Assembly: GCA_013141015.1 (NCBI GenBank)
Contig: JABFRT010000054.1
Location: 1-56,131, forward strand
Length of the DNA stretch: 56,131 nucleotides
Direction of reading: 5' to 3'
DNA from: Hyphomicrobium sp.
GTDB lineage: Bacteria; Pseudomonadota; Alphaproteobacteria; Rhizobiales; Hyphomicrobiaceae
Shown: positions 1 through 56,131 of the stretch, piece by piece
How positions within the stretch are numbered: position 1 is the stretch's first letter
Layout of the letters: every line of letters starts with the position of its first letter
Translations under genes and position numbers: made by a program
The notes under the pieces: generated by a model
Database searches by the model: none
The model's input: the letters and a program-made list of their open reading frames with translations, nothing else
Told to the model about the DNA's origin: nothing

Positions 1-10
1 AAGCGACTGG

Positions 11-946
11 ATGCAATTCACCCCAATCGGGGTTGTCGCGATTGTGCTAGGTGTGTTGGCAGTTCTCTCATTCGCCAACCGCCACAAACTTACAGAGCAA
101 GGTTGGGCAAATCCTCGCTATCAATACGAACGCAGCAAGGATTCGGCCCCGATCGGGGCAGCAATGCAGAGTGCACAGACTGACCCAAAGTCCTACCGTG
201 ACGAGTGGCGGGCAGAACAAAACCTAAAAGCGCAAGAAGACATGGTCAGATGGGCACTCGGCGCGATGATTGCAGCATGGGTTGGCGCTGCAGCTGCGGT
301 TTATGGCTTTGTCTTTCTCCGAAAGAACTTGGCGGCCACCCTTGATGCGGTGAAACTAGCTGAGAAATCAAACGAACTGCAGCTGTCTGAATTCCGAGCT
401 GCCCATCCGCCAAAACTTCGCATTCGGAACATCGACGTTAAGTTCGAACTAGCCGCTGGAACAGAGCTTTCGGGACAGCTGTACGTACTCAACAGTGGCG
501 AACATGACGCAATAATATTCAGAGGTGATGAGAGTCGGATCAATAACCACGCTGGATGGCTGACGCCAGACGTACCCCGCACAGCAGTTATGATCCACAT
601 TTCAAAAGACAGGACCTTACCGCGCAATTGGTTCGTGTACGATGTACTCGTAAGGGACCCGAGCCGAGTTCAAGCCGAACAAAATTGCCGTTCGACTATT
701 TCTCCTGGACAGATGATATGCTGGACCTTCACTGGCGGTTCATTGCTTCTCTCACAAGAGCAAATCGACTCGATCAAAAGCGGCAAAGGTTGGCAACTTT
801 ATGTGATCGGGCTCATTCGTTTTGCCAACAAAGCCGAAGGCCTCGACAGTGCAGCAATCCACAGAACACTGTTCTGCTACCGATATAATCACATAACGGA
901 TCGTTTCGAGAAGACAGAGGACCCCTACTACAACTATGAAGCCTAA
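11..946 (+). CDS. membrane protein of unknown function
   Basis: Function not recognised. The reading frame is open to the left edge of the window, so the true start may lie further upstream; the first visible ATG is at position 11. The 311-residue product begins with a hydrophobic segment (about residues 5-22) and has a second one (about residues 80-105), after which a basic, partly coiled stretch leads into a soluble C-terminal domain of roughly 190 residues. This suggests two membrane spans with a cytoplasmic or periplasmic C-terminal domain. The soluble part has a beta-rich look but no catalytic motif was seen. It is slightly AT-richer than the following genes, which fits an accessory gene. 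Coding status is fairly safe because of length; function is unknown. Confidence 0.6.
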   Translation: MQFTPIGVVAIVLGVLAVLSFANRHKLTEQGWANPRYQYERSKDSAPIGAAMQSAQTDPKSYRDEWRAEQNLKAQEDMVRWALGAMIAAWVGAAAAVYGFVFLRKNLAATLDAVKLAEKSNELQLSEFRAAHPPKLRIRNIDVKFELAAGTELSGQLYVLNSGEHDAIIFRGDESRINNHAGWLTPDVPRTAVMIHISKDRTLPRNWFVYDVLVRDPSRVQAEQNCRSTISPGQMICWTFTGGSLLLSQEQIDSIKSGKGWQLYVIGLIRFANKAEGLDSAAIHRTLFCYRYNHITDRFEKTEDPYYNYEA

Positions 947-1032
947 GCTCCAGTTCCCAATTCTACACATCCGGCTACACACCGTCGTGCTGCTGTATTT
1001 GGATGGGTTGGGGGTTGGGAAGGGGTGAGGGT

Positions 1033-1433
1033 TCAGCGCCCCGCCGCGATCTTGTCCACCGCGGCGCTCGCGAGAAATGCAGACCGCGTCAGGCCGCGCG
1101 CACGGGCCTCGCGGTCGATGGTTTCCAGCAATCCCGCGTCGAGCGAAATGTTGGCGCGCACGGGCCGCGCCTTGTCGAGCAGCAGCGGAATGTAGACGAC
1201 GAGATCGATGGGCTCGCCCTCGGCTGCGAGCTCCGCTTTGATGTCCTGCCAAGAGCGTGGAGCAGGAAGTGCTTCGCCGTCAGCGACCATGTCGGCCGCA
1301 AATTCGCGCAACGCGCGCGTTGCGTCATCGACGGCGGCGTCCATTGTCGCGCCCGCGCCGAAGCAACCGGAAAATCGGGAATGCGCACCCACGTCGACTC
1401 GGCGCCGTCTACGAGTGCGATATACCGGGCCAT
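1033..1433 (-). pseudogene. hicB: HicB-type antitoxin, frameshifted
   Basis: HicB antitoxins pair an RNase-H-like partial domain with a C-terminal DNA-binding domain and neutralise HicA. Here the N-terminus MARYIALVDGAESTWVRIPD is typical of the family. The expected continuation (GCFGAGATMDAAVDDATRA) is in another frame, entered if one base is restored in the short G run near 1370. The total of 401 bases is not a multiple of three, which fits a one-base loss. The C-terminal part, in the second frame, carries an HTH/ribbon-helix-helix-like tail (LDAGLLETIDREARARGL). The start lies 5 bases after the hicA stop on the minus strand, the usual hicAB spacing. The partner hicA is also frameshifted, which favours real decay over one sequencing slip. 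Confidence 0.72.
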
Positions 1434-1438
1434 TGATC

Positions 1439-1638
1439 TCACTCCTTGTCCTGCCATCCGGCGACTTTGGCGATCGATCGCGCCACGCCAATCGACTGCT
1501 CTCTGTGGCGCGGAACAATGATGCGGGCCGGCCGCGCCGGATGTTTGTAAATATCGTGCCGCGCCGCTGTCGCGCCGCTGCCAGCCGTCGCAGTTCGAGC
1601 CGCGCCACGATTTTGCGGGTATTGGTCTCAAAATTCAT
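1439..1638 (-). pseudogene. hicA: HicA-type mRNA interferase, two frameshifts
   Basis: HicA toxins are about 60-residue double-stranded-RNA-binding-fold ribonucleases with a catalytic His. The family pattern can only be read by joining three frames: MNFETNTRKIVARLE, then DGWQRR, then HDIYKHPARPARIIVPRH, with the tail EQSIGVARSIAKVAGWQ. The His of the HDIYKHP segment corresponds to the catalytic residue. The length of 200 bases is two over a multiple of three, consistent with two one-base insertions (near 1590 and near 1562). It is immediately upstream of hicB. No functional toxin can be made from this reading without recoding. Confidence 0.68.
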
Positions 1639-1806
1639 AGGCGTCCCAATTGTGCGCAAATATATACACACAAAAAATCTTTCAAGCAAGTGCCGGGGTG
1701 GTTCCACCACCCCCTAAAAAAAATCCCCGCCCTCCCCTTGATCCCTTGCCTCCTGCTCTACCTATGTGAATAATGAACATTCACATCTTAACGAGTGAGG
1801 GTATCG
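1639..1806. other. divergent intergenic region between hicA and the DUF2852 gene
   Basis: This stretch separates the decayed hicAB locus from the DUF2852 gene and should hold both promoters. An AT-rich patch near 1660-1680 lies upstream of hicA, and a purine-rich tract (GAGTGAGGG, 1793-1801) precedes the ATG at 1807 at ribosome-binding distance. No clear -35/-10 pair was identified. Confidence 0.3.
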
Positions 1807-2292
1807 ATGTCTGAGATGGTCGCAAGGCTCGACGATTACGGGCGTCCTGCGTGGATCGCCGTGATGGTCCTTGGCTTCGTGCTGTTCTGGCCGGTTGGCC
1901 TCGCAATCTTGGCTTACATGTTATGGAGTGGACGCATGTCTTGGGGATGCAGTGGACGCAATCGCAGCCAAAACCGTAGCGAGTGGCAGAACCGTTTCGC
2001 GGACAAGTTCGGCGACAAATTCGATAAGGCGCGGTCGCGCGTCGAGGACGAAGTGCGCAACTTCTCCGGCGGCTTTGGCCCGGCCTATTCGAGCGGCAAC
2101 GCCGCCTTCGACGACTACCGCCAGGCTACTTTGAAGCGGCTTGAAGAAGAGGAACGCGAGTTCCGCACTTTCCTCGACCGCTTACGCAAGGCGAAAGACA
2201 AATCCGAGTTCGACGCGTTCATGTCGGAACGCCGCGACCGCCCGGCGCCAGCCGCGCCTGAAACGCCAGCGACGGACCAACCGCAGACCTGA
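1807..2292 (+). CDS. DUF2852-family membrane protein
   Basis: Function is unknown; the family is common in Hyphomicrobiales. The ATG at 1807 is chosen because GAGTGAGGG sits about 6-10 bases ahead; an in-frame GTG at 1795 would overlap that ribosome-binding tract. The 161-residue protein has one strong hydrophobic segment (about residues 14-36, with FWPVGLAILAYML), a charged linker, and a C-terminal helical region rich in Glu, Arg and Lys that ends in the motif DKSEFDAFMSERR. That tail recurs almost unchanged in the next gene, indicating a duplication. The topology suggests a single-span anchor with a cytoplasmic coiled tail. Confidence 0.8.
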   Translation: MSEMVARLDDYGRPAWIAVMVLGFVLFWPVGLAILAYMLWSGRMSWGCSGRNRSQNRSEWQNRFADKFGDKFDKARSRVEDEVRNFSGGFGPAYSSGNAAFDDYRQATLKRLEEEEREFRTFLDRLRKAKDKSEFDAFMSERRDRPAPAAPETPATDQPQT

Positions 2293-2393
2293 CGTTAAAG
2301 CCTGACGTTCTGACCTGACGCTTCGCAGACCCGAGGCGGTGGTTCGCCGCCGCCTCGCAATTCACATTGCCCTGTCTTTCAAGGAACACCAGG

Positions 2394-2792
2394 ATGCCCT
2401 TACACCTGTTCGGACTGCCGCATCTGCATGTGCTACCCGTTGTGTTGACATCGGCCCTCGCGCTTGCAGCCGCCGCATACGCCGTCACCCGCAATGGCCG
2501 CTTTGCTGGACTTGGCAACAAACTCAAAGCACGCGTTGCAGCGCTTCGTGCGTCGCGCGCAAATAGCGACAGCGGACCACTGATGTTCTCGCGCGGGCAC
2601 GCCGCTTCCAACACAAACGGCAATCGCGCGTTTGAAGACTACCGGGCGGCAACGCTTGAAAAACTCGAAGCCGAGGGCGCTGAATTCCGCGCTTACCTCG
2701 ACGGGCTGCGCCACGCCCGCGACAAATCCGAATTCGACGCGTTCATGTCGGAACGGCGCGAAAGCGGATCGTCTGACAAGCCATCGCCCTGA
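2394..2792 (+). CDS. small membrane protein, paralogue of the preceding tail domain
   Basis: No named function. The ATG at 2394 follows an AAGGA tract 9 bases upstream and is preferred to an earlier in-frame ATG at 2367. The 132-residue product has an N-terminal hydrophobic segment (about residues 9-26) and a C-terminal half closely matching that of the DUF2852 protein 100 bases upstream, including DKSEFDAFMSERR. The N-terminal part is not similar, so the pair looks like a duplicated C-terminal domain on two different anchors, or a diverged paralogue. The gene is convergent with the 5-oxoprolinase-type gene on the other strand. Confidence 0.65.
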   Translation: MPLHLFGLPHLHVLPVVLTSALALAAAAYAVTRNGRFAGLGNKLKARVAALRASRANSDSGPLMFSRGHAASNTNGNRAFEDYRAATLEKLEAEGAEFRAYLDGLRHARDKSEFDAFMSERRESGSSDKPSP

Positions 2793-2826
2793 CGTCTCCA
2801 CTGACCCATCAATGCGGGCGGCGGCT

Positions 2827-5800
2827 CTACGTCTTCACGCGAGGACCAAAGCCGCCGCCCGTTGGCGTTTCGATTGTGATGACTTCGCCAGCCTTCAAAC
2901 GCGTTTCTGCGCACCCGCCGATATCTTCGATGGCGCCGGACAAACGCCGCAGGCTGTTGCGGCCAGTCTCTCCGTCGTCACCGCCACCAAGTCCGCGCGG
3001 GCGGACGCGGCGAAAGCCCGACAGAATTGCCAGATCCATATCTTCTAGAAAGCGGATGACGCGGCGGATGCCGTCGCCGCTATTCCAACGCCCCTTGCCG
3101 CCGGAGCCGCGCTGTATCGAAAATTCTTCGACAAGCACCGGATAGCGCGCCTCTAGAATTTCCGGATCGGTCAGCCGCGTGTTGGTCATATGAACATGCA
3201 CGGCGGAGGCGCCATCAAAGCCCTTGCCGTTGGCATCAACACCGGCCGGCGCGCCCGAACAGATGGTCTCGTAATACTGCACGCGGGCATTGCCGAACGT
3301 CAGGTTGTTCATAGTGCCTTGCGCCGGCGCGAGCGCACCAAGCGCACCGAATAGCGCGTTGGTCACGATCTGACTGGTCTCGGTGTTTCCGGCCACAACC
3401 GCTGCCGGGTAGCGTGGCGAGAGCATCGAGCCTTCGGGGATGCGGATCGTCAACGGCCGCAAGCACCCGGCGTTCATGGGGATCGCCTCATCTACCATCA
3501 CGCGGAACACGTACAGCACGGCGGCGCGCGTCACCGGCTCCGGAGCGTTGAAATTATCCGCTTGCATCGGGCTGGTGCCTGCAAAATCAATCACCGCCGA
3601 GCGCGTCTGCCGGTCCACTGTGATCGCAACTTGAACGGCTGTGCCGGAATCGGTTTCAATGCGGAACGCGCCATCGCTGAGTTTGGCAATCAAGCGGCGC
3701 ACATGCTCCTCGGCGTTATCTTTGACGTGGTCCATATAGGCGCGGACCACGGGCCATGAGAACTGGGCGATCATCTTGGCGATCTCGGCGGCACCGCAAG
3801 CGTTCGCCGCAACTTGAGCTTTCAAATCGGCTATATTTTTATCCGGCTGCCGCGCTGGATAGCGGGCCGATGTCAAAACCGCGCGCACATCGCCGTCGAG
3901 AAATTCAGAACCACGCACGATGCGCATCGGCTCGATCAACACGCCTTCCTGCTCAATCGTCACCGCCCGCGGTGTCATCGATCCGGGCGTCAACCCGCCG
4001 ATATCCTCGTGATGGCCGCGGCTGGCGACGTAGAATAGAATGTCTTGGCCCGCGTCATCGAACACCGGCGTGACGACCGTGATGTCCGGCAAATGCGTGC
4101 CGCCGCTATAGGGAGCGTTCAGCATGAACACGTCGCCCGCGCGCATATCCCCGGCAAAGGCCCGCATAACGCTTTCAACCGACCGGTCCATCGAGCCCAA
4201 ATGCACCGGCAGATGCGGCGCGTTGGCGACAAGCTCACCGCCCGCGTCAAAAATCGCGCAACTGAAGTCCAGCCGCTCCTTGATGTTCACCGATTGCGCG
4301 GTGGCACGCAGCGCTTCGCCCATCTGCTCGGCAATCGCCATGAACAGATTGTTGAACACTTCGAGCAAAACCGGATCGGCGCTTGTGGTTGCCGTTTCGC
4401 GCACCCGCGGCGCAACGCGCGTAAGTATCAAATCGTTGCGCGCACTGACAGCCAGCTGCCATCCAGCTTCGATCACCACGGTCTGATGCGGCTCGATAAC
4501 GAGAGCCGGACCGCTGAACGCATGGCCCAGCAGTAGATCTGCGCGAAGATATACCGGGCAGGTGTGCCAGCGTCCGTTCGAATAGAAGCGCGTTTGTGCG
4601 TTGATTTTTTCGTTGACGGCAGTCGCTGCCGCATCGGTTAGGATATCCAAACCGGCGCCGTCGCCGCTCTCCGCTTCGACATCGAGCAGCGCAATCACCA
4701 ACCCGGCACCAGCCGCATCAAAGCCATAGCGTTGCCGGTGCAGCGTCGAAAACGCGCGGCGCATATGCTCGATGCCGCCCAGCGGCACAGCAAGTGCCGT
4801 ATCCGATCCGGATAGGCGCAAATGCACGTTTACAGCCGTGGCGACGCTGCCGCGCGCGCACCCTTGGCTGACCAGTTCAGTCTCTACGTCCGTGCGCATG
4901 TCGGCCACGCGTGGTGCCAGCGCATCGAGCACTGCTGCATTGAGCGGCTGCTCAACCGACCGCGTGCGGCTCGCCCTAAGCTTCGCCAGCCCCATACCGT
5001 AGGCCGACAGGACGCCCGACATCGGATGAATGAGCACCGTCTTCATGCCAAGCGTATCGGCGATCAGACAGGCATGCTGGCCGCCCGCCGCGCCAAAGCA
5101 ATTGAGCGCGTAGTCCGTCACATCATAGCCGCGCTCGACCGATATTTTCTTGATCGCGTTGGCCATGTTTTCAACAGCGATGCGGATAAACCCGTCCGCC
5201 ACGTCTTCAGCGCTGCGCCCATCAGCGATTTCGGCAGCAACCGCCTCAAATGCCGCTCGCACGCCATCCGAGTCGATCGGCGAATCATGATTTCGGCCAA
5301 AAATACGCGGGAAATAAGCAGGCCGTAGTTTGCCGGTCATCACGTTGGCATCTGTCACTGTCAGGGGTCCGCCCTGCCGGTAGCAGAGGGGGCCGGGGTT
5401 GGAGCCGGCACTTTGCGGGCCAACCCGCATGCGCGCGCCGTCGTATTTCAGGATCGATCCGCCGCCAGCCGCTACCGTGTGGATGTTGAGCATGGGCACA
5501 GCCAGGCGCACACCGGCGATAGACGATTCGAAATTACGCTCGAACGTGCCGGCATAGTGCGCGACGTCGGTCGAGGTGCCGCCCATGTCCAGTCCGATGA
5601 CTTTGCTGAATCCGGCCGCGTGCGCCGTACCAGCCAACGCGACGACACCGCCCGCAGGACCGGACAGAATCGCATCGCGTCCGCGAAAGTTGGCGGCGGA
5701 TTTCAAGCCGCCCGATGAAGCCATAAACGACAGGCGCGGACTGGTCAGCAATTCAAGCCCGCCAAGCGCCGCCGTGACATGTTGAATGTAGCGCTGCAAA

Positions 5801-6468
5801 CCGGGCGTCAGGTACGCGTCAGCGCATGTTGTGTCTCCGCGCGGCACAATGCGGATCAGGGGGGCAACCTCGTGACTGACGGATATGTTTGTAAAGCCGG
5901 CCTCACGGGCAATGCGCGCGCTGCAGATTTCATGTTTCGGATAGGCATAACCATGCATCAGCACAATCGCCACGCTGCGCAAACCATCCGCGTATGCGGC
6001 GGCGAGATCGCGAGCTAACTGTTTCTCGTCCAGCGGCTGCTCAATTGAGCCATCGGCGCGAACGCGTTCTGCGGCACCGATCACCCGGCTGTATAGAACT
6101 CCGGGCTTGACCACGCGGCGGGCAAAAATGTTTGGCCGCGCTTGCGTGCCGATTTCGAGTTGATCCTCAAACCTGCGCGTGATGATCAGTGCTACAGCGC
6201 CGCCCTTACGTTCCAGCAGCGCATTGGTGGCAACCGTCGTACCCATGCGGACACCGGCGATTTTGTGGTGGGGTATGGCCTCTTCACCCTGCAAACCGAG
6301 GCACTGCCGGATACCGGCCACCGCCGCATCGTCATAGGCGGCCGGATTGTCCGAGAGCAGCTTCAGAACCCGCAAGGTCCCATCCGGCTGGCGCGCCACA
6401 ATATCGGTGAACGTGCCGCCGCGATCGATCCAGAAGTGCCAAAGACCGTGAGGCGTGGGGCCAGTCAT
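2827..6468 (-). CDS. hydantoinase/5-oxoprolinase family protein (HyuA-HyuB fusion)
   Basis: The 1213-residue length equals that of full 5-oxoprolinases, which open 5-oxoproline to glutamate using ATP. The N-terminal half carries the HyuA-type ATPase domain ([13 protein letters not shown] near residue 12, [13 protein letters not shown] near 295, and a glycine-rich AAGGGSI near 335). The C-terminal half from about residue 690 is HyuB-like, with [24 protein letters not shown], of which the core is [14 protein letters not shown]. It ends in a glycine-rich tail (TPTGGGFGP) typical of the family. The two subunits that are separate in hydantoin enzymes are fused here. Substrate cannot be decided between oxoproline and hydantoin-like rings, although the fused form usually means 5-oxoprolinase. 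The gene stands alone and is divergent from the DnaJ gene. Confidence 0.88.
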
Positions 6469-6574
6469 ATGGGGAATACTCTCGATGCTTTCCGGAATTT
6501 TAGGCGAAATTCCACGCGACGTGTTTTATTGTCTATCCATCCTCGAAACGGCCTTCGGAGTAGAATAGACCGCG

Positions 6575-7300
6575 ATGCCTTGGCAAGAATTGAAAAGCGC
6601 TCTTGGTATGGCGAAGGGCGGGCCGCTGCGCAACGCTCTCGATCAGCTGTGGGGCGCATTCGGCATCGAAAAATCACCCGCACAATCGCGTGTCGCATTC
6701 ACCATCGCGGTCATCACGCTTGCAGCAAAGATGAGCAAAGCTGACGGCGTATCGTCGGAAATTGAAGCCGAAGTCTTCGACCGGGTCTATGTGGTGCCCG
6801 ATAGCGAGCGGGCCAACGTTACGCGGTTGTTTCAGCTCGCAAGCCAAGACGTCGCCGGATACGAAATCTACGCCCGCCAGATTGCCGGTCACCTCGAGGA
6901 CGAACCCGAGGTAAAGGCGTCGGTGCTCGAATGCCTGTTTCACATCGCGTGCGCCGACGGCGTGCTGCATCCCGCCGAACACGACTTTCTCGGCGAAGTC
7001 GCCCGCATCTTCGGTATCCGGGCGACCGAGTTTCAATCGATTCGCCGCGCCTTCGTGCATGACCCGGACGGCCCGTTTGAAATTCTGGGACTGGCACCGG
7101 ACGCCACCGATCAACAGATCAAGGCGCGCTATCTTGAGCTGGTCAAAATGCATCATCCTGACGGACTTATTTCAAAGGGCGTGCCGCCAGAGTTTTTAAT
7201 TGCCGCGGAACGGCGTTTGGCAGCTGTGACGACGGCCTATGAAGCCATTCAACTTGAACGCGGCAAACGGGCCCCGCGCGCGCTTGAGGGCCGCTCGTAA
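6575..7300 (+). CDS. TerB-like and J-domain protein (DjlA-like co-chaperone)
   Basis: The 241-residue protein joins an N-terminal TerB-like helical domain (about residues 35-155, with acidic repeats such as KADGVSSEIEAEVF and CADGVLHPAEHDFL) to a C-terminal J domain (about residues 165-235). The HPD tripeptide that stimulates Hsp70 ATPase is at residues 194-196 (KMHHPDGL). Unlike E. coli DjlA, no N-terminal membrane span is visible, so it should be cytosolic. Its stop codon overlaps the start of the AmpD-like gene by one base (TAATG), implying translational coupling. It likely works with DnaK, but clients are unknown. Confidence 0.85.
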   Translation: MPWQELKSALGMAKGGPLRNALDQLWGAFGIEKSPAQSRVAFTIAVITLAAKMSKADGVSSEIEAEVFDRVYVVPDSERANVTRLFQLASQDVAGYEIYARQIAGHLEDEPEVKASVLECLFHIACADGVLHPAEHDFLGEVARIFGIRATEFQSIRRAFVHDPDGPFEILGLAPDATDQQIKARYLELVKMHHPDGLISKGVPPEFLIAAERRLAAVTTAYEAIQLERGKRAPRALEGRS

Positions 7301-8097
7301 TGTCCAACTCGCGGAAGTCTGCGCCGAGATCTTTCAAGCCCGACAGCGCGCGCGTCGATAGCGTGCATCCTGCCGTCAACATAGAGCCCCGTCGCGGCGT
7401 GAAAAAACCTTCGCTGTTGATCCTCCATTACACCGGCATGGCGTCGGCCGCCAAAGCCATCGATTGGCTGGCGCGGCCCGAAAGCAAAGTCTCGTGCCAC
7501 TACGTGATCGACGAGGCGGGCTGCGTCACGCAAATGGTGCCGGAGCGGTTGCGCGCCTGGCACGCTGGCATCTCCTACTGGCGCGGCGAAACCGATATCA
7601 ATTCGCGTTCCATCGGTATTGAAATTCAAAACCCCGGACACGAAGACGGCTATCCGGATTTTCCGGCACGGCAAATGGCAGCCGTGATTGCGCTCAGCCA
7701 GGATATCGTCAAACGCAATCGCATTGGTCCTGAAGGTGTGCTGGCCCATTCCGATGTCGCGCCCGAGCGCAAGGTTGATCCGGGTGAAAAGTTCAATTGG
7801 GCGCTGCTGGCCCGCCATGGCCTCGGGTTGTGGGTGCGGCCATCGCCGCTGAAAGCCGACGACGCCGGGTTGAGCATTGGCGCCACCGGCGAACATGTCG
7901 CGAATGCGCAGCGTTTGCTGAGCCAATACGGTTACAACATCCAGCAGACCGGCATATTCGACGCGGCCATGGCCAAAGTCGTGCGTGGTTTTCAGCTTCA
8001 TTTCAGGCCCAAGCGCCCCAATGGCCACCTCGACCGCTCCACGATGTTGACACTTTCGCGGTTGATTGCCGCGTCATCGTCTGACGGCACGGGTTGA
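7300..8097 (+). CDS. N-acetylmuramoyl-L-alanine amidase, AmpD-like, with peptidoglycan-binding domain
   Basis: Amidase_2-fold zinc amidases cut the bond between MurNAc (or anhydroMurNAc) and L-Ala. The zinc ligand His in LILHYTGM (residue 43) and the later AHSDVAPERKVDPG motif, which supplies the second His and the catalytic Asp/Lys region, are both present. A C-terminal PG_binding_1 domain (about residues 190-255, TGEHVANAQRLLSQYGYN) follows. No signal peptide is seen, which supports a cytosolic recycling role as for AmpD. The start overlaps the DnaJ stop by one base. MurU and AmgK of MurNAc salvage are encoded 24-26 kb away. Confidence 0.87.
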   Translation: MSNSRKSAPRSFKPDSARVDSVHPAVNIEPRRGVKKPSLLILHYTGMASAAKAIDWLARPESKVSCHYVIDEAGCVTQMVPERLRAWHAGISYWRGETDINSRSIGIEIQNPGHEDGYPDFPARQMAAVIALSQDIVKRNRIGPEGVLAHSDVAPERKVDPGEKFNWALLARHGLGLWVRPSPLKADDAGLSIGATGEHVANAQRLLSQYGYNIQQTGIFDAAMAKVVRGFQLHFRPKRPNGHLDRSTMLTLSRLIAASSSDGTG

Positions 8098-8176
8098 CCG
8101 GCTGGCACTTTTTGCCCACCACTGCCGCCATCGCGGCGTGTCGAGACGCCAACAGAACCAAAAGGACTTTGCGAGA

Positions 8177-9814
8177 GTGTTGAAAGCCCGGCGTCCGGAA
8201 ATTGTAACACTGGCGGTGAGCGCTTTCATCGTTGGGGTGTTGAACATTCCATTCTGGCAGCGGTTTCTTACAGCCGTTGCACCGCAGACCATTTCCGAAT
8301 GGGCCTTCATTGCCGCTGTCGGCTGCGGCTTGTTGCTAATCGTCAATCTGATCCTGACACTTGTCTCAAACCACAAAGCCTTCGCCATTCTGATGGCGGT
8401 TCTGTTGCCCCTGACGGCAGCAGCCAGCTATTTCATGCACGAGTATGGCGTTGTGATTGACGACAACATGGTGCGCAACGTGTTCGAGACCAACACAGCT
8501 GAAGCCCAGGATCTGTTCGCACCGAAAATGCTGGCAGCGATCATGCTGCTCGGACTGCTGCCGGCATTGCTCATCTGGCTGACACCGTGGACCGGGCGCA
8601 GCTACCGCGATGATCTGGTGGCGCGCTTGAAGACCGCGGCCGTATCTGTGCCGCTGTTTCTGGTGCTGGTGTTTCCGTTCTGGGGCAGCGTGCTTTCAAC
8701 CTTCCGCGAGCATCGTGAACTGCGCCTAACGCTGACGCCGTCGAATTATATTTCGGCAACGGCAAAATACCTGCGCGGCGCATCGGCACTGGCGGCAACC
8801 GCCATCGCGCCCTTTGGTGAGGACGCAAAGCGCGCAGGCCCGGCGTCCATCAACAAACGCAAATCGCTGTTCGTCGTTGTCGTCGGCGAAACCGCGCGCG
8901 CCGATCACTTCAGCCTGAATGGATACGCCCGCCCGACCTCGCCGGAACTCGCCAAGATCGACGGATTGATCAACTACGGCCAAGCGTTTTCCTGCGGCAC
9001 AGACACCGCCCAATCGGTTCCGTGCATGTTTTCAGGCCTTGGCCGCGACGGCTTTTCCAACCGCCTGGCCTCATCGCGTGAAAACCTGCTCGATATTCTG
9101 AAACGCGCGGGTCTCGACGTGATCTGGCGTGAGAACCAGTCTGGATGCAAAGGTGTGTGCGCGCGCGTACAGACCGACGTACTGACCGGCCTCAAGCACC
9201 CAACATTCTATGCGCGATCAGAAAACCACGATGAAATTCTGCTCGACGGGTTGGACCAAAAAATCGCCAACCTGGAACGCGACACGGTCATTGTCATGCA
9301 TATGATGGGCAGCCACGGCCCGGCCTATTGGAAGCGCTACCCCGACCGCTTCGAAGCGTTCAAGCCGGTGTGCAAGGAAAGCCAATTCAGCCGCTGCACG
9401 CGCGACGAGATCGTCAACGCTTACGACAACACGATCTTGTACACAGATTACGTGCTGGCCGGGCTCGCCAAAAAACTGGCCGTCGCTGAGCAACACAACG
9501 TCAACGCTGGCATGCTCTACATGTCGGACCACGGCGAGAGCCTCGGCGAAAATAATATCTACCTGCACGGCATGCCCTATGCCTTCGCTCCCAAAGCCCA
9601 AATCCACGTGCCGATGGTCATGTGGCTCTCGCCCGGCTTTCGCGCCGAAAACAGCATCGATCAGGCTTGCATGAGCGGCCGCGCTGCGGAAAAGACCAGC
9701 CACGACGCACTGTTTCATTCGGTGCTCGGCGTGATGAACGTCAAAACCAGCGTCTATGACGCGAGCCTCGATCTGTTCGCGCCGTGCCGCCGCCAGCAAA
9801 GCTCCATGCAATAA
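8177..9814 (+). CDS. eptA: phosphoethanolamine transferase (EptA-like, alkaline-phosphatase superfamily)
   Basis: The GTG at 8177 is chosen: it follows an AAAGGA tract and gives 545 residues, the normal EptA length; a longer frame from 8066 would overlap the AmpD-like gene. Five N-terminal membrane spans precede a periplasmic sulfatase-like domain. Thr239 in VVGETARADHFS is the predicted phosphoenzyme nucleophile. Other metal-site motifs are SCGTDTAQSVPCMFS, MHMMGSHGPAY, YDNTILYTDYVL and YMSDHGESLGE. Paired cysteines (CGTDTAQSVPC, CKGVC) fit the family's disulfides. It is expected to add phosphoethanolamine to lipid A or another envelope sugar. Whether the acceptor is lipid A cannot be read from the sequence. 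Confidence 0.87.
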   Translation: MLKARRPEIVTLAVSAFIVGVLNIPFWQRFLTAVAPQTISEWAFIAAVGCGLLLIVNLILTLVSNHKAFAILMAVLLPLTAAASYFMHEYGVVIDDNMVRNVFETNTAEAQDLFAPKMLAAIMLLGLLPALLIWLTPWTGRSYRDDLVARLKTAAVSVPLFLVLVFPFWGSVLSTFREHRELRLTLTPSNYISATAKYLRGASALAATAIAPFGEDAKRAGPASINKRKSLFVVVVGETARADHFSLNGYARPTSPELAKIDGLINYGQAFSCGTDTAQSVPCMFSGLGRDGFSNRLASSRENLLDILKRAGLDVIWRENQSGCKGVCARVQTDVLTGLKHPTFYARSENHDEILLDGLDQKIANLERDTVIVMHMMGSHGPAYWKRYPDRFEAFKPVCKESQFSRCTRDEIVNAYDNTILYTDYVLAGLAKKLAVAEQHNVNAGMLYMSDHGESLGENNIYLHGMPYAFAPKAQIHVPMVMWLSPGFRAENSIDQACMSGRAAEKTSHDALFHSVLGVMNVKTSVYDASLDLFAPCRRQQSSMQ

Positions 9815-9974
9815 CATTACATTTGCAGCGCGAACCGGCGGCCCACAAACACGCAGCGCATCTTTTTTGCGGAAAGATATCCCCGCCCCTCCAGACTCTG
9901 GCATGATTGTCCTGACGCGAGACTTTACGCGAACTGGGAGGCCAACACTTGGAGCCAGTGATGCGAGGCATGCA

Positions 9975-10820
9975 ATGAGAAGCGGTTTGGTTAAATTCAA
10001 TACCGGGGCACTGGTGGCGCTCGCTATGGCGGCGATGCTTGCGGCACCTGCGCGCGCGGTTGATGTCGGCCCGGTGTCGCCTGACGCGGACTTCACGGCG
10101 CAGCAGATCACCACCATTTTGTTCAAAGCGCCACCCGGCGTGCGTCCGGTTTTTTCCGGCCGCGATCTGACCTATCTCGATTTGTCGGATCTCGACTTCA
10201 AGGGCGCGATCCTGGCGCACGCCGATCTCTACGGTACGGATTTCACCGCAGCCAATCTGTCGGGTGCCGACCTCAGCAAAGCCCGGCTGGACCGCGCTGT
10301 GCTGATCCGCGCCAACATGTCGGGCGCGAATTTGACGGACGCCACCATTCTGCGGCCGACGATCTATGCCGATGCCAAGACCACGCTGGCCGACGCGCCG
10401 AAATTCGCCGGCGCCAACATGACCCGCGTCAGCGTGCAAGCCGAACTCTCAGGCGCAGATTTCCGCGGCGCCGATTTGACTGGCGCGGATTTTTCGCCGC
10501 TCGAAGCCCGCCCTGGCCAAGGCACGCTAACAACGCAGCCGAGCAACATTCTGCGGTCGTGCGATTTCTCCGGCGCGCGCATGCGCAACGCCAACATGAC
10601 CCGCGCAATTCTCACCTTCTCGCGTTTTACCGGCGCCACGTTGCACAACGTCCGCTTCAATGGTGCGGATTTGACGAAAGTCGATTTCGCGGGCGCCGAC
10701 GTGAGCGGCGCGGATTTCACGGGCGCCGACCTCTACGACGCCAATTTCACCGGCGCCCAAGGCCTCGACACCGCGCGCGGGCTTGATACCGCCGTCAATG
10801 CGGATAAGGCGAAGCGGTGA
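9975..10820 (+). CDS. exported pentapeptide-repeat protein
   Basis: The ATG at 9975 with GAGG 7 bases upstream gives a clear signal peptide (basic start, hydrophobic core LVALAMAAMLAAPARA, cleavage after ARA near residue 28). The mature part of about 250 residues is built of A(N/D)LSX pentapeptides such as ANLSGADLSKARL, ADFRGADLTGADF and ADVSGADFTGADL, which should fold as a right-handed quadrilateral beta-helix. A non-repeat insert (about residues 160-190) contains a Cys. The molecular role of periplasmic pentapeptide proteins is not established. It follows eptA by 160 bases in the same direction. The downstream side is a gene-free repeat region. Confidence 0.85.
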   Translation: MRSGLVKFNTGALVALAMAAMLAAPARAVDVGPVSPDADFTAQQITTILFKAPPGVRPVFSGRDLTYLDLSDLDFKGAILAHADLYGTDFTAANLSGADLSKARLDRAVLIRANMSGANLTDATILRPTIYADAKTTLADAPKFAGANMTRVSVQAELSGADFRGADLTGADFSPLEARPGQGTLTTQPSNILRSCDFSGARMRNANMTRAILTFSRFTGATLHNVRFNGADLTKVDFAGADVSGADFTGADLYDANFTGAQGLDTARGLDTAVNADKAKR

Positions 10821-10840
10821 GGGGGCTGCGACATAAAAAG

Positions 10841-10932
10841 TGTCATCCCAGGCCTCGTGCCTGGGATCCATTCATCCGCTTGCGCCGGCGCTTGTGGGAT
10901 GATGGATCCTAGCCACAAGGGCTAGGATGACA
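10841..10932. repeat. 92-bp interspersed repeat, copy 1
   Basis: This 92-base block begins TGTCATCCCAGGCCTCGTGC and ends GGGCTAGGATGACA. It contains two inverted repeats: a CCCAGGC/GCCTGGG hairpin near the left end and an ATCCTAGCC/GGCTAGGAT hairpin near the right end. A nearly identical copy in the same orientation lies at 11606-11697. Such GTCATCCC-type palindromic repeats are common non-coding elements in alphaproteobacterial genomes. Confidence 0.85.
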
Positions 10933-10966
10933 AGGGTGGGGAGGCGCATGCTGGTCAAATACGGCT

Positions 10967-11470
10967 GTCATTGCCGGGGCGATGCGAAGCATCGCGAAGC
11001 CACCGGCCATCCACGGCAAGCACGCACTCCCGCGTTCCCGGCCGTAGATGCGCTAAGCGCATCGTAGAGCCGGGACCTTTCTCAGTTGCTATAGTTTTCA
11101 AATCCCAACAGGTAAAGATCCCGTGTCTGCGGTGCACCGCAAGGGCGCTGCACTCGCGCACGGGAAAGCGGCTGGTGGTGTGGCACCGCTAGAGTAACAC
11201 CACCACCGTCATGGCCGGGGCGATGCGCAACCCCTCCACCCGCGTTCCCGGCCGTAGATGCGCTAAGCGCATCGCAGAGCCGGGATCTTTCGCGTTCGCT
11301 AGGGCTTCCAAATCCCAACAGGTAAAGATCCCGTGTCTGCGGTGCACCGCAAGGGCGCTGCACTCGCGCACGGGAAAACGGGTGGTGGTGTGGCACCGCT
11401 AGAGTAACACCACCACCGTCATAGCCGGGGCGATGCACACCATCGCAAACCCGCCGGCCATCCACGGCAT
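10967..11470. repeat. 210-bp direct repeat array (about 2.3 units)
   Basis: Units begin GTCAT(T/G/A)GCCGGGGCGATGC at 10967, 11208 and 11418. Units 2 and 3 are spaced exactly 210 bases; unit 1 is 241 bases because of an extra segment of about 31 bases near 10985-11020. Shared landmarks are the CGTAGATGCGCTAAGCGCAT palindrome, AATCCCAACAGGTAAAGATC (11101 and 11311) and the closing AGAGTAACACCACCACCGTC. The third unit is a 5-prime fragment that runs into a GTCATCCCGGCGAAGGCCGG palindromic repeat near 11490. No coding function is evident. Confidence 0.85.
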
Positions 11471-11489
11471 TCCACATTCCGTCATCCCG

Positions 11490-11515
11490 GCGAAGGCCGG
11501 GATCCAGGCAGGCGT
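11490..11515. repeat. short palindromic repeat (GTCATCCCGGCGAAGGCCGG type)
   Basis: A compact hairpin with CCCGGC/GCCGGG arms and a GAAG loop. This motif is a widespread intergenic palindrome in alphaproteobacteria. It sits inside the repeat-rich gap between the pentapeptide gene and the DUF2971-like gene. Confidence 0.65.
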
Positions 11516-11605
11516 CGGCGCGAAGACATGTTGGGTCTGCGCTGCGCTTGACGCCAACCTACAAGATGGGCCGGACGGAAATTGCAGACGGCGCAGCACC
11601 AAACG

Positions 11606-11697
11606 TGTCATCCCAGGCCTCGTGCCTGGGATCCATTCATCCTCTGGCGCCGGCGTTTGTGGAACGATGGATCCTAGCCACAAGGGCTAGGATGACA
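11606..11697. repeat. 92-bp interspersed repeat, copy 2
   Basis: Same orientation and same two hairpins as the copy at 10841-10932, with a few substitutions in the middle. The pair brackets the 210-bp repeat array as direct repeats, so recombination between them would delete about 765 bases. Confidence 0.85.
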
Positions 11698-11809
11698 GCG
11701 GTGCGTGGCATTGCGCGGTTGCGAAACACCACGACCGTCAAACGGGGTCGAAGCACTGCATCGCGAAGAAGTACTAGCGTGCGGACCAACTTAGTAGTTG
11801 CTCCGGATC

Positions 11810-12784
11810 TTAGGTACGCAACGGAATGTTGGACAAAAAAACTCGTTCGTGAGCTTTATCAATTTTTAATTCTTCGAGCAGCCTTACGAAGTAGTCATAC
11901 ATCGCGAGGGGAAAGGCCGTAGGACCGATAATGATGCGACTGATAAGATGATTCAGATTGAGGCCGACTAAGTTCTCTTCTGGGAAGTCTCGCAAGGGTA
12001 ATTCGTAGATTATCTGCGGAATACCCCTCACATCGACCAAGCTAGATTTTAGTCGTTCATTAGGTTGGTGCTTGGGCTGATGGACGATGCGCCACTCTCG
12101 CTCTTCTTTGAATCCCAAATGTTTTGAGCAGATTGCCTGAGATTGCAGACATTCGAAAAGATGATCAACCAATGTCTCGGCACTCTGAGTCTTTAGAAAT
12201 TCCAATTCAGCTTCCATGCGGGAGACGAGCAACTGAAATGAGGATTGGTCATCCGGTGCACAATAAATCACAGGGTACGCGTAAGCACTCAACGCATCCG
12301 TGTAGGAGTACATTGGCGCCGGATTAATTACGATCGCGATAGCGGCGGCTCCACCGTAAGCCCGCCACATCGATAGACGGCCTATTTCATCCTCCGCATC
12401 GTCATGTTCCGACAAACAAAACAGGTAAGTATCCATCCGAAGATGGTCCACCCACCCATCATACAGCGCCACTATTTTATCCGGCAACTCGCTATTCAGC
12501 TCACCGAGAAGTACCCAAAACTTCTTAGCCGCTACTTGCTCCGACTTTCGTCCAAGCCCGGCAATCAGGCGACTATTGCCAAAATTTATTTCACTAACAT
12601 CATTCATTGTGGTTGCATTGCGCAACCAAACGTGTGGGCCACGTAAGATAGATGTTGCTGCACTGGCCGATGTATAGTGCACAAATCTGGTGCCAGCAGC
12701 CATGGCTGCTTCGCGACGTCCCAGCGTTTCGGGCTGGAAAATCCGCATGAGCTTAAGTGTGACTTCGTCAATTTCAATAGTCAT
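11810..12784 (-). CDS. DUF2971-like protein
   Basis: The 324-residue product has the signature opening of DUF2971 proteins: FVHYTSASAATSILRGPHVW followed by LRNATTMNDVSEINFG (about residues 32-68). A later conserved patch is KEEREWRIVHQP (about residue 228) and a CLSEHDDAEDE / MWRAYGGAAA region lies in the middle. The molecular function of DUF2971 is not established. The gene is visibly AT-richer than its neighbours and stands alone between a repeat nest and a damaged HAD gene, which suggests horizontal acquisition. There is no membrane span or signal peptide. Confidence 0.7.
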   Translation of the reverse strand: MTIEIDEVTLKLMRIFQPETLGRREAAMAAGTRFVHYTSASAATSILRGPHVWLRNATTMNDVSEINFGNSRLIAGLGRKSEQVAAKKFWVLLGELNSELPDKIVALYDGWVDHLRMDTYLFCLSEHDDAEDEIGRLSMWRAYGGAAAIAIVINPAPMYSYTDALSAYAYPVIYCAPDDQSSFQLLVSRMEAELEFLKTQSAETLVDHLFECLQSQAICSKHLGFKEEREWRIVHQPKHQPNERLKSSLVDVRGIPQIIYELPLRDFPEENLVGLNLNHLISRIIIGPTAFPLAMYDYFVRLLEELKIDKAHERVFLSNIPLRT

Positions 12785-12824
12785 GTTTTCTCAGATACAA
12801 TTGATGTCGCACATACTTAGAAAA

Positions 12825-13829
12825 TCACCCACCCAACCCACTTCTCTCCTCTTGCACGCGGATGTCCGCGATCATGCGATCCAGCAGCAGGCAGGTGCGT
12901 TTGAACAGGTCGGAGTTCTTGCGGTAATCGGCACCGGCGTAGAAATCGCAACGGCCAGCGTTGAAAAGATCAATGCATTTCTTCTCGCCGCCATGTGGGA
13001 TTTTTGCTTGCGCGCTTGCCCCAGACTTCGCGCGTTCCCCCGCAAGGGGACTTCCAAGTGGTCGCGCCCGGCTCGACGAAGGAGAGTCGGAACGCGCAAC
13101 AGAGAGAGGCGTATGCACCGCAATCGCGTGGCCGCCGTTCTTTTTCAAAAGCGCCATGCTCGGCACGTCGGTGTCGCCGTCGCCGAAGTAGATCATGTTG
13201 GAAAACGGAATGGGCCGCGCATCTTCCGGCATGTGGCTGTTGATGCTCTCGCCTAAATCCTCAATGCCCTTGTTGATGCGGAACAGGTACTGCGTCTTGC
13301 CGGTGTCGGTGATCACGCGCTTCGGGAATGGCAAATCATACGCATCGAACCAATATTCGGACGCGAACACGTTGGCGAAGTTCTTATAGATCTTTGTGCC
13401 CTCGATGATCTCGGTCAGACCCGACGACACGAGGTAATGTTTGATCGAGACGCCGTGGCCCGCGCTTTTTTCTTTCACATAAGCGGCCATTTCCGCAAAC
13501 CATGTCTCAACGCCAGGGTACAATTCGACATCGCGGCCCTGCGCCACGAGATCCTTGCGATCAATCCGCAAGCCCTTCTCCTTGGCCTTCTTGTACATCA
13601 GGTGCATGTAGGTGATCAGCGGGTCGGCGCGATGCTCGCGGGCGATGCGGTTGCTCTCAGTCCAAAAGGCCTCGGGGTCTTCGCCGATTTTCGGCAGGAA
13701 CGCGTATTCCTGCATCGGACGCGGGCAGAGCGTGCCGTCGAAATCATAGACGAGCGCGATGGTCTTCTGGTATAGATGGATTTCTTCTTCGACGCTGGCG
13801 AGTGGCGCGCGGAACGCGTGTCGCCAGCG
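12825..13829 (-). CDS. HAD-family hydrolase with lost start codon and internal repeat insertion
   Basis: HAD phosphatase-like protein. Motif I (LVYDFDGTLCPRP) is read in frame at about 13724-13754, but the first ATG (13715) lies downstream of it, and no ATG, GTG or TTG occurs between motif I and the in-frame TGA at 13830-13832. The coordinates given are therefore the limits of the open frame, not a proven start. Motif II (LVSSGLTEIIEG), a Lys region (FPKRVITDTGKTQYLFRINK) and motif III/IV (MIYFGDGDTDVPSM) are intact. Between AIAVH and GEKKCIDLF an in-frame insertion of about 40 residues interrupts the conserved sequence and corresponds to a palindromic repeat. Family members are of unknown substrate. 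The gene may be inactive. Confidence 0.7.
   Translation of the reverse strand, partial: RWRHAFRAPLASVEEEIHLYQKTIALVYDFDGTLCPRPMQEYAFLPKIGEDPEAFWTESNRIAREHRADPLITYMHLMYKKAKEKGLRIDRKDLVAQGRDVELYPGVETWFAEMAAYVKEKSAGHGVSIKHYLVSSGLTEIIEGTKIYKNFANVFASEYWFDAYDLPFPKRVITDTGKTQYLFRINKGIEDLGESINSHMPEDARPIPFSNMIYFGDGDTDVPSMALLKKNGGHAIAVHTPLSVARSDSPSSSRARPLGSPLAGERAKSGASAQAKIPHGGEKKCIDLFNAGRCDFYAGADYRKNSDLFKRTCLLLDRMIADIRVQEERSGLGG
13030..13097. repeat. palindromic element inserted in-frame in the HAD gene
   Basis: The left end GCGCGTTCC (13030-13038) and right end GGAACGCGC (13089-13097) are perfect inverted repeats, with an internal CCCC-GCAA-GGGG hairpin just inside the left arm. The element and its flanks add about 40 residues to the HAD protein without breaking its frame. 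Confidence 0.65.
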
Positions 13830-13831
13830 TC
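13791..13831. repeat. palindromic element at the 5-prime end of the HAD gene
   Basis: GACGCTGGCGA (13791-13801) and TCGCCAGCGTC (13821-13831) form an 11-bp perfect inverted repeat around a GCGCGGAACGCG core. It lies where the HAD start codon should be. A relative with the same outer GCTGGC/GCCAGC arms is at 14623-14661. Confidence 0.65.
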
Positions 13832-14141
13832 AACGAAAACTCTTCCCGCTCACTCGCTCGACCATCGCCCAATCCTCGCTGCCGCCTTCGACTTGTAGGC
13901 GCGACTAGACAGCGATTCGGGGGGCGAATTGAAGACGTGAGCGCCAAGCCGTACCCGCAAACCGTTATTGCCCCCGGGAAAAACTGCGCATTCCGCAAGT
14001 ACCGCAATCTTGCGGCCAATTACCGGTGCCCTAGACGAAAACTGAATTGCTGAGACAGCTGCCGTTCATTTTCGGCGCGCTATCGTCGATCCATTGAAAC
14101 ACGCATTCCCCACCGCCTCTTTTCAATCAGCGATACACGCC
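13832..14141. other. intergenic stretch without recognised gene
   Basis: About 310 bases between the broken 5-prime end of the HAD gene and the small secreted-protein pseudogene. Short open frames exist on both strands but none shows a ribosome-binding site or a recognisable protein. It may hold remnants of the lost HAD upstream region. Confidence 0.35.
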
Positions 14142-14472
14142 ATGAAAAAGTTTGCATTTAGCACGCTCGCCGCCGCCATGATGTTTGCGCGACAGCGCCT
14201 CCAGCCGCCCTCGCCGATTGGCCGGTGAAGGCTTCGACGGCGCCCATTGCAGGTTTATTTCAGGAAGCCCAGGCCAGCGGCCCGCGCGGCACAGTGAAAT
14301 CCGTTGCCATTGCGCGCTGGCAAAAGCAGATCGCGATAACTGCCCGGAATTCAGCTCGAAATGGTGGCGCGCCAAAAATCGCTATGTGACTTGCCACACC
14401 GCCCGCAACCGCGAACGCTGCACCGCTGGTGCCGCGCCCGCGCGCAAACTGTTCGGCTGGCTGGCGAAGTAA
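14142..14472 (+). pseudogene. small secreted protein, two frameshifts
   Basis: The ATG at 14142 starts a signal peptide (MKKFAFSTLAAAMMFA). The frame then closes quickly. Restoring one base near 14190 continues as TAPPAALADWPVKASTAP and later SVAIARWQKQIA, and a second one-base correction near 14335 gives CPEFSSKWWRAKNRYVTCH and a final TAA at 14470-14472. The assembled product of about 110 residues has a Cys-containing C-terminal module resembling small exported proteins of Rhizobiales, but no function can be named. The two shifts in 331 bases suggest a pseudogene. Confidence 0.5.
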
Positions 14473-14578
14473 CGCCCGGATTTTTTATGACCAATTTTTT
14501 TTGACGATGCATTTTGTGAATTGGCAGCCGGACGTTTTGCAATGACGTAGTCATATTAAACGTCTGCCAATGGGAAGG

Positions 14579-14605
14579 CCGGAGCATGCGTGCCGCATGT
14601 TCCGG
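14579..14605. terminator. hairpin between the secreted-protein pseudogene and the redoxin gene
   Basis: CCGGAGCATGCG and CGCATGTTCCGG form a 12-bp stem with one G-T wobble and a TGC loop. A TTTTT run follows 8 bases later on the plus strand, so it is a weak candidate terminator for plus-strand transcription. Confidence 0.4.
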
Positions 14606-14622
14606 CTAGACCATTTTTGTGG

Positions 14623-14661
14623 GCGCTGGCGACTCTCGTTCCGAGAGCCAGCCGCCAGCGC
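14623..14661. repeat. nested palindromic element
   Basis: Outer arms GCGCTGGC (14623-14630) and GCCAGCGC (14654-14661) enclose an inner CTCTCG-TTC-CGAGAG hairpin (14633-14647). The outer arms match those of the element at the HAD 5-prime end. It lies just downstream of the redoxin gene. Confidence 0.6.
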
Positions 14662-14688
14662 GGACGTGAAGGTGCGGACCTAAAGGCG

Positions 14689-15423
14689 CTAGTGCTTGCA
14701 ACCGCAGCCGCCGTTGCCGTCGCAGCCTTCTTTTTTTGCGGCGTGTTCGTGTTTGTGGTCGTGGGCGTGGCCGTGATCGCCACCGCCGCAGCAACCGCCG
14801 CCGTGCGCGTGATCGTGGTCATGCCCGTGATCATGGCTGTGATCATGCCCGTGACTGCCGCCACAGCATCCGCCTTCGTGGGCGTGCTCTTCCGGATCGG
14901 TCAGGGCTGCGTGCAGCTTGCTCTCAATCGCAATCGACATTTCGCGCGGGGAATTCTTGTCTTCCATCAACATACCCATGACCTCGGCGCCGATGCGCAG
15001 ATCGTCGACCGCACCCAGATAGTGGCGGCGCAACCGGCCCTGACGGTCGAACACCAGGATCGCGGGCGTGCCTTGCAACTCATAGTCCTTCATCGTTTGC
15101 GGCAGGCCGTCTCCGTTCGGCTTGTCGTAGGCCACGGGGATATCGATGCCGCTGTCTTTCAAAAACGCCTGCACTTTGTCGGGCGTCTGCTGATCGAACT
15201 TTTCAAACGCCATGTGCAGACCGATGACCGCGACTTCGTCAGTCGTGAAGGCTTTGCGGATCCGCTCGGCTTGCGGCAGGCCGAACTTGATCGAGCCCGG
15301 GCACGCAATCTGGCAGACTGCCACGATGATCACCTTGCCGCGATAATCTTTGAGCGAAATCTTCTTGTCGGAGTTCAACCAACGGGACGCGGTGAATTCG
15401 GGCGGGCTTTCGGGATTGAACAT
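14689..15423 (-). CDS. redoxin-family protein with His/Cys-rich metal-binding tail
   Basis: Residues 1-165 form a thioredoxin-like redoxin domain: [10 protein letters not shown] start, [20 protein letters not shown] at the active site (the string [15 protein letters not shown] holds Cys37 and Cys41; Ser44 replaces the second Cys of the CPGC relatives), and [17 protein letters not shown] with the cis-Pro. From about residue 178 a low-complexity tail of 67 residues contains 18 His and 7 Cys, including two CCGG blocks, alternating HDH runs and a final CGCKH. Such tails bind soft or transition metals (Ni, Zn, Cu). No signal peptide is visible, so it is probably cytosolic. AGGACAAG precedes the ATG. 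Function is inferred as a thiol-based redox protein linked to metal storage, delivery or sensing. Confidence 0.8.
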
Positions 15424-15494
15424 GATGGACTTGTCCTGTTGTCTTGTGAGGCCCGCTATATAGCATGCGGAAACACGAAAAGAAGGCGCGCGGC

Positions 15495-17257
15495 TCAGTC
15501 GCAGGGCTTCAGTGAGGTTGCGCCAGATTGCAGCACAAAGGCCTCGTTACATGCGAACGCGGGCGGCGGATTGCAAGGCGGCGCGCTGGTACTTGCAACA
15601 ACCGTTAACGTCAATGCGCAGCCGCGCATCGTATTGACAGCCCGCAGGCAGGCGACGGGGCGGATTTTGGTCTGCTGGTGATGTGTCAGCGCACTGTGGT
15701 TTTGCACGTTCCAGCCATCGGAGATGACGGCAAGGCCCGGCACGCTCCCGTCTGCCAGCTTCGCCAAACCGGTGGCGGTTGAAAGTTCCGCGTCGCGGTT
15801 CAAGATAAACCGGCTGGTCGGCTCGTTAAAACCGAGCACACCGAGACGCTGGGGTGGGCAGGCGGCGAGCGCACGTTCGATCTGCCGCGCGGGCCAGATT
15901 TTATCAATCGACGGCATCACGCCCGCGATCAACGTGACCGCGAATAGCCCGAGCGCCGCGACGCTCACCTTTGCCCAGCGCGTCAGGTTCCCGGCTCGGC
16001 CAACTGCCGCGCTCAAGAAAACAACGCGGCAACCGCGAGCATTGGCACGCAAAGCCACAGCGCCGGCCACTCGCGCACAGCCGCAAACGGTGCGGCAAAC
16101 AAGGTGGCTGCGAACAGCGCGGCGAGCGGCGGCCAAGGGATCGCGTGGAATTTTGGCAGCGCTTTCCCACTCCACGACGCGACCAGCACACCCACGCCAA
16201 GCGCCAGCGCCGGAAACATCGGCTGCACCATGTAAGTGCCGGGTTTCGACGATAGCAGTTCGAGATAGATGATGTAGCCAAGCACCCAGGCGAGCAGGAA
16301 GCGGGCGATTTTTGCGTCTTGCGATAGACCGGCGCGATTGCCCCACAGTGTGCTCAGTGCAGGCGCCAGCAACGCGGTGCCGGGCAGAAATCCGAGCACT
16401 GCCGCCAACACGAACGTGCCCGGCATGGCGCGCAGCTTCATATCCTGCGATCCGCCAAGCGCGGCCAGAAATTCCCTATAGTCGAGACCGGCGAACGGCA
16501 CGCCGTCTTGCAGTATCCGCACAATGATCCAAGGGCTCGCGATCAAAGGGCCAGCGGCAAACCGAACCGATGGCGAGGCGCTGCATCCACCACATATCGC
16601 GGTCCATAAACCGCAACGCAATCAGCGTGACGATGACGAGGATTGGCACAAGCAGCGCATTGATCAGCATGCCGAGGCCGAGCGCCGCCCAGAACAGCAG
16701 CGCCAGCGGGCGGGTGCTCTCCTCGCGGGGGGCGGTATAAATCCGCAGCAAGGCCAGCATCGCGACGGTGGCAGGCAGCAGCGACAACCCTTCTGCGATA
16801 GCGAGATGCGCGACCAGAACCGTCAACGGCGCAACCGCGAAGAGGCCCGCTGCGATCAACGCCGCCACACCCCCCACGAGTGGTGCGGCCAGCAGATAAA
16901 GCGCCAGCACCGCTAGTGTGACCGACAGCATGCCGGGAATGCGATAAACCCAGATATCGCGCGCGTGCTCAGGCCCTGCCAGCCACGCCACTTTGGCTTG
17001 CGCCCAATACGTGCCAATCGGCCGGAACTGATGGACCGTTTCGCCATAACGCGGATCAACAATCGCGCCCCGCGCCAGCATGTCCCGCGTGGTCTCGGCA
17101 AACACGACTTCCGTCCGGTCAACCGCCGGCAACCGGATAACGCCGGGCAGATAGACGGCAAGGCACAACAGAAACAGGGCGAGCATGGATAAGCGCCGTT
17201 GCGCGCCGATGTTGTGGCGTACCTTTTCAATCGTGCCAGCCCCGTCCACGCCGCCAT
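15495..17257 (-). pseudogene. ArnT-like GT39 glycosyltransferase, frameshifted
   Basis: GT39/ArnT enzymes are polytopic inner-membrane proteins that move sugars from lipid carriers to lipid A or glycans. The N-terminal part (frame ending near 16560) carries the characteristic LPAVDRTEVVFAETTRDML acidic motif and then many membrane spans. The continuation LIASPWIIVRILQDGVPFAG is in another frame, and a third frame (after about 16020) holds the C-terminal soluble part. At least two indels are needed, one in a T run near 16022. The start is unsettled: the ATG at 17257 begins MAAWTGLARLKRY, but the downstream transmembrane sequence is in a different frame. Together with EptA this would have been a lipid A modification gene. 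It looks inactive. Confidence 0.75.
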
Positions 17258-17337
17258 TTCCCGCGTTGTCTTGACACCCACCCGTAGTTGGGGGCATTGC
17301 GCATCCTCAGACGAAAAAGACAAGAGGGCGAGCGCCG

Positions 17338-17916
17338 ATGACCGACACTAAAAACAGCACAGCCGCCAAGCGCGCCCGCCTGATCGAGATCGTTAAGGCG
17401 CGTTCGTTCCAGGAAGGGCCTGAAATGCGGCTGGCATCCGGCAAGCTGTCGACCTTCTACTTCAACATGAAACCGACCATGCTTGACAGCGAGGGCGCCC
17501 ACCTCATCGCCGATCTGATCCTCGATCAGCTCGATGGCGTGGACGCGGACCTCGTCGGCGGGCTTGAAATGGGTGCCGTGCCAATTGCCGCCAGCGTGAC
17601 AGCCGTGGCCCACACCCGCGGCCGCAAGCTGCCGGCCTTCTTCGCGCGCAAACAGGCCAAGGAACACGGCACCAAAAGCCTGATCGAAGGCTTGGGCCCG
17701 GGCGAGACGATGGCTGGAAAACGCGTCGTTATCGTCGAGGACGTAACGACCACCGGCGGCTCGGCGATCAAAGCGGCCGAAGCCATCCGCGCGTCGGGCG
17801 CCGAGATTGTGCGCGTGATTACAATCGTTGATCGCCAGGACGGCGCGGACGACGCCTTCAAGGCCGCCAACATGGATTTCCGGCCCTTGCTGACTTTGGC
17901 CAACTTCAAGAGCTAA
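17338..17916 (+). CDS. pyrE: orotate phosphoribosyltransferase
   Basis: PyrE joins orotate and PRPP to give OMP in de novo pyrimidine synthesis. The 192-residue protein has the PRPP-binding motif VVIVEDVTTTGGSAIKA (about residues 130-146), a catalytic-loop region (FFARKQAKEHGTKSLIEG) and the N-terminal LASGKLSTFYFNMKP motif of the longer, alphaproteobacterial-type enzyme. Length and motifs are normal. It is divergent from the ArnT-like pseudogene and is one of the few intact genes in the 13-21 kb block. Confidence 0.95.
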   Translation: MTDTKNSTAAKRARLIEIVKARSFQEGPEMRLASGKLSTFYFNMKPTMLDSEGAHLIADLILDQLDGVDADLVGGLEMGAVPIAASVTAVAHTRGRKLPAFFARKQAKEHGTKSLIEGLGPGETMAGKRVVIVEDVTTTGGSAIKAAEAIRASGAEIVRVITIVDRQDGADDAFKAANMDFRPLLTLANFKS

Positions 17917-17952
17917 CAGCCGCTACCAGACCGCAATGTCAGCGAGGCGCGC

Positions 17953-18309
17953 ATGGAACCGACCACACAATCCTGGCTGACTGTCATTGGCCTTGCCCTT
18001 GATTTCCTCGGCTTCGTGCTGCTGCTCAGAGAATGGTGGATCGCGTTCCTCAGCGAAAAATCGCTACTGGCGCATGAAGAATCCCTCGAACGCCAACAGA
18101 AAATGCGCGCCTTTGCATCTCAGAATGCCAACGATACAATGCGCACGCACATCACACGCGCCGGTGAAATGCAGGACGACATGGCCATCCGCCGGGCGCG
18201 CGATGAACGGCGTGCCGCGCAAAAGGGCCGCCGCCGCTGGTTCATGATGGCAAGCGTTCTAATTGTACTCGGCTTTGTTTTTCAGCTTGCCGGTGCGCTT
18301 CCCATCTAA
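17953..18309 (+). CDS. small two-span membrane protein
   Basis: Not recognised. The 118-residue product has hydrophobic spans at about residues 9-27 and 98-115, joined by a highly charged helical loop (residues 40-95) rich in Arg, Glu and Gln that could form a coiled coil. The start ATG follows an AGCGAGG tract 7-8 bases upstream. It follows pyrE by 36 bases in the same direction and may be co-transcribed, but no functional link is evident. Confidence 0.6.
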   Translation: MEPTTQSWLTVIGLALDFLGFVLLLREWWIAFLSEKSLLAHEESLERQQKMRAFASQNANDTMRTHITRAGEMQDDMAIRRARDERRAAQKGRRRWFMMASVLIVLGFVFQLAGALPI

Positions 18310-18459
18310 AAAATGTGGTGCTTGAGTTACAGGCGGCGCGCAACCGTCAGAGGTTCCATTTTTTGACGCAATCCCGCCGGGTCACGGCCGGGATCGGTTG
18401 CGCAGTTGTTACGCTCGCGCGCATGACAACGGGGTATGCGCGCTTCGTGGAGCGTCATC

Positions 18460-18815
18460 ATGAAAATGGAAGCCCTATTTGAAATCTGGAACGGTCATTG
18501 CGCTTATTGCGGCGTTAAACTCAAGCTAAAGCCGGAGCCGAAAGAGAAGCGCGCGCGGCCCCACGCGCGACCACTTCATTCCTTGGCCGCCGGTGGCAGC
18601 AACGGAACAATCACGTGCTGGCCTGCAAACCGTGCAATGCGCACAAAGGATCGTTCGATCCGCGCGTAATGATCAAGGTGTGGCATCAACTTGACCCCAA
18701 GAGCTTGCAGAAATTCATAGAGGCACTCGAAGCGCCAATTGCGCCGCGCGGGATTTCGGCGCGTCTTAAGGCCCTGCTCAGGCCTAAATCGCCTCCTAAG
18801 AAGAAACTGAACTGA
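18460..18815 (+). pseudogene. HNH endonuclease, multiple frameshifts
   Basis: HNH nucleases use a Cys-flanked beta-beta-alpha metal fold. FEIWNGHCAYCGVKL gives the first CxxC. The HNH core reads TRDHFIP, then LAAGGSN, then NNHVLACKPCNAHKG, but each piece lies in a different frame, requiring at least three one-base corrections between about 18555 and 18610. The C-terminal part (FDPRVMIKVWHQLDPKSL to the TGA at 18813) is in a single frame. The His-Asn-His residues can all be recognised, so the ancestral gene was probably functional. Confidence 0.68.
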
Positions 18816-19235
18816 CGCCAGCAGCGTTGTCTCTTTTGAGCGCGTGTCGTCATATATGCGCGCTCGACGGACGCGCGGCGGCAGCAAAACGGCAAAAGCC
18901 GCGTCAACACCTGTAGTACCGGCTTTTTTCGCGGCACGCACGCGAGCGCCAACGTTGAGCCTTTGCCGCGAAGTGATCGGAGTAGCGTTGTGAACATGCG
19001 TCAAAAGCGTCGCCAAGCGTTACAGACAGCCGCGAGAGGGCATTTTGCCCGCTGGGCGACGACCCGGCCACGGATGCGGCCGCTGGTTGCCCCCGGGCCC
19101 GCATCACGCAGCGTGCCCAATAGGGCGCAATCTGAGAATCATCCACAGAAAACTGTTAGCCCCGCGCAGCACACCGCTGGTCAAGCCCATGTGGATGCTG
19201 TGAATCTGCCGCATCGCTCAAAGGGTTCCCCCATC
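18816..19235. other. intergenic stretch without recognised gene
   Basis: About 420 bases follow the HNH remnant. Short frames are present on both strands, none with a convincing start site or recognisable product. No repeat copy, tRNA or clear terminator was seen. Confidence 0.35.
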
Positions 19236-19367
19236 ATGTACGCGGCTCCAGTACTGAAACGCACGCTCGGGTTGACGTCAGACGCCATCCTGCTGACGCT
19301 CGCGTCGCCATTTTTTCTGGCGTGGTGGACGGTGCGCGCCGTGCGCCGCTGGACCACGAAGTCCTAA
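19236..19367 (+). CDS. putative small membrane peptide
   Basis: A 43-residue frame starting at an ATG preceded by AAAGGG 10 bases upstream. It contains one hydrophobic segment (SDAILLTLASPFFLAWWTV) flanked by basic residues (VRAVRRWTTKS), the layout of single-span small membrane proteins. No family is recognised, and the frame is open further upstream, so a longer product is possible. Coding status is uncertain because it rests only on composition and the ribosome-binding site. Confidence 0.35.
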   Translation: MYAAPVLKRTLGLTSDAILLTLASPFFLAWWTVRAVRRWTTKS

Positions 19368-19511
19368 CCTCCGGCATCGGATGGCGCGGGCATTCCCCAG
19401 CTCATTGACGCCGCCAAATGCTCTTTCGCGGAATTCCTCTATGTCCAACGCAAACGGGCGGACCGATTGCTCGATCCGCCCGCTAGGTATTCATATGACG
19501 GCGTTGTCAAA

Positions 19512-21096
19512 CTACTCGGCCGCTAGCCGGCTGGCGACAGGGAGCCAGCGCAGCACTTCGGCGTCAGCTTTCGAACTTGGCGCGAAGTTCTTGGCAAACA
19601 TGTCAGCGAGCTTGGATGCGGCCGCATCATAAGCGCAGGGATCAGCCCAGGTATCGCGCGGCGTCATCAGCTTGGCATCGACGCCCGCCAATTGCACCGG
19701 CACCTTGAAGCCGAACACCGGATCAACGCGCATCGTGGTGTTGGCGAGTTCGCCAGACAGCGCCGCATTCAACAGCGCGCGCGTCACCTTAATCGGCATG
19801 CGCGTGCCTTCGCCGTACTTGCCGCCGGTCCAGCCGGTGTTGACCAGCCAGCAATCGATTTGATGCTGGGCGATCAGATCGCGCAGCAGGTTGCCATAGA
19901 CGCTGGGGTGACGCGGCATGAGACGGTGCGCCAAAGCAGGTCGAAGGTCGGCTGTGGTTCATTGCCCATGCCCTTTTCGGTGCCGGCAACCTTAGCCGTA
20001 AAGCCCGACAGGAAGTGATACATCGCCTGGCTCGGCGTCAACTTGGCGATCGGCGGCAATACACCAAACGCATCGGCCGTCAGCATTACGATGTTCTTTG
20101 GGTGAGTCGCCGTGCCCGTTGGGCTGGCGTTGGGAATCGCTTCCAGCGGATACGCCGAACGCGAATTCTCAGCCAGACGCGCGTCATCGAAATCCGGCAC
20201 GCGGGTCACGGGGTTGATCACAACGTTTTCAAGAACAGTCGCGAAGCGGTTTGAGGCGGCGAAAATTTCAGGTTCCGCCGTCTTCGACAGGCGAATGGTT
20301 TTCGCGTAGCACCCACCTTCGAAATTAAAGACGCCCTTTTCGCTCCAGCCGTGTTCATCGTCGCCGAGCAATTCGCGCGCCGGGTCCGCCGACAGCGTGG
20401 TTTTGCCGGTGCCCGACAAGCCGAAAAACACAGCCGACGTGCCGTCGCTGCCGACGTTTGCCGAGCAGTGCATCGGCATCACGCCTTGGACGGCAGCACG
20501 TAGTTGAGATACGAGAACACGCTTTTCTTAATTTCGCCGGCGTAGCTGGTGCCGCCGATCAGCACGATGCGCTTGGTGAAGTTGCAGGCAATCACCGTCT
20601 CGCTGCGTGTGCCGTGATAGAGGGGAGCGGCGCGGAAGCTCGGCAGATTGACGACCGTAAATTCCGGCTCAAAGCCCTGCAATTCGTCAGCGCCCGGACG
20701 GCGCAACAGGTGGCGGATGAATAATGCGTGCCACGCGGTTTCGGTGACGATCCGCGTATTCAAGCGGTGGGTGGTGTCGGCGCCCGCATAGAGATCTTGC
20801 ACGAACAGTTCTTTGTGGCGGGCAAACGCGATAAAATCCGCCAGCAAGCGGTCGAACTGCTCTTCCGACATCTCCTTCGAGTTGTCCCACCAGATCGCTT
20901 TATCGGTGCCTTCATCGCGGACGACGTATTTGTCCTGGGCTGAGCGGCCGGTGTGCTGGCCGGTTTCCACAACGAATGAGCCAGTTGAAGCCAGCTGCCC
21001 CTCGCCGCGGCGAATGGCAATTTCCATCAGCTCGGCTTCGAGTGTGTTGCGGCGGATCTTGGGTGAAGATTCGAGGGGGAATAGCTGCAGCGTCAT
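19512..21096 (-). pseudogene. pckA: ATP-dependent phosphoenolpyruvate carboxykinase, frameshifted
   Basis: PckA converts oxaloacetate to PEP, the first step of gluconeogenesis. The N-terminal part (about 205 residues) includes GQHTGRSAQDKYVVRDE and the [20 protein letters not shown] motif, then closes at SKA because a G appears lost from the expected AAGGGCGTG near 20483. The next frame carries the P-loop [15 protein letters not shown] and the metal-site [11 protein letters not shown] short piece STCFGAP is in a third frame (about 19930-19950), and [11 protein letters not shown] resumes in another to the true C-terminus. At least three frame changes are needed. The position next to divergent chvI is the usual rhizobial order. 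If the changes are real, this strain lacks this route to PEP. Confidence 0.88.
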
Positions 21097-21181
21097 TCCA
21101 AATCCTTGTGCATCTGTGATGCGTGGGGTCGCGGTTCAGTCTTGGGTCGCGGAGACTTCTGTCGCGGAGACGCCGGACGAA

Positions 21182-21240
21182 GCGGCATCGGGTATAAGCG
21201 GCATCGGGTATAAGCGACATCGGGTATAAGCGACATGGGC
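21182..21240. repeat. 16-bp tandem repeat, 3.7 copies
   Basis: Units GCGGCATCGGGTATAA at 21182, 21198 and (as GCGACATCGGGTATAA) 21214, then a partial GCGACATGGGC at 21230. It lies about 90-140 bases upstream of the pckA start and far upstream of chvI. Each unit contains a GGTATAA hexamer-like element resembling a -10 box. Unequal crossing-over or slippage would change copy number. Confidence 0.85.
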
Positions 21241-21650
21241 CGTGCAACAGGGCGCCGGATTAAATTCATATTCCGTGCCACAGCAGGCCAAGCCCACAAC
21301 ATCTTGAGTAGGAGATGCAGCCTGGAAGCTCAAGCTGTGCGTTGGTCGAACATGCGAACTACCAATATGTACACCAACACTCTGAATTCTCAGTTTATTT
21401 GATTTGCATCAAGGGTGCCGGAAAGCAGCCGTTGCGCGACGTTTTGCACCACGAAATTGCCGCAGCCCCGCGCACGGACTAGCCGCCGGGAAAGGGCTTT
21501 ACTTGCGCGATTGGCCCCCCTCGCCTATTCAGGTGGCATTCAGGCACCACAGTTCATTTGGAGTGGCGCCACAATTGGTTCACCTTGCCGCCATTGAGCG
21601 CTTGACGTCGGCGGGCATGCTACCCCACCCCCGGGGCTTGAGAGGACACG
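21241..21650. other. regulatory gap between pckA and chvI
   Basis: About 410 bases with no convincing gene. It should carry the chvI promoter and leader. Only a weak GAGAGGA ribosome-binding tract directly before the chvI ATG (21640-21646) could be recognised; an AT-rich patch near 21360-21405 is the best promoter candidate but no clear consensus was found. Confidence 0.35.
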
Positions 21651-22355
21651 ATGAAAGAGAAAAGCACGATCGCCTTGGTTGACGACGAACGCAATATCCT
21701 CACCTCGCTCAGAATGGCTCTCGAAGCTGAAGGGTACAAGGTCCGCACCTACGGCGACGGCGTATCGGCTCTCGAAGCGCTGACCGAAGAGCCGGCTGAT
21801 CTCGGCATTTTCGACATCAAGATGCCGCGCATGGACGGCATGGAGCTGCTCCGCCGCGTCCGCCAGCAATCGGATATGCCGGTCATCTTCCTGACGTCGA
21901 AAGACGAAGAAATCGACGAATTGTTCGGCCTCAAAATGGGCGCCGACGACTACATCGCCAAGCCGTTTTCCCAGCGCCTGATTGTTGAGCGCGTGAAAGC
22001 CGTTTTGCGCCGGGCGGCGCCTAAAGATGCAGCCACCGACGAAGAAGAAGCCAAGCGCGTTCTGGAACGCGGCAAACTCAAACTCGATCCAGAGCGCCAC
22101 ACCTGCCACTGGGACAACAAGCCAGTCACTCTGACCGTCACCGAGTTTTTGATTTTGCAGGCGCTGGCCACACGCCCCGGCGTGGTTAAGACCCGCGACG
22201 CCTTGATGGACGCCGCTTACGACGATCAGGTTTACGTTGACGACCGCACGATCGACAGTCACATCAAGCGCTTGCGCAAGAAATTCAAGCATACGGATGA
22301 CGATTTCGACGTGATCGAAACGCTGTACGGCGTCGGCTACCGCTTCAAGGAATAG
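21651..22355 (+). CDS. chvI: ChvI-type response regulator
   Basis: OmpR/PhoB-class regulator of the ChvG-ChvI (ExoS-ChvI, BvrRS) system that controls envelope, exopolysaccharide and host-associated genes in Rhizobiales. The receiver domain (residues 1-120) has the acidic pocket DDE (11-13), phospho-acceptor Asp55 in [13 protein letters not shown], Thr at [10 protein letters not shown] and Lys at DDYIAKPF. The C-terminal winged helix (about residues 140-234) ends in [14 protein letters not shown]. The 234-residue length is typical. It is 32 bases upstream of chvG and divergent from pckA. Confidence 0.95.
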
Positions 22356-22387
22356 TCTGACGCGGACCGCCATCGATTGGAGTAGGG

Positions 22388-24229
22388 ATGGCGCTGGACA
22401 TCAATGACATCGGCGAAGGCGCGGCACCAAGTGGTTCTGCGCTTGAGACGCGCAAGGGCAACCCATCCACGTCGAGTTCGTGGATGCAAACGGCTGCACG
22501 CGTTTACGCAACGGCCGCGTCATGGTGGCAACGCCAGCCGCTGCCGCGGATGCTGAGCGCATCTCTGCGCCGCCGCATCCTGTTCACCAATATCGTCGGC
22601 CTCGCCGGGCTGCTGCTGGCGATGCTCTACATCAGCTTGCATCACGGCTGGCTGCTCGACGCTAAAGTTTCGGTCGTCAAAACTGTATCGCGCATCACAG
22701 CCGAGGCCATCGCCTACCGGGCGCTGAACGAACGGGCGATCTACGACACAACGCGGCTGCCGGAAGGCGTCACCACCAAAGCCAAGCGCGATGATGCATT
22801 TGCTTCCCTCGAACTGCCAATCGACCCGCAACAAGCGTCGCTGGTTTTGAAAAAACTGGTCGGCCCGGCAGATCTCAAAGCCCGCATCTATTCGCAAAAG
22901 GGTACGCTGATCCTCGATAGCGACCAGCTGTTCTCCAAGACGCCGGGTGACCCCGCACAACCCGCTGCCAACGAAGAACAACCGCGGCTGCGCAATTTCT
23001 GGACCCGGTTCCACTATTGGCTGATCAATAAGGAACTCAAAGTCTATCGCGAAATCGGCACCGCCAATGGCTTCCTTTATCCCGAGGTCAAGCAGGCCGC
23101 CGAACAAGGCGTTGAAAAGCCGATCCTGTTGATCAATGGCAAGGGCCAGCAAATCGTTTCGATGGCCGAGCCGATCAAGCGCGGCAACCGGTTGATGGGC
23201 GTGCTGCTGGTCTCGACGCAGCCGGGCGATATCGACAGCGTGCTTTGGGAAGAGCGCAATTTGATTTTGCAGATCGCCGGCATTGCGCTGCTGGTCGCCA
23301 TCGGATCATCACTGCTGTTGGCGCGCACCGTTGCCGGGCCGATGAAGCGCTTGTCGGAATCCGCCAATCACGTCAGCCGCAATATCGCCGCCCGCCAGGA
23401 ATTGCCGGATTTCACCGGTCGGCGCGACGAGGTTGGCCAGATGGGGCGGGCCTTCACCGCGATGACCGCCGCGCTCTACCGGCGGATCGAGGCGAGCGAG
23501 AAATTCGCAGCCGATGTGGCCCACGAATTGAAGAACCCGCTCGCCGCCGCACGCTCAACCGCGGAAGCCTTGACATATGCCAAGACGGACGCCGACCGCA
23601 ACGAAATGGTCGACCAGATTCAAGGCGAATTGAAACGCTTGAACCGCTTGATCAACGACGTTGCCGACGCTTCGCGGCTGGACGCTGAACTGGCCCGCCA
23701 GGAAATGCAGACGCTTGATGTCCGCAGCGTTCTCAACAACATCACCGGCATCTTCCGCGACATGCTGGCCGACGATGGCCGTAAAATTCTGCTCGCCGTA
23801 GAGCCCGCCGCGTCCGATGCCCCGTACCGTATTGTCGGCAACGACGGCCGGTTGGGCCAAGTCTTCACCAATCTCGTCGATAATGCGTTATCGTTCTCAC
23901 CAGAGGGCGGCACCATCAAGGTCCGCGCCCGGCCGCTCTGCAGCCAAGTTGAAATCTCTGTCGAAGATGAAGGCCCCGGCATTCCGCCCGACAAACTCAA
24001 AGCCGTATTTGAGCGCTTTTACAGCGACCGGCCAGCGACCGATAACAGCCGCGGCAAGAACTCAGGCCTTGGCCTGTCGATATCGCGGGAAATTATCGCC
24101 AGTCATCGCGGCGAGATATTTGCCGAGAACCGCGTCGATGCCGCAACCGGCAAGATCATCGGCGCCCGGTTTGTCGTGCGGCTGAACGTGGCCAACGGCA
24201 ATGGAGGCAGCTTTGGCGCTCGCGTCTGA
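22388..24229 (+). CDS. chvG: ChvG-type sensor histidine kinase
   Basis: Partner of ChvI. GGAG lies 6 bases before the ATG at 22388. The 613-residue protein has a cytoplasmic N-terminus, a first membrane span (about residues 58-82), a periplasmic sensor domain of about 200 residues, a second span (near 296-316), a HAMP linker, the HisKA domain with His379 in DVAHELKNPLAAARST, and an ATPase domain with LVDNALSFSPEGG (N box), DEGPGIPPDKL (G1) and KNSGLGLSISREI (G2). The domain content and length match ExoS/ChvG. Its last 29 bases overlap the start of hprK, indicating translational coupling. Confidence 0.95.
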   Translation: MALDINDIGEGAAPSGSALETRKGNPSTSSSWMQTAARVYATAASWWQRQPLPRMLSASLRRRILFTNIVGLAGLLLAMLYISLHHGWLLDAKVSVVKTVSRITAEAIAYRALNERAIYDTTRLPEGVTTKAKRDDAFASLELPIDPQQASLVLKKLVGPADLKARIYSQKGTLILDSDQLFSKTPGDPAQPAANEEQPRLRNFWTRFHYWLINKELKVYREIGTANGFLYPEVKQAAEQGVEKPILLINGKGQQIVSMAEPIKRGNRLMGVLLVSTQPGDIDSVLWEERNLILQIAGIALLVAIGSSLLLARTVAGPMKRLSESANHVSRNIAARQELPDFTGRRDEVGQMGRAFTAMTAALYRRIEASEKFAADVAHELKNPLAAARSTAEALTYAKTDADRNEMVDQIQGELKRLNRLINDVADASRLDAELARQEMQTLDVRSVLNNITGIFRDMLADDGRKILLAVEPAASDAPYRIVGNDGRLGQVFTNLVDNALSFSPEGGTIKVRARPLCSQVEISVEDEGPGIPPDKLKAVFERFYSDRPATDNSRGKNSGLGLSISREIIASHRGEIFAENRVDAATGKIIGARFVVRLNVANGNGGSFGARV

Positions 24230-24689
24230 ACGCATCCACGCAACGGCCATTGCGGTTGGCCAAAGGGCAATCATCATCCGCGGGCCGTCAGGTTCCGGAA
24301 AATCCGATCTGGCGTTGCGCTGCCTCGCCGTTGCCGCGTCGCAACTGGTGCCGTCACCCGCCCGGCTGGTCTCAGACGATCAGGTGCTTGTCACCCGCGA
24401 TGGGCTATCGCTCAGCGTCACGGCGCCCCAGGCTCTGCTGGGCCAGCTTGAAGTGCGTGGACTTGGTATCATTAGGGTTGATCCGGAGCAGGATGCGAAG
24501 TTGATGCTGATCGCCGACCTGACCGGCCGACATCAGATCGAGCGCTACCCGGACCCCTGGCCGATGGCCCAGCTCCTTGGCCTCAATGTGCCGGTGATGC
24601 ACATTTCAGCCTTCGACGCATCAAGTCCTTTGAAATTGCTGACGGCCCTGTCGATGCCAGCCCTGCCGCCCCTTTCAGACGCCGGGTGA
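24201..24689 (+). CDS. hprK: HPr kinase/phosphorylase, short alphaproteobacterial form
   Basis: HprK phosphorylates a serine of HPr. The 162-residue protein keeps only the kinase core found in alphaproteobacteria: Walker A GPSGSGKSDLALRCL (about residues 30-44), the LVSDDQVLV region with the catalytic Asp pair and a GLGIIRV segment. The N-terminal domain of Firmicutes HprK is absent. The ATG at 24201 overlaps chvG by 29 bases; a TTG at 24213, with GGAGG 5 bases ahead, is an equally good start. The usual rhizobial rapZ is not found between hprK and the EIIA gene. Confidence 0.93.
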   Translation: MEAALALASERIHATAIAVGQRAIIIRGPSGSGKSDLALRCLAVAASQLVPSPARLVSDDQVLVTRDGLSLSVTAPQALLGQLEVRGLGIIRVDPEQDAKLMLIADLTGRHQIERYPDPWPMAQLLGLNVPVMHISAFDASSPLKLLTALSMPALPPLSDAG

Positions 24690-24879
24690 GAGGCGTACTC
24701 GCAAACCGTCGCGGACGATAAAAATCACTTGCGCTTCCTGCGAACCCTTGCCACTTTCCGCCCGCTCGCTGCGGCAAGCGTCGCGATGCCACCTGTTGGG
24801 ATACGTGGCGCTCGCGGCACAAACGATGGCTTCACAGACGTCGCCCTCAACACTTGGGCTCAGGATTGGCAAGCCTTTC
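24690..24879. other. gap between hprK and the EIIA gene
   Basis: 190 bases in the place where rapZ lies in many relatives. No RapZ motif (Walker A or the C-terminal domain) is recognised in any frame, so the gene is absent here rather than merely frameshifted. An AGGATT tract near 24861 could serve as a distant ribosome-binding site for the EIIA gene. Confidence 0.4.
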
Positions 24880-25281
24880 ATGATCGGACTTGTGATTGTC
24901 ACGCACGGTGGGTTGGCGGTAGAATTCCGCTTAGCGCTGGAGCACGTGGTCGGACGGCAAACGCAACTCGAAACGGTGGCCATCGGTCCCGACGATGATG
25001 CCACTGCGCGGCGGCAGGATATTCTGGATGCCGTGCGGCGCACGGATTCAGGCCACGGCGTGATCATACTGACCGACATGTTCGGCGGTACGCCGTCCAA
25101 CCTTGCAATTTCTGTCATGGACGAAGCCAAGGCCGAAGTGATCGCCGGCATCAATCTGCCGATCCTCGTTAAACTCGCCAGCATCCGCACGGAAATGGCG
25201 CTCGCTCAGGCCGTGGCGCTGGCCCGTGACGCGGGCAAAAAGTACATCAAGGTTGCAAGCCAGGAACTGTCGGGCGAATAG
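24880..25281 (+). CDS. PTS system mannose-type EIIA component
   Basis: The 133-residue protein matches EIIA-Man domains that accept phosphate from HPr. The active His is in MIGLVIVTHGGLAVEF (His9), and the second motif is VIILTDMFGGTPSNLAI (about residues 67-83). The ATG at 24880 is preferred to earlier in-frame starts because it places the family N-terminus at residue 1. No membrane EIIC/EIID is nearby, as in the regulatory (non-transporting) rhizobial relay with HprK and HPr. It is spaced 107 bases from ptsH. Confidence 0.92.
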   Translation: MIGLVIVTHGGLAVEFRLALEHVVGRQTQLETVAIGPDDDATARRQDILDAVRRTDSGHGVIILTDMFGGTPSNLAISVMDEAKAEVIAGINLPILVKLASIRTEMALAQAVALARDAGKKYIKVASQELSGE

Positions 25282-25387
25282 CGCACTGCCGCTTGCGGCT
25301 GGCTCTTGGGTGGATACTATCCCGTCACGTGCGGCCGGCTTCCCGGAGGGTGTGTCGCACGGGACCAAATAAAAAGAGAGGCGTGCG

Positions 25388-25693
25388 GTGCCGGAACTGA
25401 AAAACAGCAAACGCCCGGAAGCCTTTGTCATCATCCGCAACGTCAAAGGGCTTCATGCCCGCGCGTCTGCAAAATTCGTCAAGTGCGCCGAAACGTTCGA
25501 CGCCAACGTTACCGTGCTGCGCGATGGGCAATCGGTCGGCGGCACGTCGATCATGGGCTTGATGATGCTGGCAGCCGGCCCTGGCTCGGAGCTGCACATC
25601 ACGGCCGAGGGGCCGCAAGGGCCTGAAGCGCTGCAGGCGTTGGTCGCATTGGTCGAAGCAGGCTTCGACGAAGAGTGCGTCGGCGACGGCTGA
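25388..25693 (+). CDS. ptsH: HPr phosphocarrier protein
   Basis: HPr shuttles phosphate from EI to EIIA. The 101-residue protein has the His23 site in KGLHARASAKF and the regulatory Ser54 in GGTSIMGLMML, the target of HprK. The GTG start at 25388 follows an AGAGAGG tract. EI (ptsP) is not in the window, so the phosphate source must be encoded elsewhere. It is convergent with the von Willebrand A gene and shares a hairpin terminator with it. Confidence 0.95.
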   Translation: MPELKNSKRPEAFVIIRNVKGLHARASAKFVKCAETFDANVTVLRDGQSVGGTSIMGLMMLAAGPGSELHITAEGPQGPEALQALVALVEAGFDEECVGDG

Positions 25694-25722
25694 GGCCTTG
25701 TGAAACCCCGATATCGAACCCC

Positions 25723-25763
25723 AAAAAAAGAATTGAGGACGCCGCAAGCGACGCCCTCAATCC
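25723..25763 (-). terminator. intrinsic terminator of the von Willebrand A gene
   Basis: On the minus strand ATTGAGG...CCTCAAT arms of about 12 pairs enclose a TTGC loop and are followed by a TTCTTTTTTT tract. It lies 27 bases beyond the stop at 25790, between convergent ptsH and the vWA gene, and could serve both directions. Confidence 0.75.
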
Positions 25764-25789
25764 TGGTGCAGGGGTAGGTGGCCGGCCGG

Positions 25790-27268
25790 TTATTGCTTCA
25801 AGTGCAGTGTCGAAATCTTCAAGGCGATGTCGCGGAAGGCTTTCCTCAACTGTTCGCCATTCGAAGCATTGTAGAAGTGGCTTTCGTCGGTTGCACAAGC
25901 CTGCAGAGTTGCCAGTGCCTCAGGGATGTCGGTCATATCGAAACCGATGGTGTAGATCTCGATTTCGTCTGTGTTCTTCATCCTGGTGCATTGAGAGACA
26001 GCCTGCGTCGGTGAATCCACGCCGTTGATCGAGCCTGGGCCGTCGTCGTCATCAGCAGCGATCGCAGCATTCGTGATCGTGGTCGTCACATTGACGCCAC
26101 CCACCTTGACCTTATGCTTTACGTTGCGGTTGATCGAGTTGTACTGGCCGTCCGTCATCAGGATCGCGATCTTTTTGGTCTTGACCTGATGGTAGGCGGT
26201 CGGTGCGCTGTCTGGTCCAAGAATGGTCGCCCACTTCGGTGACAGCATGAAGTGCGCCCATGCGGTGCCGATGTGGCCGCCGGTTGCTCCGCCTTTGACA
26301 AGGTTTTCAATGGCGTTCGAAAGCATTACCTTGTTTTTTGACATCGGGATCAACACCGACTTGCTGTCGTTCGTGCTGCAGCCATCATAGATCGCAGGGA
26401 TCCATTGGCCGACCGTCGGAACGGCATCGGTGTACTTGATGCCCGTGCCGCCGCGCTCGCCTACGCACGTCGATTTGCTGACCGTATCGCCACTGTCTTT
26501 GTAGGAACTCGCCAGCAGAGGATCAGTTACCGCGTTGAACAACGTCGACGGCAACCGCACATCGCCCGAGAACGGTACCAGCGCGATGCGTGATTTGTAC
26601 TTCGACTGGTCTTCCCAGATGACGATATCGACCAGATCCTTGGCAGCGTCCTTCATGTCGCGCAACTTGCCGTTCTGGCCCATGGAGCCGGACACGTCGA
26701 GCATCATTGCGATTTCAAGGTTCAGCTCAGCATTGCCGCCAACCGACAGCACGGCTTTCGGATATTCTTCGCCGTCTTGCTTCAGGATCGGCAATTCCTT
26801 GATGCCGGCAAGACCCATAAACGGCGTCTTGATTTTGACGTTGCCGTCGACGGTCACGACGGTGCCGCTCGACTCAACCTTGAACTGAATCGTATCGCTG
26901 ACTTCAAGGCGGTTCTTCACAGCCTCATCGTAATAGCGTTTGGCCATCGCTTTGGCTTGAGCTTCAGCCGTCATGTTCAGTGATGGATCTGGGCTCTGCA
27001 GTGCCCGGCCACCGGCCAGCACGGCCGCGTCGATTGCAGCAATGGTGTGATCGCGGGCATTAAGCCAGCGGCCGAAATCGACGGCAGCACCGATGAGCAT
27101 GAACATTGTCATAGCCATCAGTCCGAAGATCACCGCCACGTCGCCAGACTTATCCTGAGCAAAGCCCGCGATCCGCTCCCGGACACGCATGAGCTGCCCA
27201 GAGCCTGGCGAGCCCCCCCGCTTGGGAGCTGAAGCGGGGACCTGCCGCTTCACCTGGATAATAGACAT
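25790..27268 (-). CDS. TadG-like pilus-assembly/von Willebrand A domain protein
   Basis: 492 residues. An N-terminal Tad-type segment follows a basic stretch: DKSGDVAVIFGLMAMTMFML is the TadE/TadG-like hydrophobic helix (residues 39-62), with GAAVDFGRWLNARDHTIAAIDAAVLAGGRAL after it, of which FGRWLNARDHTIAA is a good marker. A vWA domain starts near residue 186 with the metal-ion MIDAS motif DVSGSMG (191-197) and continues to the C-terminus, where a CATDESHFYNASN motif lies near the end. Such proteins sit in the periplasm anchored in the inner membrane, near Flp-pilus or surface assembly systems, but no other tad genes are nearby. An AT-rich upstream region holds its promoter. Confidence 0.88.
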   Translation of the reverse strand: MSIIQVKRQVPASAPKRGGSPGSGQLMRVRERIAGFAQDKSGDVAVIFGLMAMTMFMLIGAAVDFGRWLNARDHTIAAIDAAVLAGGRALQSPDPSLNMTAEAQAKAMAKRYYDEAVKNRLEVSDTIQFKVESSGTVVTVDGNVKIKTPFMGLAGIKELPILKQDGEEYPKAVLSVGGNAELNLEIAMMLDVSGSMGQNGKLRDMKDAAKDLVDIVIWEDQSKYKSRIALVPFSGDVRLPSTLFNAVTDPLLASSYKDSGDTVSKSTCVGERGGTGIKYTDAVPTVGQWIPAIYDGCSTNDSKSVLIPMSKNKVMLSNAIENLVKGGATGGHIGTAWAHFMLSPKWATILGPDSAPTAYHQVKTKKIAILMTDGQYNSINRNVKHKVKVGGVNVTTTITNAAIAADDDDGPGSINGVDSPTQAVSQCTRMKNTDEIEIYTIGFDMTDIPEALATLQACATDESHFYNASNGEQLRKAFRDIALKISTLHLKQ

Positions 27269-27549
27269 AGTACGCCTCCTGCACCTTTATTGGCTTTTGC
27301 AGATTAGGCGACGCACTATTTAAGACAGATTAAGTCGAGAACTCGCATTGAAAGCAATAAACATATTTCGAATGCAAGTTAAAAAGCATTTTATTCAAAT
27401 TGTATTGTTTGTTTTTACTTTATGTAAAACATATTTACTCAAGCAATACAGCAGCAAGAACGCGTTTTTGTGATGCACAATCAATGAAACGTAGCACACG
27501 CCCACAACCCACGACGTCACTCAGGACATAAAGAGTTGTTTATATCTTG
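27269..27549. promoter_or_regulatory. AT-rich divergent promoter region of the vWA gene
   Basis: A markedly AT-rich patch (about 27320-27480) of the sort that holds promoters or nucleoid-protein sites, contrasting with the GC-rich genes around it. TTAA half-sites occur at 27320 and 27330. It separates the vWA gene from ahcY. No gene is seen. Confidence 0.5.
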
Positions 27550-27578
27550 TTGCGTGTGTCTGGTCCCTTCGCTATACA
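27550..27578 (+). promoter_or_regulatory. candidate housekeeping promoter of ahcY
   Basis: TTGCGT (27550-27555) and TATACA (27573-27578) are separated by exactly 17 bases, a good fit to the vegetative sigma factor. Transcription would start near 27585 and give a GC-rich leader of about 125 bases before the ahcY ATG. Confidence 0.45.
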
Positions 27579-27709
27579 GCGGTCAAGACGCGGCCCTGAG
27601 ACGATAAATATTTGCGGCCAGGCCGGTGGCCAGGCCCGGCTGGTGGATCAACCGCAGGGCGGCGCACCGGCACTTCAACGACAGCTAAATACCCCTCAAA
27701 GGAGCCAAG

Positions 27710-29116
27710 ATGAGCGGAAAGCAGGACTACATCGTCAAGGATCTGAGCCTGGCCGAATGGGGCCGTAAAGAGATCTCGATCGCCGAAACCGAAATGCCGG
27801 GCCTGATGGCGACCCGCGAGGAATATGGCTCCAAGCAGCCCCTGAAGGGCGCCCGCATCGCCGGTTCGTTGCATATGACGATCCAGACGGCCGTGCTGAT
27901 TGAAACGCTGGCAGCGCTTGGCGCCGACATCCGTTGGGTGTCGTGCAACATCTATTCGACCCAGGACCACGCAGCAGCCGCCATCGCTGCGGCCGGCATT
28001 CCGGTGTTCGCCTGGAAGGGCGAAAGCCTGGTCGACTACTGGGACTACACCAAGAAGCTGTTTGAGTGGGCTGACGGCGGTATGCCGAACATGATCCTCG
28101 ACGACGGCGGCGACGCGACAATGTTCGTCCACCTCGGACTGCGCGCGGAAAAGGGTGACACAGCGTTCCTCGACAAGCCGGGCTCGGAAGAAGAAGAGAT
28201 CTTCTTCGCACTTCTTAAGAAGACTCTGGCCGAAAAGCCGAAGGGCTGGTTCGCCGGACTTGCCAAGAGCATCAAGGGCGTTTCGGAAGAAACCACCACG
28301 GGCGTGCATCGCCTCTATGAAATGCACAAGAAAGGCGAACTGCTGTTCCCGGCAATCAACGTCAATGATTCGGTAACCAAGTCGAAGTTCGACAACCTCT
28401 ATGGCTGCCGTGAATCGCTGGTCGACGGCATCCGCCGCGGCACCGACGTAATGATGGCCGGCAAGATCGCCTTCGTCGCTGGCTTCGGCGATGTCGGCAA
28501 GGGTTCGGCCGCCTCGTTGCGCCAGGCTGGATGCCGCGTTCTTGTCTCGGAAATCGATCCGATCTGCGCCCTCCAGGCGGCGATGGAAGGCTATGAAGTC
28601 GTGACCATGGAAGAAGCGGCCCCGCGCGCCGACATCTTCGTGACCGCGACCGGCAACAAGGACGTGATCACCGCCGATAATATGCGGGCCATGAAGGACC
28701 GGGCGATTGTCTGCAACATCGGCCACTTCGATAACGAAATCCAGGTCGCCGCGTTGAAGAACTACAAGTGGTCGAACATCAAGCCGCAGGTTGACGAAAT
28801 CACTTTCCCGGACGGCAAGCGCATCATCCTTTTGTCGGAAGGCCGCCTTGTGAACCTTGGCAATGCCATGGGCCACCCGTCGTTCGTGATGTCGGCATCG
28901 TTCACCAACCAGACGCTGGCCCAGATCGAACTGTGGTCCAACCCTGGCAAGTACGAAACCAAAGTCCACGTGTTGCCGAAGCACCTCGATGAAAAGGTTG
29001 CGATGCTGCACTTGAAGAAAATCGGCGCCAACTTGACCAAGCTGCGCCCCGACCAGTCGTCGTACATCGGCGTCAAGCCGGAAGGCCCGTTCAAGTCGGA
29101 CCACTACCGTTACTAG
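27710..29116 (+). CDS. ahcY: adenosylhomocysteinase
   Basis: AhcY hydrolyses S-adenosylhomocysteine to adenosine and homocysteine, keeping methylation going. The 468-residue protein has the NAD-binding [18 protein letters not shown] motif, the active-site motif DDGGDATMF (about residues 131-139), catalytic Lys in [15 protein letters not shown] and the C-terminal SDHYRY. The insertion near residue 150 ([19 protein letters not shown]) is usual for bacterial, particularly proteobacterial, enzymes. AAAGGAGCC precedes the ATG. A GC-rich leader lies upstream, but no known SAH or SAM riboswitch was recognised in it. Confidence 0.97.
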
Positions 29117-29170
29117 GACTTTGTGAAAAGCTCTGGAAGGCTCACCTCGCGAGCCCCGTTCCGGAAAAAA

Positions 29171-29200
29171 ACGGCGCCTGGGGAACACCTCAGGCGCCGT
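29171..29200. terminator. hairpin after ahcY
   Basis: ACGGCGCCTG and CAGGCGCCGT form a perfect 10-bp stem around GGGAACACCT. An AAAAAA run directly precedes it and no T run follows on the plus strand, so as an intrinsic terminator it is better oriented for minus-strand transcription. It may still end ahcY transcripts with weaker help. Confidence 0.6.
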
Positions 29201-29364
29201 AGTCATATTGATGCCGCGTCGAGACATCACCGCGCTGGCGGCAGGCGCCCAACCCCCGCATAATCAAAATAGTGATTCGGGCCACTTCGCTGCCCGCGCT
29301 GGTTGTTGGCTTGCTTTGTCGCGTCCGCAAGTCCTGCCGGTCTCAAACGACGATCCGGAATTGA

Positions 29365-31875
29365 ATGCGCGGCAAAACCAAAAGAACGCAGAAGACCACG
29401 ACCCGCCGGCAGCTGGCGCTGCTGCTGTTGGCGGCGGGTGCTTGCGTCACGGCGTTGCTGTCGACGTTTATCTCCGGCCACGGCGTGCGCCCGGAGCAAT
29501 TGGACCTGCGCCACGTCACGCTGATCGCGGTTGTGGCGGGCGCCGGGTTCGTCGCCGGTTTGATCGTCTGGCACATGACCTCGTCAGCCCGTCGCGAGGC
29601 CCGCTACGCCAAAGCGGAAAGCCTGCAATTACGCCGCAATCTTGCAGCCGCCGACGCGATTATCCGCGCCGAACCGCAGGTGCTGATTTTCTGGGAACAA
29701 GGCCAAGCCGTCCGCATCGTCGCCCACACACTGTCGGGCGTTCCCGGCCTGCCGGATAACAACACCGAAATTCTGCGCTTTGGCCATTGGCTCGAGGCCA
29801 AGGGCGCTCAATCGCTCAAGTCGGCGCTGGACCAGCTTTTCGCCCAGGGCCGCGCTTTCAATATCATTCTGAAAACGCTTGCCGGCGGTAACGTCGAAGC
29901 CGAAGGCAGGGCTGCAGGCGGGCGCGCCGTGCTGCGCCTCAAAGATATCGCCGGATACAAACTCGAACTGGCCACCATCCATAACCAGCACGCAGCACTC
30001 TCGCGCGATATCCGCTCCAGCCGCGCGCTGCTCAACACGTTGCCGATGCCGGTTTGGCTGCGCGCAACTGACGGCCGGTTGATCTGGGTGAATACGGCCT
30101 ACATCACAGCCGTCGAAGCGCAAAGCGAAGCGGAAGTTCTGGAACGCCAGATCGAGCTGCTTGAGAGCCGTCAGCGCAAATCCGTCGCCAAATCGATGGC
30201 GCAAGGCGAAAGCTATAAGGCCCGCGTGCATCTGGTCACCGGCGGCGAACGCCGTCCTCATGACATCGTCGTGCTGCCCGTAGACGGGGTGATGGCGGGT
30301 GCCGCCATCGACGTAACGGCGATTGAGACGGTGCAAGGCGAACTTGAACGCCAGATCGCGGCATATGACAGGACCCTGCATCGCGTCGAAACGGCGGTCG
30401 CGATTTTCAACCGCGAACAGCAGCTGGTTTTCTTCAACGATGCCTACCGCAATCTGTGGCAGCTCGACGCCGAGTGGCTGCGCACGCAGCCAAGCGATAG
30501 CGCCGTGCTTGACCGGTTACGTGAGCAGGGCAAGCTGCCGTCCGTCGTCAATTACCGCGATTGGAAAGCCCGCGTGCTCGCCTGCTATCAGACTGGCACC
30601 GAACTCGAAGACGGCTGGCACTTGTCCGACGGCCGCGTTCTGCACGTCATGGCCGAACAGCGCCCCGACGGCGGCGTCACCTATTTGTTTGCCGATGAAA
30701 CCGAGCGCTTATCGCTTGAAAGCCGCTACAATGCCTTCATCGACGTACAGCGAGAAACGCTCGACAGCCTTAGCGAAGGCGTGGCCGTGTTCGGCACCGA
30801 TGGCCGCTTGAAGCTGTATAACGCCGCTTTTTCAAACATCTGGAAAATCCCAGCCCGCCGCCTTGCTGAGTTCCCGCACGTCGATGAAGTCATTAGTCTT
30901 GCGTCCGCCCTGCATACCGACACCGGCACCTGGTCGCGCATCAGCCGCGCCGTCACCGCATTCATCGACGAACGAGAGACCTTTGATGGCCGCATGACGC
31001 GCGCCGATGCCAGCGTGGTTGACTACGCACTGATGCCGCTGCCCGACGGCGCGACGCTTTTGACCTTCGCTGATGTGACAGATGCGCGGCGCGCCGAACG
31101 CGCACTCGTTGAACGCAACGACGCGCTGATTGCCGCTGACCGCTTGAAGACGCAATTCATCGGCCACATATCATATGAGTTGCGCACGCCGCTGACCAAC
31201 ATCATCGGTTTCACCGAGTTGCTCGCCAGCCCCTACATGGGCGAACTCAACGACAAGCAGCGCGAATACGTCGCCGATATCATGACCTCGTCGAAGACGC
31301 TGCTGGCGATCATCGATGATATTCTCGATCTCGCAACCATCGATGCCGGAAGCATGGAGTTGCGCCTCACGCCGGTTGGCGTGCGCACGGTCATCGACAG
31401 CGCTATTCTCGGCATCCGCGAACGCGCGATCCGCTCGCGTCTGACAATCGAAATTGCGGTCGCCGATGACGTGTCCGAATTCATGGCCGACGAAGCGCGT
31501 ATGCGCCAAGTGCTTTACAACCTTTTGTCGAATGCCGTCGGCTTCTCAAAGGCCGGGGAAACCGTCAGCCTGACCTGCTGGCGCGAACAGGGCAACGTCG
31601 TGTTCTCGGTTGAAGACCACGGCGTCGGAATTCCGCAAGATCAGATCGACCGCGTGTTCCAGCGCTTTGAAAGCCGCAGCCAGGGCTCCAAACATCGCGG
31701 CGCCGGGCTTGGCCTCTCGATCGTCAAGAGCCTGGTTGAACTGCATGGCGGCGTGATCGAGATCACATCAGAGGAAAGCCGTGGCACAACGGTCACGGTC
31801 CGTATCCCCGAACGGCCGTTACCGGTTGAGGATGGCGGCACAATCCTAGTGGCACGTCACAATCGCGCGGCGTAG
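29365..31875 (+). CDS. divL: DivL-type PAS sensor kinase with Tyr in place of the phospho-His
   Basis: 836 residues. Two N-terminal membrane spans (about 17-36 and 48-68) lead to several PAS-like domains (about 90-200, 220-330, 345-460, 470-580), then a HisKA dimerisation domain and a HATPase domain. At the H box the sequence is ISYELRTPLTNIIGF: codon TAT at 31174 gives Tyr604 where kinases have His, the hallmark of DivL. The ATPase motifs are kept (YNLLSNAVGFSKAG, DHGVGIPQD, GAGLGLSIVK). In Caulobacter DivL binds DivK-P and controls CckA/CtrA and thus the cell cycle. It starts 248 bases after ahcY and is 11 bases from the tsaE fusion gene. Confidence 0.88.
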   Translation: MRGKTKRTQKTTTRRQLALLLLAAGACVTALLSTFISGHGVRPEQLDLRHVTLIAVVAGAGFVAGLIVWHMTSSARREARYAKAESLQLRRNLAAADAIIRAEPQVLIFWEQGQAVRIVAHTLSGVPGLPDNNTEILRFGHWLEAKGAQSLKSALDQLFAQGRAFNIILKTLAGGNVEAEGRAAGGRAVLRLKDIAGYKLELATIHNQHAALSRDIRSSRALLNTLPMPVWLRATDGRLIWVNTAYITAVEAQSEAEVLERQIELLESRQRKSVAKSMAQGESYKARVHLVTGGERRPHDIVVLPVDGVMAGAAIDVTAIETVQGELERQIAAYDRTLHRVETAVAIFNREQQLVFFNDAYRNLWQLDAEWLRTQPSDSAVLDRLREQGKLPSVVNYRDWKARVLACYQTGTELEDGWHLSDGRVLHVMAEQRPDGGVTYLFADETERLSLESRYNAFIDVQRETLDSLSEGVAVFGTDGRLKLYNAAFSNIWKIPARRLAEFPHVDEVISLASALHTDTGTWSRISRAVTAFIDERETFDGRMTRADASVVDYALMPLPDGATLLTFADVTDARRAERALVERNDALIAADRLKTQFIGHISYELRTPLTNIIGFTELLASPYMGELNDKQREYVADIMTSSKTLLAIIDDILDLATIDAGSMELRLTPVGVRTVIDSAILGIRERAIRSRLTIEIAVADDVSEFMADEARMRQVLYNLLSNAVGFSKAGETVSLTCWREQGNVVFSVEDHGVGIPQDQIDRVFQRFESRSQGSKHRGAGLGLSIVKSLVELHGGVIEITSEESRGTTVTVRIPERPLPVEDGGTILVARHNRAA

Positions 31876-31886
31876 ACTGCCGGGCG

Positions 31887-33431
31887 ATGTCCAAGCCTTA
31901 TGTTTTTCCCAACCTGACCGAAGCCGATCTCAACCGCCTCGCGGAGGAGATTGCGTTCGCGCTTTTGCTTGGCGACGTTGTCGCGCTCGAAGGCGATCTG
32001 GGTGCCGGCAAAACCACGTTTGCGCGCGCGCTGATCCGCGCGTTATCGGGCGGCACCGAGCTTGAAGTGCCAAGCCCAACGTTCACGCTGGTTCAATCTT
32101 ACCAGACGCAGCGCTTCGACGTTGCCCATTTCGATCTTTACCGCCTGACCGATCCGGAAGAAGTGACCGAACTCGGCCTCGACCCGGCGCTGCAACGCGG
32201 CATCGCCGTCATCGAGTGGCCGTCGCGGGCCGCGGACCTGTTGCCGCGCGAGCGTATCACGCTGACGTTGTCTGACGACGGCGCGGCGGATCTTCGTACC
32301 GCCACGCTTGAGGCGGAAGGACCGGCTGTGGCGCGTATCGCCCGGCTTGCTGCGATCCGCGCTTTCACTGCAGCCAACGGTTGGGGCGGCGCTGAATCAC
32401 GCTTCTCCTATTTGCAGGGAGATGCCTCCGCGCGCCGCTATGCCCGGCTTGTCAAACCTGATGGACAACGCGCGATCTTAATGGATTCACCGCGCCAGCC
32501 GGATGGGCCGGCGATCCGCGATGGTCTGCCCTACAGCCGCATCGCGCACCTCGCCGAAGACGTCCGGCCGTTCGTCGCCATTGCGGACACTTTGCGCTCA
32601 AGCGGCTTTTCCACACCGCAGATTTACGGCCAGGATTTGGCGAGCGGCCTGCTGCTGATTGAAGATCTCGGTGACGCGGTGTTCGGCGCTGAACTTGCCC
32701 GTGGCACGGATCAGCTCGCGCTATGGACACGCGCCACCGATACGCTCGTCGCGTTGCGTCAGCACCGCCCGGCTGCACAACTGCCGCTCGCTGACGGATC
32801 GCACCACACATTGCCGCTACTCGATCACGGCACCCTGCAAATCGAAACCGAATTGCTGCTCGACTGGTATTGGCCAGCGCTGCTCGGGCCGCCAGCATCC
32901 GCTGATGCGCGCCACTCTTTCCTGGCATTGTGGAACGACGCTTTCTCGCGGCTCTTGGACGGACCGAAAGGCTGGGTGCTACGGGACTATCATTCCCCCA
33001 ACCTGATCGCACTTGATGATCGCGTGCCACCGCGTGACGTCGGCATTATCGATTTCCAAGACGCTCTTCTTGGGCCAGAGGCCTACGATCTGGTGTCGGT
33101 GCTGCAAGACGCACGCCTTGATGTGCCGGTTGAAATCGAAACGCAGCTGCTCAATCGCTACACGGCAGACGTTGCGCGCGCGGAGCCCGGCTTCGATGAT
33201 GCGCAGTTCAGATTCGCTTACGCGGCGCTTGGCGCCGAACGCAACACCAAGATCCTCGGCATTTTCGCGCGCCTCGCTATGCGCGACGGCAAGCGCCAAT
33301 ATCTAGCCCACATTCCACGCATCTGGGGATACCTCGCGCGCGATCTCGAACACCCGGGCTTGAGCGCACTGAAGGCATGGTACGACACCCATCTGCCGCC
33401 AGCGCTGCGTGGCAAAGCGCTGAGCATTTAG
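31887..33431 (+). CDS. TsaE-AmgK fusion: tRNA t6A ATPase joined to sugar phosphotransferase
   Basis: Two proteins are fused in 514 residues. Residues 1-150 are TsaE, an ATPase of the t6A37 tRNA modification complex, with Walker A GDLGAGKTTFAR (36-47) and FTLVQSYQTQ. Residues 160-514 are an aminoglycoside-phosphotransferase-fold kinase of the AmgK type, with the catalytic RDYHSPNL motif (Asp367, Asn372) and the metal-binding GIIDFQDAL. AmgK phosphorylates MurNAc or GlcNAc at the anomeric carbon; MurU, encoded next (4-base gap), then makes UDP-MurNAc. The fusion is common in rhizobia. It follows divL closely and is probably in one operon with murU, addB, addA. Confidence 0.93.
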   Translation: MSKPYVFPNLTEADLNRLAEEIAFALLLGDVVALEGDLGAGKTTFARALIRALSGGTELEVPSPTFTLVQSYQTQRFDVAHFDLYRLTDPEEVTELGLDPALQRGIAVIEWPSRAADLLPRERITLTLSDDGAADLRTATLEAEGPAVARIARLAAIRAFTAANGWGGAESRFSYLQGDASARRYARLVKPDGQRAILMDSPRQPDGPAIRDGLPYSRIAHLAEDVRPFVAIADTLRSSGFSTPQIYGQDLASGLLLIEDLGDAVFGAELARGTDQLALWTRATDTLVALRQHRPAAQLPLADGSHHTLPLLDHGTLQIETELLLDWYWPALLGPPASADARHSFLALWNDAFSRLLDGPKGWVLRDYHSPNLIALDDRVPPRDVGIIDFQDALLGPEAYDLVSVLQDARLDVPVEIETQLLNRYTADVARAEPGFDDAQFRFAYAALGAERNTKILGIFARLAMRDGKRQYLAHIPRIWGYLARDLEHPGLSALKAWYDTHLPPALRGKALSI

Positions 33432-33435
33432 ACAC

Positions 33436-34167
33436 ATGACCACACATCCAAAGCCAACCACCGCATTCGTGCTCGCAGCTGGCCTGGGCACGCGCATGCG
33501 CCCGCTGACGGACGCGATGCCAAAGCCACTCGTTCCGCTCGCCGGCCGGGCATTGATCGATCGTGTCTTAGATCGCTTGGCGGCAGCCGGCATCAGCAAA
33601 GCCGTCGTCAACGTTCACTATCTCGCGGACCAAATTGAAAGCCACCTCACGTCGCGCACCTCTCCGCAAATTGTCATTTCCGACGAGCGCGGCAGCTTGC
33701 TTGAAACCGGTGGCGGCGTGGTGCGCGCATTGCCGCTGCTTGGCAGCGCGCCGTTCCTGATCCACAACTCGGATTCCGTGTGGATCGAAGATGGCGTATC
33801 GAACCTTTCGCGTCTTCTCGATGCCTGGAACGAAGTCCGCATGGACAGCATCATGCTGCTGGCCCGCACGTCCACCAGCCTTGGCTATGACGGACGCGGC
33901 GATTTCCACCTCGGAACGGATGGCCGTTTGGTGCGCCGCACGCAAAACGAAGCCGCGCCTTACGTGTTCGCCGGTGTCTCGGTCATTCACCCGTGCATGT
34001 TCAAAGGCGAGGCCGAACGTCCGTTTTCGCTCAACCGTGTTTGGGACCGCGCCATTGGCGCCGGCCGGTTATACGGCATTGTGCTCGACGGACTTTGGAT
34101 GCACGCGGGCGACCCCCAAGCGCTGACTGACGCCGAAGCCGCTATTTTAGAGAAACAAAAATCATGA
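33436..34167 (+). CDS. murU: nucleotidyltransferase, MurU-like
   Basis: MurU uridylylates MurNAc-1-phosphate. The 243-residue protein opens with the nucleotide-binding LAAGLGTRMRPLTDAMPKPL (about residues 13-32) and has a conserved LVPLAGRALIDR, a DERGSLLETGGGV loop and the metal-binding Asp in HNSDSVW. The close link with the AmgK half of the preceding gene supports MurNAc salvage rather than mannose-1-phosphate metabolism. The stop overlaps the addB start (ATGA), so translation is coupled. Confidence 0.9.
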   Translation: MTTHPKPTTAFVLAAGLGTRMRPLTDAMPKPLVPLAGRALIDRVLDRLAAAGISKAVVNVHYLADQIESHLTSRTSPQIVISDERGSLLETGGGVVRALPLLGSAPFLIHNSDSVWIEDGVSNLSRLLDAWNEVRMDSIMLLARTSTSLGYDGRGDFHLGTDGRLVRRTQNEAAPYVFAGVSVIHPCMFKGEAERPFSLNRVWDRAIGAGRLYGIVLDGLWMHAGDPQALTDAEAAILEKQKS

Positions 34168-37100
34168 CCGCCCGCATCTATACTGTCCCGCCGGGCGAAC
34201 CGTTTCTGCTGGCGCTCGCCCGCGCGCTGCTCAATGGAAATCTGCCAAATCCTGGTGGGCCAAAGCCCGATCCGCTGAACTTGCCTGATATCACGCTGCT
34301 GCTGCCAACGCGGCGCGCCGCGCGCGTGGCGCAGGATGCCTTCCTCAAAGCGTCCGGCGCCAAAGCACTTCTGATGCCGCGCATCCGCCCAATCTCAGAG
34401 GGCGAAGATGATTTGACGCTGCTCACCAATCTTGCGGCACCTGCAGCTCTTGGCGCCGCTGCGCTTGAATTACCGCCGTCGATTGCGCCGATGGAGCGCA
34501 CACTCCAGTTGATGCAGCTGGTGCTCAAATGGCGCGAGAAGCTTGCTGCAAGCGACGGCGCGGCCGCCAATAACACGCCGGCTCAGGCGGCAGGTCTTGC
34601 AACTGAACTCGCCAACCTGATGGACGAGATCGAGCGCGAGAACGTGCCGTTCGACAAAATCCACACCCTGGTGCCCGATACCTATTCGGCACACTGGCAA
34701 AAGACCGTCGAATTCTTGCAGATAGTCTCGAACTATAAAGCGCTCGGCTTCACGTCGGGCGTTGAAAACCGCAACGCGCTGATCCTGGCTGAGGCGCGCC
34801 GTCTTGAAACGCATCCGCCGTCCGCGCCGGTGATCGTCGCTGGCGTCACCGGCTCGATCCCCGCAACCGTTGCCTTGATGCGCGCTGTACTGGCCTTGCC
34901 AAACGGCGCGATTGTTCTGCCGGCCCTTGATCAAACACTCGATGACGCAAGCTGGGATAAAATCGTTCCCGGCCATCCTGAGCATCCGCAGTTCGGCCTG
35001 AAGAGGTTGCTCGACCAGCTCGGCCTGACGCGCGCCGATGTGCAAATCTTGCCGGACATCGCCGCATCAGCGCCGCGCGATGCGCGAAATGCGTTGATCA
35101 GCGAAGCCATGCGGCCGTCACAGACCACTGAGAAATGGCATGACTTCACAGCCCACACGCCCGCTGCAACCATAAAAGCCGCGCTCCATGGCGTGTCGCT
35201 GATCGAAGCGCCAAGCGCGCAGGACGAAGCCGAAGCCGTCGCGTTGATCTTGCGCGAAGCCGTCGAAACGCCAGGGCGCACGGCAGCACTCGTCTCACCA
35301 GATCGCTTGTTGGCGCGCCGCGTTGCCATTCGCTTGGAAGCCTGGGGTATTCGCGTTGACGACAGCGCCGGGCGTCCGTTCGCTAAAACCGTGCCCGGCA
35401 CCTTCCTCAATCTCGTTGCGGGTGCGGTTGTCAGCGGCTTCGCACCCGCCGATGTGATGGCGCTGCTCAAACATCCGCTTGCCCGCTTGGGGCTCAAGGC
35501 GTTCGATGTCCGCCGCTATGGCCGCGCCCTCGAAATCGCAGCCTTCCGCGCACCCTATCTTGGTCGCGGTCTTGAAGGCATCACAGCCGCACTCGCCAAA
35601 TTCGAAAGCGATGTTGCCGGCAAAAAGCGCCGTCATATGGCCGCCGAACGGTTGTGGGCCGAAGACCGCGCAGGCGCCGCCGATCTCGTGCAGCGTATGG
35701 CCGCCGCTTATCAACCGTTGACCGCGCTCTACACCAACCGCGGCGAACAACCCCTGCAAGCCTTCGCTCAGGCGCACAGCGCCGCTGCCGAAGCGTTAGC
35801 GCTTCTGCCCGCCGATGATCCGGAAGCCAACCCTGACGCCAACCCGCTCTGGCAGGGCGAAGCCGGCGCCACCGCCAGCAAATTCTTCGTTGATATGCTC
35901 GATCCTGCGACACCCGGCGTTTCGATTTTGGCTGGCGATTACTTCGATCTGTATTCCAGTTTGCGGGCCACCGAAAATGTCCGCGAACGTAACCCTGTCC
36001 ACCCGCGCGTGACGATTTGGGGCGCTTCTGAAGCGCGCTTACAGCAGCCCGACGTGATTGTTCTCGGCTCACTCAACGAGGGCACGTGGCCGAAATCCGC
36101 TGAAACCGGTGCGTGGCTCAACCGCCCAATGCGCCACGACATGGGGCTTCCATCGCCAGAAGAAGAAACCGGCCGCGCCGCCCACGATTTCATTTCACTG
36201 CTTGGTTCGGAACGCGTCTACCTTACGCGCGCCCAAAAAATCAAAGGTGTGCCAACCGTGCCGTCGCGCTGGCTGATGCGCTTGTCGGCGCTGCTTGACG
36301 GCGTTGGTGTTGAGAACGCATTGCTGTCGGACCAACCATGGCTTGCGTGGGCGCGTGCCCGCGACGCGGTTGATGAGACAAAGCGCATCAAAATATCAGC
36401 CCCCGCGCCGCGCCCAGCGTTGGCGTTGCGTCCGCGCCGCATGAGCGTGACGCGCGTTGAAGATTGGATCCGCAATCCCTACACCGTCTTCGCCCGCCAG
36501 ATTTTGAAACTCGAACCCCTCCCACCGCTTGGCCAAGCGCCCGATCAAAGCCTGCGCGGCGCGCTGGTCCATGACGTGCTGTCGCGCTTTGCGATCGCCC
36601 ATCCGGCCGCTCTTCCGCAGGACACGCGGGCAACGTTAACGTCAATCGCCGAGCAGTTGCTGGCGGATTTGACCGGCCACCCGCGCGTCGCTGCGTTTTG
36701 GATGCCGCGCCTCGAACGATTTCTCGCATGGTTTGCCGCAACAGAACCCAGCCGCCGCGACGGCGTCACGCGTGTTGTCTCTGAGATTTCCGGCAGCCTT
36801 GTGATCGCCGCGCCCGGCGGGCCATTCACACTCACCGCGCGCGCTGACCGCCTCGACGACGGCGCCAACGGCCTGTCGATCACCGACTACAAAACCGGCG
36901 CAATACCGGCCGAGAGCTCGGTGCTTAATGGCCGCGCACCGCAGCTGCCGCTTGAGGCCGCCATAGCGTTAGGCAGCATCGGCTTCCCTGAGCTTGCAGG
37001 GCGTGGCGTGCACGAACTGCGCTACATCCGGGCTTCGGGCGGCGAGCCGCCCGGCGAAGAAAAGCGCATCAAGTGCGATGACGTGGCAGCGCTCGCTGAA

Positions 37101-37265
37101 GCGGCGCGCCATGGATTGGCCAAGTTGATTGCACTCTACGATGACGAAGCAACACCCTACCGCGCGATCCGCCGCCCGGGGTTCCGCTATGACTACGACG
37201 ATTATGCGCATCTGGCGCGCGTTGCCGAATGGTCGGCCCATGCAGAAGATGAAGGTGGCGCATGA
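34164..37265 (+). CDS. addB: double-strand break repair protein AddB
   Basis: AddB with AddA forms the helicase-nuclease that resects broken DNA for RecA loading. The 1033-residue protein has the alphaproteobacterial AddB opening (YTVPPGEPFLLALARALL), a degenerate helicase-like core (LLPTRRAARVAQDAF near 50; WGASEARLQQPDVIVLGSLN near 615) and a C-terminal RecB-type nuclease domain with DRLDDGANGLSITDYKTG; the key string is SITDYKTG. It lacks a Walker A motif, as expected for AddB in this group. Starts and ends overlap neighbouring genes by 4 bases (ATGA). Confidence 0.95.
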   Translation: MTARIYTVPPGEPFLLALARALLNGNLPNPGGPKPDPLNLPDITLLLPTRRAARVAQDAFLKASGAKALLMPRIRPISEGEDDLTLLTNLAAPAALGAAALELPPSIAPMERTLQLMQLVLKWREKLAASDGAAANNTPAQAAGLATELANLMDEIERENVPFDKIHTLVPDTYSAHWQKTVEFLQIVSNYKALGFTSGVENRNALILAEARRLETHPPSAPVIVAGVTGSIPATVALMRAVLALPNGAIVLPALDQTLDDASWDKIVPGHPEHPQFGLKRLLDQLGLTRADVQILPDIAASAPRDARNALISEAMRPSQTTEKWHDFTAHTPAATIKAALHGVSLIEAPSAQDEAEAVALILREAVETPGRTAALVSPDRLLARRVAIRLEAWGIRVDDSAGRPFAKTVPGTFLNLVAGAVVSGFAPADVMALLKHPLARLGLKAFDVRRYGRALEIAAFRAPYLGRGLEGITAALAKFESDVAGKKRRHMAAERLWAEDRAGAADLVQRMAAAYQPLTALYTNRGEQPLQAFAQAHSAAAEALALLPADDPEANPDANPLWQGEAGATASKFFVDMLDPATPGVSILAGDYFDLYSSLRATENVRERNPVHPRVTIWGASEARLQQPDVIVLGSLNEGTWPKSAETGAWLNRPMRHDMGLPSPEEETGRAAHDFISLLGSERVYLTRAQKIKGVPTVPSRWLMRLSALLDGVGVENALLSDQPWLAWARARDAVDETKRIKISAPAPRPALALRPRRMSVTRVEDWIRNPYTVFARQILKLEPLPPLGQAPDQSLRGALVHDVLSRFAIAHPAALPQDTRATLTSIAEQLLADLTGHPRVAAFWMPRLERFLAWFAATEPSRRDGVTRVVSEISGSLVIAAPGGPFTLTARADRLDDGANGLSITDYKTGAIPAESSVLNGRAPQLPLEAAIALGSIGFPELAGRGVHELRYIRASGGEPPGEEKRIKCDDVAALAEAARHGLAKLIALYDDEATPYRAIRRPGFRYDYDDYAHLARVAEWSAHAEDEGGA

Positions 37266-40200
37266 CCGGCAATTCACAGGCCCGCGATATCGACGCCGTC
37301 CGCCGCAACACTAATCAGTCGCAAGCCGACGCGGCCGATCCACAAGCTTCCGTCTGGGTCAACGCTAACGCAGGAACCGGCAAGACGCACGTGCTGACCT
37401 TGCGCGTGTTGCGGATTCTGCTGGCCGGCACGTCGCCCGAACGCATTCTGTGCCTGACCTACACCAAGGCCGCCGCCGCCGAAATGTCGACGCGCATATT
37501 CGACAAGCTCAGCGAATGGGTGATGGCAACGGACGACGTTTTGCACAAAACGCTGCACGGCATCATTGGCCACGACCCCAACCAAGCCGAACTCGATTTT
37601 GCACGCACATTGTTTACCCGCGCCATCGAGACGCCGGGCGGATTGAAAATCCAAACCATCCACGCGTTTTCAGAACGCCTGCTGCAACGCTTTCCGCTGG
37701 AAGCTGGCGTGCCGCCGGGTTTCAAAATTCTTGACGATGAGAAGGGCCGCGAACTCAAATCCCGCGCCATTGAAGCAACCTTGCTGGAAGCGACCGGCAA
37801 CCGCGGCGGCGCGCTTGGACAAGCGCTGTCGACCGCGATCCGCTATGCGTCGGATTCCAACTTCGACGAATTGCTCTCGAAAGCTATTTATGAGCGCGCG
37901 TGGTTGATTGCCGCCAGCCGCCTGCCGGGCAGCACCGGGCACGGCGATTTCGCGGGCGCGGAAGCGCTGTTGCGTAAATCACTTGGCGTGCGCGCCGCAA
38001 TTACCGCGGCTCAGATTGAGCAAGAACGCGCCGGACTTCTGTCCAACGCCGATCTGACCGCACTTCGCAGCCACCTCTCAGGCGGCGGCAAGACCGACAT
38101 CTCGCACAGCGCCAAAATCGGTGAAGTAATATCACAGACGGATGCCAGCCAACGCGGTGCGGCGCTATCCGATTATCTGCTGACCGGCGGCGGTGAGGGC
38201 AAGCGCGCCAGCCTTATGAGCAAGAAATTGGCAGAGGACCGCGTTGATCTGTTGTCGGCCGCGCAAACCGCCCAAGACAGATGCTTCGATCTGACTGCTG
38301 AACTCAAAGCCCTCGCGCTTGTTGAAGCCTCCGTCGCGCTCTACCGGCTGGCGGGGGCCGTTCTGCAGCGTTACACCAATGCCAAAGCCTCGTCCGGCGC
38401 CCTCGACTTCGACGACCTTATTCAAAAAACCACGTCGCTGTTGAACACCTCCGATCAAGCCGAGTGGGTGCTCTATAAACTCGATGGCGGCTTGGACCAT
38501 ATTCTGGTAGATGAAGCCCAAGACACCAGCCCCGAGCAATGGGCCATCATTGAAGCACTCGGATCTGAATTTTTCTCAGGCACCGGCGCGCGCGACACCG
38601 TTCGCACGGTGTTTGCCGTCGGTGACGAAAAGCAATCGATCTATTCGTTCCAAGGTGCGGCGCCTGAAAAATTCGCCGAAGTCGGCCGCCGTGTTGAAGC
38701 GATGACCAAGCAAGCCTCCGCGCTATGGCGGCGCGTGCCGCTCAACTTGTCGTTCCGCACCGTGCAACCGGTGCTTGACGCCGTCGATCACGTGTTCGCC
38801 GATGCCGGCAAGACTCCCGGCCTGACCGCCGGCGACAAAACAATCGAGCATATCGCCAGCCGCTTCGGTCAATCCGGCACCCTCGAAATCTGGGAAACGG
38901 AGAAGCCTGGCCCGGCCGAAGACATCGACCCATGGTTGCCGCTGGACGAAAACGCTACTGAAAAGGCGCCAGCAAACCGGCTTGCCGAGCGGATCGCCGC
39001 AACAATCGGCGATTGGCTGACGCGGGGTGTGAAGCTCGTCTCCGAAGACCGCCCGATCCGCGCCGGCGACATTCTAATTTTGGTGCGCAAACGCAATCCG
39101 TTCGCCGTACCGATGGTCGCCGCCTTGAAGGCACGCGGCATTGCGGTGGCAGGCTCAGACCGCATTGCGTTGACTGCGCAAATCGCCGTCCAGGATCTGC
39201 TCGCACTTGGTGATTTTCTGACGCTGCCGGAAGACGATTTGGCGCTCGCGACCGTGCTCAAGGGCCCGCTGTTCAACCTCGACGACAACGATCTGTTGGC
39301 AATCGCCCATGGCCGCAAGGGCACGCTATGGCGCGCCTTGCTGGCTGCCGCTGAGACGATGCCAGAGTTCAAGCCCGCCGCTGAAACGCTAAAGCGCTGG
39401 CGCTCGAAGGCCGATTTTACACCGCCGTTTGAATTCTTTTCAAGCGTGCTCGACCGCGACGGCGCGCGCACCAAGATGCTGCATCGCCTTGGGCCTGAAG
39501 CCGCCGATGCGATTGATGAGTTCCTCGATCTGGCGCTTGCCTACGATGACGCCAATCCGCCGTCGCTGACCGGCTTCCTCGCCAACCTGCGCGCCGCTGA
39601 GCGCGAGGTGAAACGCGACATGGACCACATCCGCAACGAAGTGCGCGTGATGACCGTGCATGGCGCCAAGGGCCTCGAAGCGCCAATTGTTTTCCTTCCC
39701 GACACCTGCACCACGATGTCCGGCGACGGCGCCGGAACGCGGCTCTTGAAAATGCCGGATGCGCCGCGGCCGTCAACGCTGCCGCCGCCGGTTATCTGGC
39801 AGGTTAAAGGCACATCGAAAGTGGCCGCTGTACGCGCCGCGACCCTCGCCAAGGACGCGCGTGAGACGCAAGAGCGCAACCGCCTGCTCTATGTTGCAAT
39901 GACGCGGGCGCGCGACCGGCTGTACATCGGCGGCTTTGAAGGCAAGAACGGGCGCGCGGCGAACTGCTGGTATGACGCTATGTTCGACGGCTTGTCTGAA
40001 CGTCTCGAAAAAGTCTCAGCCGCCGGCGGCACATCGCTCTGGCGTCTTGAGACCCCGCAAGCGGCGGCTCACGAGACGCCAAAGTCGTCAGTGGCCACAG
40101 CCGAGGCCTATCAGGCTCTGCCGCCATTCGCGGCCAGACGCGTCATGCTTGAGCCGCAACTTTCGATCCCACTCGCGCCGTCGCGGCTTGAGCCGTATGC

Positions 40201-40885
40201 GCCCGATAGCGAAGGCGAGCCGCTTATCACGCCACGCGCCACAAACGACCCGGCGGCCGACCGCAACCAACCGTCGCCAGCGGTGATGGCCAACAACAAC
40301 CGCTTCCTGCGCGGCACGCTGACCCATGCGCTGCTGCAATACCTGCCGGAGATTGCCGAGGGTGAACGCAAGGCCGCCGCCACCGCTTTCGTCGGCTTGC
40401 GCGGCGCGGACCTTGCCTCAAAGGTGCGGCTATCGATCGTTCGCGAAGCGCTGGCGATTTTGAACACGCCGGATTTCGCAGCACTGTTCTCAAGCCAAAG
40501 CCGCGCCGAAGTACCGGTCTCAGCTGAAATTCCGCGCCCAGGCGGCAAAGGTCCGGCGCTACGGTTAAGCGGCCAGATCGACCGCCTCGCGGTGACGGAT
40601 CACGAGGTTCTGATCATCGACTTCAAGACCAACCGTCCGCCGCCGCTCGAGATCCAAGGTGTCGCACCCGCCTATTTGTTCCAGCTGGCTGCCTACGCGC
40701 TGGCGCTGGCTGAGATTTATCCGGGCCGGCGGCTGCGCGCGGCGTTACTGTGGACAGATGGGCCGCGATTGATGGAAATTCCTGAGATTATCCTCCGCGA
40801 TTATGGCGAACGGCTCTGGAAACTGGATATTGCAAGCCTTGACGCCGGCGGGGGCGATACCTACGTTCCCGCTTCGAACACGTGA
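37262..40885 (+). CDS. addA: double-strand break repair helicase AddA
   Basis: The UvrD/RecB-type helicase-nuclease subunit. Motif I is NANAGTGKTHV (about residues 33-43); motif II is ILVDEAQDTSPEQW; motif III is VGDEKQSIYSFQGA; motif V is VMTVHGAKGLEAPIVFLPD; motif VI is LLYVAMTRARDRLYIGG. A C-terminal RecB-type nuclease has VLIIDFKTNRPPP. The 1207 residues are intact, with no frameshift, in contrast to several other genes of the window. The 4-base overlap with addB indicates coupling, and trxA follows 70 bases later. Confidence 0.96.
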   Translation: MTGNSQARDIDAVRRNTNQSQADAADPQASVWVNANAGTGKTHVLTLRVLRILLAGTSPERILCLTYTKAAAAEMSTRIFDKLSEWVMATDDVLHKTLHGIIGHDPNQAELDFARTLFTRAIETPGGLKIQTIHAFSERLLQRFPLEAGVPPGFKILDDEKGRELKSRAIEATLLEATGNRGGALGQALSTAIRYASDSNFDELLSKAIYERAWLIAASRLPGSTGHGDFAGAEALLRKSLGVRAAITAAQIEQERAGLLSNADLTALRSHLSGGGKTDISHSAKIGEVISQTDASQRGAALSDYLLTGGGEGKRASLMSKKLAEDRVDLLSAAQTAQDRCFDLTAELKALALVEASVALYRLAGAVLQRYTNAKASSGALDFDDLIQKTTSLLNTSDQAEWVLYKLDGGLDHILVDEAQDTSPEQWAIIEALGSEFFSGTGARDTVRTVFAVGDEKQSIYSFQGAAPEKFAEVGRRVEAMTKQASALWRRVPLNLSFRTVQPVLDAVDHVFADAGKTPGLTAGDKTIEHIASRFGQSGTLEIWETEKPGPAEDIDPWLPLDENATEKAPANRLAERIAATIGDWLTRGVKLVSEDRPIRAGDILILVRKRNPFAVPMVAALKARGIAVAGSDRIALTAQIAVQDLLALGDFLTLPEDDLALATVLKGPLFNLDDNDLLAIAHGRKGTLWRALLAAAETMPEFKPAAETLKRWRSKADFTPPFEFFSSVLDRDGARTKMLHRLGPEAADAIDEFLDLALAYDDANPPSLTGFLANLRAAEREVKRDMDHIRNEVRVMTVHGAKGLEAPIVFLPDTCTTMSGDGAGTRLLKMPDAPRPSTLPPPVIWQVKGTSKVAAVRAATLAKDARETQERNRLLYVAMTRARDRLYIGGFEGKNGRAANCWYDAMFDGLSERLEKVSAAGGTSLWRLETPQAAAHETPKSSVATAEAYQALPPFAARRVMLEPQLSIPLAPSRLEPYAPDSEGEPLITPRATNDPAADRNQPSPAVMANNNRFLRGTLTHALLQYLPEIAEGERKAAATAFVGLRGADLASKVRLSIVREALAILNTPDFAALFSSQSRAEVPVSAEIPRPGGKGPALRLSGQIDRLAVTDHEVLIIDFKTNRPPPLEIQGVAPAYLFQLAAYALALAEIYPGRRLRAALLWTDGPRLMEIPEIILRDYGERLWKLDIASLDAGGGDTYVPASNT

Positions 40886-40955
40886 GCCCGGGCAGGACGG
40901 CTCGAGTTGCCCGGATCAGGTGCCCCCGCCTGATCTTTCCAGGAGAAAAGACAAT

Positions 40956-41279
40956 ATGGCCGACGTAACCGACGCGAATTTCGATGCTGAAGTGCTGAAG
41001 TCCAGCGTGCCCGTGCTGGTGGACTTCCACGCCGTCTGGTGCGGTCCGTGCAAGGCCATGGCGCCGGCGCTGGAACAGGTTGCCAAGGAAATGGACGGCA
41101 AGGTCAAGGTCGTGAAGGTCGATGTCGACCAGAACCCAAAGGTGACCGGCACATACGGCATTCGCGCCATGCCGACCCTGTTGATGTTCAAGGGCGGCAA
41201 GGTTGCGGCCCAGTACACCGGCGCGATTGTGCAGAAGAAGAAGCTGGAAGAGTGGATCAACTCCAGCATGACGGCGTAA
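40956..41279 (+). CDS. trxA: thioredoxin
   Basis: Cytosolic 107-residue thioredoxin with active site WCGPCK at residues 28-33 (Cys29, Cys32), cis-Pro motif RAMPTLLMF and the DANFDAEVL start. AGGAGA precedes the ATG at 40956. It reduces disulfides in cytoplasmic proteins. It follows addA in the same direction, the usual rhizobial order, and has a strong terminator behind it. Confidence 0.96.
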   Translation: MADVTDANFDAEVLKSSVPVLVDFHAVWCGPCKAMAPALEQVAKEMDGKVKVVKVDVDQNPKVTGTYGIRAMPTLLMFKGGKVAAQYTGAIVQKKKLEEWINSSMTA

Positions 41280-41304
41280 GCTCTGCGATCATTTTTCAAT
41301 CGGA

Positions 41305-41334
41305 AAAGGCCCGTCGCGTGACGGGCCTTTTTTT
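41305..41334. terminator. intrinsic terminator after trxA
   Basis: AAAGGCCCGTC and GACGGGCCTTT form an 11-bp stem around a GCGT loop, with the T tract continuing (TTTTTTT). Because the following hydrolase gene converges, it can serve both directions: the A-rich left arm gives the T run on the other strand. Confidence 0.9.
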
Positions 41335-41361
41335 GTGACGCATAGCGCGTATGACTGAGGA

Positions 41362-41961
41362 TCAAGCCTTGATGCCGGCTGTGCCTGGAACGACGACGGC
41401 AAAAATGTCGTGCAGTGCTGCAAGGCTTGCATCATGCAAGGCGCGCGCTTCAATCACGCCGCCGGTTGGGTTTGGCAGCGCGCGCGTGGCCGCGGCGGAC
41501 GCGACGACGGTTGGCCGGTAGCCGTGATTGAAGGCCGCGCGCGCTGTCGAATTCACGCATACGTGGGTCATGAAACCGGCGAGCACCAACTCTTCGACAC
41601 CGAGGCCCTTCAGAACGTCGTCGAGATTGGTCTTCTCGAACGAGCTCGGATAGGCCTTGACGATAATCGTCTCGCCGCTGTGGGGCGCCACAACGTCGGC
41701 AATCGCGCCGATGGCGGCGCGCACGTCATAAGGTGACCCAGGACCTGCATCGTGTTGAATGTGAATGACTGGCCGGCCGGCATTGCGGTAGCGGTTCAGC
41801 AGCGCCTGGCATTCAACCAGCGCCGGTTCCACGCCGTCGAGCTGCATCACGCCCTCGCGATAGGTGTTTTGGCAATCAATCAGAATAAGCGCTGAATTGC
41901 TGATCGTGGTTGGCGTGTAGCCCATACCTGTCAGTTCGCGCAGTGTTTTGGAAGCGCCCAT
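41362..41961 (-). CDS. isochorismatase-family cysteine hydrolase
   Basis: The 199-residue protein has the family triad: Asp29 in ALILIDCQNTY, Lys102 in IIVKAYPSSFE and Cys135 in GFMTHVCVNSTARAA. Such enzymes hydrolyse amide or vinyl-ether bonds (nicotinamidase, carbamoylsarcosine, isochorismate). The substrate cannot be read. It is the third gene downstream of an aldehyde dehydrogenase and two DUF779 genes, on the same strand and 75 bases from the nearest DUF779 gene. It might act in the same pathway or only be a neighbour. Confidence 0.88.
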   Translation of the reverse strand: MGASKTLRELTGMGYTPTTISNSALILIDCQNTYREGVMQLDGVEPALVECQALLNRYRNAGRPVIHIQHDAGPGSPYDVRAAIGAIADVVAPHSGETIIVKAYPSSFEKTNLDDVLKGLGVEELVLAGFMTHVCVNSTARAAFNHGYRPTVVASAAATRALPNPTGGVIEARALHDASLAALHDIFAVVVPGTAGIKA

Positions 41962-42035
41962 CGTTTGATCTCTCCTGGAGTTGGCCGTTTAGACCTTGGC
42001 GGCGAAGTCTCAGTTCAACGCGTCAACAGCCCATT

Positions 42036-42464
42036 TTAGTAGGCAGGCCGTTCGACACCATTTGGCGGCGGGCCTATGGCCTCGATGGCTTCGTTTTCAG
42101 CATCCGTATAAATGCGCGACCGCGTCAGAAAGCGCACGCCCTCGGGCGCTTCGAGCGAGAAGCCAGAGCCGCGCCCTGGCACCACATCTATGATGATGTG
42201 GGTGTGCTGCCAGTATTCGAATTGCGATTTACCCATGTACAGCGGCTGTCCGCCGATCTCGCCCATGAACACATCCTGTGCGCCGACTTTGAATTCCTTC
42301 CGCGGGTAGCACATCGGCGCGCTGCCATCGCAGCATCCGCCTGACTGATGAAACATCAGCGGACCATGCATCACTATCAGCTTCTGCATCAAGTCAATGG
42401 CCGCGGGTGTTGCCGACACGCGCGAGACGTTGGGCACCGCCGCGATTGCTTCAACGATTGTCAT
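42036..42464 (-). CDS. DUF779 family protein, first copy
   Basis: The 142-residue protein carries the DUF779 core SGGCCDGSAPMCYPRKEF, FMGEIGGQPLYMGKSQFEYW, HIIIDVVPGRGSGFSLE and GVRFLTRSRIY. The family is strongly linked to aldehyde dehydrogenases of the AldB/ExaC type, and one such gene lies 0.5 kb upstream here. The Cys-Cys and His residues could bind metal, but no function is proven. It overlaps the second DUF779 gene by 14 bases (42451-42464), suggesting coupled translation. Confidence 0.9.
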   Translation of the reverse strand: MTIVEAIAAVPNVSRVSATPAAIDLMQKLIVMHGPLMFHQSGGCCDGSAPMCYPRKEFKVGAQDVFMGEIGGQPLYMGKSQFEYWQHTHIIIDVVPGRGSGFSLEAPEGVRFLTRSRIYTDAENEAIEAIGPPPNGVERPAY

Positions 42465-42849
42465 TGGTTTCTCCGGGGTCCTGGGGGTTCAATGCTACAT
42501 CGCGTTGCGGACGCCGCCTGAGCAGCGTGAAGCGCCGCCGGTTGCCAGCATCGAGTGAAAATCCGACCGGCAGCCCGTCGGCCATATCGAGAATGTAGTC
42601 GCCGCAGGCACATTCATCACCTGGGCGGCTTTCCATTTGATAGACAGCCACACCTTCGACTTCTCCGATCAGATGGTCGCGGGCGCCAAGCCGCAACTCG
42701 CCGGCCGGCAGGCACACCGGTTTGTGCGACCCGCTGTTGGCGCCAGCCAAATGGAGAATGATATCACCGTGCTGCTCGACCATACGCCGCAACGCATCGC
42801 GCGCTTCGGGCGTCGCGGTGATTGCGCACGTCTGTATGCTGCTCGCCAT
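42451..42849 (-). CDS. DUF779 family protein, diverged second copy
   Basis: 132 residues, aligned along most of its length with the neighbouring DUF779 protein: IILHLAGANSGSHKPVCLP, LRLGARDHLIGEVEGVAVYQ and DYILDMADGLPVGFSLD. The canonical SGGCCDG cysteines are replaced by NSGSHKPVC, though an extra ECACGDY Cys pair is present instead. The gene therefore looks like a tandem duplication with altered metal or thiol ligands. It overlaps the downstream copy by 14 bases and lies 109 bases below the ALDH terminator. Confidence 0.8.
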   Translation of the reverse strand: MASSIQTCAITATPEARDALRRMVEQHGDIILHLAGANSGSHKPVCLPAGELRLGARDHLIGEVEGVAVYQMESRPGDECACGDYILDMADGLPVGFSLDAGNRRRFTLLRRRPQRDVALNPQDPGETNDNR

Positions 42850-42912
42850 ATGCTCACCTCGACAAGGTCTGGGAACGCTTGAGTTCGCCGCCGTTAAGTG
42901 GTGACGCAGTCT

Positions 42913-42922
42913 GCTTATTCAA
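42913..42922. promoter_or_regulatory. GCTTATTYAA motif upstream of the DUF779 pair
   Basis: GCTTATTCAA, preceded by CAGTCT, lies 64-73 bases before the start of the diverged DUF779 gene. It matches two copies (GCTTATTTAA) upstream of the aldehyde dehydrogenase in the same orientation, so it may be a shared operator. Confidence 0.4.
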
Positions 42923-42957
42923 ACGCTGTCCGTAATCACAAAACCCGGTTTGATCAC

Positions 42958-42992
42958 AAAAAGGGGTGCGGAACCCTTCGGCTCCGCACCCC
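42958..42992 (-). terminator. intrinsic terminator of the aldehyde dehydrogenase gene
   Basis: On the minus strand GGGGTGCGGA and TCCGCACCCC form a perfect 10-bp stem around GCCGAAGGGT, followed by TTTTTGTG. It sits 25 bases beyond the ALDH stop, separating it from the DUF779 genes. Confidence 0.85.
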
Positions 42993-43016
42993 CTCATTTG
43001 GCAAGACCCAAGCGCC

Positions 43017-44537
43017 TTAGAAGAAGCCGAGCGCCTTCGGGCTGTAGCTGACCAGCATGTTCTTGGTCTGCTGATAATGGTCGAGCATCATCTTGTGCGT
43101 TTCGCGGCCGATGCCCGACTGCTTGTAGCCACCGAATGCGGCGTGTGCCGGATACAAGTGGTAGCAGTTGGTCCACACGCGGCCAGCCTGGATTTCGCGG
43201 CCGAAGCGATAAGCGCGCGTTCCGTTACGCGTCCACACGCCCGAGCCGAGGCCGTACAATGTGTCGTTGGCGATAGCGAGCGCCTCCGCTTCGTCTTCAA
43301 AGGTTGTCACAGCCAGAACCGGTCCAAAGATTTCTTCCTGGAACACGCGCATCTTGTTGTGGCCTTCCAGAACCGTCGGCTCGACGTAGTAGCCGTTGGC
43401 GATTTCGCCGCCAAGGTTGGCACGCTTGCCGCCGGTCAGAACGCGAGCACCTTCGCCGCGGCCGATATCGACGTAGCTCAGGATCTTTTCAAGCTGATCG
43501 TTGGACGCCTGAGCGCCGATCATCGTCGTCATGTCAAGCGGGTGACCCTGCTTGATCTTGGCGACGCGGGCCAGAGCGCGGTCCATGAACTTTTCATAGA
43601 TCGAACGCTGGATCAGAGCGCGGCTTGGGCAGGTGCAGACTTCGCCCTGGTTCAACGCGAACAGTGTGAAACCTTCGAGGCACTTGTCGAAGTATTCGTC
43701 GTCGGCGTCCATCACGTCGGCGAAGAAGATGTTCGGCGACTTGCCGCCGAGTTCGACGGTCGACGGAATGATGTTTTCCGATGCGTACTGCATGATCAAA
43801 CGGCCGGTCGATGTTTCACCGGTGAAAGCAACCTTGCCGATACGCTTGTTCTGAGCGAGCGGCTTGCCGGCTTCGACACCGAAACCGTTGACGACGTTGA
43901 TAACGCCTTCCGGGATCAAGTCGCCGATGATTTCCATCAGCACCATGATCGACATCGGGGTCTGTTCAGCGGGCTTCAGCACGACGCAGTTGCCAGCGGC
44001 AATTGCTGGCGCGAGCTTCCACACAGCCATCAGCAACGGGAAGTTCCACGGAATGATCTGGCCAACCACGCCGATCGGTTCATGGAAATGATAGGCGATG
44101 GTATCGTGGTCGATTTCAGAGATCGTGCCTTCCTGGGCGCGGATGCAGCCGGCGTAGTAGCGCCAGTGGTCGATGCCCAGCGGCACGTCCGCGAACGTTG
44201 TTTCGCGGATCGGCTTGCCATTGTCGATGGATTCGACGAGCGCGATCACATCAAGGTTCGCTTCCATACGGTCAGCGATCTTGAGCATAATTTTGGAGCG
44301 TTCAGCCGGCGACGTGCGGCCCCAAGCAACGCGCGCCTTGTGGGCGGCATCGAGCGCGAGTTCGATATCTTCCGCCGTCGAGCGGGCGATCTCGCAAATT
44401 TCCTGGCCGGTAATCGGCGTGATATTCTTGAAGTACTGGCCGCGAACGGGCGCAACCCATTTACCGCCGATATAGTTGTCATAGCGCTGCTTAATAACCT
44501 GCTTACCTGTCAACTTTTCCATAGCGACGTGCTGCAT
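43017..44537 (-). CDS. aldehyde dehydrogenase, AldB/ExaC type
   Basis: NAD(P)-dependent oxidation of aldehydes to acids. The ATG at 44537 is chosen because GGAGGAG lies 8 bases ahead; an upstream in-frame ATG at 44561 would overlap that site. The 506-residue product has the general base Glu262 ([12 protein letters not shown]) and the nucleophile Cys301 ([11 protein letters not shown]), plus PWNFPLLM and FTGETSTG of the cofactor fold. Length and motifs match acetaldehyde dehydrogenases used with alcohol or short-chain aldehydes. Two DUF779 genes follow. Three copies of a GCTTATTYAA motif occur around the promoters. Confidence 0.95.
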
Positions 44538-44583
44538 CGGGTTGTCTCCTCCATTATTCAAATCGGTTTTTGTTTTTCGGTCT

Positions 44584-44675
44584 GCTTATTTAAAGCATAG
44601 CGGCGCCCCACCGTGTTGGCCAGCGCCGGGCCGCTCATTCCTTAGTTGGGGTCGCGGTCACAGGCGCTTATTTAA
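44584..44675. promoter_or_regulatory. two GCTTATTTAA motifs upstream of the aldehyde dehydrogenase
   Basis: Identical decamers at 44584-44593 and 44666-44675, in the same orientation, 82 bases apart, about 47 and 129 bases before the ALDH start. A third, GCTTATTCAA, is upstream of the DUF779 pair. The spacing suggests an activator or repressor site; the factor is unknown. Confidence 0.45.
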
Positions 44676-44797
44676 CGGACTTCGCCTGACCTAGCGGCTG
44701 CGGTCAATTTATATTGACCTCAATTCATGGCCAGGACGTGACGGCCGAATATGACTACCCTGCTTACCATGCGCACGCCCCAAGCGTGGCAGCCCCT

Positions 44798-46148
44798 TTA
44801 AAGCCCTTGCTCCTGCAAGGTGAGCACGTGTCCAGCCAGATAAAGCGAGCCGCAAATCAACACGCGCTTCGGCCCCTTCGGCAGTGCAGCAATAGTTCGC
44901 AATGCCTCGGCGATGCCGGCCCGGTCAATCGCTTGCAGTCCGGCGCTGTGTGCCACTTCGGCCAGCTTTTCCTGGCTGTGCGGGGCCTCATGAGCCCCAG
45001 GAATCGGCACCGTATAGACGCCGCGTACAAGCCCCCTGAAGGGGGCCAGAAAGCCCAGCGCATCCTTTTGGCCCATCATGCCGACCACAAGGTAAACGGG
45101 CTTCGGCGCCTTCTCATCGAAGGCCGCGAGTGTATCCGCCAGCATATCGCCAGCTGCCGGGTTATGCCCGCCATCGAGCCACAATTCGGCATCCGGCCCG
45201 AGTAGTTCCGGCAGCGGCCCGGTGGTCAGCCGCTGCATGCGCGCTGGCCATTCAACCGCGCGCAGGCCGCGTTCGATAGCACCTTCATCCAGCCCGAGGA
45301 CCGGCAACTTACGCGATAGCTTGACGGCGGCTGCAACCGCGGTCCCGGCGTTTGATAATCTGGTGGCGGCCGGCCAGCGCCGGCAGCGGCAGATCCAGCA
45401 GCTCTTCGTTCAGCTGTACGACCAGCCGCCCGCTCTGCTCGTAGGCGTCGAAATCCTGGCCCCAGATCACCAACGGCGCACCGGCCTTCTGAGCCTTAGC
45501 TTGAATGACATCGAGCACCTCATCGGGCTGCTGCGATATGATCCCCGTTGTGCCGCGCTTTAAAATGCCTGCCTTTTCGGCGGCAATCTTGCCAAGCGTC
45601 GGCCCGAGTTTTTCAGCGTGGTCCATCGAGATCGGCGTGACCACGGTCAGCGCTGGAACTTTGATCACGTTGGTTGCGTCGAGCCGGCCGCCCAGACCAA
45701 CTTCCAGCAGCACGACGTCGGCTGGCGTTTCGCTGAACGCCAGAAACGCTGCGGCGGTCGTGATTTCAAATTGCGTGATGTCATCGCCATCGTTGACGGC
45801 GCGCACGCGCATCAGCACATCGACCAGCGCATCCTCATTGATGGAGCGGGAAATGCCATCGCTGCCCGCCAGCGAAATACGTTCATGGAACCGGACCAGA
45901 TGGGGCGACGTGTAGACATGCACACGCTTTCCAGCAGCCTCAATCATCGCCCGCAGATACGCGGTCACCGATCCCTTGCCGTTGGTCCCGGCAATATGCA
46001 CGACAGGCGGCAGTTTCTTTTCCGGATGGCCGAGCTTGCCAAGCAACCGCTCGACGCGGCCAAGCGACAGGTCGATCAATTTCGGGTGCAACAACATCAT
46101 CTCAGCAAGGAGCGTGTCGCTGGTTGGCCGTTTGGTTTTTGTGGGCAT
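44798..46148 (-). pseudogene. folC: folylpolyglutamate/dihydrofolate synthase with one frameshift
   Basis: FolC adds glutamate to dihydropteroate and folates. The N-terminal half includes the P-loop HIAGTNGKGSVTAYLRAM and LLEVGLGGRLDATNV. After LAGRHQII the frame should read NAGTAVAAAVKLSRK but one extra A in the run near 45350 shifts it and a stop follows at 45309. The C-terminal half resumes in the correct frame and keeps LWLDGGHNPAAGDML. Apart from that one base the gene is complete and of usual length. Since folC is normally essential, an assembly error in a short homopolymer is at least as likely as real loss. It follows accD with 48 bases between them. Confidence 0.9.
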
Positions 46149-46196
46149 GAGAGCGCTAACTCAGAGGTTCAGAGGCTCTCATATCAAATGGCCCGG

Positions 46197-47276
46197 CTAA
46201 ACGCCACGCCCGGCATCTTTGCCGGTGGCCGGACTGGCGGCCGGTTCGCCATCGCGCTTGGTCTTCGACGCGTCAAACCGCTGACTGGGCGGCACCGCCT
46301 CGGCCTCCGTCACGCCGCCCGTTTCCCGGGCCGCCGTTTCGATCAGCTTACCATCGACAGGCGCGCCGTTGACGTAGGCTTTGCCGTTGACCTTGCCGCT
46401 ATCCTTGCCCTTGGCCCGGCCCGCGCCGGTCATCAGGATGGCGCATAGGCGGGCCAGCGTTTCACGCATCTGGTGGCGATGCACGACCATATCGACCATG
46501 CCGTGCGACAGCAGGTATTCCGAGCGCTGGAACCCGTCGGGCAATTGCTCGCGGATTGTTTGTTGAATAACGCGGGGGCCCGCAAAACAAATGAGAGCGC
46601 CCGGCTCCGCGATGTGAATATCGCCAAGCATGGCATAGGACGCGGTCACGCCGCCCGTCGTTGGGTCGGTCAGGACGACGATATATGGCAAGCGGTTTTC
46701 GCGCAGGCGCTGCACGGCAATCGTCACGCGCGGCATTTGCATGAGGGACAAGATGCCCTCCTGCATGCGCGCGCCGCCCGACGCTGCGAACAGGATGAAT
46801 GGAGCTTTCAAATCGACCGCGCGCAACATGCCGGTGATCAACGCTTCACCGGCCGCCATCCCCAGCGATCCGGCCATAAAGCGGAAATCTTGCACGGCGG
46901 AGACGACTTGGCGGCCTTCCAGCATGCCTTCGCCAACCAGCACCGCATCGTCGAGCTTGGTGTCGGCTTTGGCATCTTTCAAACGGTCCGTGTATTTGCG
47001 GCCGTCGCGGAATTTGAGCGGGTCTTGGGCCACGGCCGGCACCGGCACTATGCGGTACTCACCGCCGTCGAACAGATGGGCGAGGCGCTGATCAGCGGCC
47101 ATGCGCATATGATAGTTCGATCCCGGCACGACGAATTGGTTGGCTTCCAGGTCTTTGTAGAAGACCATCTGGCCACTCTCCGGGCATTTCACCCAAAGGT
47201 TGTCCGGCACGTCGCGTTTCGCGGGTCCCAACAGTCCGCTAATCTTGGGGCGGACGACGTTGTTGATCCAGTTCAC
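46197..47276 (-). CDS. accD: acetyl-CoA carboxylase carboxyltransferase beta subunit
   Basis: AccD transfers the carboxyl group to acetyl-CoA with AccA. The 359-residue protein has the crotonase-like core: [54 protein letters not shown] and [18 protein letters not shown]. The usual four-Cys zinc ribbon is reduced: [20 protein letters not shown] keeps one Cys and VVPGSNYH replaces the second pair. A C-terminal extension of about 50 residues is Gly/Lys/Ala-rich and probably disordered. It lies in the folC-accD-trpA order typical of the group. Confidence 0.95.
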
Positions 47277-47496
47277 TGCGAATGGCTCCTCGTGGGTCGG
47301 GGCGTCTGCCTCAGACCAAATTGCGGCGCATGGGTTATCCGGGCGCTGCCCTTATCTCATGACAGCGGCCTGCTGGCACGCCATCTAGGCCTCGTATTTT
47401 AGCCCCTCGTGCCGCTCCACGCTAGGCTTGCCTTCATGACATATGGGAGCATTGGGGCGCGGGGGAAGCCCTTTTCGTGGATATCGTTGGCCTTGG
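47277..47496. other. gap between trpA and accD
   Basis: About 220 bases with no convincing gene. It probably holds an accD promoter or leader; no recognisable consensus, hairpin or repeat was found. Confidence 0.35.
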
Positions 47497-48324
47497 TCAA
47501 GGCGCGCGCAGTGCCGCACTCAACTCCTTAACCAATCCGAGCACGTCTGGCACCGTGGTCGCGGTGGCTTCTCCCTTAGATCCCAAGGACTTCTCTATCC
47601 TGGCGATCAACGCCGAGCCGACCACGACACCGTCGGCGCCCTTGGCGATGGCCTTGGCCTGGGGCCCGGAACGAACGCCGAACCCGACAACGACGGGCAG
47701 CGGCGTCTGGCTTTTGATGCGGGCCACCTGAGCCGATGCGTCGCTGACGACCGGGGCTGCTGCCCCGGTAATGCCGGTAATCGACACGTAATAAACGAAG
47801 CCCGAGGTATTTTGCAGAACGGCCGGCAAGCGCTTGTCGTCGGTCGTCGGCGTGGCGAGGCGGATGAAATTGAGGCCCGCTTTGACGGCCGGAAGGCACA
47901 GCTCTTCGTCGGCTTCGGGCGGTACATCGACAACAATCAAGCCATCGACGCCAGCGGCCTTGGCGTCAGCCAGAAAGCGGTCGTTGCCGTAAACGTAGAC
48001 CGGGTTGTAGTAGCCCATCAACACGATTGGCGTGGTCTTATCACTGGCGCGGAAATCGCGGACCATGGCCAGCGTCTTGTGCATATTCTGTCCGGCCTTC
48101 AACGCCCGCAGCGATGACGCCTGGATCGCTGGTCCATCGGCCATAGGGTCGGAGAACGGCATGCCAAGCTCGATGATGTCAGCGCCCGCGGCCGGCAACC
48201 CTGCCAGAATTTTGGCGCTCGTCTCAAGATCCGGGTCGCCCGCTGAAATGAACGTCACCAGCGCGGGCCGGTTTTCTTTTTTGAGCTGCGCAAAGCGCGC
48301 GTCGATGCGGGTCGGTTGGGTCAT
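47497..48324 (-). CDS. trpA: tryptophan synthase alpha subunit
   Basis: TrpA cleaves indole-glycerol phosphate to indole, which passes to TrpB. The 275-residue TIM barrel has catalytic Glu52 and Asp63 in [15 protein letters not shown], and [13 protein letters not shown] with the phosphate-binding [12 protein letters not shown]. It is separated from trpB by three plus-strand genes, so it is likely to need its own promoter. accD and folC follow downstream. Confidence 0.96.
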
Positions 48325-48456
48325 TGTGGGGATGCCGGAAACCTTGAATATTGAATGAGATCACGGGCACCCTTATCACTCGTTCCGGGCAAGCGGTAGT
48401 GCGACCCCTGGCTTCGGGGCGCGGCTCACGCGCTCCACGGAGATACGGAAAGCGCC

Positions 48457-49233
48457 ATGAACGTGCTTGTGCTCGGCGGCTATGGCTTGATCGGGCTGGA
48501 AATCACCGCGCTGCTGTATCGCCAGGGCCATGCCGTGACGGCGCTTGCCCGGGATGCGGCGCACGGCAGGGCCTTACTGCCGGGCGTGACCTGGATCGGG
48601 ACTGATATCGCGCGGCTCACCACGCCTGCCGCCTGGACGCCGCATCTGGCTGGCATCGATGCGGTCATCAACGCGGCAGGCGCCCTGCAGAGCAGCGGGA
48701 GGGACAACGTCACCGCCGTACAACGCCACGCGATTATGGCGCTGATCCCGGCCTGCACCCAATCCGGCATCTCGAAATTTGTGCAAATCTCCGCGCCCGG
48801 CGCCGCACCCGAGGCCGCAACCGAATTCATGGCAAGCAAAGGTGCCGCCGACGATGCGCTCCGCTTGAGCCCGCTCGATTGGGTGATTTTGAAACCGGGC
48901 CTCGTCATCGCACCAGCAGCTTATGGCGGCACCAGTTTGCTGCGCGCGCTGGCAGCGTTCCCGCTGGTGCAGCCTGTGGTGTTGCCGCATGCCCGCATTC
49001 AAACGGTCGACGTTGCAGATGTTGCGAGCGCCACGGCGCGCGCATTGACTGACGCTGCATTGTCGCGCCAGACGTTTGATCTGGTCGAGCCAACACCTGC
49101 ATCCCTGCAGGATATCGTCCTCAAATTCCGCCGCTGGCTGGGTTTCAAAGCGCCGCTGCGGATGATCGCGCTTCCCAAACCAGTCGCGCACCTTGTCGCC
49201 AAACTTGCCGACGCCGCCGGCCAGCTCGGCTGA
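48457..49233 (+). CDS. NAD(P)-binding SDR-like protein, N-terminal part of a split SDR-DoxX gene
   Basis: 258 residues of an atypical short-chain dehydrogenase fold: nucleotide-binding VLGGYGLIGLEIT at the start, VINAAGALQSSGRDN and a C-terminal VDVADVASATARAL segment. Family members continue past this point as one protein with a DoxX-like membrane domain. Here codon TGA at 49231-49233 follows QLG, exactly where relatives have Trp (LGWRSP), and the next gene starts in the same frame 9 bases later. So this is best seen as the front of a nonsense-split gene. It may be inactive or still make two pieces. Confidence 0.8.
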   Translation: MNVLVLGGYGLIGLEITALLYRQGHAVTALARDAAHGRALLPGVTWIGTDIARLTTPAAWTPHLAGIDAVINAAGALQSSGRDNVTAVQRHAIMALIPACTQSGISKFVQISAPGAAPEAATEFMASKGAADDALRLSPLDWVILKPGLVIAPAAYGGTSLLRALAAFPLVQPVVLPHARIQTVDVADVASATARALTDAALSRQTFDLVEPTPASLQDIVLKFRRWLGFKAPLRMIALPKPVAHLVAKLADAAGQLG

Positions 49234-49242
49234 CGTTCGCCG

Positions 49243-49752
49243 ATGCGCACAACAGCCCTCACCGTTCTTGCAGCTGACGTGGTCGCGGATGCGGGACCTT
49301 GGCAACGCGCGACCGGGCAAACGCTGCGCAGCCTTGACGCAACCTTGGCCCGCCTGCCCTCAACCCGCCAGGAGCGCACCTTCGCACGCATGGAGTTGGC
49401 GTTTCCGCTGCTTGTGGTTCTGTTTGCCGTGTTCTGGATTTTGTCGGGCGTGACCGGCATCGCCCAATGGCCGGCGGCTGTCGCCGTTGTTGCGCCGGTC
49501 CTTGGTGATGGGCTTTCGAAACTCGCCGTCATAGGCGGCGCACTTCTCGACATCGCCATCGGCATCGCCTTGCTGGTCCGCCCCGTGTTCCGCCGTGCAT
49601 GCCTCGCAGCAATCGCGCTCTCACTTATATACTTGGTATCGGGCACCGTTCTGACACCGCACCTATGGGCTGATCCGCTTGGCCCATTTGTGAAGGTCTT
49701 GGCCGTCATCGGCCTTGCGATAGCGCTCGCAGCCCACGCGGAGGACCGCTGA
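49243..49752 (+). CDS. DoxX-like membrane domain, C-terminal part of the split SDR-DoxX gene
   Basis: 169 residues in the same frame as the preceding SDR part. After a short soluble segment (ALTVLAADVVADAGPWQRAT) four hydrophobic helices follow (about residues 50-70, 90-110, 120-140, 148-165), the DoxX-like module with RACLAAIALSLIYLVSGTVL, of which RACLAAIALSLIY is typical. The ATG at 49243 has no clear ribosome-binding site and lies just after the in-frame TGA. The following DUF2269 gene overlaps its stop (GCTGATGG), as usual for this cluster. Confidence 0.72.
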   Translation: MRTTALTVLAADVVADAGPWQRATGQTLRSLDATLARLPSTRQERTFARMELAFPLLVVLFAVFWILSGVTGIAQWPAAVAVVAPVLGDGLSKLAVIGGALLDIAIGIALLVRPVFRRACLAAIALSLIYLVSGTVLTPHLWADPLGPFVKVLAVIGLAIALAAHAEDR

Positions 49753-50240
49753 TGGCCGTCTTGCAAGCCGATTGGCTGCACATACTGCGAGTGCTACACA
49801 TTCTCGGCGCCACGGTCCTGCTTGGCACGGGCGCCGGCATCGCGTTTTTCATGGTCATGGCCAACCGCACGCGCGATCCGAAAATTATCGCTCACACAGC
49901 CCAGACCGTGGTCATCGCCGACTTCATTTTCACGGCAGCCGCTGTCATCGCACAACCATTTACCGGCGCGCTGCTCGCCAACGCTATGGGCTGGAAATTG
50001 AACGAGCCGTGGATTGCGCTGTCGCTGGCGCTCTACGTTGTCACGGGGCTGTTCTGGCTGCCGGTTGTTTGGATACAAATGCAATTGCGCAACCTCGCAG
50101 CCGCCGCAGATCGCGACGGCACGGCGCTGCCCGCGCGCTACGACAGACTGTTTCGCATCTGGTTCTTTTGCGGTTTTCCAGCCTTCGCCGCCGTGCTCGC
50201 CATTCTCTGGCTGATGGTATCGCGGCCAACCTTCGGGTAA
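49752..50240 (+). CDS. DUF2269 family membrane protein
   Basis: 162 residues with four predicted spans (about 12-32, 52-72, 86-105, 140-158) and the family opening LHILRVLHILGATVLLGTGA. Function is unknown; the gene regularly follows SDR-DoxX genes, as here, with one-base overlap of stop and start. His and Arg in the first helices could bind a cofactor, but none is proven. It converges on trpB with only 9 bases between stops. Confidence 0.85.
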   Translation: MAVLQADWLHILRVLHILGATVLLGTGAGIAFFMVMANRTRDPKIIAHTAQTVVIADFIFTAAAVIAQPFTGALLANAMGWKLNEPWIALSLALYVVTGLFWLPVVWIQMQLRNLAAAADRDGTALPARYDRLFRIWFFCGFPAFAAVLAILWLMVSRPTFG

Positions 50241-50249
50241 GCCGGAAAC

Positions 50250-51491
50250 CTAGATCTTCATTCCCAGAGCCTTGGCGACCGTGAACAAATCCTTGTCGCC
50301 GCGGCCGCACAAGTTCATGACCAGCAGATTGTCCTTCGGCAGCGCCGGCGCCAGCTTGATCACATGAGCCAGCGCGTGGCTTGGCTCGAGTGCCGGGATA
50401 ATCCCTTCGAGCCGCGTACACAGCTGCAACGCGCCAAGCGCCTCCTTGTCGGTGATCGCCACGTAATTCACCCGGCCGTTTGTCTTTAGCCAGGCATGCT
50501 CCGGCCCGACGCCCGGATAATCGAGACCCGCCGAAATCGAATGACCCTCGAGAATCTGCCCGTCTGAATCCTGCAGCAAATAGGTGCGGTTGCCGTGCAG
50601 CACGCCGGGCGTGCCGCCGGTCATCGACGCGGCGTGGCCGTTCTCGACATCAAGACCGTGACCACCGGCTTCAACGCCGTAGATCGCCACATCCTTGTCG
50701 TCGAGGAACGGATGGAACAATCCAATCGCGTTCGATCCACCGCCGATGCAGGCAACCAGCGTATCTGGCAAGCGGCCTTCAGCAGCCATCATCTGTTCGC
50801 GGGTTTCCTTGCCGATGATCGACTGGAAATCGCGGACCATCGCCGGATAGGGGTGCGGTCCTGCCGCCGTGCCGATCAGATAATAAGTGTCATGCACGTT
50901 GGTCACCCAATCGCGCAGCGCTTCGTTCATTGCGTCTTTGAGCGTGCCAGCCCCCGCCGTCACCGGATTAAGCTTGGCGCCCAACAGCTTCATGCGCGCA
51001 ACGTTTGGCGCCTGACGCTCGATATCGAGCGCGCCCATGTAGATTTCACACGGCAGACCATACTTCGCGCATACGGTCGCAACCGCGACGCCGTGCTGGC
51101 CAGCACCTGTCTCAGCGATGATGCGCGTCTTGCCCATGCGCATGGCCAGCAGGATTTGGCCCAGGCAATTGTTGATCTTGTGCGAGCCGGTGTGGTTGAG
51201 CTCATCGCGCTTGAAGTAGATCTTCGCGCCGCCCAATTCCTTGGTCATCCGCTCGGCGAAATAGAGCGGGCTCGGCCGACCAGCGTAATGCAGATTGAGA
51301 TGATCGATCTCGGCCTGGAATGTAGGATCGGCCTTCGCCGCATCATAGGCGCGCTCAAGATCCAGGATCAGCGGCATCAAGGTTTCAGCAACAAAGCGTC
51401 CGCCGAACAGGCCGAAAAAGCCTTTGTCGTCGGGGCCGCTCCTATAGCTGTTGAGTTTGGCTTCGCCCGATTTCTGCGTCTTCGTCGCCAT
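50250..51491 (-). CDS. trpB: tryptophan synthase beta subunit
   Basis: TrpB joins indole and serine with PLP. The 413-residue protein has the PLP Lys105 in [15 protein letters not shown], the substrate-binding [16 protein letters not shown] and the C-terminal glycine-rich loop [15 protein letters not shown]. Length and motifs are normal. It lies 68 bases downstream of trpF on the same strand and is separated from trpA by the plus-strand SDR/DoxX/DUF2269 group. Confidence 0.97.
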
Positions 51492-51559
51492 CTTCTCGTG
51501 TCCTCGGAGTGAGCCCCCTCGCCCCGTCGCACTTCATTCAGCGATGTGGAGAGGAAATG

Positions 51560-52216
51560 CTATGGAAATTGCTTAGCGGTCTTTACAGCGTGAAGGAAGC
51601 GGCGGATCAACTCGGGGTCTTTGACGCCCGGCGCGCTTTCGACCCCCGACGACACATCGACCGCGTGCGCCCCGGTCTGGCGGATCGCTGCCGCGACATT
51701 GTCTGGCGTCAATCCGCCCGACAACATGAAGGGTACGCGGTCCGACACCTCGGCGATCATATTCCAATCAAACACCAAACCGTTGCCGCCCGGCAGCGCA
51801 TCCGGCTCTTTCGGCGGCTTGGCATCAAACAAAATGAGACGCGCGGCGCTGACATAATCGAGGGCGCGCACCGTGTCGTCGCGCGTGCCGACCGCAATCG
51901 CCTTGATCAGCGGTAGCTGAAACAGCTTGGCAATCCCGGCCACCCGCTCCGGCGTCTCATGGCCGTGCAGCTGGATCATATCGGGCGAAACTGCGTCGAT
52001 AATTTCGCCAAGCTCTTCGTCATCGGCATCAACCACCAGCGCGACAACCTTGGCGTGGCCCCGCGCACGCGCGGCCAACCGGGCCGCCGTCGCGATATCA
52101 ACGTTGCGCGGACTCTTGCCAAAGAACACGAGCCCGATATAACGCGCACCACCTTCAAGCGCCGCATCTAAGGCCGCGTCGGTTTTGATACCGCAAATTT
52201 TTGCGCCAGCTGTCAT
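51560..52216 (-). CDS. trpF: phosphoribosylanthranilate isomerase
   Basis: TrpF isomerises PRA to CdRP. The 218-residue TIM barrel has catalytic Cys in KICGIKTDAALD (Cys near residue 8) and Asp in VDVSSGVESAPGVKD, plus LSGGLTPDNVAAAI for phosphate binding. A tandem repeat lies directly upstream (52227-52280) in its leader. It is the first gene of the trpF-trpB pair. Confidence 0.95.
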   Translation of the reverse strand: MTAGAKICGIKTDAALDAALEGGARYIGLVFFGKSPRNVDIATAARLAARARGHAKVVALVVDADDEELGEIIDAVSPDMIQLHGHETPERVAGIAKLFQLPLIKAIAVGTRDDTVRALDYVSAARLILFDAKPPKEPDALPGGNGLVFDWNMIAEVSDRVPFMLSGGLTPDNVAAAIRQTGAHAVDVSSGVESAPGVKDPELIRRFLHAVKTAKQFP

Positions 52217-52226
52217 CAGCGCTCAC

Positions 52227-52280
52227 CTAATCCAGGGGCCCCGTCTAATCCAGGGACCAAGTCTAATCCAGGGGCCAAGC
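52227..52280. repeat. 18-bp tandem repeat, three copies
   Basis: CTAATCCAGGGGCCCCGT (52227), CTAATCCAGGGACCAAGT (52245) and CTAATCCAGGGGCCAAGC (52263). It fills the gap of 67 bases between the trpF start and the stop of the small membrane protein gene, so it forms the trpF 5-prime leader. Slippage could change its length. Confidence 0.85.
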
Positions 52281-52283
52281 GTT

Positions 52284-52520
52284 TCACGCCGTTGGTTTGC
52301 CGGCAAGGCGGCGTTTTTGCCAACGTTTGAGCGCGATCAACGTCCAGACCGCCTCAACCACACCGAACGGCCACGCACCCGGCACCAGAAAGCCGTAAAC
52401 TGACGACAGCGCGCAACAGATTGCAAAGCCCAGAATGCACCACGCACTCACGTCTTCGAACGCATAGAACACCAGCATCGCAGTGACGGACGCAAGCCCA
52501 AATAGCGTCAGCGCATCCAT
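52284..52520 (-). CDS. small conserved membrane protein
   Basis: 78 residues from the ATG at 52520, with AAGGGATGG about 10 bases ahead. Three hydrophobic segments (about 4-22, 26-44 and 50-65: ALTLFGLASVTAMLVFYAF, AWCILGFAICCALSSVYGF, WPFGVVEAVWTLIAL) are followed by a basic tail KRWQKRRLAG. Similar small proteins occur in Hyphomicrobiales, but no function is known. It lies 31 bases below lapA and probably shares its transcript. Confidence 0.7.
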   Translation of the reverse strand: MDALTLFGLASVTAMLVFYAFEDVSAWCILGFAICCALSSVYGFLVPGAWPFGVVEAVWTLIALKRWQKRRLAGKPTA

Positions 52521-52551
52521 GGTGCCGCCATCCCTTCTACAAGCGGCGCAC

Positions 52552-52923
52552 TCATCGCCCGGCAATCGCCAATGCCTTTGGTGCAGAGGCGTTCGCAGCG
52601 ACGCCCGAACTGATGTTGGCATCGCGTTCCCGCGCCAAACGATCCGCTTCGGCCTGGAAACGCTGGGCGCGCTGGCCCTGCGTGCGGGCTGTGCGGCGCC
52701 AGCGGCTCTGGCCCATCCACGTCGCCATGCCACCAAGGATCACACCAAGCACGAGGCTGCCGAGCAGATAGGCATAGAACGGCAGCTGCACGGACAGCGC
52801 CGGCGTTTCCGGCCGGAATGGATCAAGGATCAACTGCACCGGATGTCGGTTCGACACCGCAATCGCCACAAGCGCCGCGCCAAGCGGAAATGCGATCAGC
52901 AACGATATGATACGCCTCAACAC
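52552..52923 (-). CDS. lapA: LapA-domain (DUF1049) membrane protein
   Basis: LapA helps assemble lipopolysaccharide in E. coli, together with LapB. The GTG start at 52923 with GAGG 8 bases ahead is preferred; it gives 123 residues with two spans (about 6-26 and 46-68: IISLLIAFPLGAALVAIAV, PFYAYLLGSLVLGVILGGM) and a coiled, Arg/Gln-rich C-terminal region. An earlier ATG at 53073 would translate a repeat element and is rejected. It is downstream of ihfB, the usual order. Confidence 0.85.
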   Translation of the reverse strand: MLRRIISLLIAFPLGAALVAIAVSNRHPVQLILDPFRPETPALSVQLPFYAYLLGSLVLGVILGGMATWMGQSRWRRTARTQGQRAQRFQAEADRLARERDANISSGVAANASAPKALAIAGR

Positions 52924-52991
52924 GACCGACACCTCATGTTCGCCTACCGATACGAGACCAGAAAAATGGTCACGCGGAAACGGATGCACTT

Positions 52992-53146
52992 CACCTCTCC
53001 CTTGGGGAGAGGATGTCCCGAAGGGACAGGTGAGGGGTCTGCTGCAATGGTGGTGCAGCGGCAAGCCCCTCATCCGCCCCGCTTGCTTTGGCGCTGCCGC
53101 GCCGAGCGGGGCACCTTCTCCCTATGGGAGAAGGAATCCCTTCAAT
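52992..53146. repeat. complex palindromic repeat between lapA and ihfB
   Basis: Three inverted repeats in 155 bases: CCTCTCCC/GGGAGAGG (52994-53012), GTCCC-GAA-GGGAC (53014-53026), and GCCCCGCT/AGCGGGGC (53076-53112), closing with CCTTCTCCC/GGGAGAAGG (53114-53134). Such hairpin clusters are typical of mobile, non-autonomous repeats (REP-like). The last bases overlap the stop of ihfB, and the element could act as a transcription terminator or attenuator. Confidence 0.75.
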
Positions 53147-53435
53147 GCTGGCTCTTGCCTTTATTCAAGCGGTCGCGCAGTTCCTTGCCGGTTTTGAAAA
53201 ACGGCACGAACTTTTCCGCCACCGACACCGTGGTTCCAGTCCGCGGATTGCGGCCCTGACGCGCGGCGCGATGCTTCACGGTGAACGCGCCGAAACCGCG
53301 CAGCTCAACCCGGTCTCCGCGCGCCAGCGCATCGACGATTTCGTCAAAGATAACGTTCACGATCCGCTCGACATCGCGATGATAGAGATGCGGATGGGTC
53401 GTGGCGATCTTCTGTACCAGCTCTGACTTGATCAC
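53142..53435 (-). CDS. ihfB: integration host factor beta subunit
   Basis: IHF-beta, a DNA-bending protein with IHF-alpha. The 97-residue protein has the HU/IHF fold: [44 protein letters not shown] (core [19 protein letters not shown]) and the sequence [17 protein letters not shown]. The proline that intercalates is in GRNPRTG. The last residues (NKGKSQH) differ from usual and reach the repeat element, so the C-terminus may have been altered. It lies 32 bases below sppA. Confidence 0.95.
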
Positions 53436-53467
53436 GTTTCGCTCCCCAGCTTAGCGATCAATTTTCT

Positions 53468-54442
53468 TTATTTTTCAGAAGGATGCCAAACGGAAAGCAG
53501 ACCGTCAAGGCCAAGAGTGGAAAATGAGCCGCTGTTGAACAGCCGGTTGGCCAGTTGCCCGGCGTCGGCCCCGAATACAGCGCCTATGGCGCGCGAGGTC
53601 AGCGACCCCAGGCCCAGGCCGAACCGGCTCTCGGAGGACTTTGGCTTCCAATCGACGACTTTGGCGTCCTTGTCGATTTTCTTGACGTCCTTCAACCATG
53701 CAACCGCTTCGTCCTCGCCGCCGATCTGATCGACCAGTTTGGCGGCCAGCGCCTCACGGCCTGAGAAAATGCGCCCGTCGACAAGGCCCTGAACCTCGGC
53801 TGGCTTGATTCCGCGCCGCGTCTCAACCAGGCCAAGGAACCACTTGAAGCCGTCCGCCACCATGCCTTCGGTGACCTTGCGGCCGCCCTCGGTCAACGGC
53901 TCGAATGGCGACGGCGAGGCTTTCAACGGGCCGCTTTTGACCTCGTTCACCTTGACGCCGAACTTGTCGAGCAGTTGCACGAATTCCGGCCACTGCACGA
54001 TCACGCCGACCGAACCCGTAATGGTATTGCCGCGCGCCACGATATGATCGGTGGCGAGGCCGACGATATACCCGGCTGACGCCGCAACCGTGCCAAACTG
54101 GGCGACCAGCGGCTTCTTTTTCGAGAGTTCGCGCAGACCTTCGTACAGCGCTTCGCCGCCCGTGGTCGTGCCGCCGGGGCTGTTAATGTACAGCAGTACG
54201 CCGGACACGTTTTCGGCGTCTGCGATCTCTTTCAGCATTTTCAGCTGATCGCGGTCTTCGCTGATCATGCCGTCAATAGCGATGCGGGCGATCTGCTTCT
54301 TGCCCGACAGCGCGTCGAGTTTATCGCCGCCAAAGCTCAACGCGCCGATCGCCAGCGCAAGGCCCGCAATGCCGGCCGCGCGCCAGAACGAGACAGACCG
54401 GCGCAAGCGGCGGCGATCAAGAACGGTTTCAGTTTCAAGCAC
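53468..54442 (-). CDS. sppA: signal peptide peptidase SppA
   Basis: SppA is a membrane-bound serine protease (S49 family) that degrades cleaved signal peptides. The GTG at 54442 gives 324 residues beginning VLETETVLDRRRLRRSVSFW, then a membrane span (AAGIAGLALAIGALSF). The family Ser is in FGTVAASAGYIVGLATD and the general-base Lys region is VKSGPLKASPSPFEP. The coding region is complete, but its usual upstream DNA is replaced by the transposase end; an ATG at 54469 would read into transposase-antisense DNA, so the start is not certain. ihfB and lapA follow downstream. Confidence 0.9.
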   Translation of the reverse strand: MLETETVLDRRRLRRSVSFWRAAGIAGLALAIGALSFGGDKLDALSGKKQIARIAIDGMISEDRDQLKMLKEIADAENVSGVLLYINSPGGTTTGGEALYEGLRELSKKKPLVAQFGTVAASAGYIVGLATDHIVARGNTITGSVGVIVQWPEFVQLLDKFGVKVNEVKSGPLKASPSPFEPLTEGGRKVTEGMVADGFKWFLGLVETRRGIKPAEVQGLVDGRIFSGREALAAKLVDQIGGEDEAVAWLKDVKKIDKDAKVVDWKPKSSESRFGLGLGSLTSRAIGAVFGADAGQLANRLFNSGSFSTLGLDGLLSVWHPSEK

Positions 54443-55925
54443 ATTGAGGCGGTCGTGCCGGGCGATCATCTGGTGCGTCGGATCGCGGCGGTTCTCGACC
54501 TCTCCTGGCTGCACAAGGAACTCGCGCCGCACTATTCACATACCGGCCGGCCCTCGATCGATCCGGAACTCATGCTCCGGATGCTGGTTATCGGTTATGT
54601 CTTTGCCATTCGCTCGGAACGCGCGCTCTGCCGCGAAGTTCAGCTCAACCTTGCCTACCGTTGGTTCTGTGGTCTCGGTATCGAAGACAAGATCCCCGAT
54701 CACTCCGCCTTCACGCGCGCCCGCAATGAGCGTTTCCGCGAGCACGACATTTTCCGCCAGGTGTTCGAGCGCGTCGTTGCTGCCTGCATCAAAGCTGATC
54801 TCGTCGGCGGCATCGGTTTCGCGGTCGATGCGAGCCTGATCGCAGCCGACGCCAACAAGTGCGGATCAACACCCGGCGACGAGTGGAGCCACGACATTGA
54901 TCCGGCGACCGTCGAGCGCGCCGTGCAGGACTATCTCGCCAATCTCGACGACCCAGCCTGGGGCGCCGCCAGCGACGTGGTACCGAAGTTCGTGGCGCCG
55001 GCCGATCCGGCCGCGCAATGGACGGGTGCGCTCAGGAACGCTGCGTTCTTCGCCTACGCGGACAACTATCTCATCGACGTCAAGTTCGGCATCATCATGG
55101 ACGTCGAAGCCTCGCGCGCCATACGCCAAGCAGAAGTTGGTGCGTCGCAGACGATGATCGAACGTACGCAAGAAACGTTCGGCATCAAGCCCGATTGGCT
55201 CGCCGCCGATACTGCCTATGGTTCGGCGCCCAACCTGCACTTTCTGGTCGATGAGAAGAACATCGCGCCGCACATCCCGGTGATCGACAAGTCGAGGCGC
55301 GACGACGGCACGTTCAGCCGCGAGGACTTCATCTACGACGATGCACACGATTGCTACATCTGCCTCAACGGTAAGATACTGCCGCGCTCGAGCGGGTCAC
55401 GCGGATCACGTGGCGACAACATGGTCTCTTATTTCTCGCGCGTCGCCGATTGCCGCGATTGTCCGCTCAAACCGAGATGCTGCCCGAACTCGCCGAGCCG
55501 GAAGATCACGCGTCATGAGTACGAGGCGGCACGCGACGTCGCCCGCGCCATCGCCAAGACGGCCGCCTATGAGCAGACACGCCGCGATCGCAAGAAGGTC
55601 GAAATGCTATTTGCGCATCTGAAGCGCATTCTGCGCCTTGGCCGCCTGCGATTGCGCGGACCAGCCGGCGCGCAATTCGAGTTCACGCTTGCCGCAATCG
55701 CCCAGAACCTTCGCCGTCTTGCCAAGCTCACTGCGCATCCGCCGGACAATGCCATGCCGCGCTGTGTGTAGCGTCCCGTTGCGTTGGTCGCGTCAGGCGT
55801 CAGTTCGGATGCGTCGCCGTAGCCCGGGCAGGGCAAGCGGCAAGAGAGCGCGAGCCCAATCTTTCAAAAATCAGCCCCGGCTGAGAGCGGCGACCCCGCC
55901 GACTTCTGCAACAAAATCGACCCCG
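54428..55925 (+). mobile_element. IS1182-type insertion sequence, left end truncated
   Basis: The element is recognised by its transposase. The left boundary (somewhere in 54428-54455) abuts the sppA start with no terminal inverted repeat or non-coding end visible, so the left end and N-terminus of the gene have been lost. The right boundary is put near 55925, after GACTTCTGCAACAAAATCGA, which resembles the right end of related elements; this is by resemblance, not proof. Confidence 0.7.
54455..55771 (+). CDS. IS1182 family transposase, N-terminally truncated
   Basis: DDE transposase of 438 residues: RPSIDPELMLRMLVIGYVFA, IPDHSAFTRARNERF, GGIGFAVDASLIAADANK (first Asp), DWLAADTAYGSAPN (second Asp) and RKKVEMLFAHLKRILRLGR (Glu). 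The CRDCPLKPRCCP Cys motif of the family is present. The start GTG at 54455 is only the first available codon: relatives have about 25 more residues before PGDHLVRRIAAVLDLSW, and upstream the frame runs into sppA antisense. The catalytic core is intact, but mobility is doubtful. Confidence 0.9.
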   Translation: MPGDHLVRRIAAVLDLSWLHKELAPHYSHTGRPSIDPELMLRMLVIGYVFAIRSERALCREVQLNLAYRWFCGLGIEDKIPDHSAFTRARNERFREHDIFRQVFERVVAACIKADLVGGIGFAVDASLIAADANKCGSTPGDEWSHDIDPATVERAVQDYLANLDDPAWGAASDVVPKFVAPADPAAQWTGALRNAAFFAYADNYLIDVKFGIIMDVEASRAIRQAEVGASQTMIERTQETFGIKPDWLAADTAYGSAPNLHFLVDEKNIAPHIPVIDKSRRDDGTFSREDFIYDDAHDCYICLNGKILPRSSGSRGSRGDNMVSYFSRVADCRDCPLKPRCCPNSPSRKITRHEYEAARDVARAIAKTAAYEQTRRDRKKVEMLFAHLKRILRLGRLRLRGPAGAQFEFTLAAIAQNLRRLAKLTAHPPDNAMPRCV

Positions 55926-56004
55926 AGCGGGCGTTAAACGTTACGTTAAAATATGCTGATAAGCTGTATCTGTCTAAACCGTATTGGAGCAATCCCGCTT
56001 TCAA
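55926..56004. other. gap after the insertion sequence
   Basis: Short AT-rich stretch (GTTAAACGTTACGTTAAAATA, of which TTACGTTAAAATATGC is the clearest part) that probably holds the promoter of the partial gene beginning at 56005. A GGAGC tract near 55986 may be a weak, distant ribosome-binding site. Confidence 0.35.
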
Positions 56005-56131
56005 ATGGCCATTGGTGGCAAACAATTTCCGGCCCGTCTTCACGTCCTGATGGCCAATGGGAGTGAAGTAGGCTTAGTCTTTCGACGCGGTCCGTCACGC
56101 CGCGTTGCAGCTTTTTTGGGATCGCTCAAAA
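56005..56131 (+). CDS. hypothetical protein, 3-prime end outside window
   Basis: An open frame from an ATG at 56005 runs without a stop to the edge of the window (42 codons). It begins MAIGGKQFPARLHVLMANG and continues with EVGLVFRRGPSRRVAAFL. The opening resembles uncharacterised proteobacterial proteins, but too little is visible to name a family. Confidence 0.5.
   Translation, partial: MAIGGKQFPARLHVLMANGSEVGLVFRRGPSRRVAAFLGSLK

Follow-up and report, generated by a model that had tools for sequence, protein, structure and literature searches.

A redoxin gene with a His/Cys-rich tail

The window, by which we mean the whole stretch of 56,131 nucleotides of Hyphomicrobium sp. DNA that we analyzed, belongs to an assembly of 69 contigs (3.94 Mb, 97.6% complete) and carries on its minus strand an open reading frame of 244 amino acids (14689..15423; ATG at 15423, stop codon at 14691-14689). 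The encoded protein consists of a thioredoxin-fold (redoxin) domain (residues 1-156; 14956..15423), a linker (residues 157-177; 14893..14955) that contains a conserved helix at residues 160-174, and a His/Cys-rich tail that is predicted to be disordered (residues 178-244; 14692..14892). The active-site motif, C41-P-G-S44, lies at 15292..15303, and cysteines occupy positions 37, 41, 186, 187, 211, 212, 234, 240 and 242. By simple hydropathy, the redoxin has no N-terminal hydrophobic segment and is cytosolic-looking.

Several genes of this assembly are broken. The GT39-like gene (15498-17444) and pckA (19518-21096) are each split over three frames in the window, the pieces spanning nearly the whole protein, and each reads as one frame in relatives; a third broken gene, on contig C21, is one that we take to be trigger factor. 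These breaks are likely to stem from assembly indel errors. The labels GT39-like, pckA and spondin-like are our own assumptions, the last of them without Pfam support. Although adjacent genes carry frame breaks, we consider the frame of the tail to be right, because the homologue at locus L048, from another genus than the window, has an ending of the same type (...KKEGCDGKGGCGCGH). The codons of the tail are mixed (CAC 15 and CAT 3 for His, GAT 4 and GAC 3 for Asp, TGC 6 and TGT 1 for Cys, and four different codons for Gly), which argues that the tail is no fresh triplet expansion.

The thioredoxin fold is retained and the active site is altered

Pfam assigns residues 8-139 to AhpC-TSA (PF00578; 33.5 bits against a gathering cut-off of 26) and Redoxin (PF08534; 33 bits against 26.6), both matches passing slightly over the cut-off, and it calls no FKBP domain, the prolyl-isomerase domain of SlyD. 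Matches to the NCBIfam models of ResA, StoA and TlpA are weak and far under the curated cut-offs (ResA, 26.2 against 170 bits; TlpA, 18.2 against 230 bits). By sequence, the nearest proteins of solved structure are 3EYT (SPOA0173; E = 6.4e-39) and 3LOR (1.2e-35), both about 41% identical to the window protein across some 150 residues. In an AlphaFold2 model built from a 40-row alignment, pLDDT is mostly above 90 to about residue 170 (92 at residues 151-170) and 82 at residues 171-180, and no structure is predicted after residue 180. 3EYT is also the top Foldseek match of this model (target-normalized TM score 0.93-0.95, 41-42% identity, rmsd 1.0-1.4).

In a nine-row alignment (A1), the core is strongly conserved, and C41 and the G118-T119-P120 loop are invariant, as they are in 40 aligned rows; the proline of this loop is presumably the cis-Pro of the thioredoxin fold. 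Conservation extends into the linker and its helix, where R160, E161, S163, E167, L174 and P177 are invariant in the same nine rows. The Thr-Pro loop (residues 119-120) and the fold are shared with TlpA and ResA, but the window protein differs from these thiol-disulfide oxidoreductases in having CPGS in place of CXXC and in lacking the hydrophobic N-terminus that would export it or anchor it in the membrane. The uncharacterized thioredoxin-like proteins 3EYT and 3LOR, which have the same fold and belong to the same family, retain the CPGC pair and are chains of 158 and 160 residues without a His/Cys tail. Searched by name, SPOA0173, 3EYT and 3LOR gave no paper that was related by its title in the open-access literature.

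A redoxin domain had already been proposed in the first-pass annotation of this DNA, and the Pfam and fold matches bear this out. The same annotation remarked that a serine stands where a resolving cysteine might be expected, and relatives indeed carry their second cysteine at this position: CxxC is found in all 28 tail-less rows, mostly as CPGC, and in 21 of 66 tailed rows. Since the resolving cysteine of the CXXC motif is lost, ordinary disulfide catalysis is argued against. PxxxTxxC, the catalytic motif of peroxiredoxins, is absent as well, residues 34-41 reading V-A-V-C-Q-I-A-C with V34 and Q38 at the positions of P and T. The active-site stretch of the window protein, V-C37-Q-I-A-C41-P-G-S44, had suggested Cys37 as the functional partner of Cys41. 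We ruled out such a redox pair: among the 66 tailed proteins, residue 37 is Phe in 48, Trp in 12, Ala in three and Cys in only three.

The tail resembles that of SlyD

Of the 67 residues of the tail, 18 are His and 7 are Cys, in full agreement with the composition first noted. No other 67-amino acid stretch of the window, taken over all six-frame open stretches, is as rich in these two amino acids (25 His plus Cys, against 15 in the runner-up). A codon pattern for HxHxHxHxH, in which the x positions were limited to codons of the purine-purine type, has four overlapping matches in the whole assembly, all within the redoxin gene, and none in a reversed control. Searched alone, the tail, a low-complexity query, matches no PDB sequence, and within its own genome it matches itself only. 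Across the family, tails vary highly in length and letters and turn over rapidly, despite which each holds 7-34 His.

The SlyD of Escherichia coli K-12, as encoded in its genome, ends in HVHGAHDHHHDHDHDGCCGGHGHDHGHEHGGEGCCGGKGNGGCGCH. Aligned with this tail, that of the window protein scores 164. Composition shuffles scored 89.6 ± 11.3, and none of 2000 attained 164; shuffles that preserve dipeptides scored 112.7 ± 14.4 (3 of 2000 attaining 164), and shuffles of six-residue blocks scored 120.1 ± 15.9 (17 of 2000). Six other tails of the family were compared with SlyD in the same way. For four of them (L032, L048, L136 and L156) none of 500 composition shuffles attained the score, for L157 11 of 500 did, and for L033, a Hyphomicrobium protein whose tail is of the type usual in that genus, 44 of 500 did (score 96, shuffled mean 80.2). 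The window and SlyD tails thus appear to share a grammar (CCGG, HGHDHGHEH and an end of the form GGCGC-H) and a position in the protein, which most likely arose by convergence rather than descent; the folded domain of SlyD, an FKBP, is unrelated to the redoxin.

SlyD offers a model of how such a tail might bind metal. The E. coli SlyD tail is described as binding up to seven Ni per protein as well as other divalent cations and is regarded as a metal reservoir (PMC7055735, PMC7840056). In Helicobacter pylori, SlyD is reported to affect nickel metabolism without needing its C-terminal region (PMC7840056), and the main function of a protein may therefore lie elsewhere than in such a tail. The same source describes H. 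pylori HspA, whose C-terminal His/Cys extension sequesters nickel (PMC7840056). HspA resembles the window protein, by description rather than by sequence, in joining a housekeeping domain to a lineage-specific C-terminal His/Cys extension; it differs in that the domain is GroES and the extension is confined to Helicobacter. By analogy with SlyD, whose tail is known for Ni and other divalent ions, the earlier view that the tail is of a metal-binding kind would hold for a feature that we find conserved. The accompanying statement that no precise analogue was known gives way, the SlyD tail being a close one. Among the matches listed from the open-access literature, judged by titles and the starts of abstracts, no paper deals with a redoxin so tailed.

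SlyD itself is scarce in the family. It was matched in seven of 103 family genomes, the matches ending at residue 150-151 of 196, before the tail, and neither the window genome nor any other of the 22 genomes of its genus gave a match. To our knowledge, many Alphaproteobacteria lack SlyD, and its absence here is perhaps unremarkable for that reason. FKBP_C has three matches in the window's own genome, of which a lipoprotein-like one has no tail and another lies in the broken frame taken as trigger factor.

The tail was gained once, before the resolving cysteine was lost

Homologues (E ≤ 1e-10) occur in 81 of 103 genomes of the Hyphomicrobiaceae. The tailed type is present in 73 of these 81 genomes; the tail is seen in 70, and in three a contig end precedes it (L062, L165 and L169, whose tails were left unscored; G001 stands outside the 72 tailed loci). 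The remaining eight genomes hold a distant tail-less homologue only, and G026 has both types. Among 53 loci from named relatives, the best rows are mostly Hyphomicrobium metagenome-assembled genomes, together with H. facile DSM 1565. At E ≤ 1e-15, 39 of 297 genomes of an order sample gave a match, 11 of them within the family, as did 25 of 385 genomes of a class sample, one of which is the window's own. Matches from outside the family stop at or before query residue 171 (order) or 187 (class), and the longest of them contain stops. In low-complexity sequence a truncated alignment proves little, and we therefore read outside proteins directly: the tail is absent in 12 outside loci (L176-L187) and in 16 loci of the named collection (L098-L109, L111-L114), with two or three of the proteins short or cut. 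Among 117 plasmid records with relatives, none has a place that covers 80% of the query; four of their contexts were viewed, one without annotation at that place.

We called a row tailed if it had at least six His after residue 150. In a tree of 98 rows, made from the domain only and by a quick method, 67 tailed rows and the three rows cut by contig ends form a 70-row clade with an SH-aLRT support of 99, and all 28 tail-less rows fall outside it. (L175, which is partial, and L034, which is tailed, has CPGS and is close to L033, were left out.) It follows that the tail goes back to a single gain in the common ancestor of a Hyphomicrobiaceae clade and has been kept since. This disposes of the two doubts that the first-pass annotation had attached to its own reading: the tail is not absent in close relatives, and it is no lineage-wide low-complexity artefact, the HxH pattern being confined to this gene and no habit of the genome.

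Within the tailed clade, CxxC is kept in a group of 19 rows (support 81; L056 is the exception), and CxxS is the rule in a clade of 51 rows (support 97; L132, L138 and L143 are the exceptions); the active-site state changes four times on the tree in total. The ancestral active site was therefore CxxC, with Ser in a large subclade that includes the window. The tail thus came first, and the resolving cysteine was lost afterwards.

The ends of the proteins also differ. CX4C (such as CDENGC) closes 21 of 36 tail-less relatives and is absent in the other 15. Among 68 tailed proteins, counted over related and thus non-independent rows, nine, including the window's, end in CX4-5CxC, 13 have a GCGC-type end and 23 another, and HVHGPxC(K/G)H lies within the last 45 residues of 23. 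The His-rich part may possibly have been inserted ahead of an older C-terminal thiol pair. HVHGPxC(K/G/N)H recurs at or near the ends of the L033-L046 tails, and L154 has three copies of it; this motif is a possible metal-binding unit.

Tailed and tail-less genes have different neighbors

Tracing tailed redoxins and their neighbors, as had been proposed at the outset, we found that most tailed loci adjoin pyrE. A divergent pyrE lies next to the tailed gene in 54 of 72 loci; 42 have a HAD-like gene downstream and 30 a GT39-like gene upstream, counts in which some loci are too short to reveal their neighbors. NCBIfam backs the identity of PyrE (141.4 against 106.8 bits), whereas the HAD label stays below its cut-offs. 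A formate/nitrite transporter gene follows in 11 of 72 loci, and in the seven loci where it was clustered, its open frame starts no more than about 13 bases from the stop of the redoxin; at L044:8006-9615 the two frames overlap by one base. No match to this transporter was found beside the window gene. The neighbors of the tailed redoxin are pyrE, the GT39-like and HAD-like genes and, in some relatives, the transporter, and no metal gene lies beside it. The tailed gene occupies a stable chromosomal place and belongs to no metal operon.

A possible promoter -10 element, TGCTAT, lies 42 nt before the ATG (15460..15465, minus strand). Of 71 tailed loci, which are not independent of one another, 24 have TGNTAT in the 80 nt that precede the start codon; in mononucleotide shuffles the rate is 2.5%. 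This element would suggest that the gene is constitutive. Scanning the same 71 upstream regions with the core of the Zur consensus gave a best score of 10 of 15 positions, reached in three regions (L049 and the sisters L033 and L034), and 53 of 3550 shuffles also scored at least 10, so that no clear box is seen. Elsewhere in the window, the stretch 10836-11703 is rich in repeats (two copies of 201 nt, 210 nt apart and 93% identical; two of 103 nt, 765 nt apart and 92% identical; two of 52 nt, 87% identical), among them a translated repeat that we take to be of the VIPAKAGIQ type, and a DUF2971 protein is encoded on the minus strand at 11810-12784 (Pfam, 34.9 bits against a cut-off of 22).

Tail-less relatives keep other company: a MarR regulator in nine of 23 loci, an upstream protein without a Pfam match in ten, the heme protein HTHP in four and pyrE in none. 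Neither the MarR nor the HTHP references were found beside any of the 72 tailed loci; HTHP matches occur in five of the 103 genomes of the family, and the search gave none in that of the window. In four tail-less loci (L058, L059, L061 and L117) MarR, the Pfam-less protein, HTHP and the redoxin form a compact module, which is also seen on a Ruegeria megaplasmid; the first three of these have a CPGC active site and a CX4C end. The megaplasmid relative, presumably SPOA0173, sits with MarR, HTHP and MOSC proteins. The module is perhaps an oxidative-stress cassette. Peroxide electrocatalysis is reported for HTHP (PMC4813847).

A proposed metal buffer built on a redoxin

We favor, at slightly better than even odds (about 0.52), the reading that the protein is a cytosolic metal-buffering protein, for storage or as a chaperone, built on a redoxin. 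Its tail would bind several divalent ions (Zn, Cu or Ni) with moderate affinity, as the SlyD and HspA tails do, and in this way would buffer the cytosolic divalent pool. The redoxin domain, whose two-cysteine catalysis was probably lost in the window's clade, would serve as a folded carrier and might use its conserved surface and helix to dock partners. The single origin and retention of the tail, its SlyD-like score, the lack of a family-wide SlyD and the loss of the resolving cysteine speak for a buffer; the absence of an adjoining metal gene and of a clear Zur box, and the tails of the family that are not SlyD-like, speak against it. The open-access literature that we searched yielded no measurement of metal binding on such a protein.

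Conservation of the redoxin core exceeds what a mere carrier needs, and this, together with the invariance of Cys41 in both alignments, is mainly what keeps alive a less likely alternative, a redox-gated metal chaperone or sensor, which refines the idea of the first-pass annotation. Here Cys41 would attack, and tail cysteines (CCGG, GCGC) would replace the lost resolving cysteine; oxidation would form a disulfide between Cys41 and the tail and release metal, and reduction would allow reloading. Tails of CxxS rows are richer in Cys than those of CxxC rows (median 5 in 45 rows against 2 in 21; L144, with a run of N in its tail, left out), with about equal His (20 and 19), and the older thiol pair suggested by the CX4C and CX4-5CxC ends may have served the active site. 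Against this stand the 15 tail-less relatives without CX4C, CxxC rows with at least three tail Cys (L051, L132, L138 and L143) and CxxS rows with fewer (L031 and L056). Over the four independent pairs that the four changes on the tree provide, the Cys count goes the same way in 0.9 and is equal in 3.1 on average, and with only four independent contrasts a link between the loss of the resolving cysteine and the cysteines of the tail cannot reach significance. The fuller version, a store in which a SlyD-like tail was gained, the resolving cysteine was then ceded to it, and metal is ejected upon oxidation and reloaded upon reduction, we regard as rather doubtful.

The conserved core would also suit a one-cysteine redoxin that is still mainly an antioxidant or disulfide-exchange enzyme, with the tail as an accessory, such as a tether to partners or a guard against metal-driven radicals. 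The company of MarR and HTHP points that way for the tail-less relatives, but it is missing from the tailed loci, and the absence of PxxxTxxC and the loss of the resolving cysteine make this role unlikely for the window protein. A nickel chaperone for urease or NiFe hydrogenase, standing in for SlyD, might be expected from a SlyD-type tail in a family mostly without SlyD. Yet a search of the window genome for these two client enzymes, urease alpha and NiFe hydrogenase, found neither, which argues against a chaperone dedicated to them here; both are lacking in 30 of the 70 genomes in which the tail is seen, this one included, and among the 30 family genomes without a tailed gene 11 have urease and eight have hydrogenase, so that we think this role very improbable. 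Just as improbable is a neutral, low-complexity drift of the C-terminus. The great variation of the tails in length and letters would fit it, but a tail is present in every scored row of the 70-row clade (all but the three contig-cut rows), the codons are mixed, the HxH pattern is unique in the genome and a conserved helix precedes the tail; among the rows read, no close relative has an intact core with a stop before the tail.

His/Cys tails on housekeeping proteins are already known from SlyD and HspA. Here such a tail sits on a redoxin, with a single origin, kept through much of a family and followed by a change in the catalytic pair. The order of the steps, the tail and then the loss of the resolving cysteine, offers a direct way to test how thiol chemistry and metal buffering come together. 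For Hyphomicrobium, in which SlyD was not found, the tailed redoxin may represent a candidate cytosolic metal buffer.
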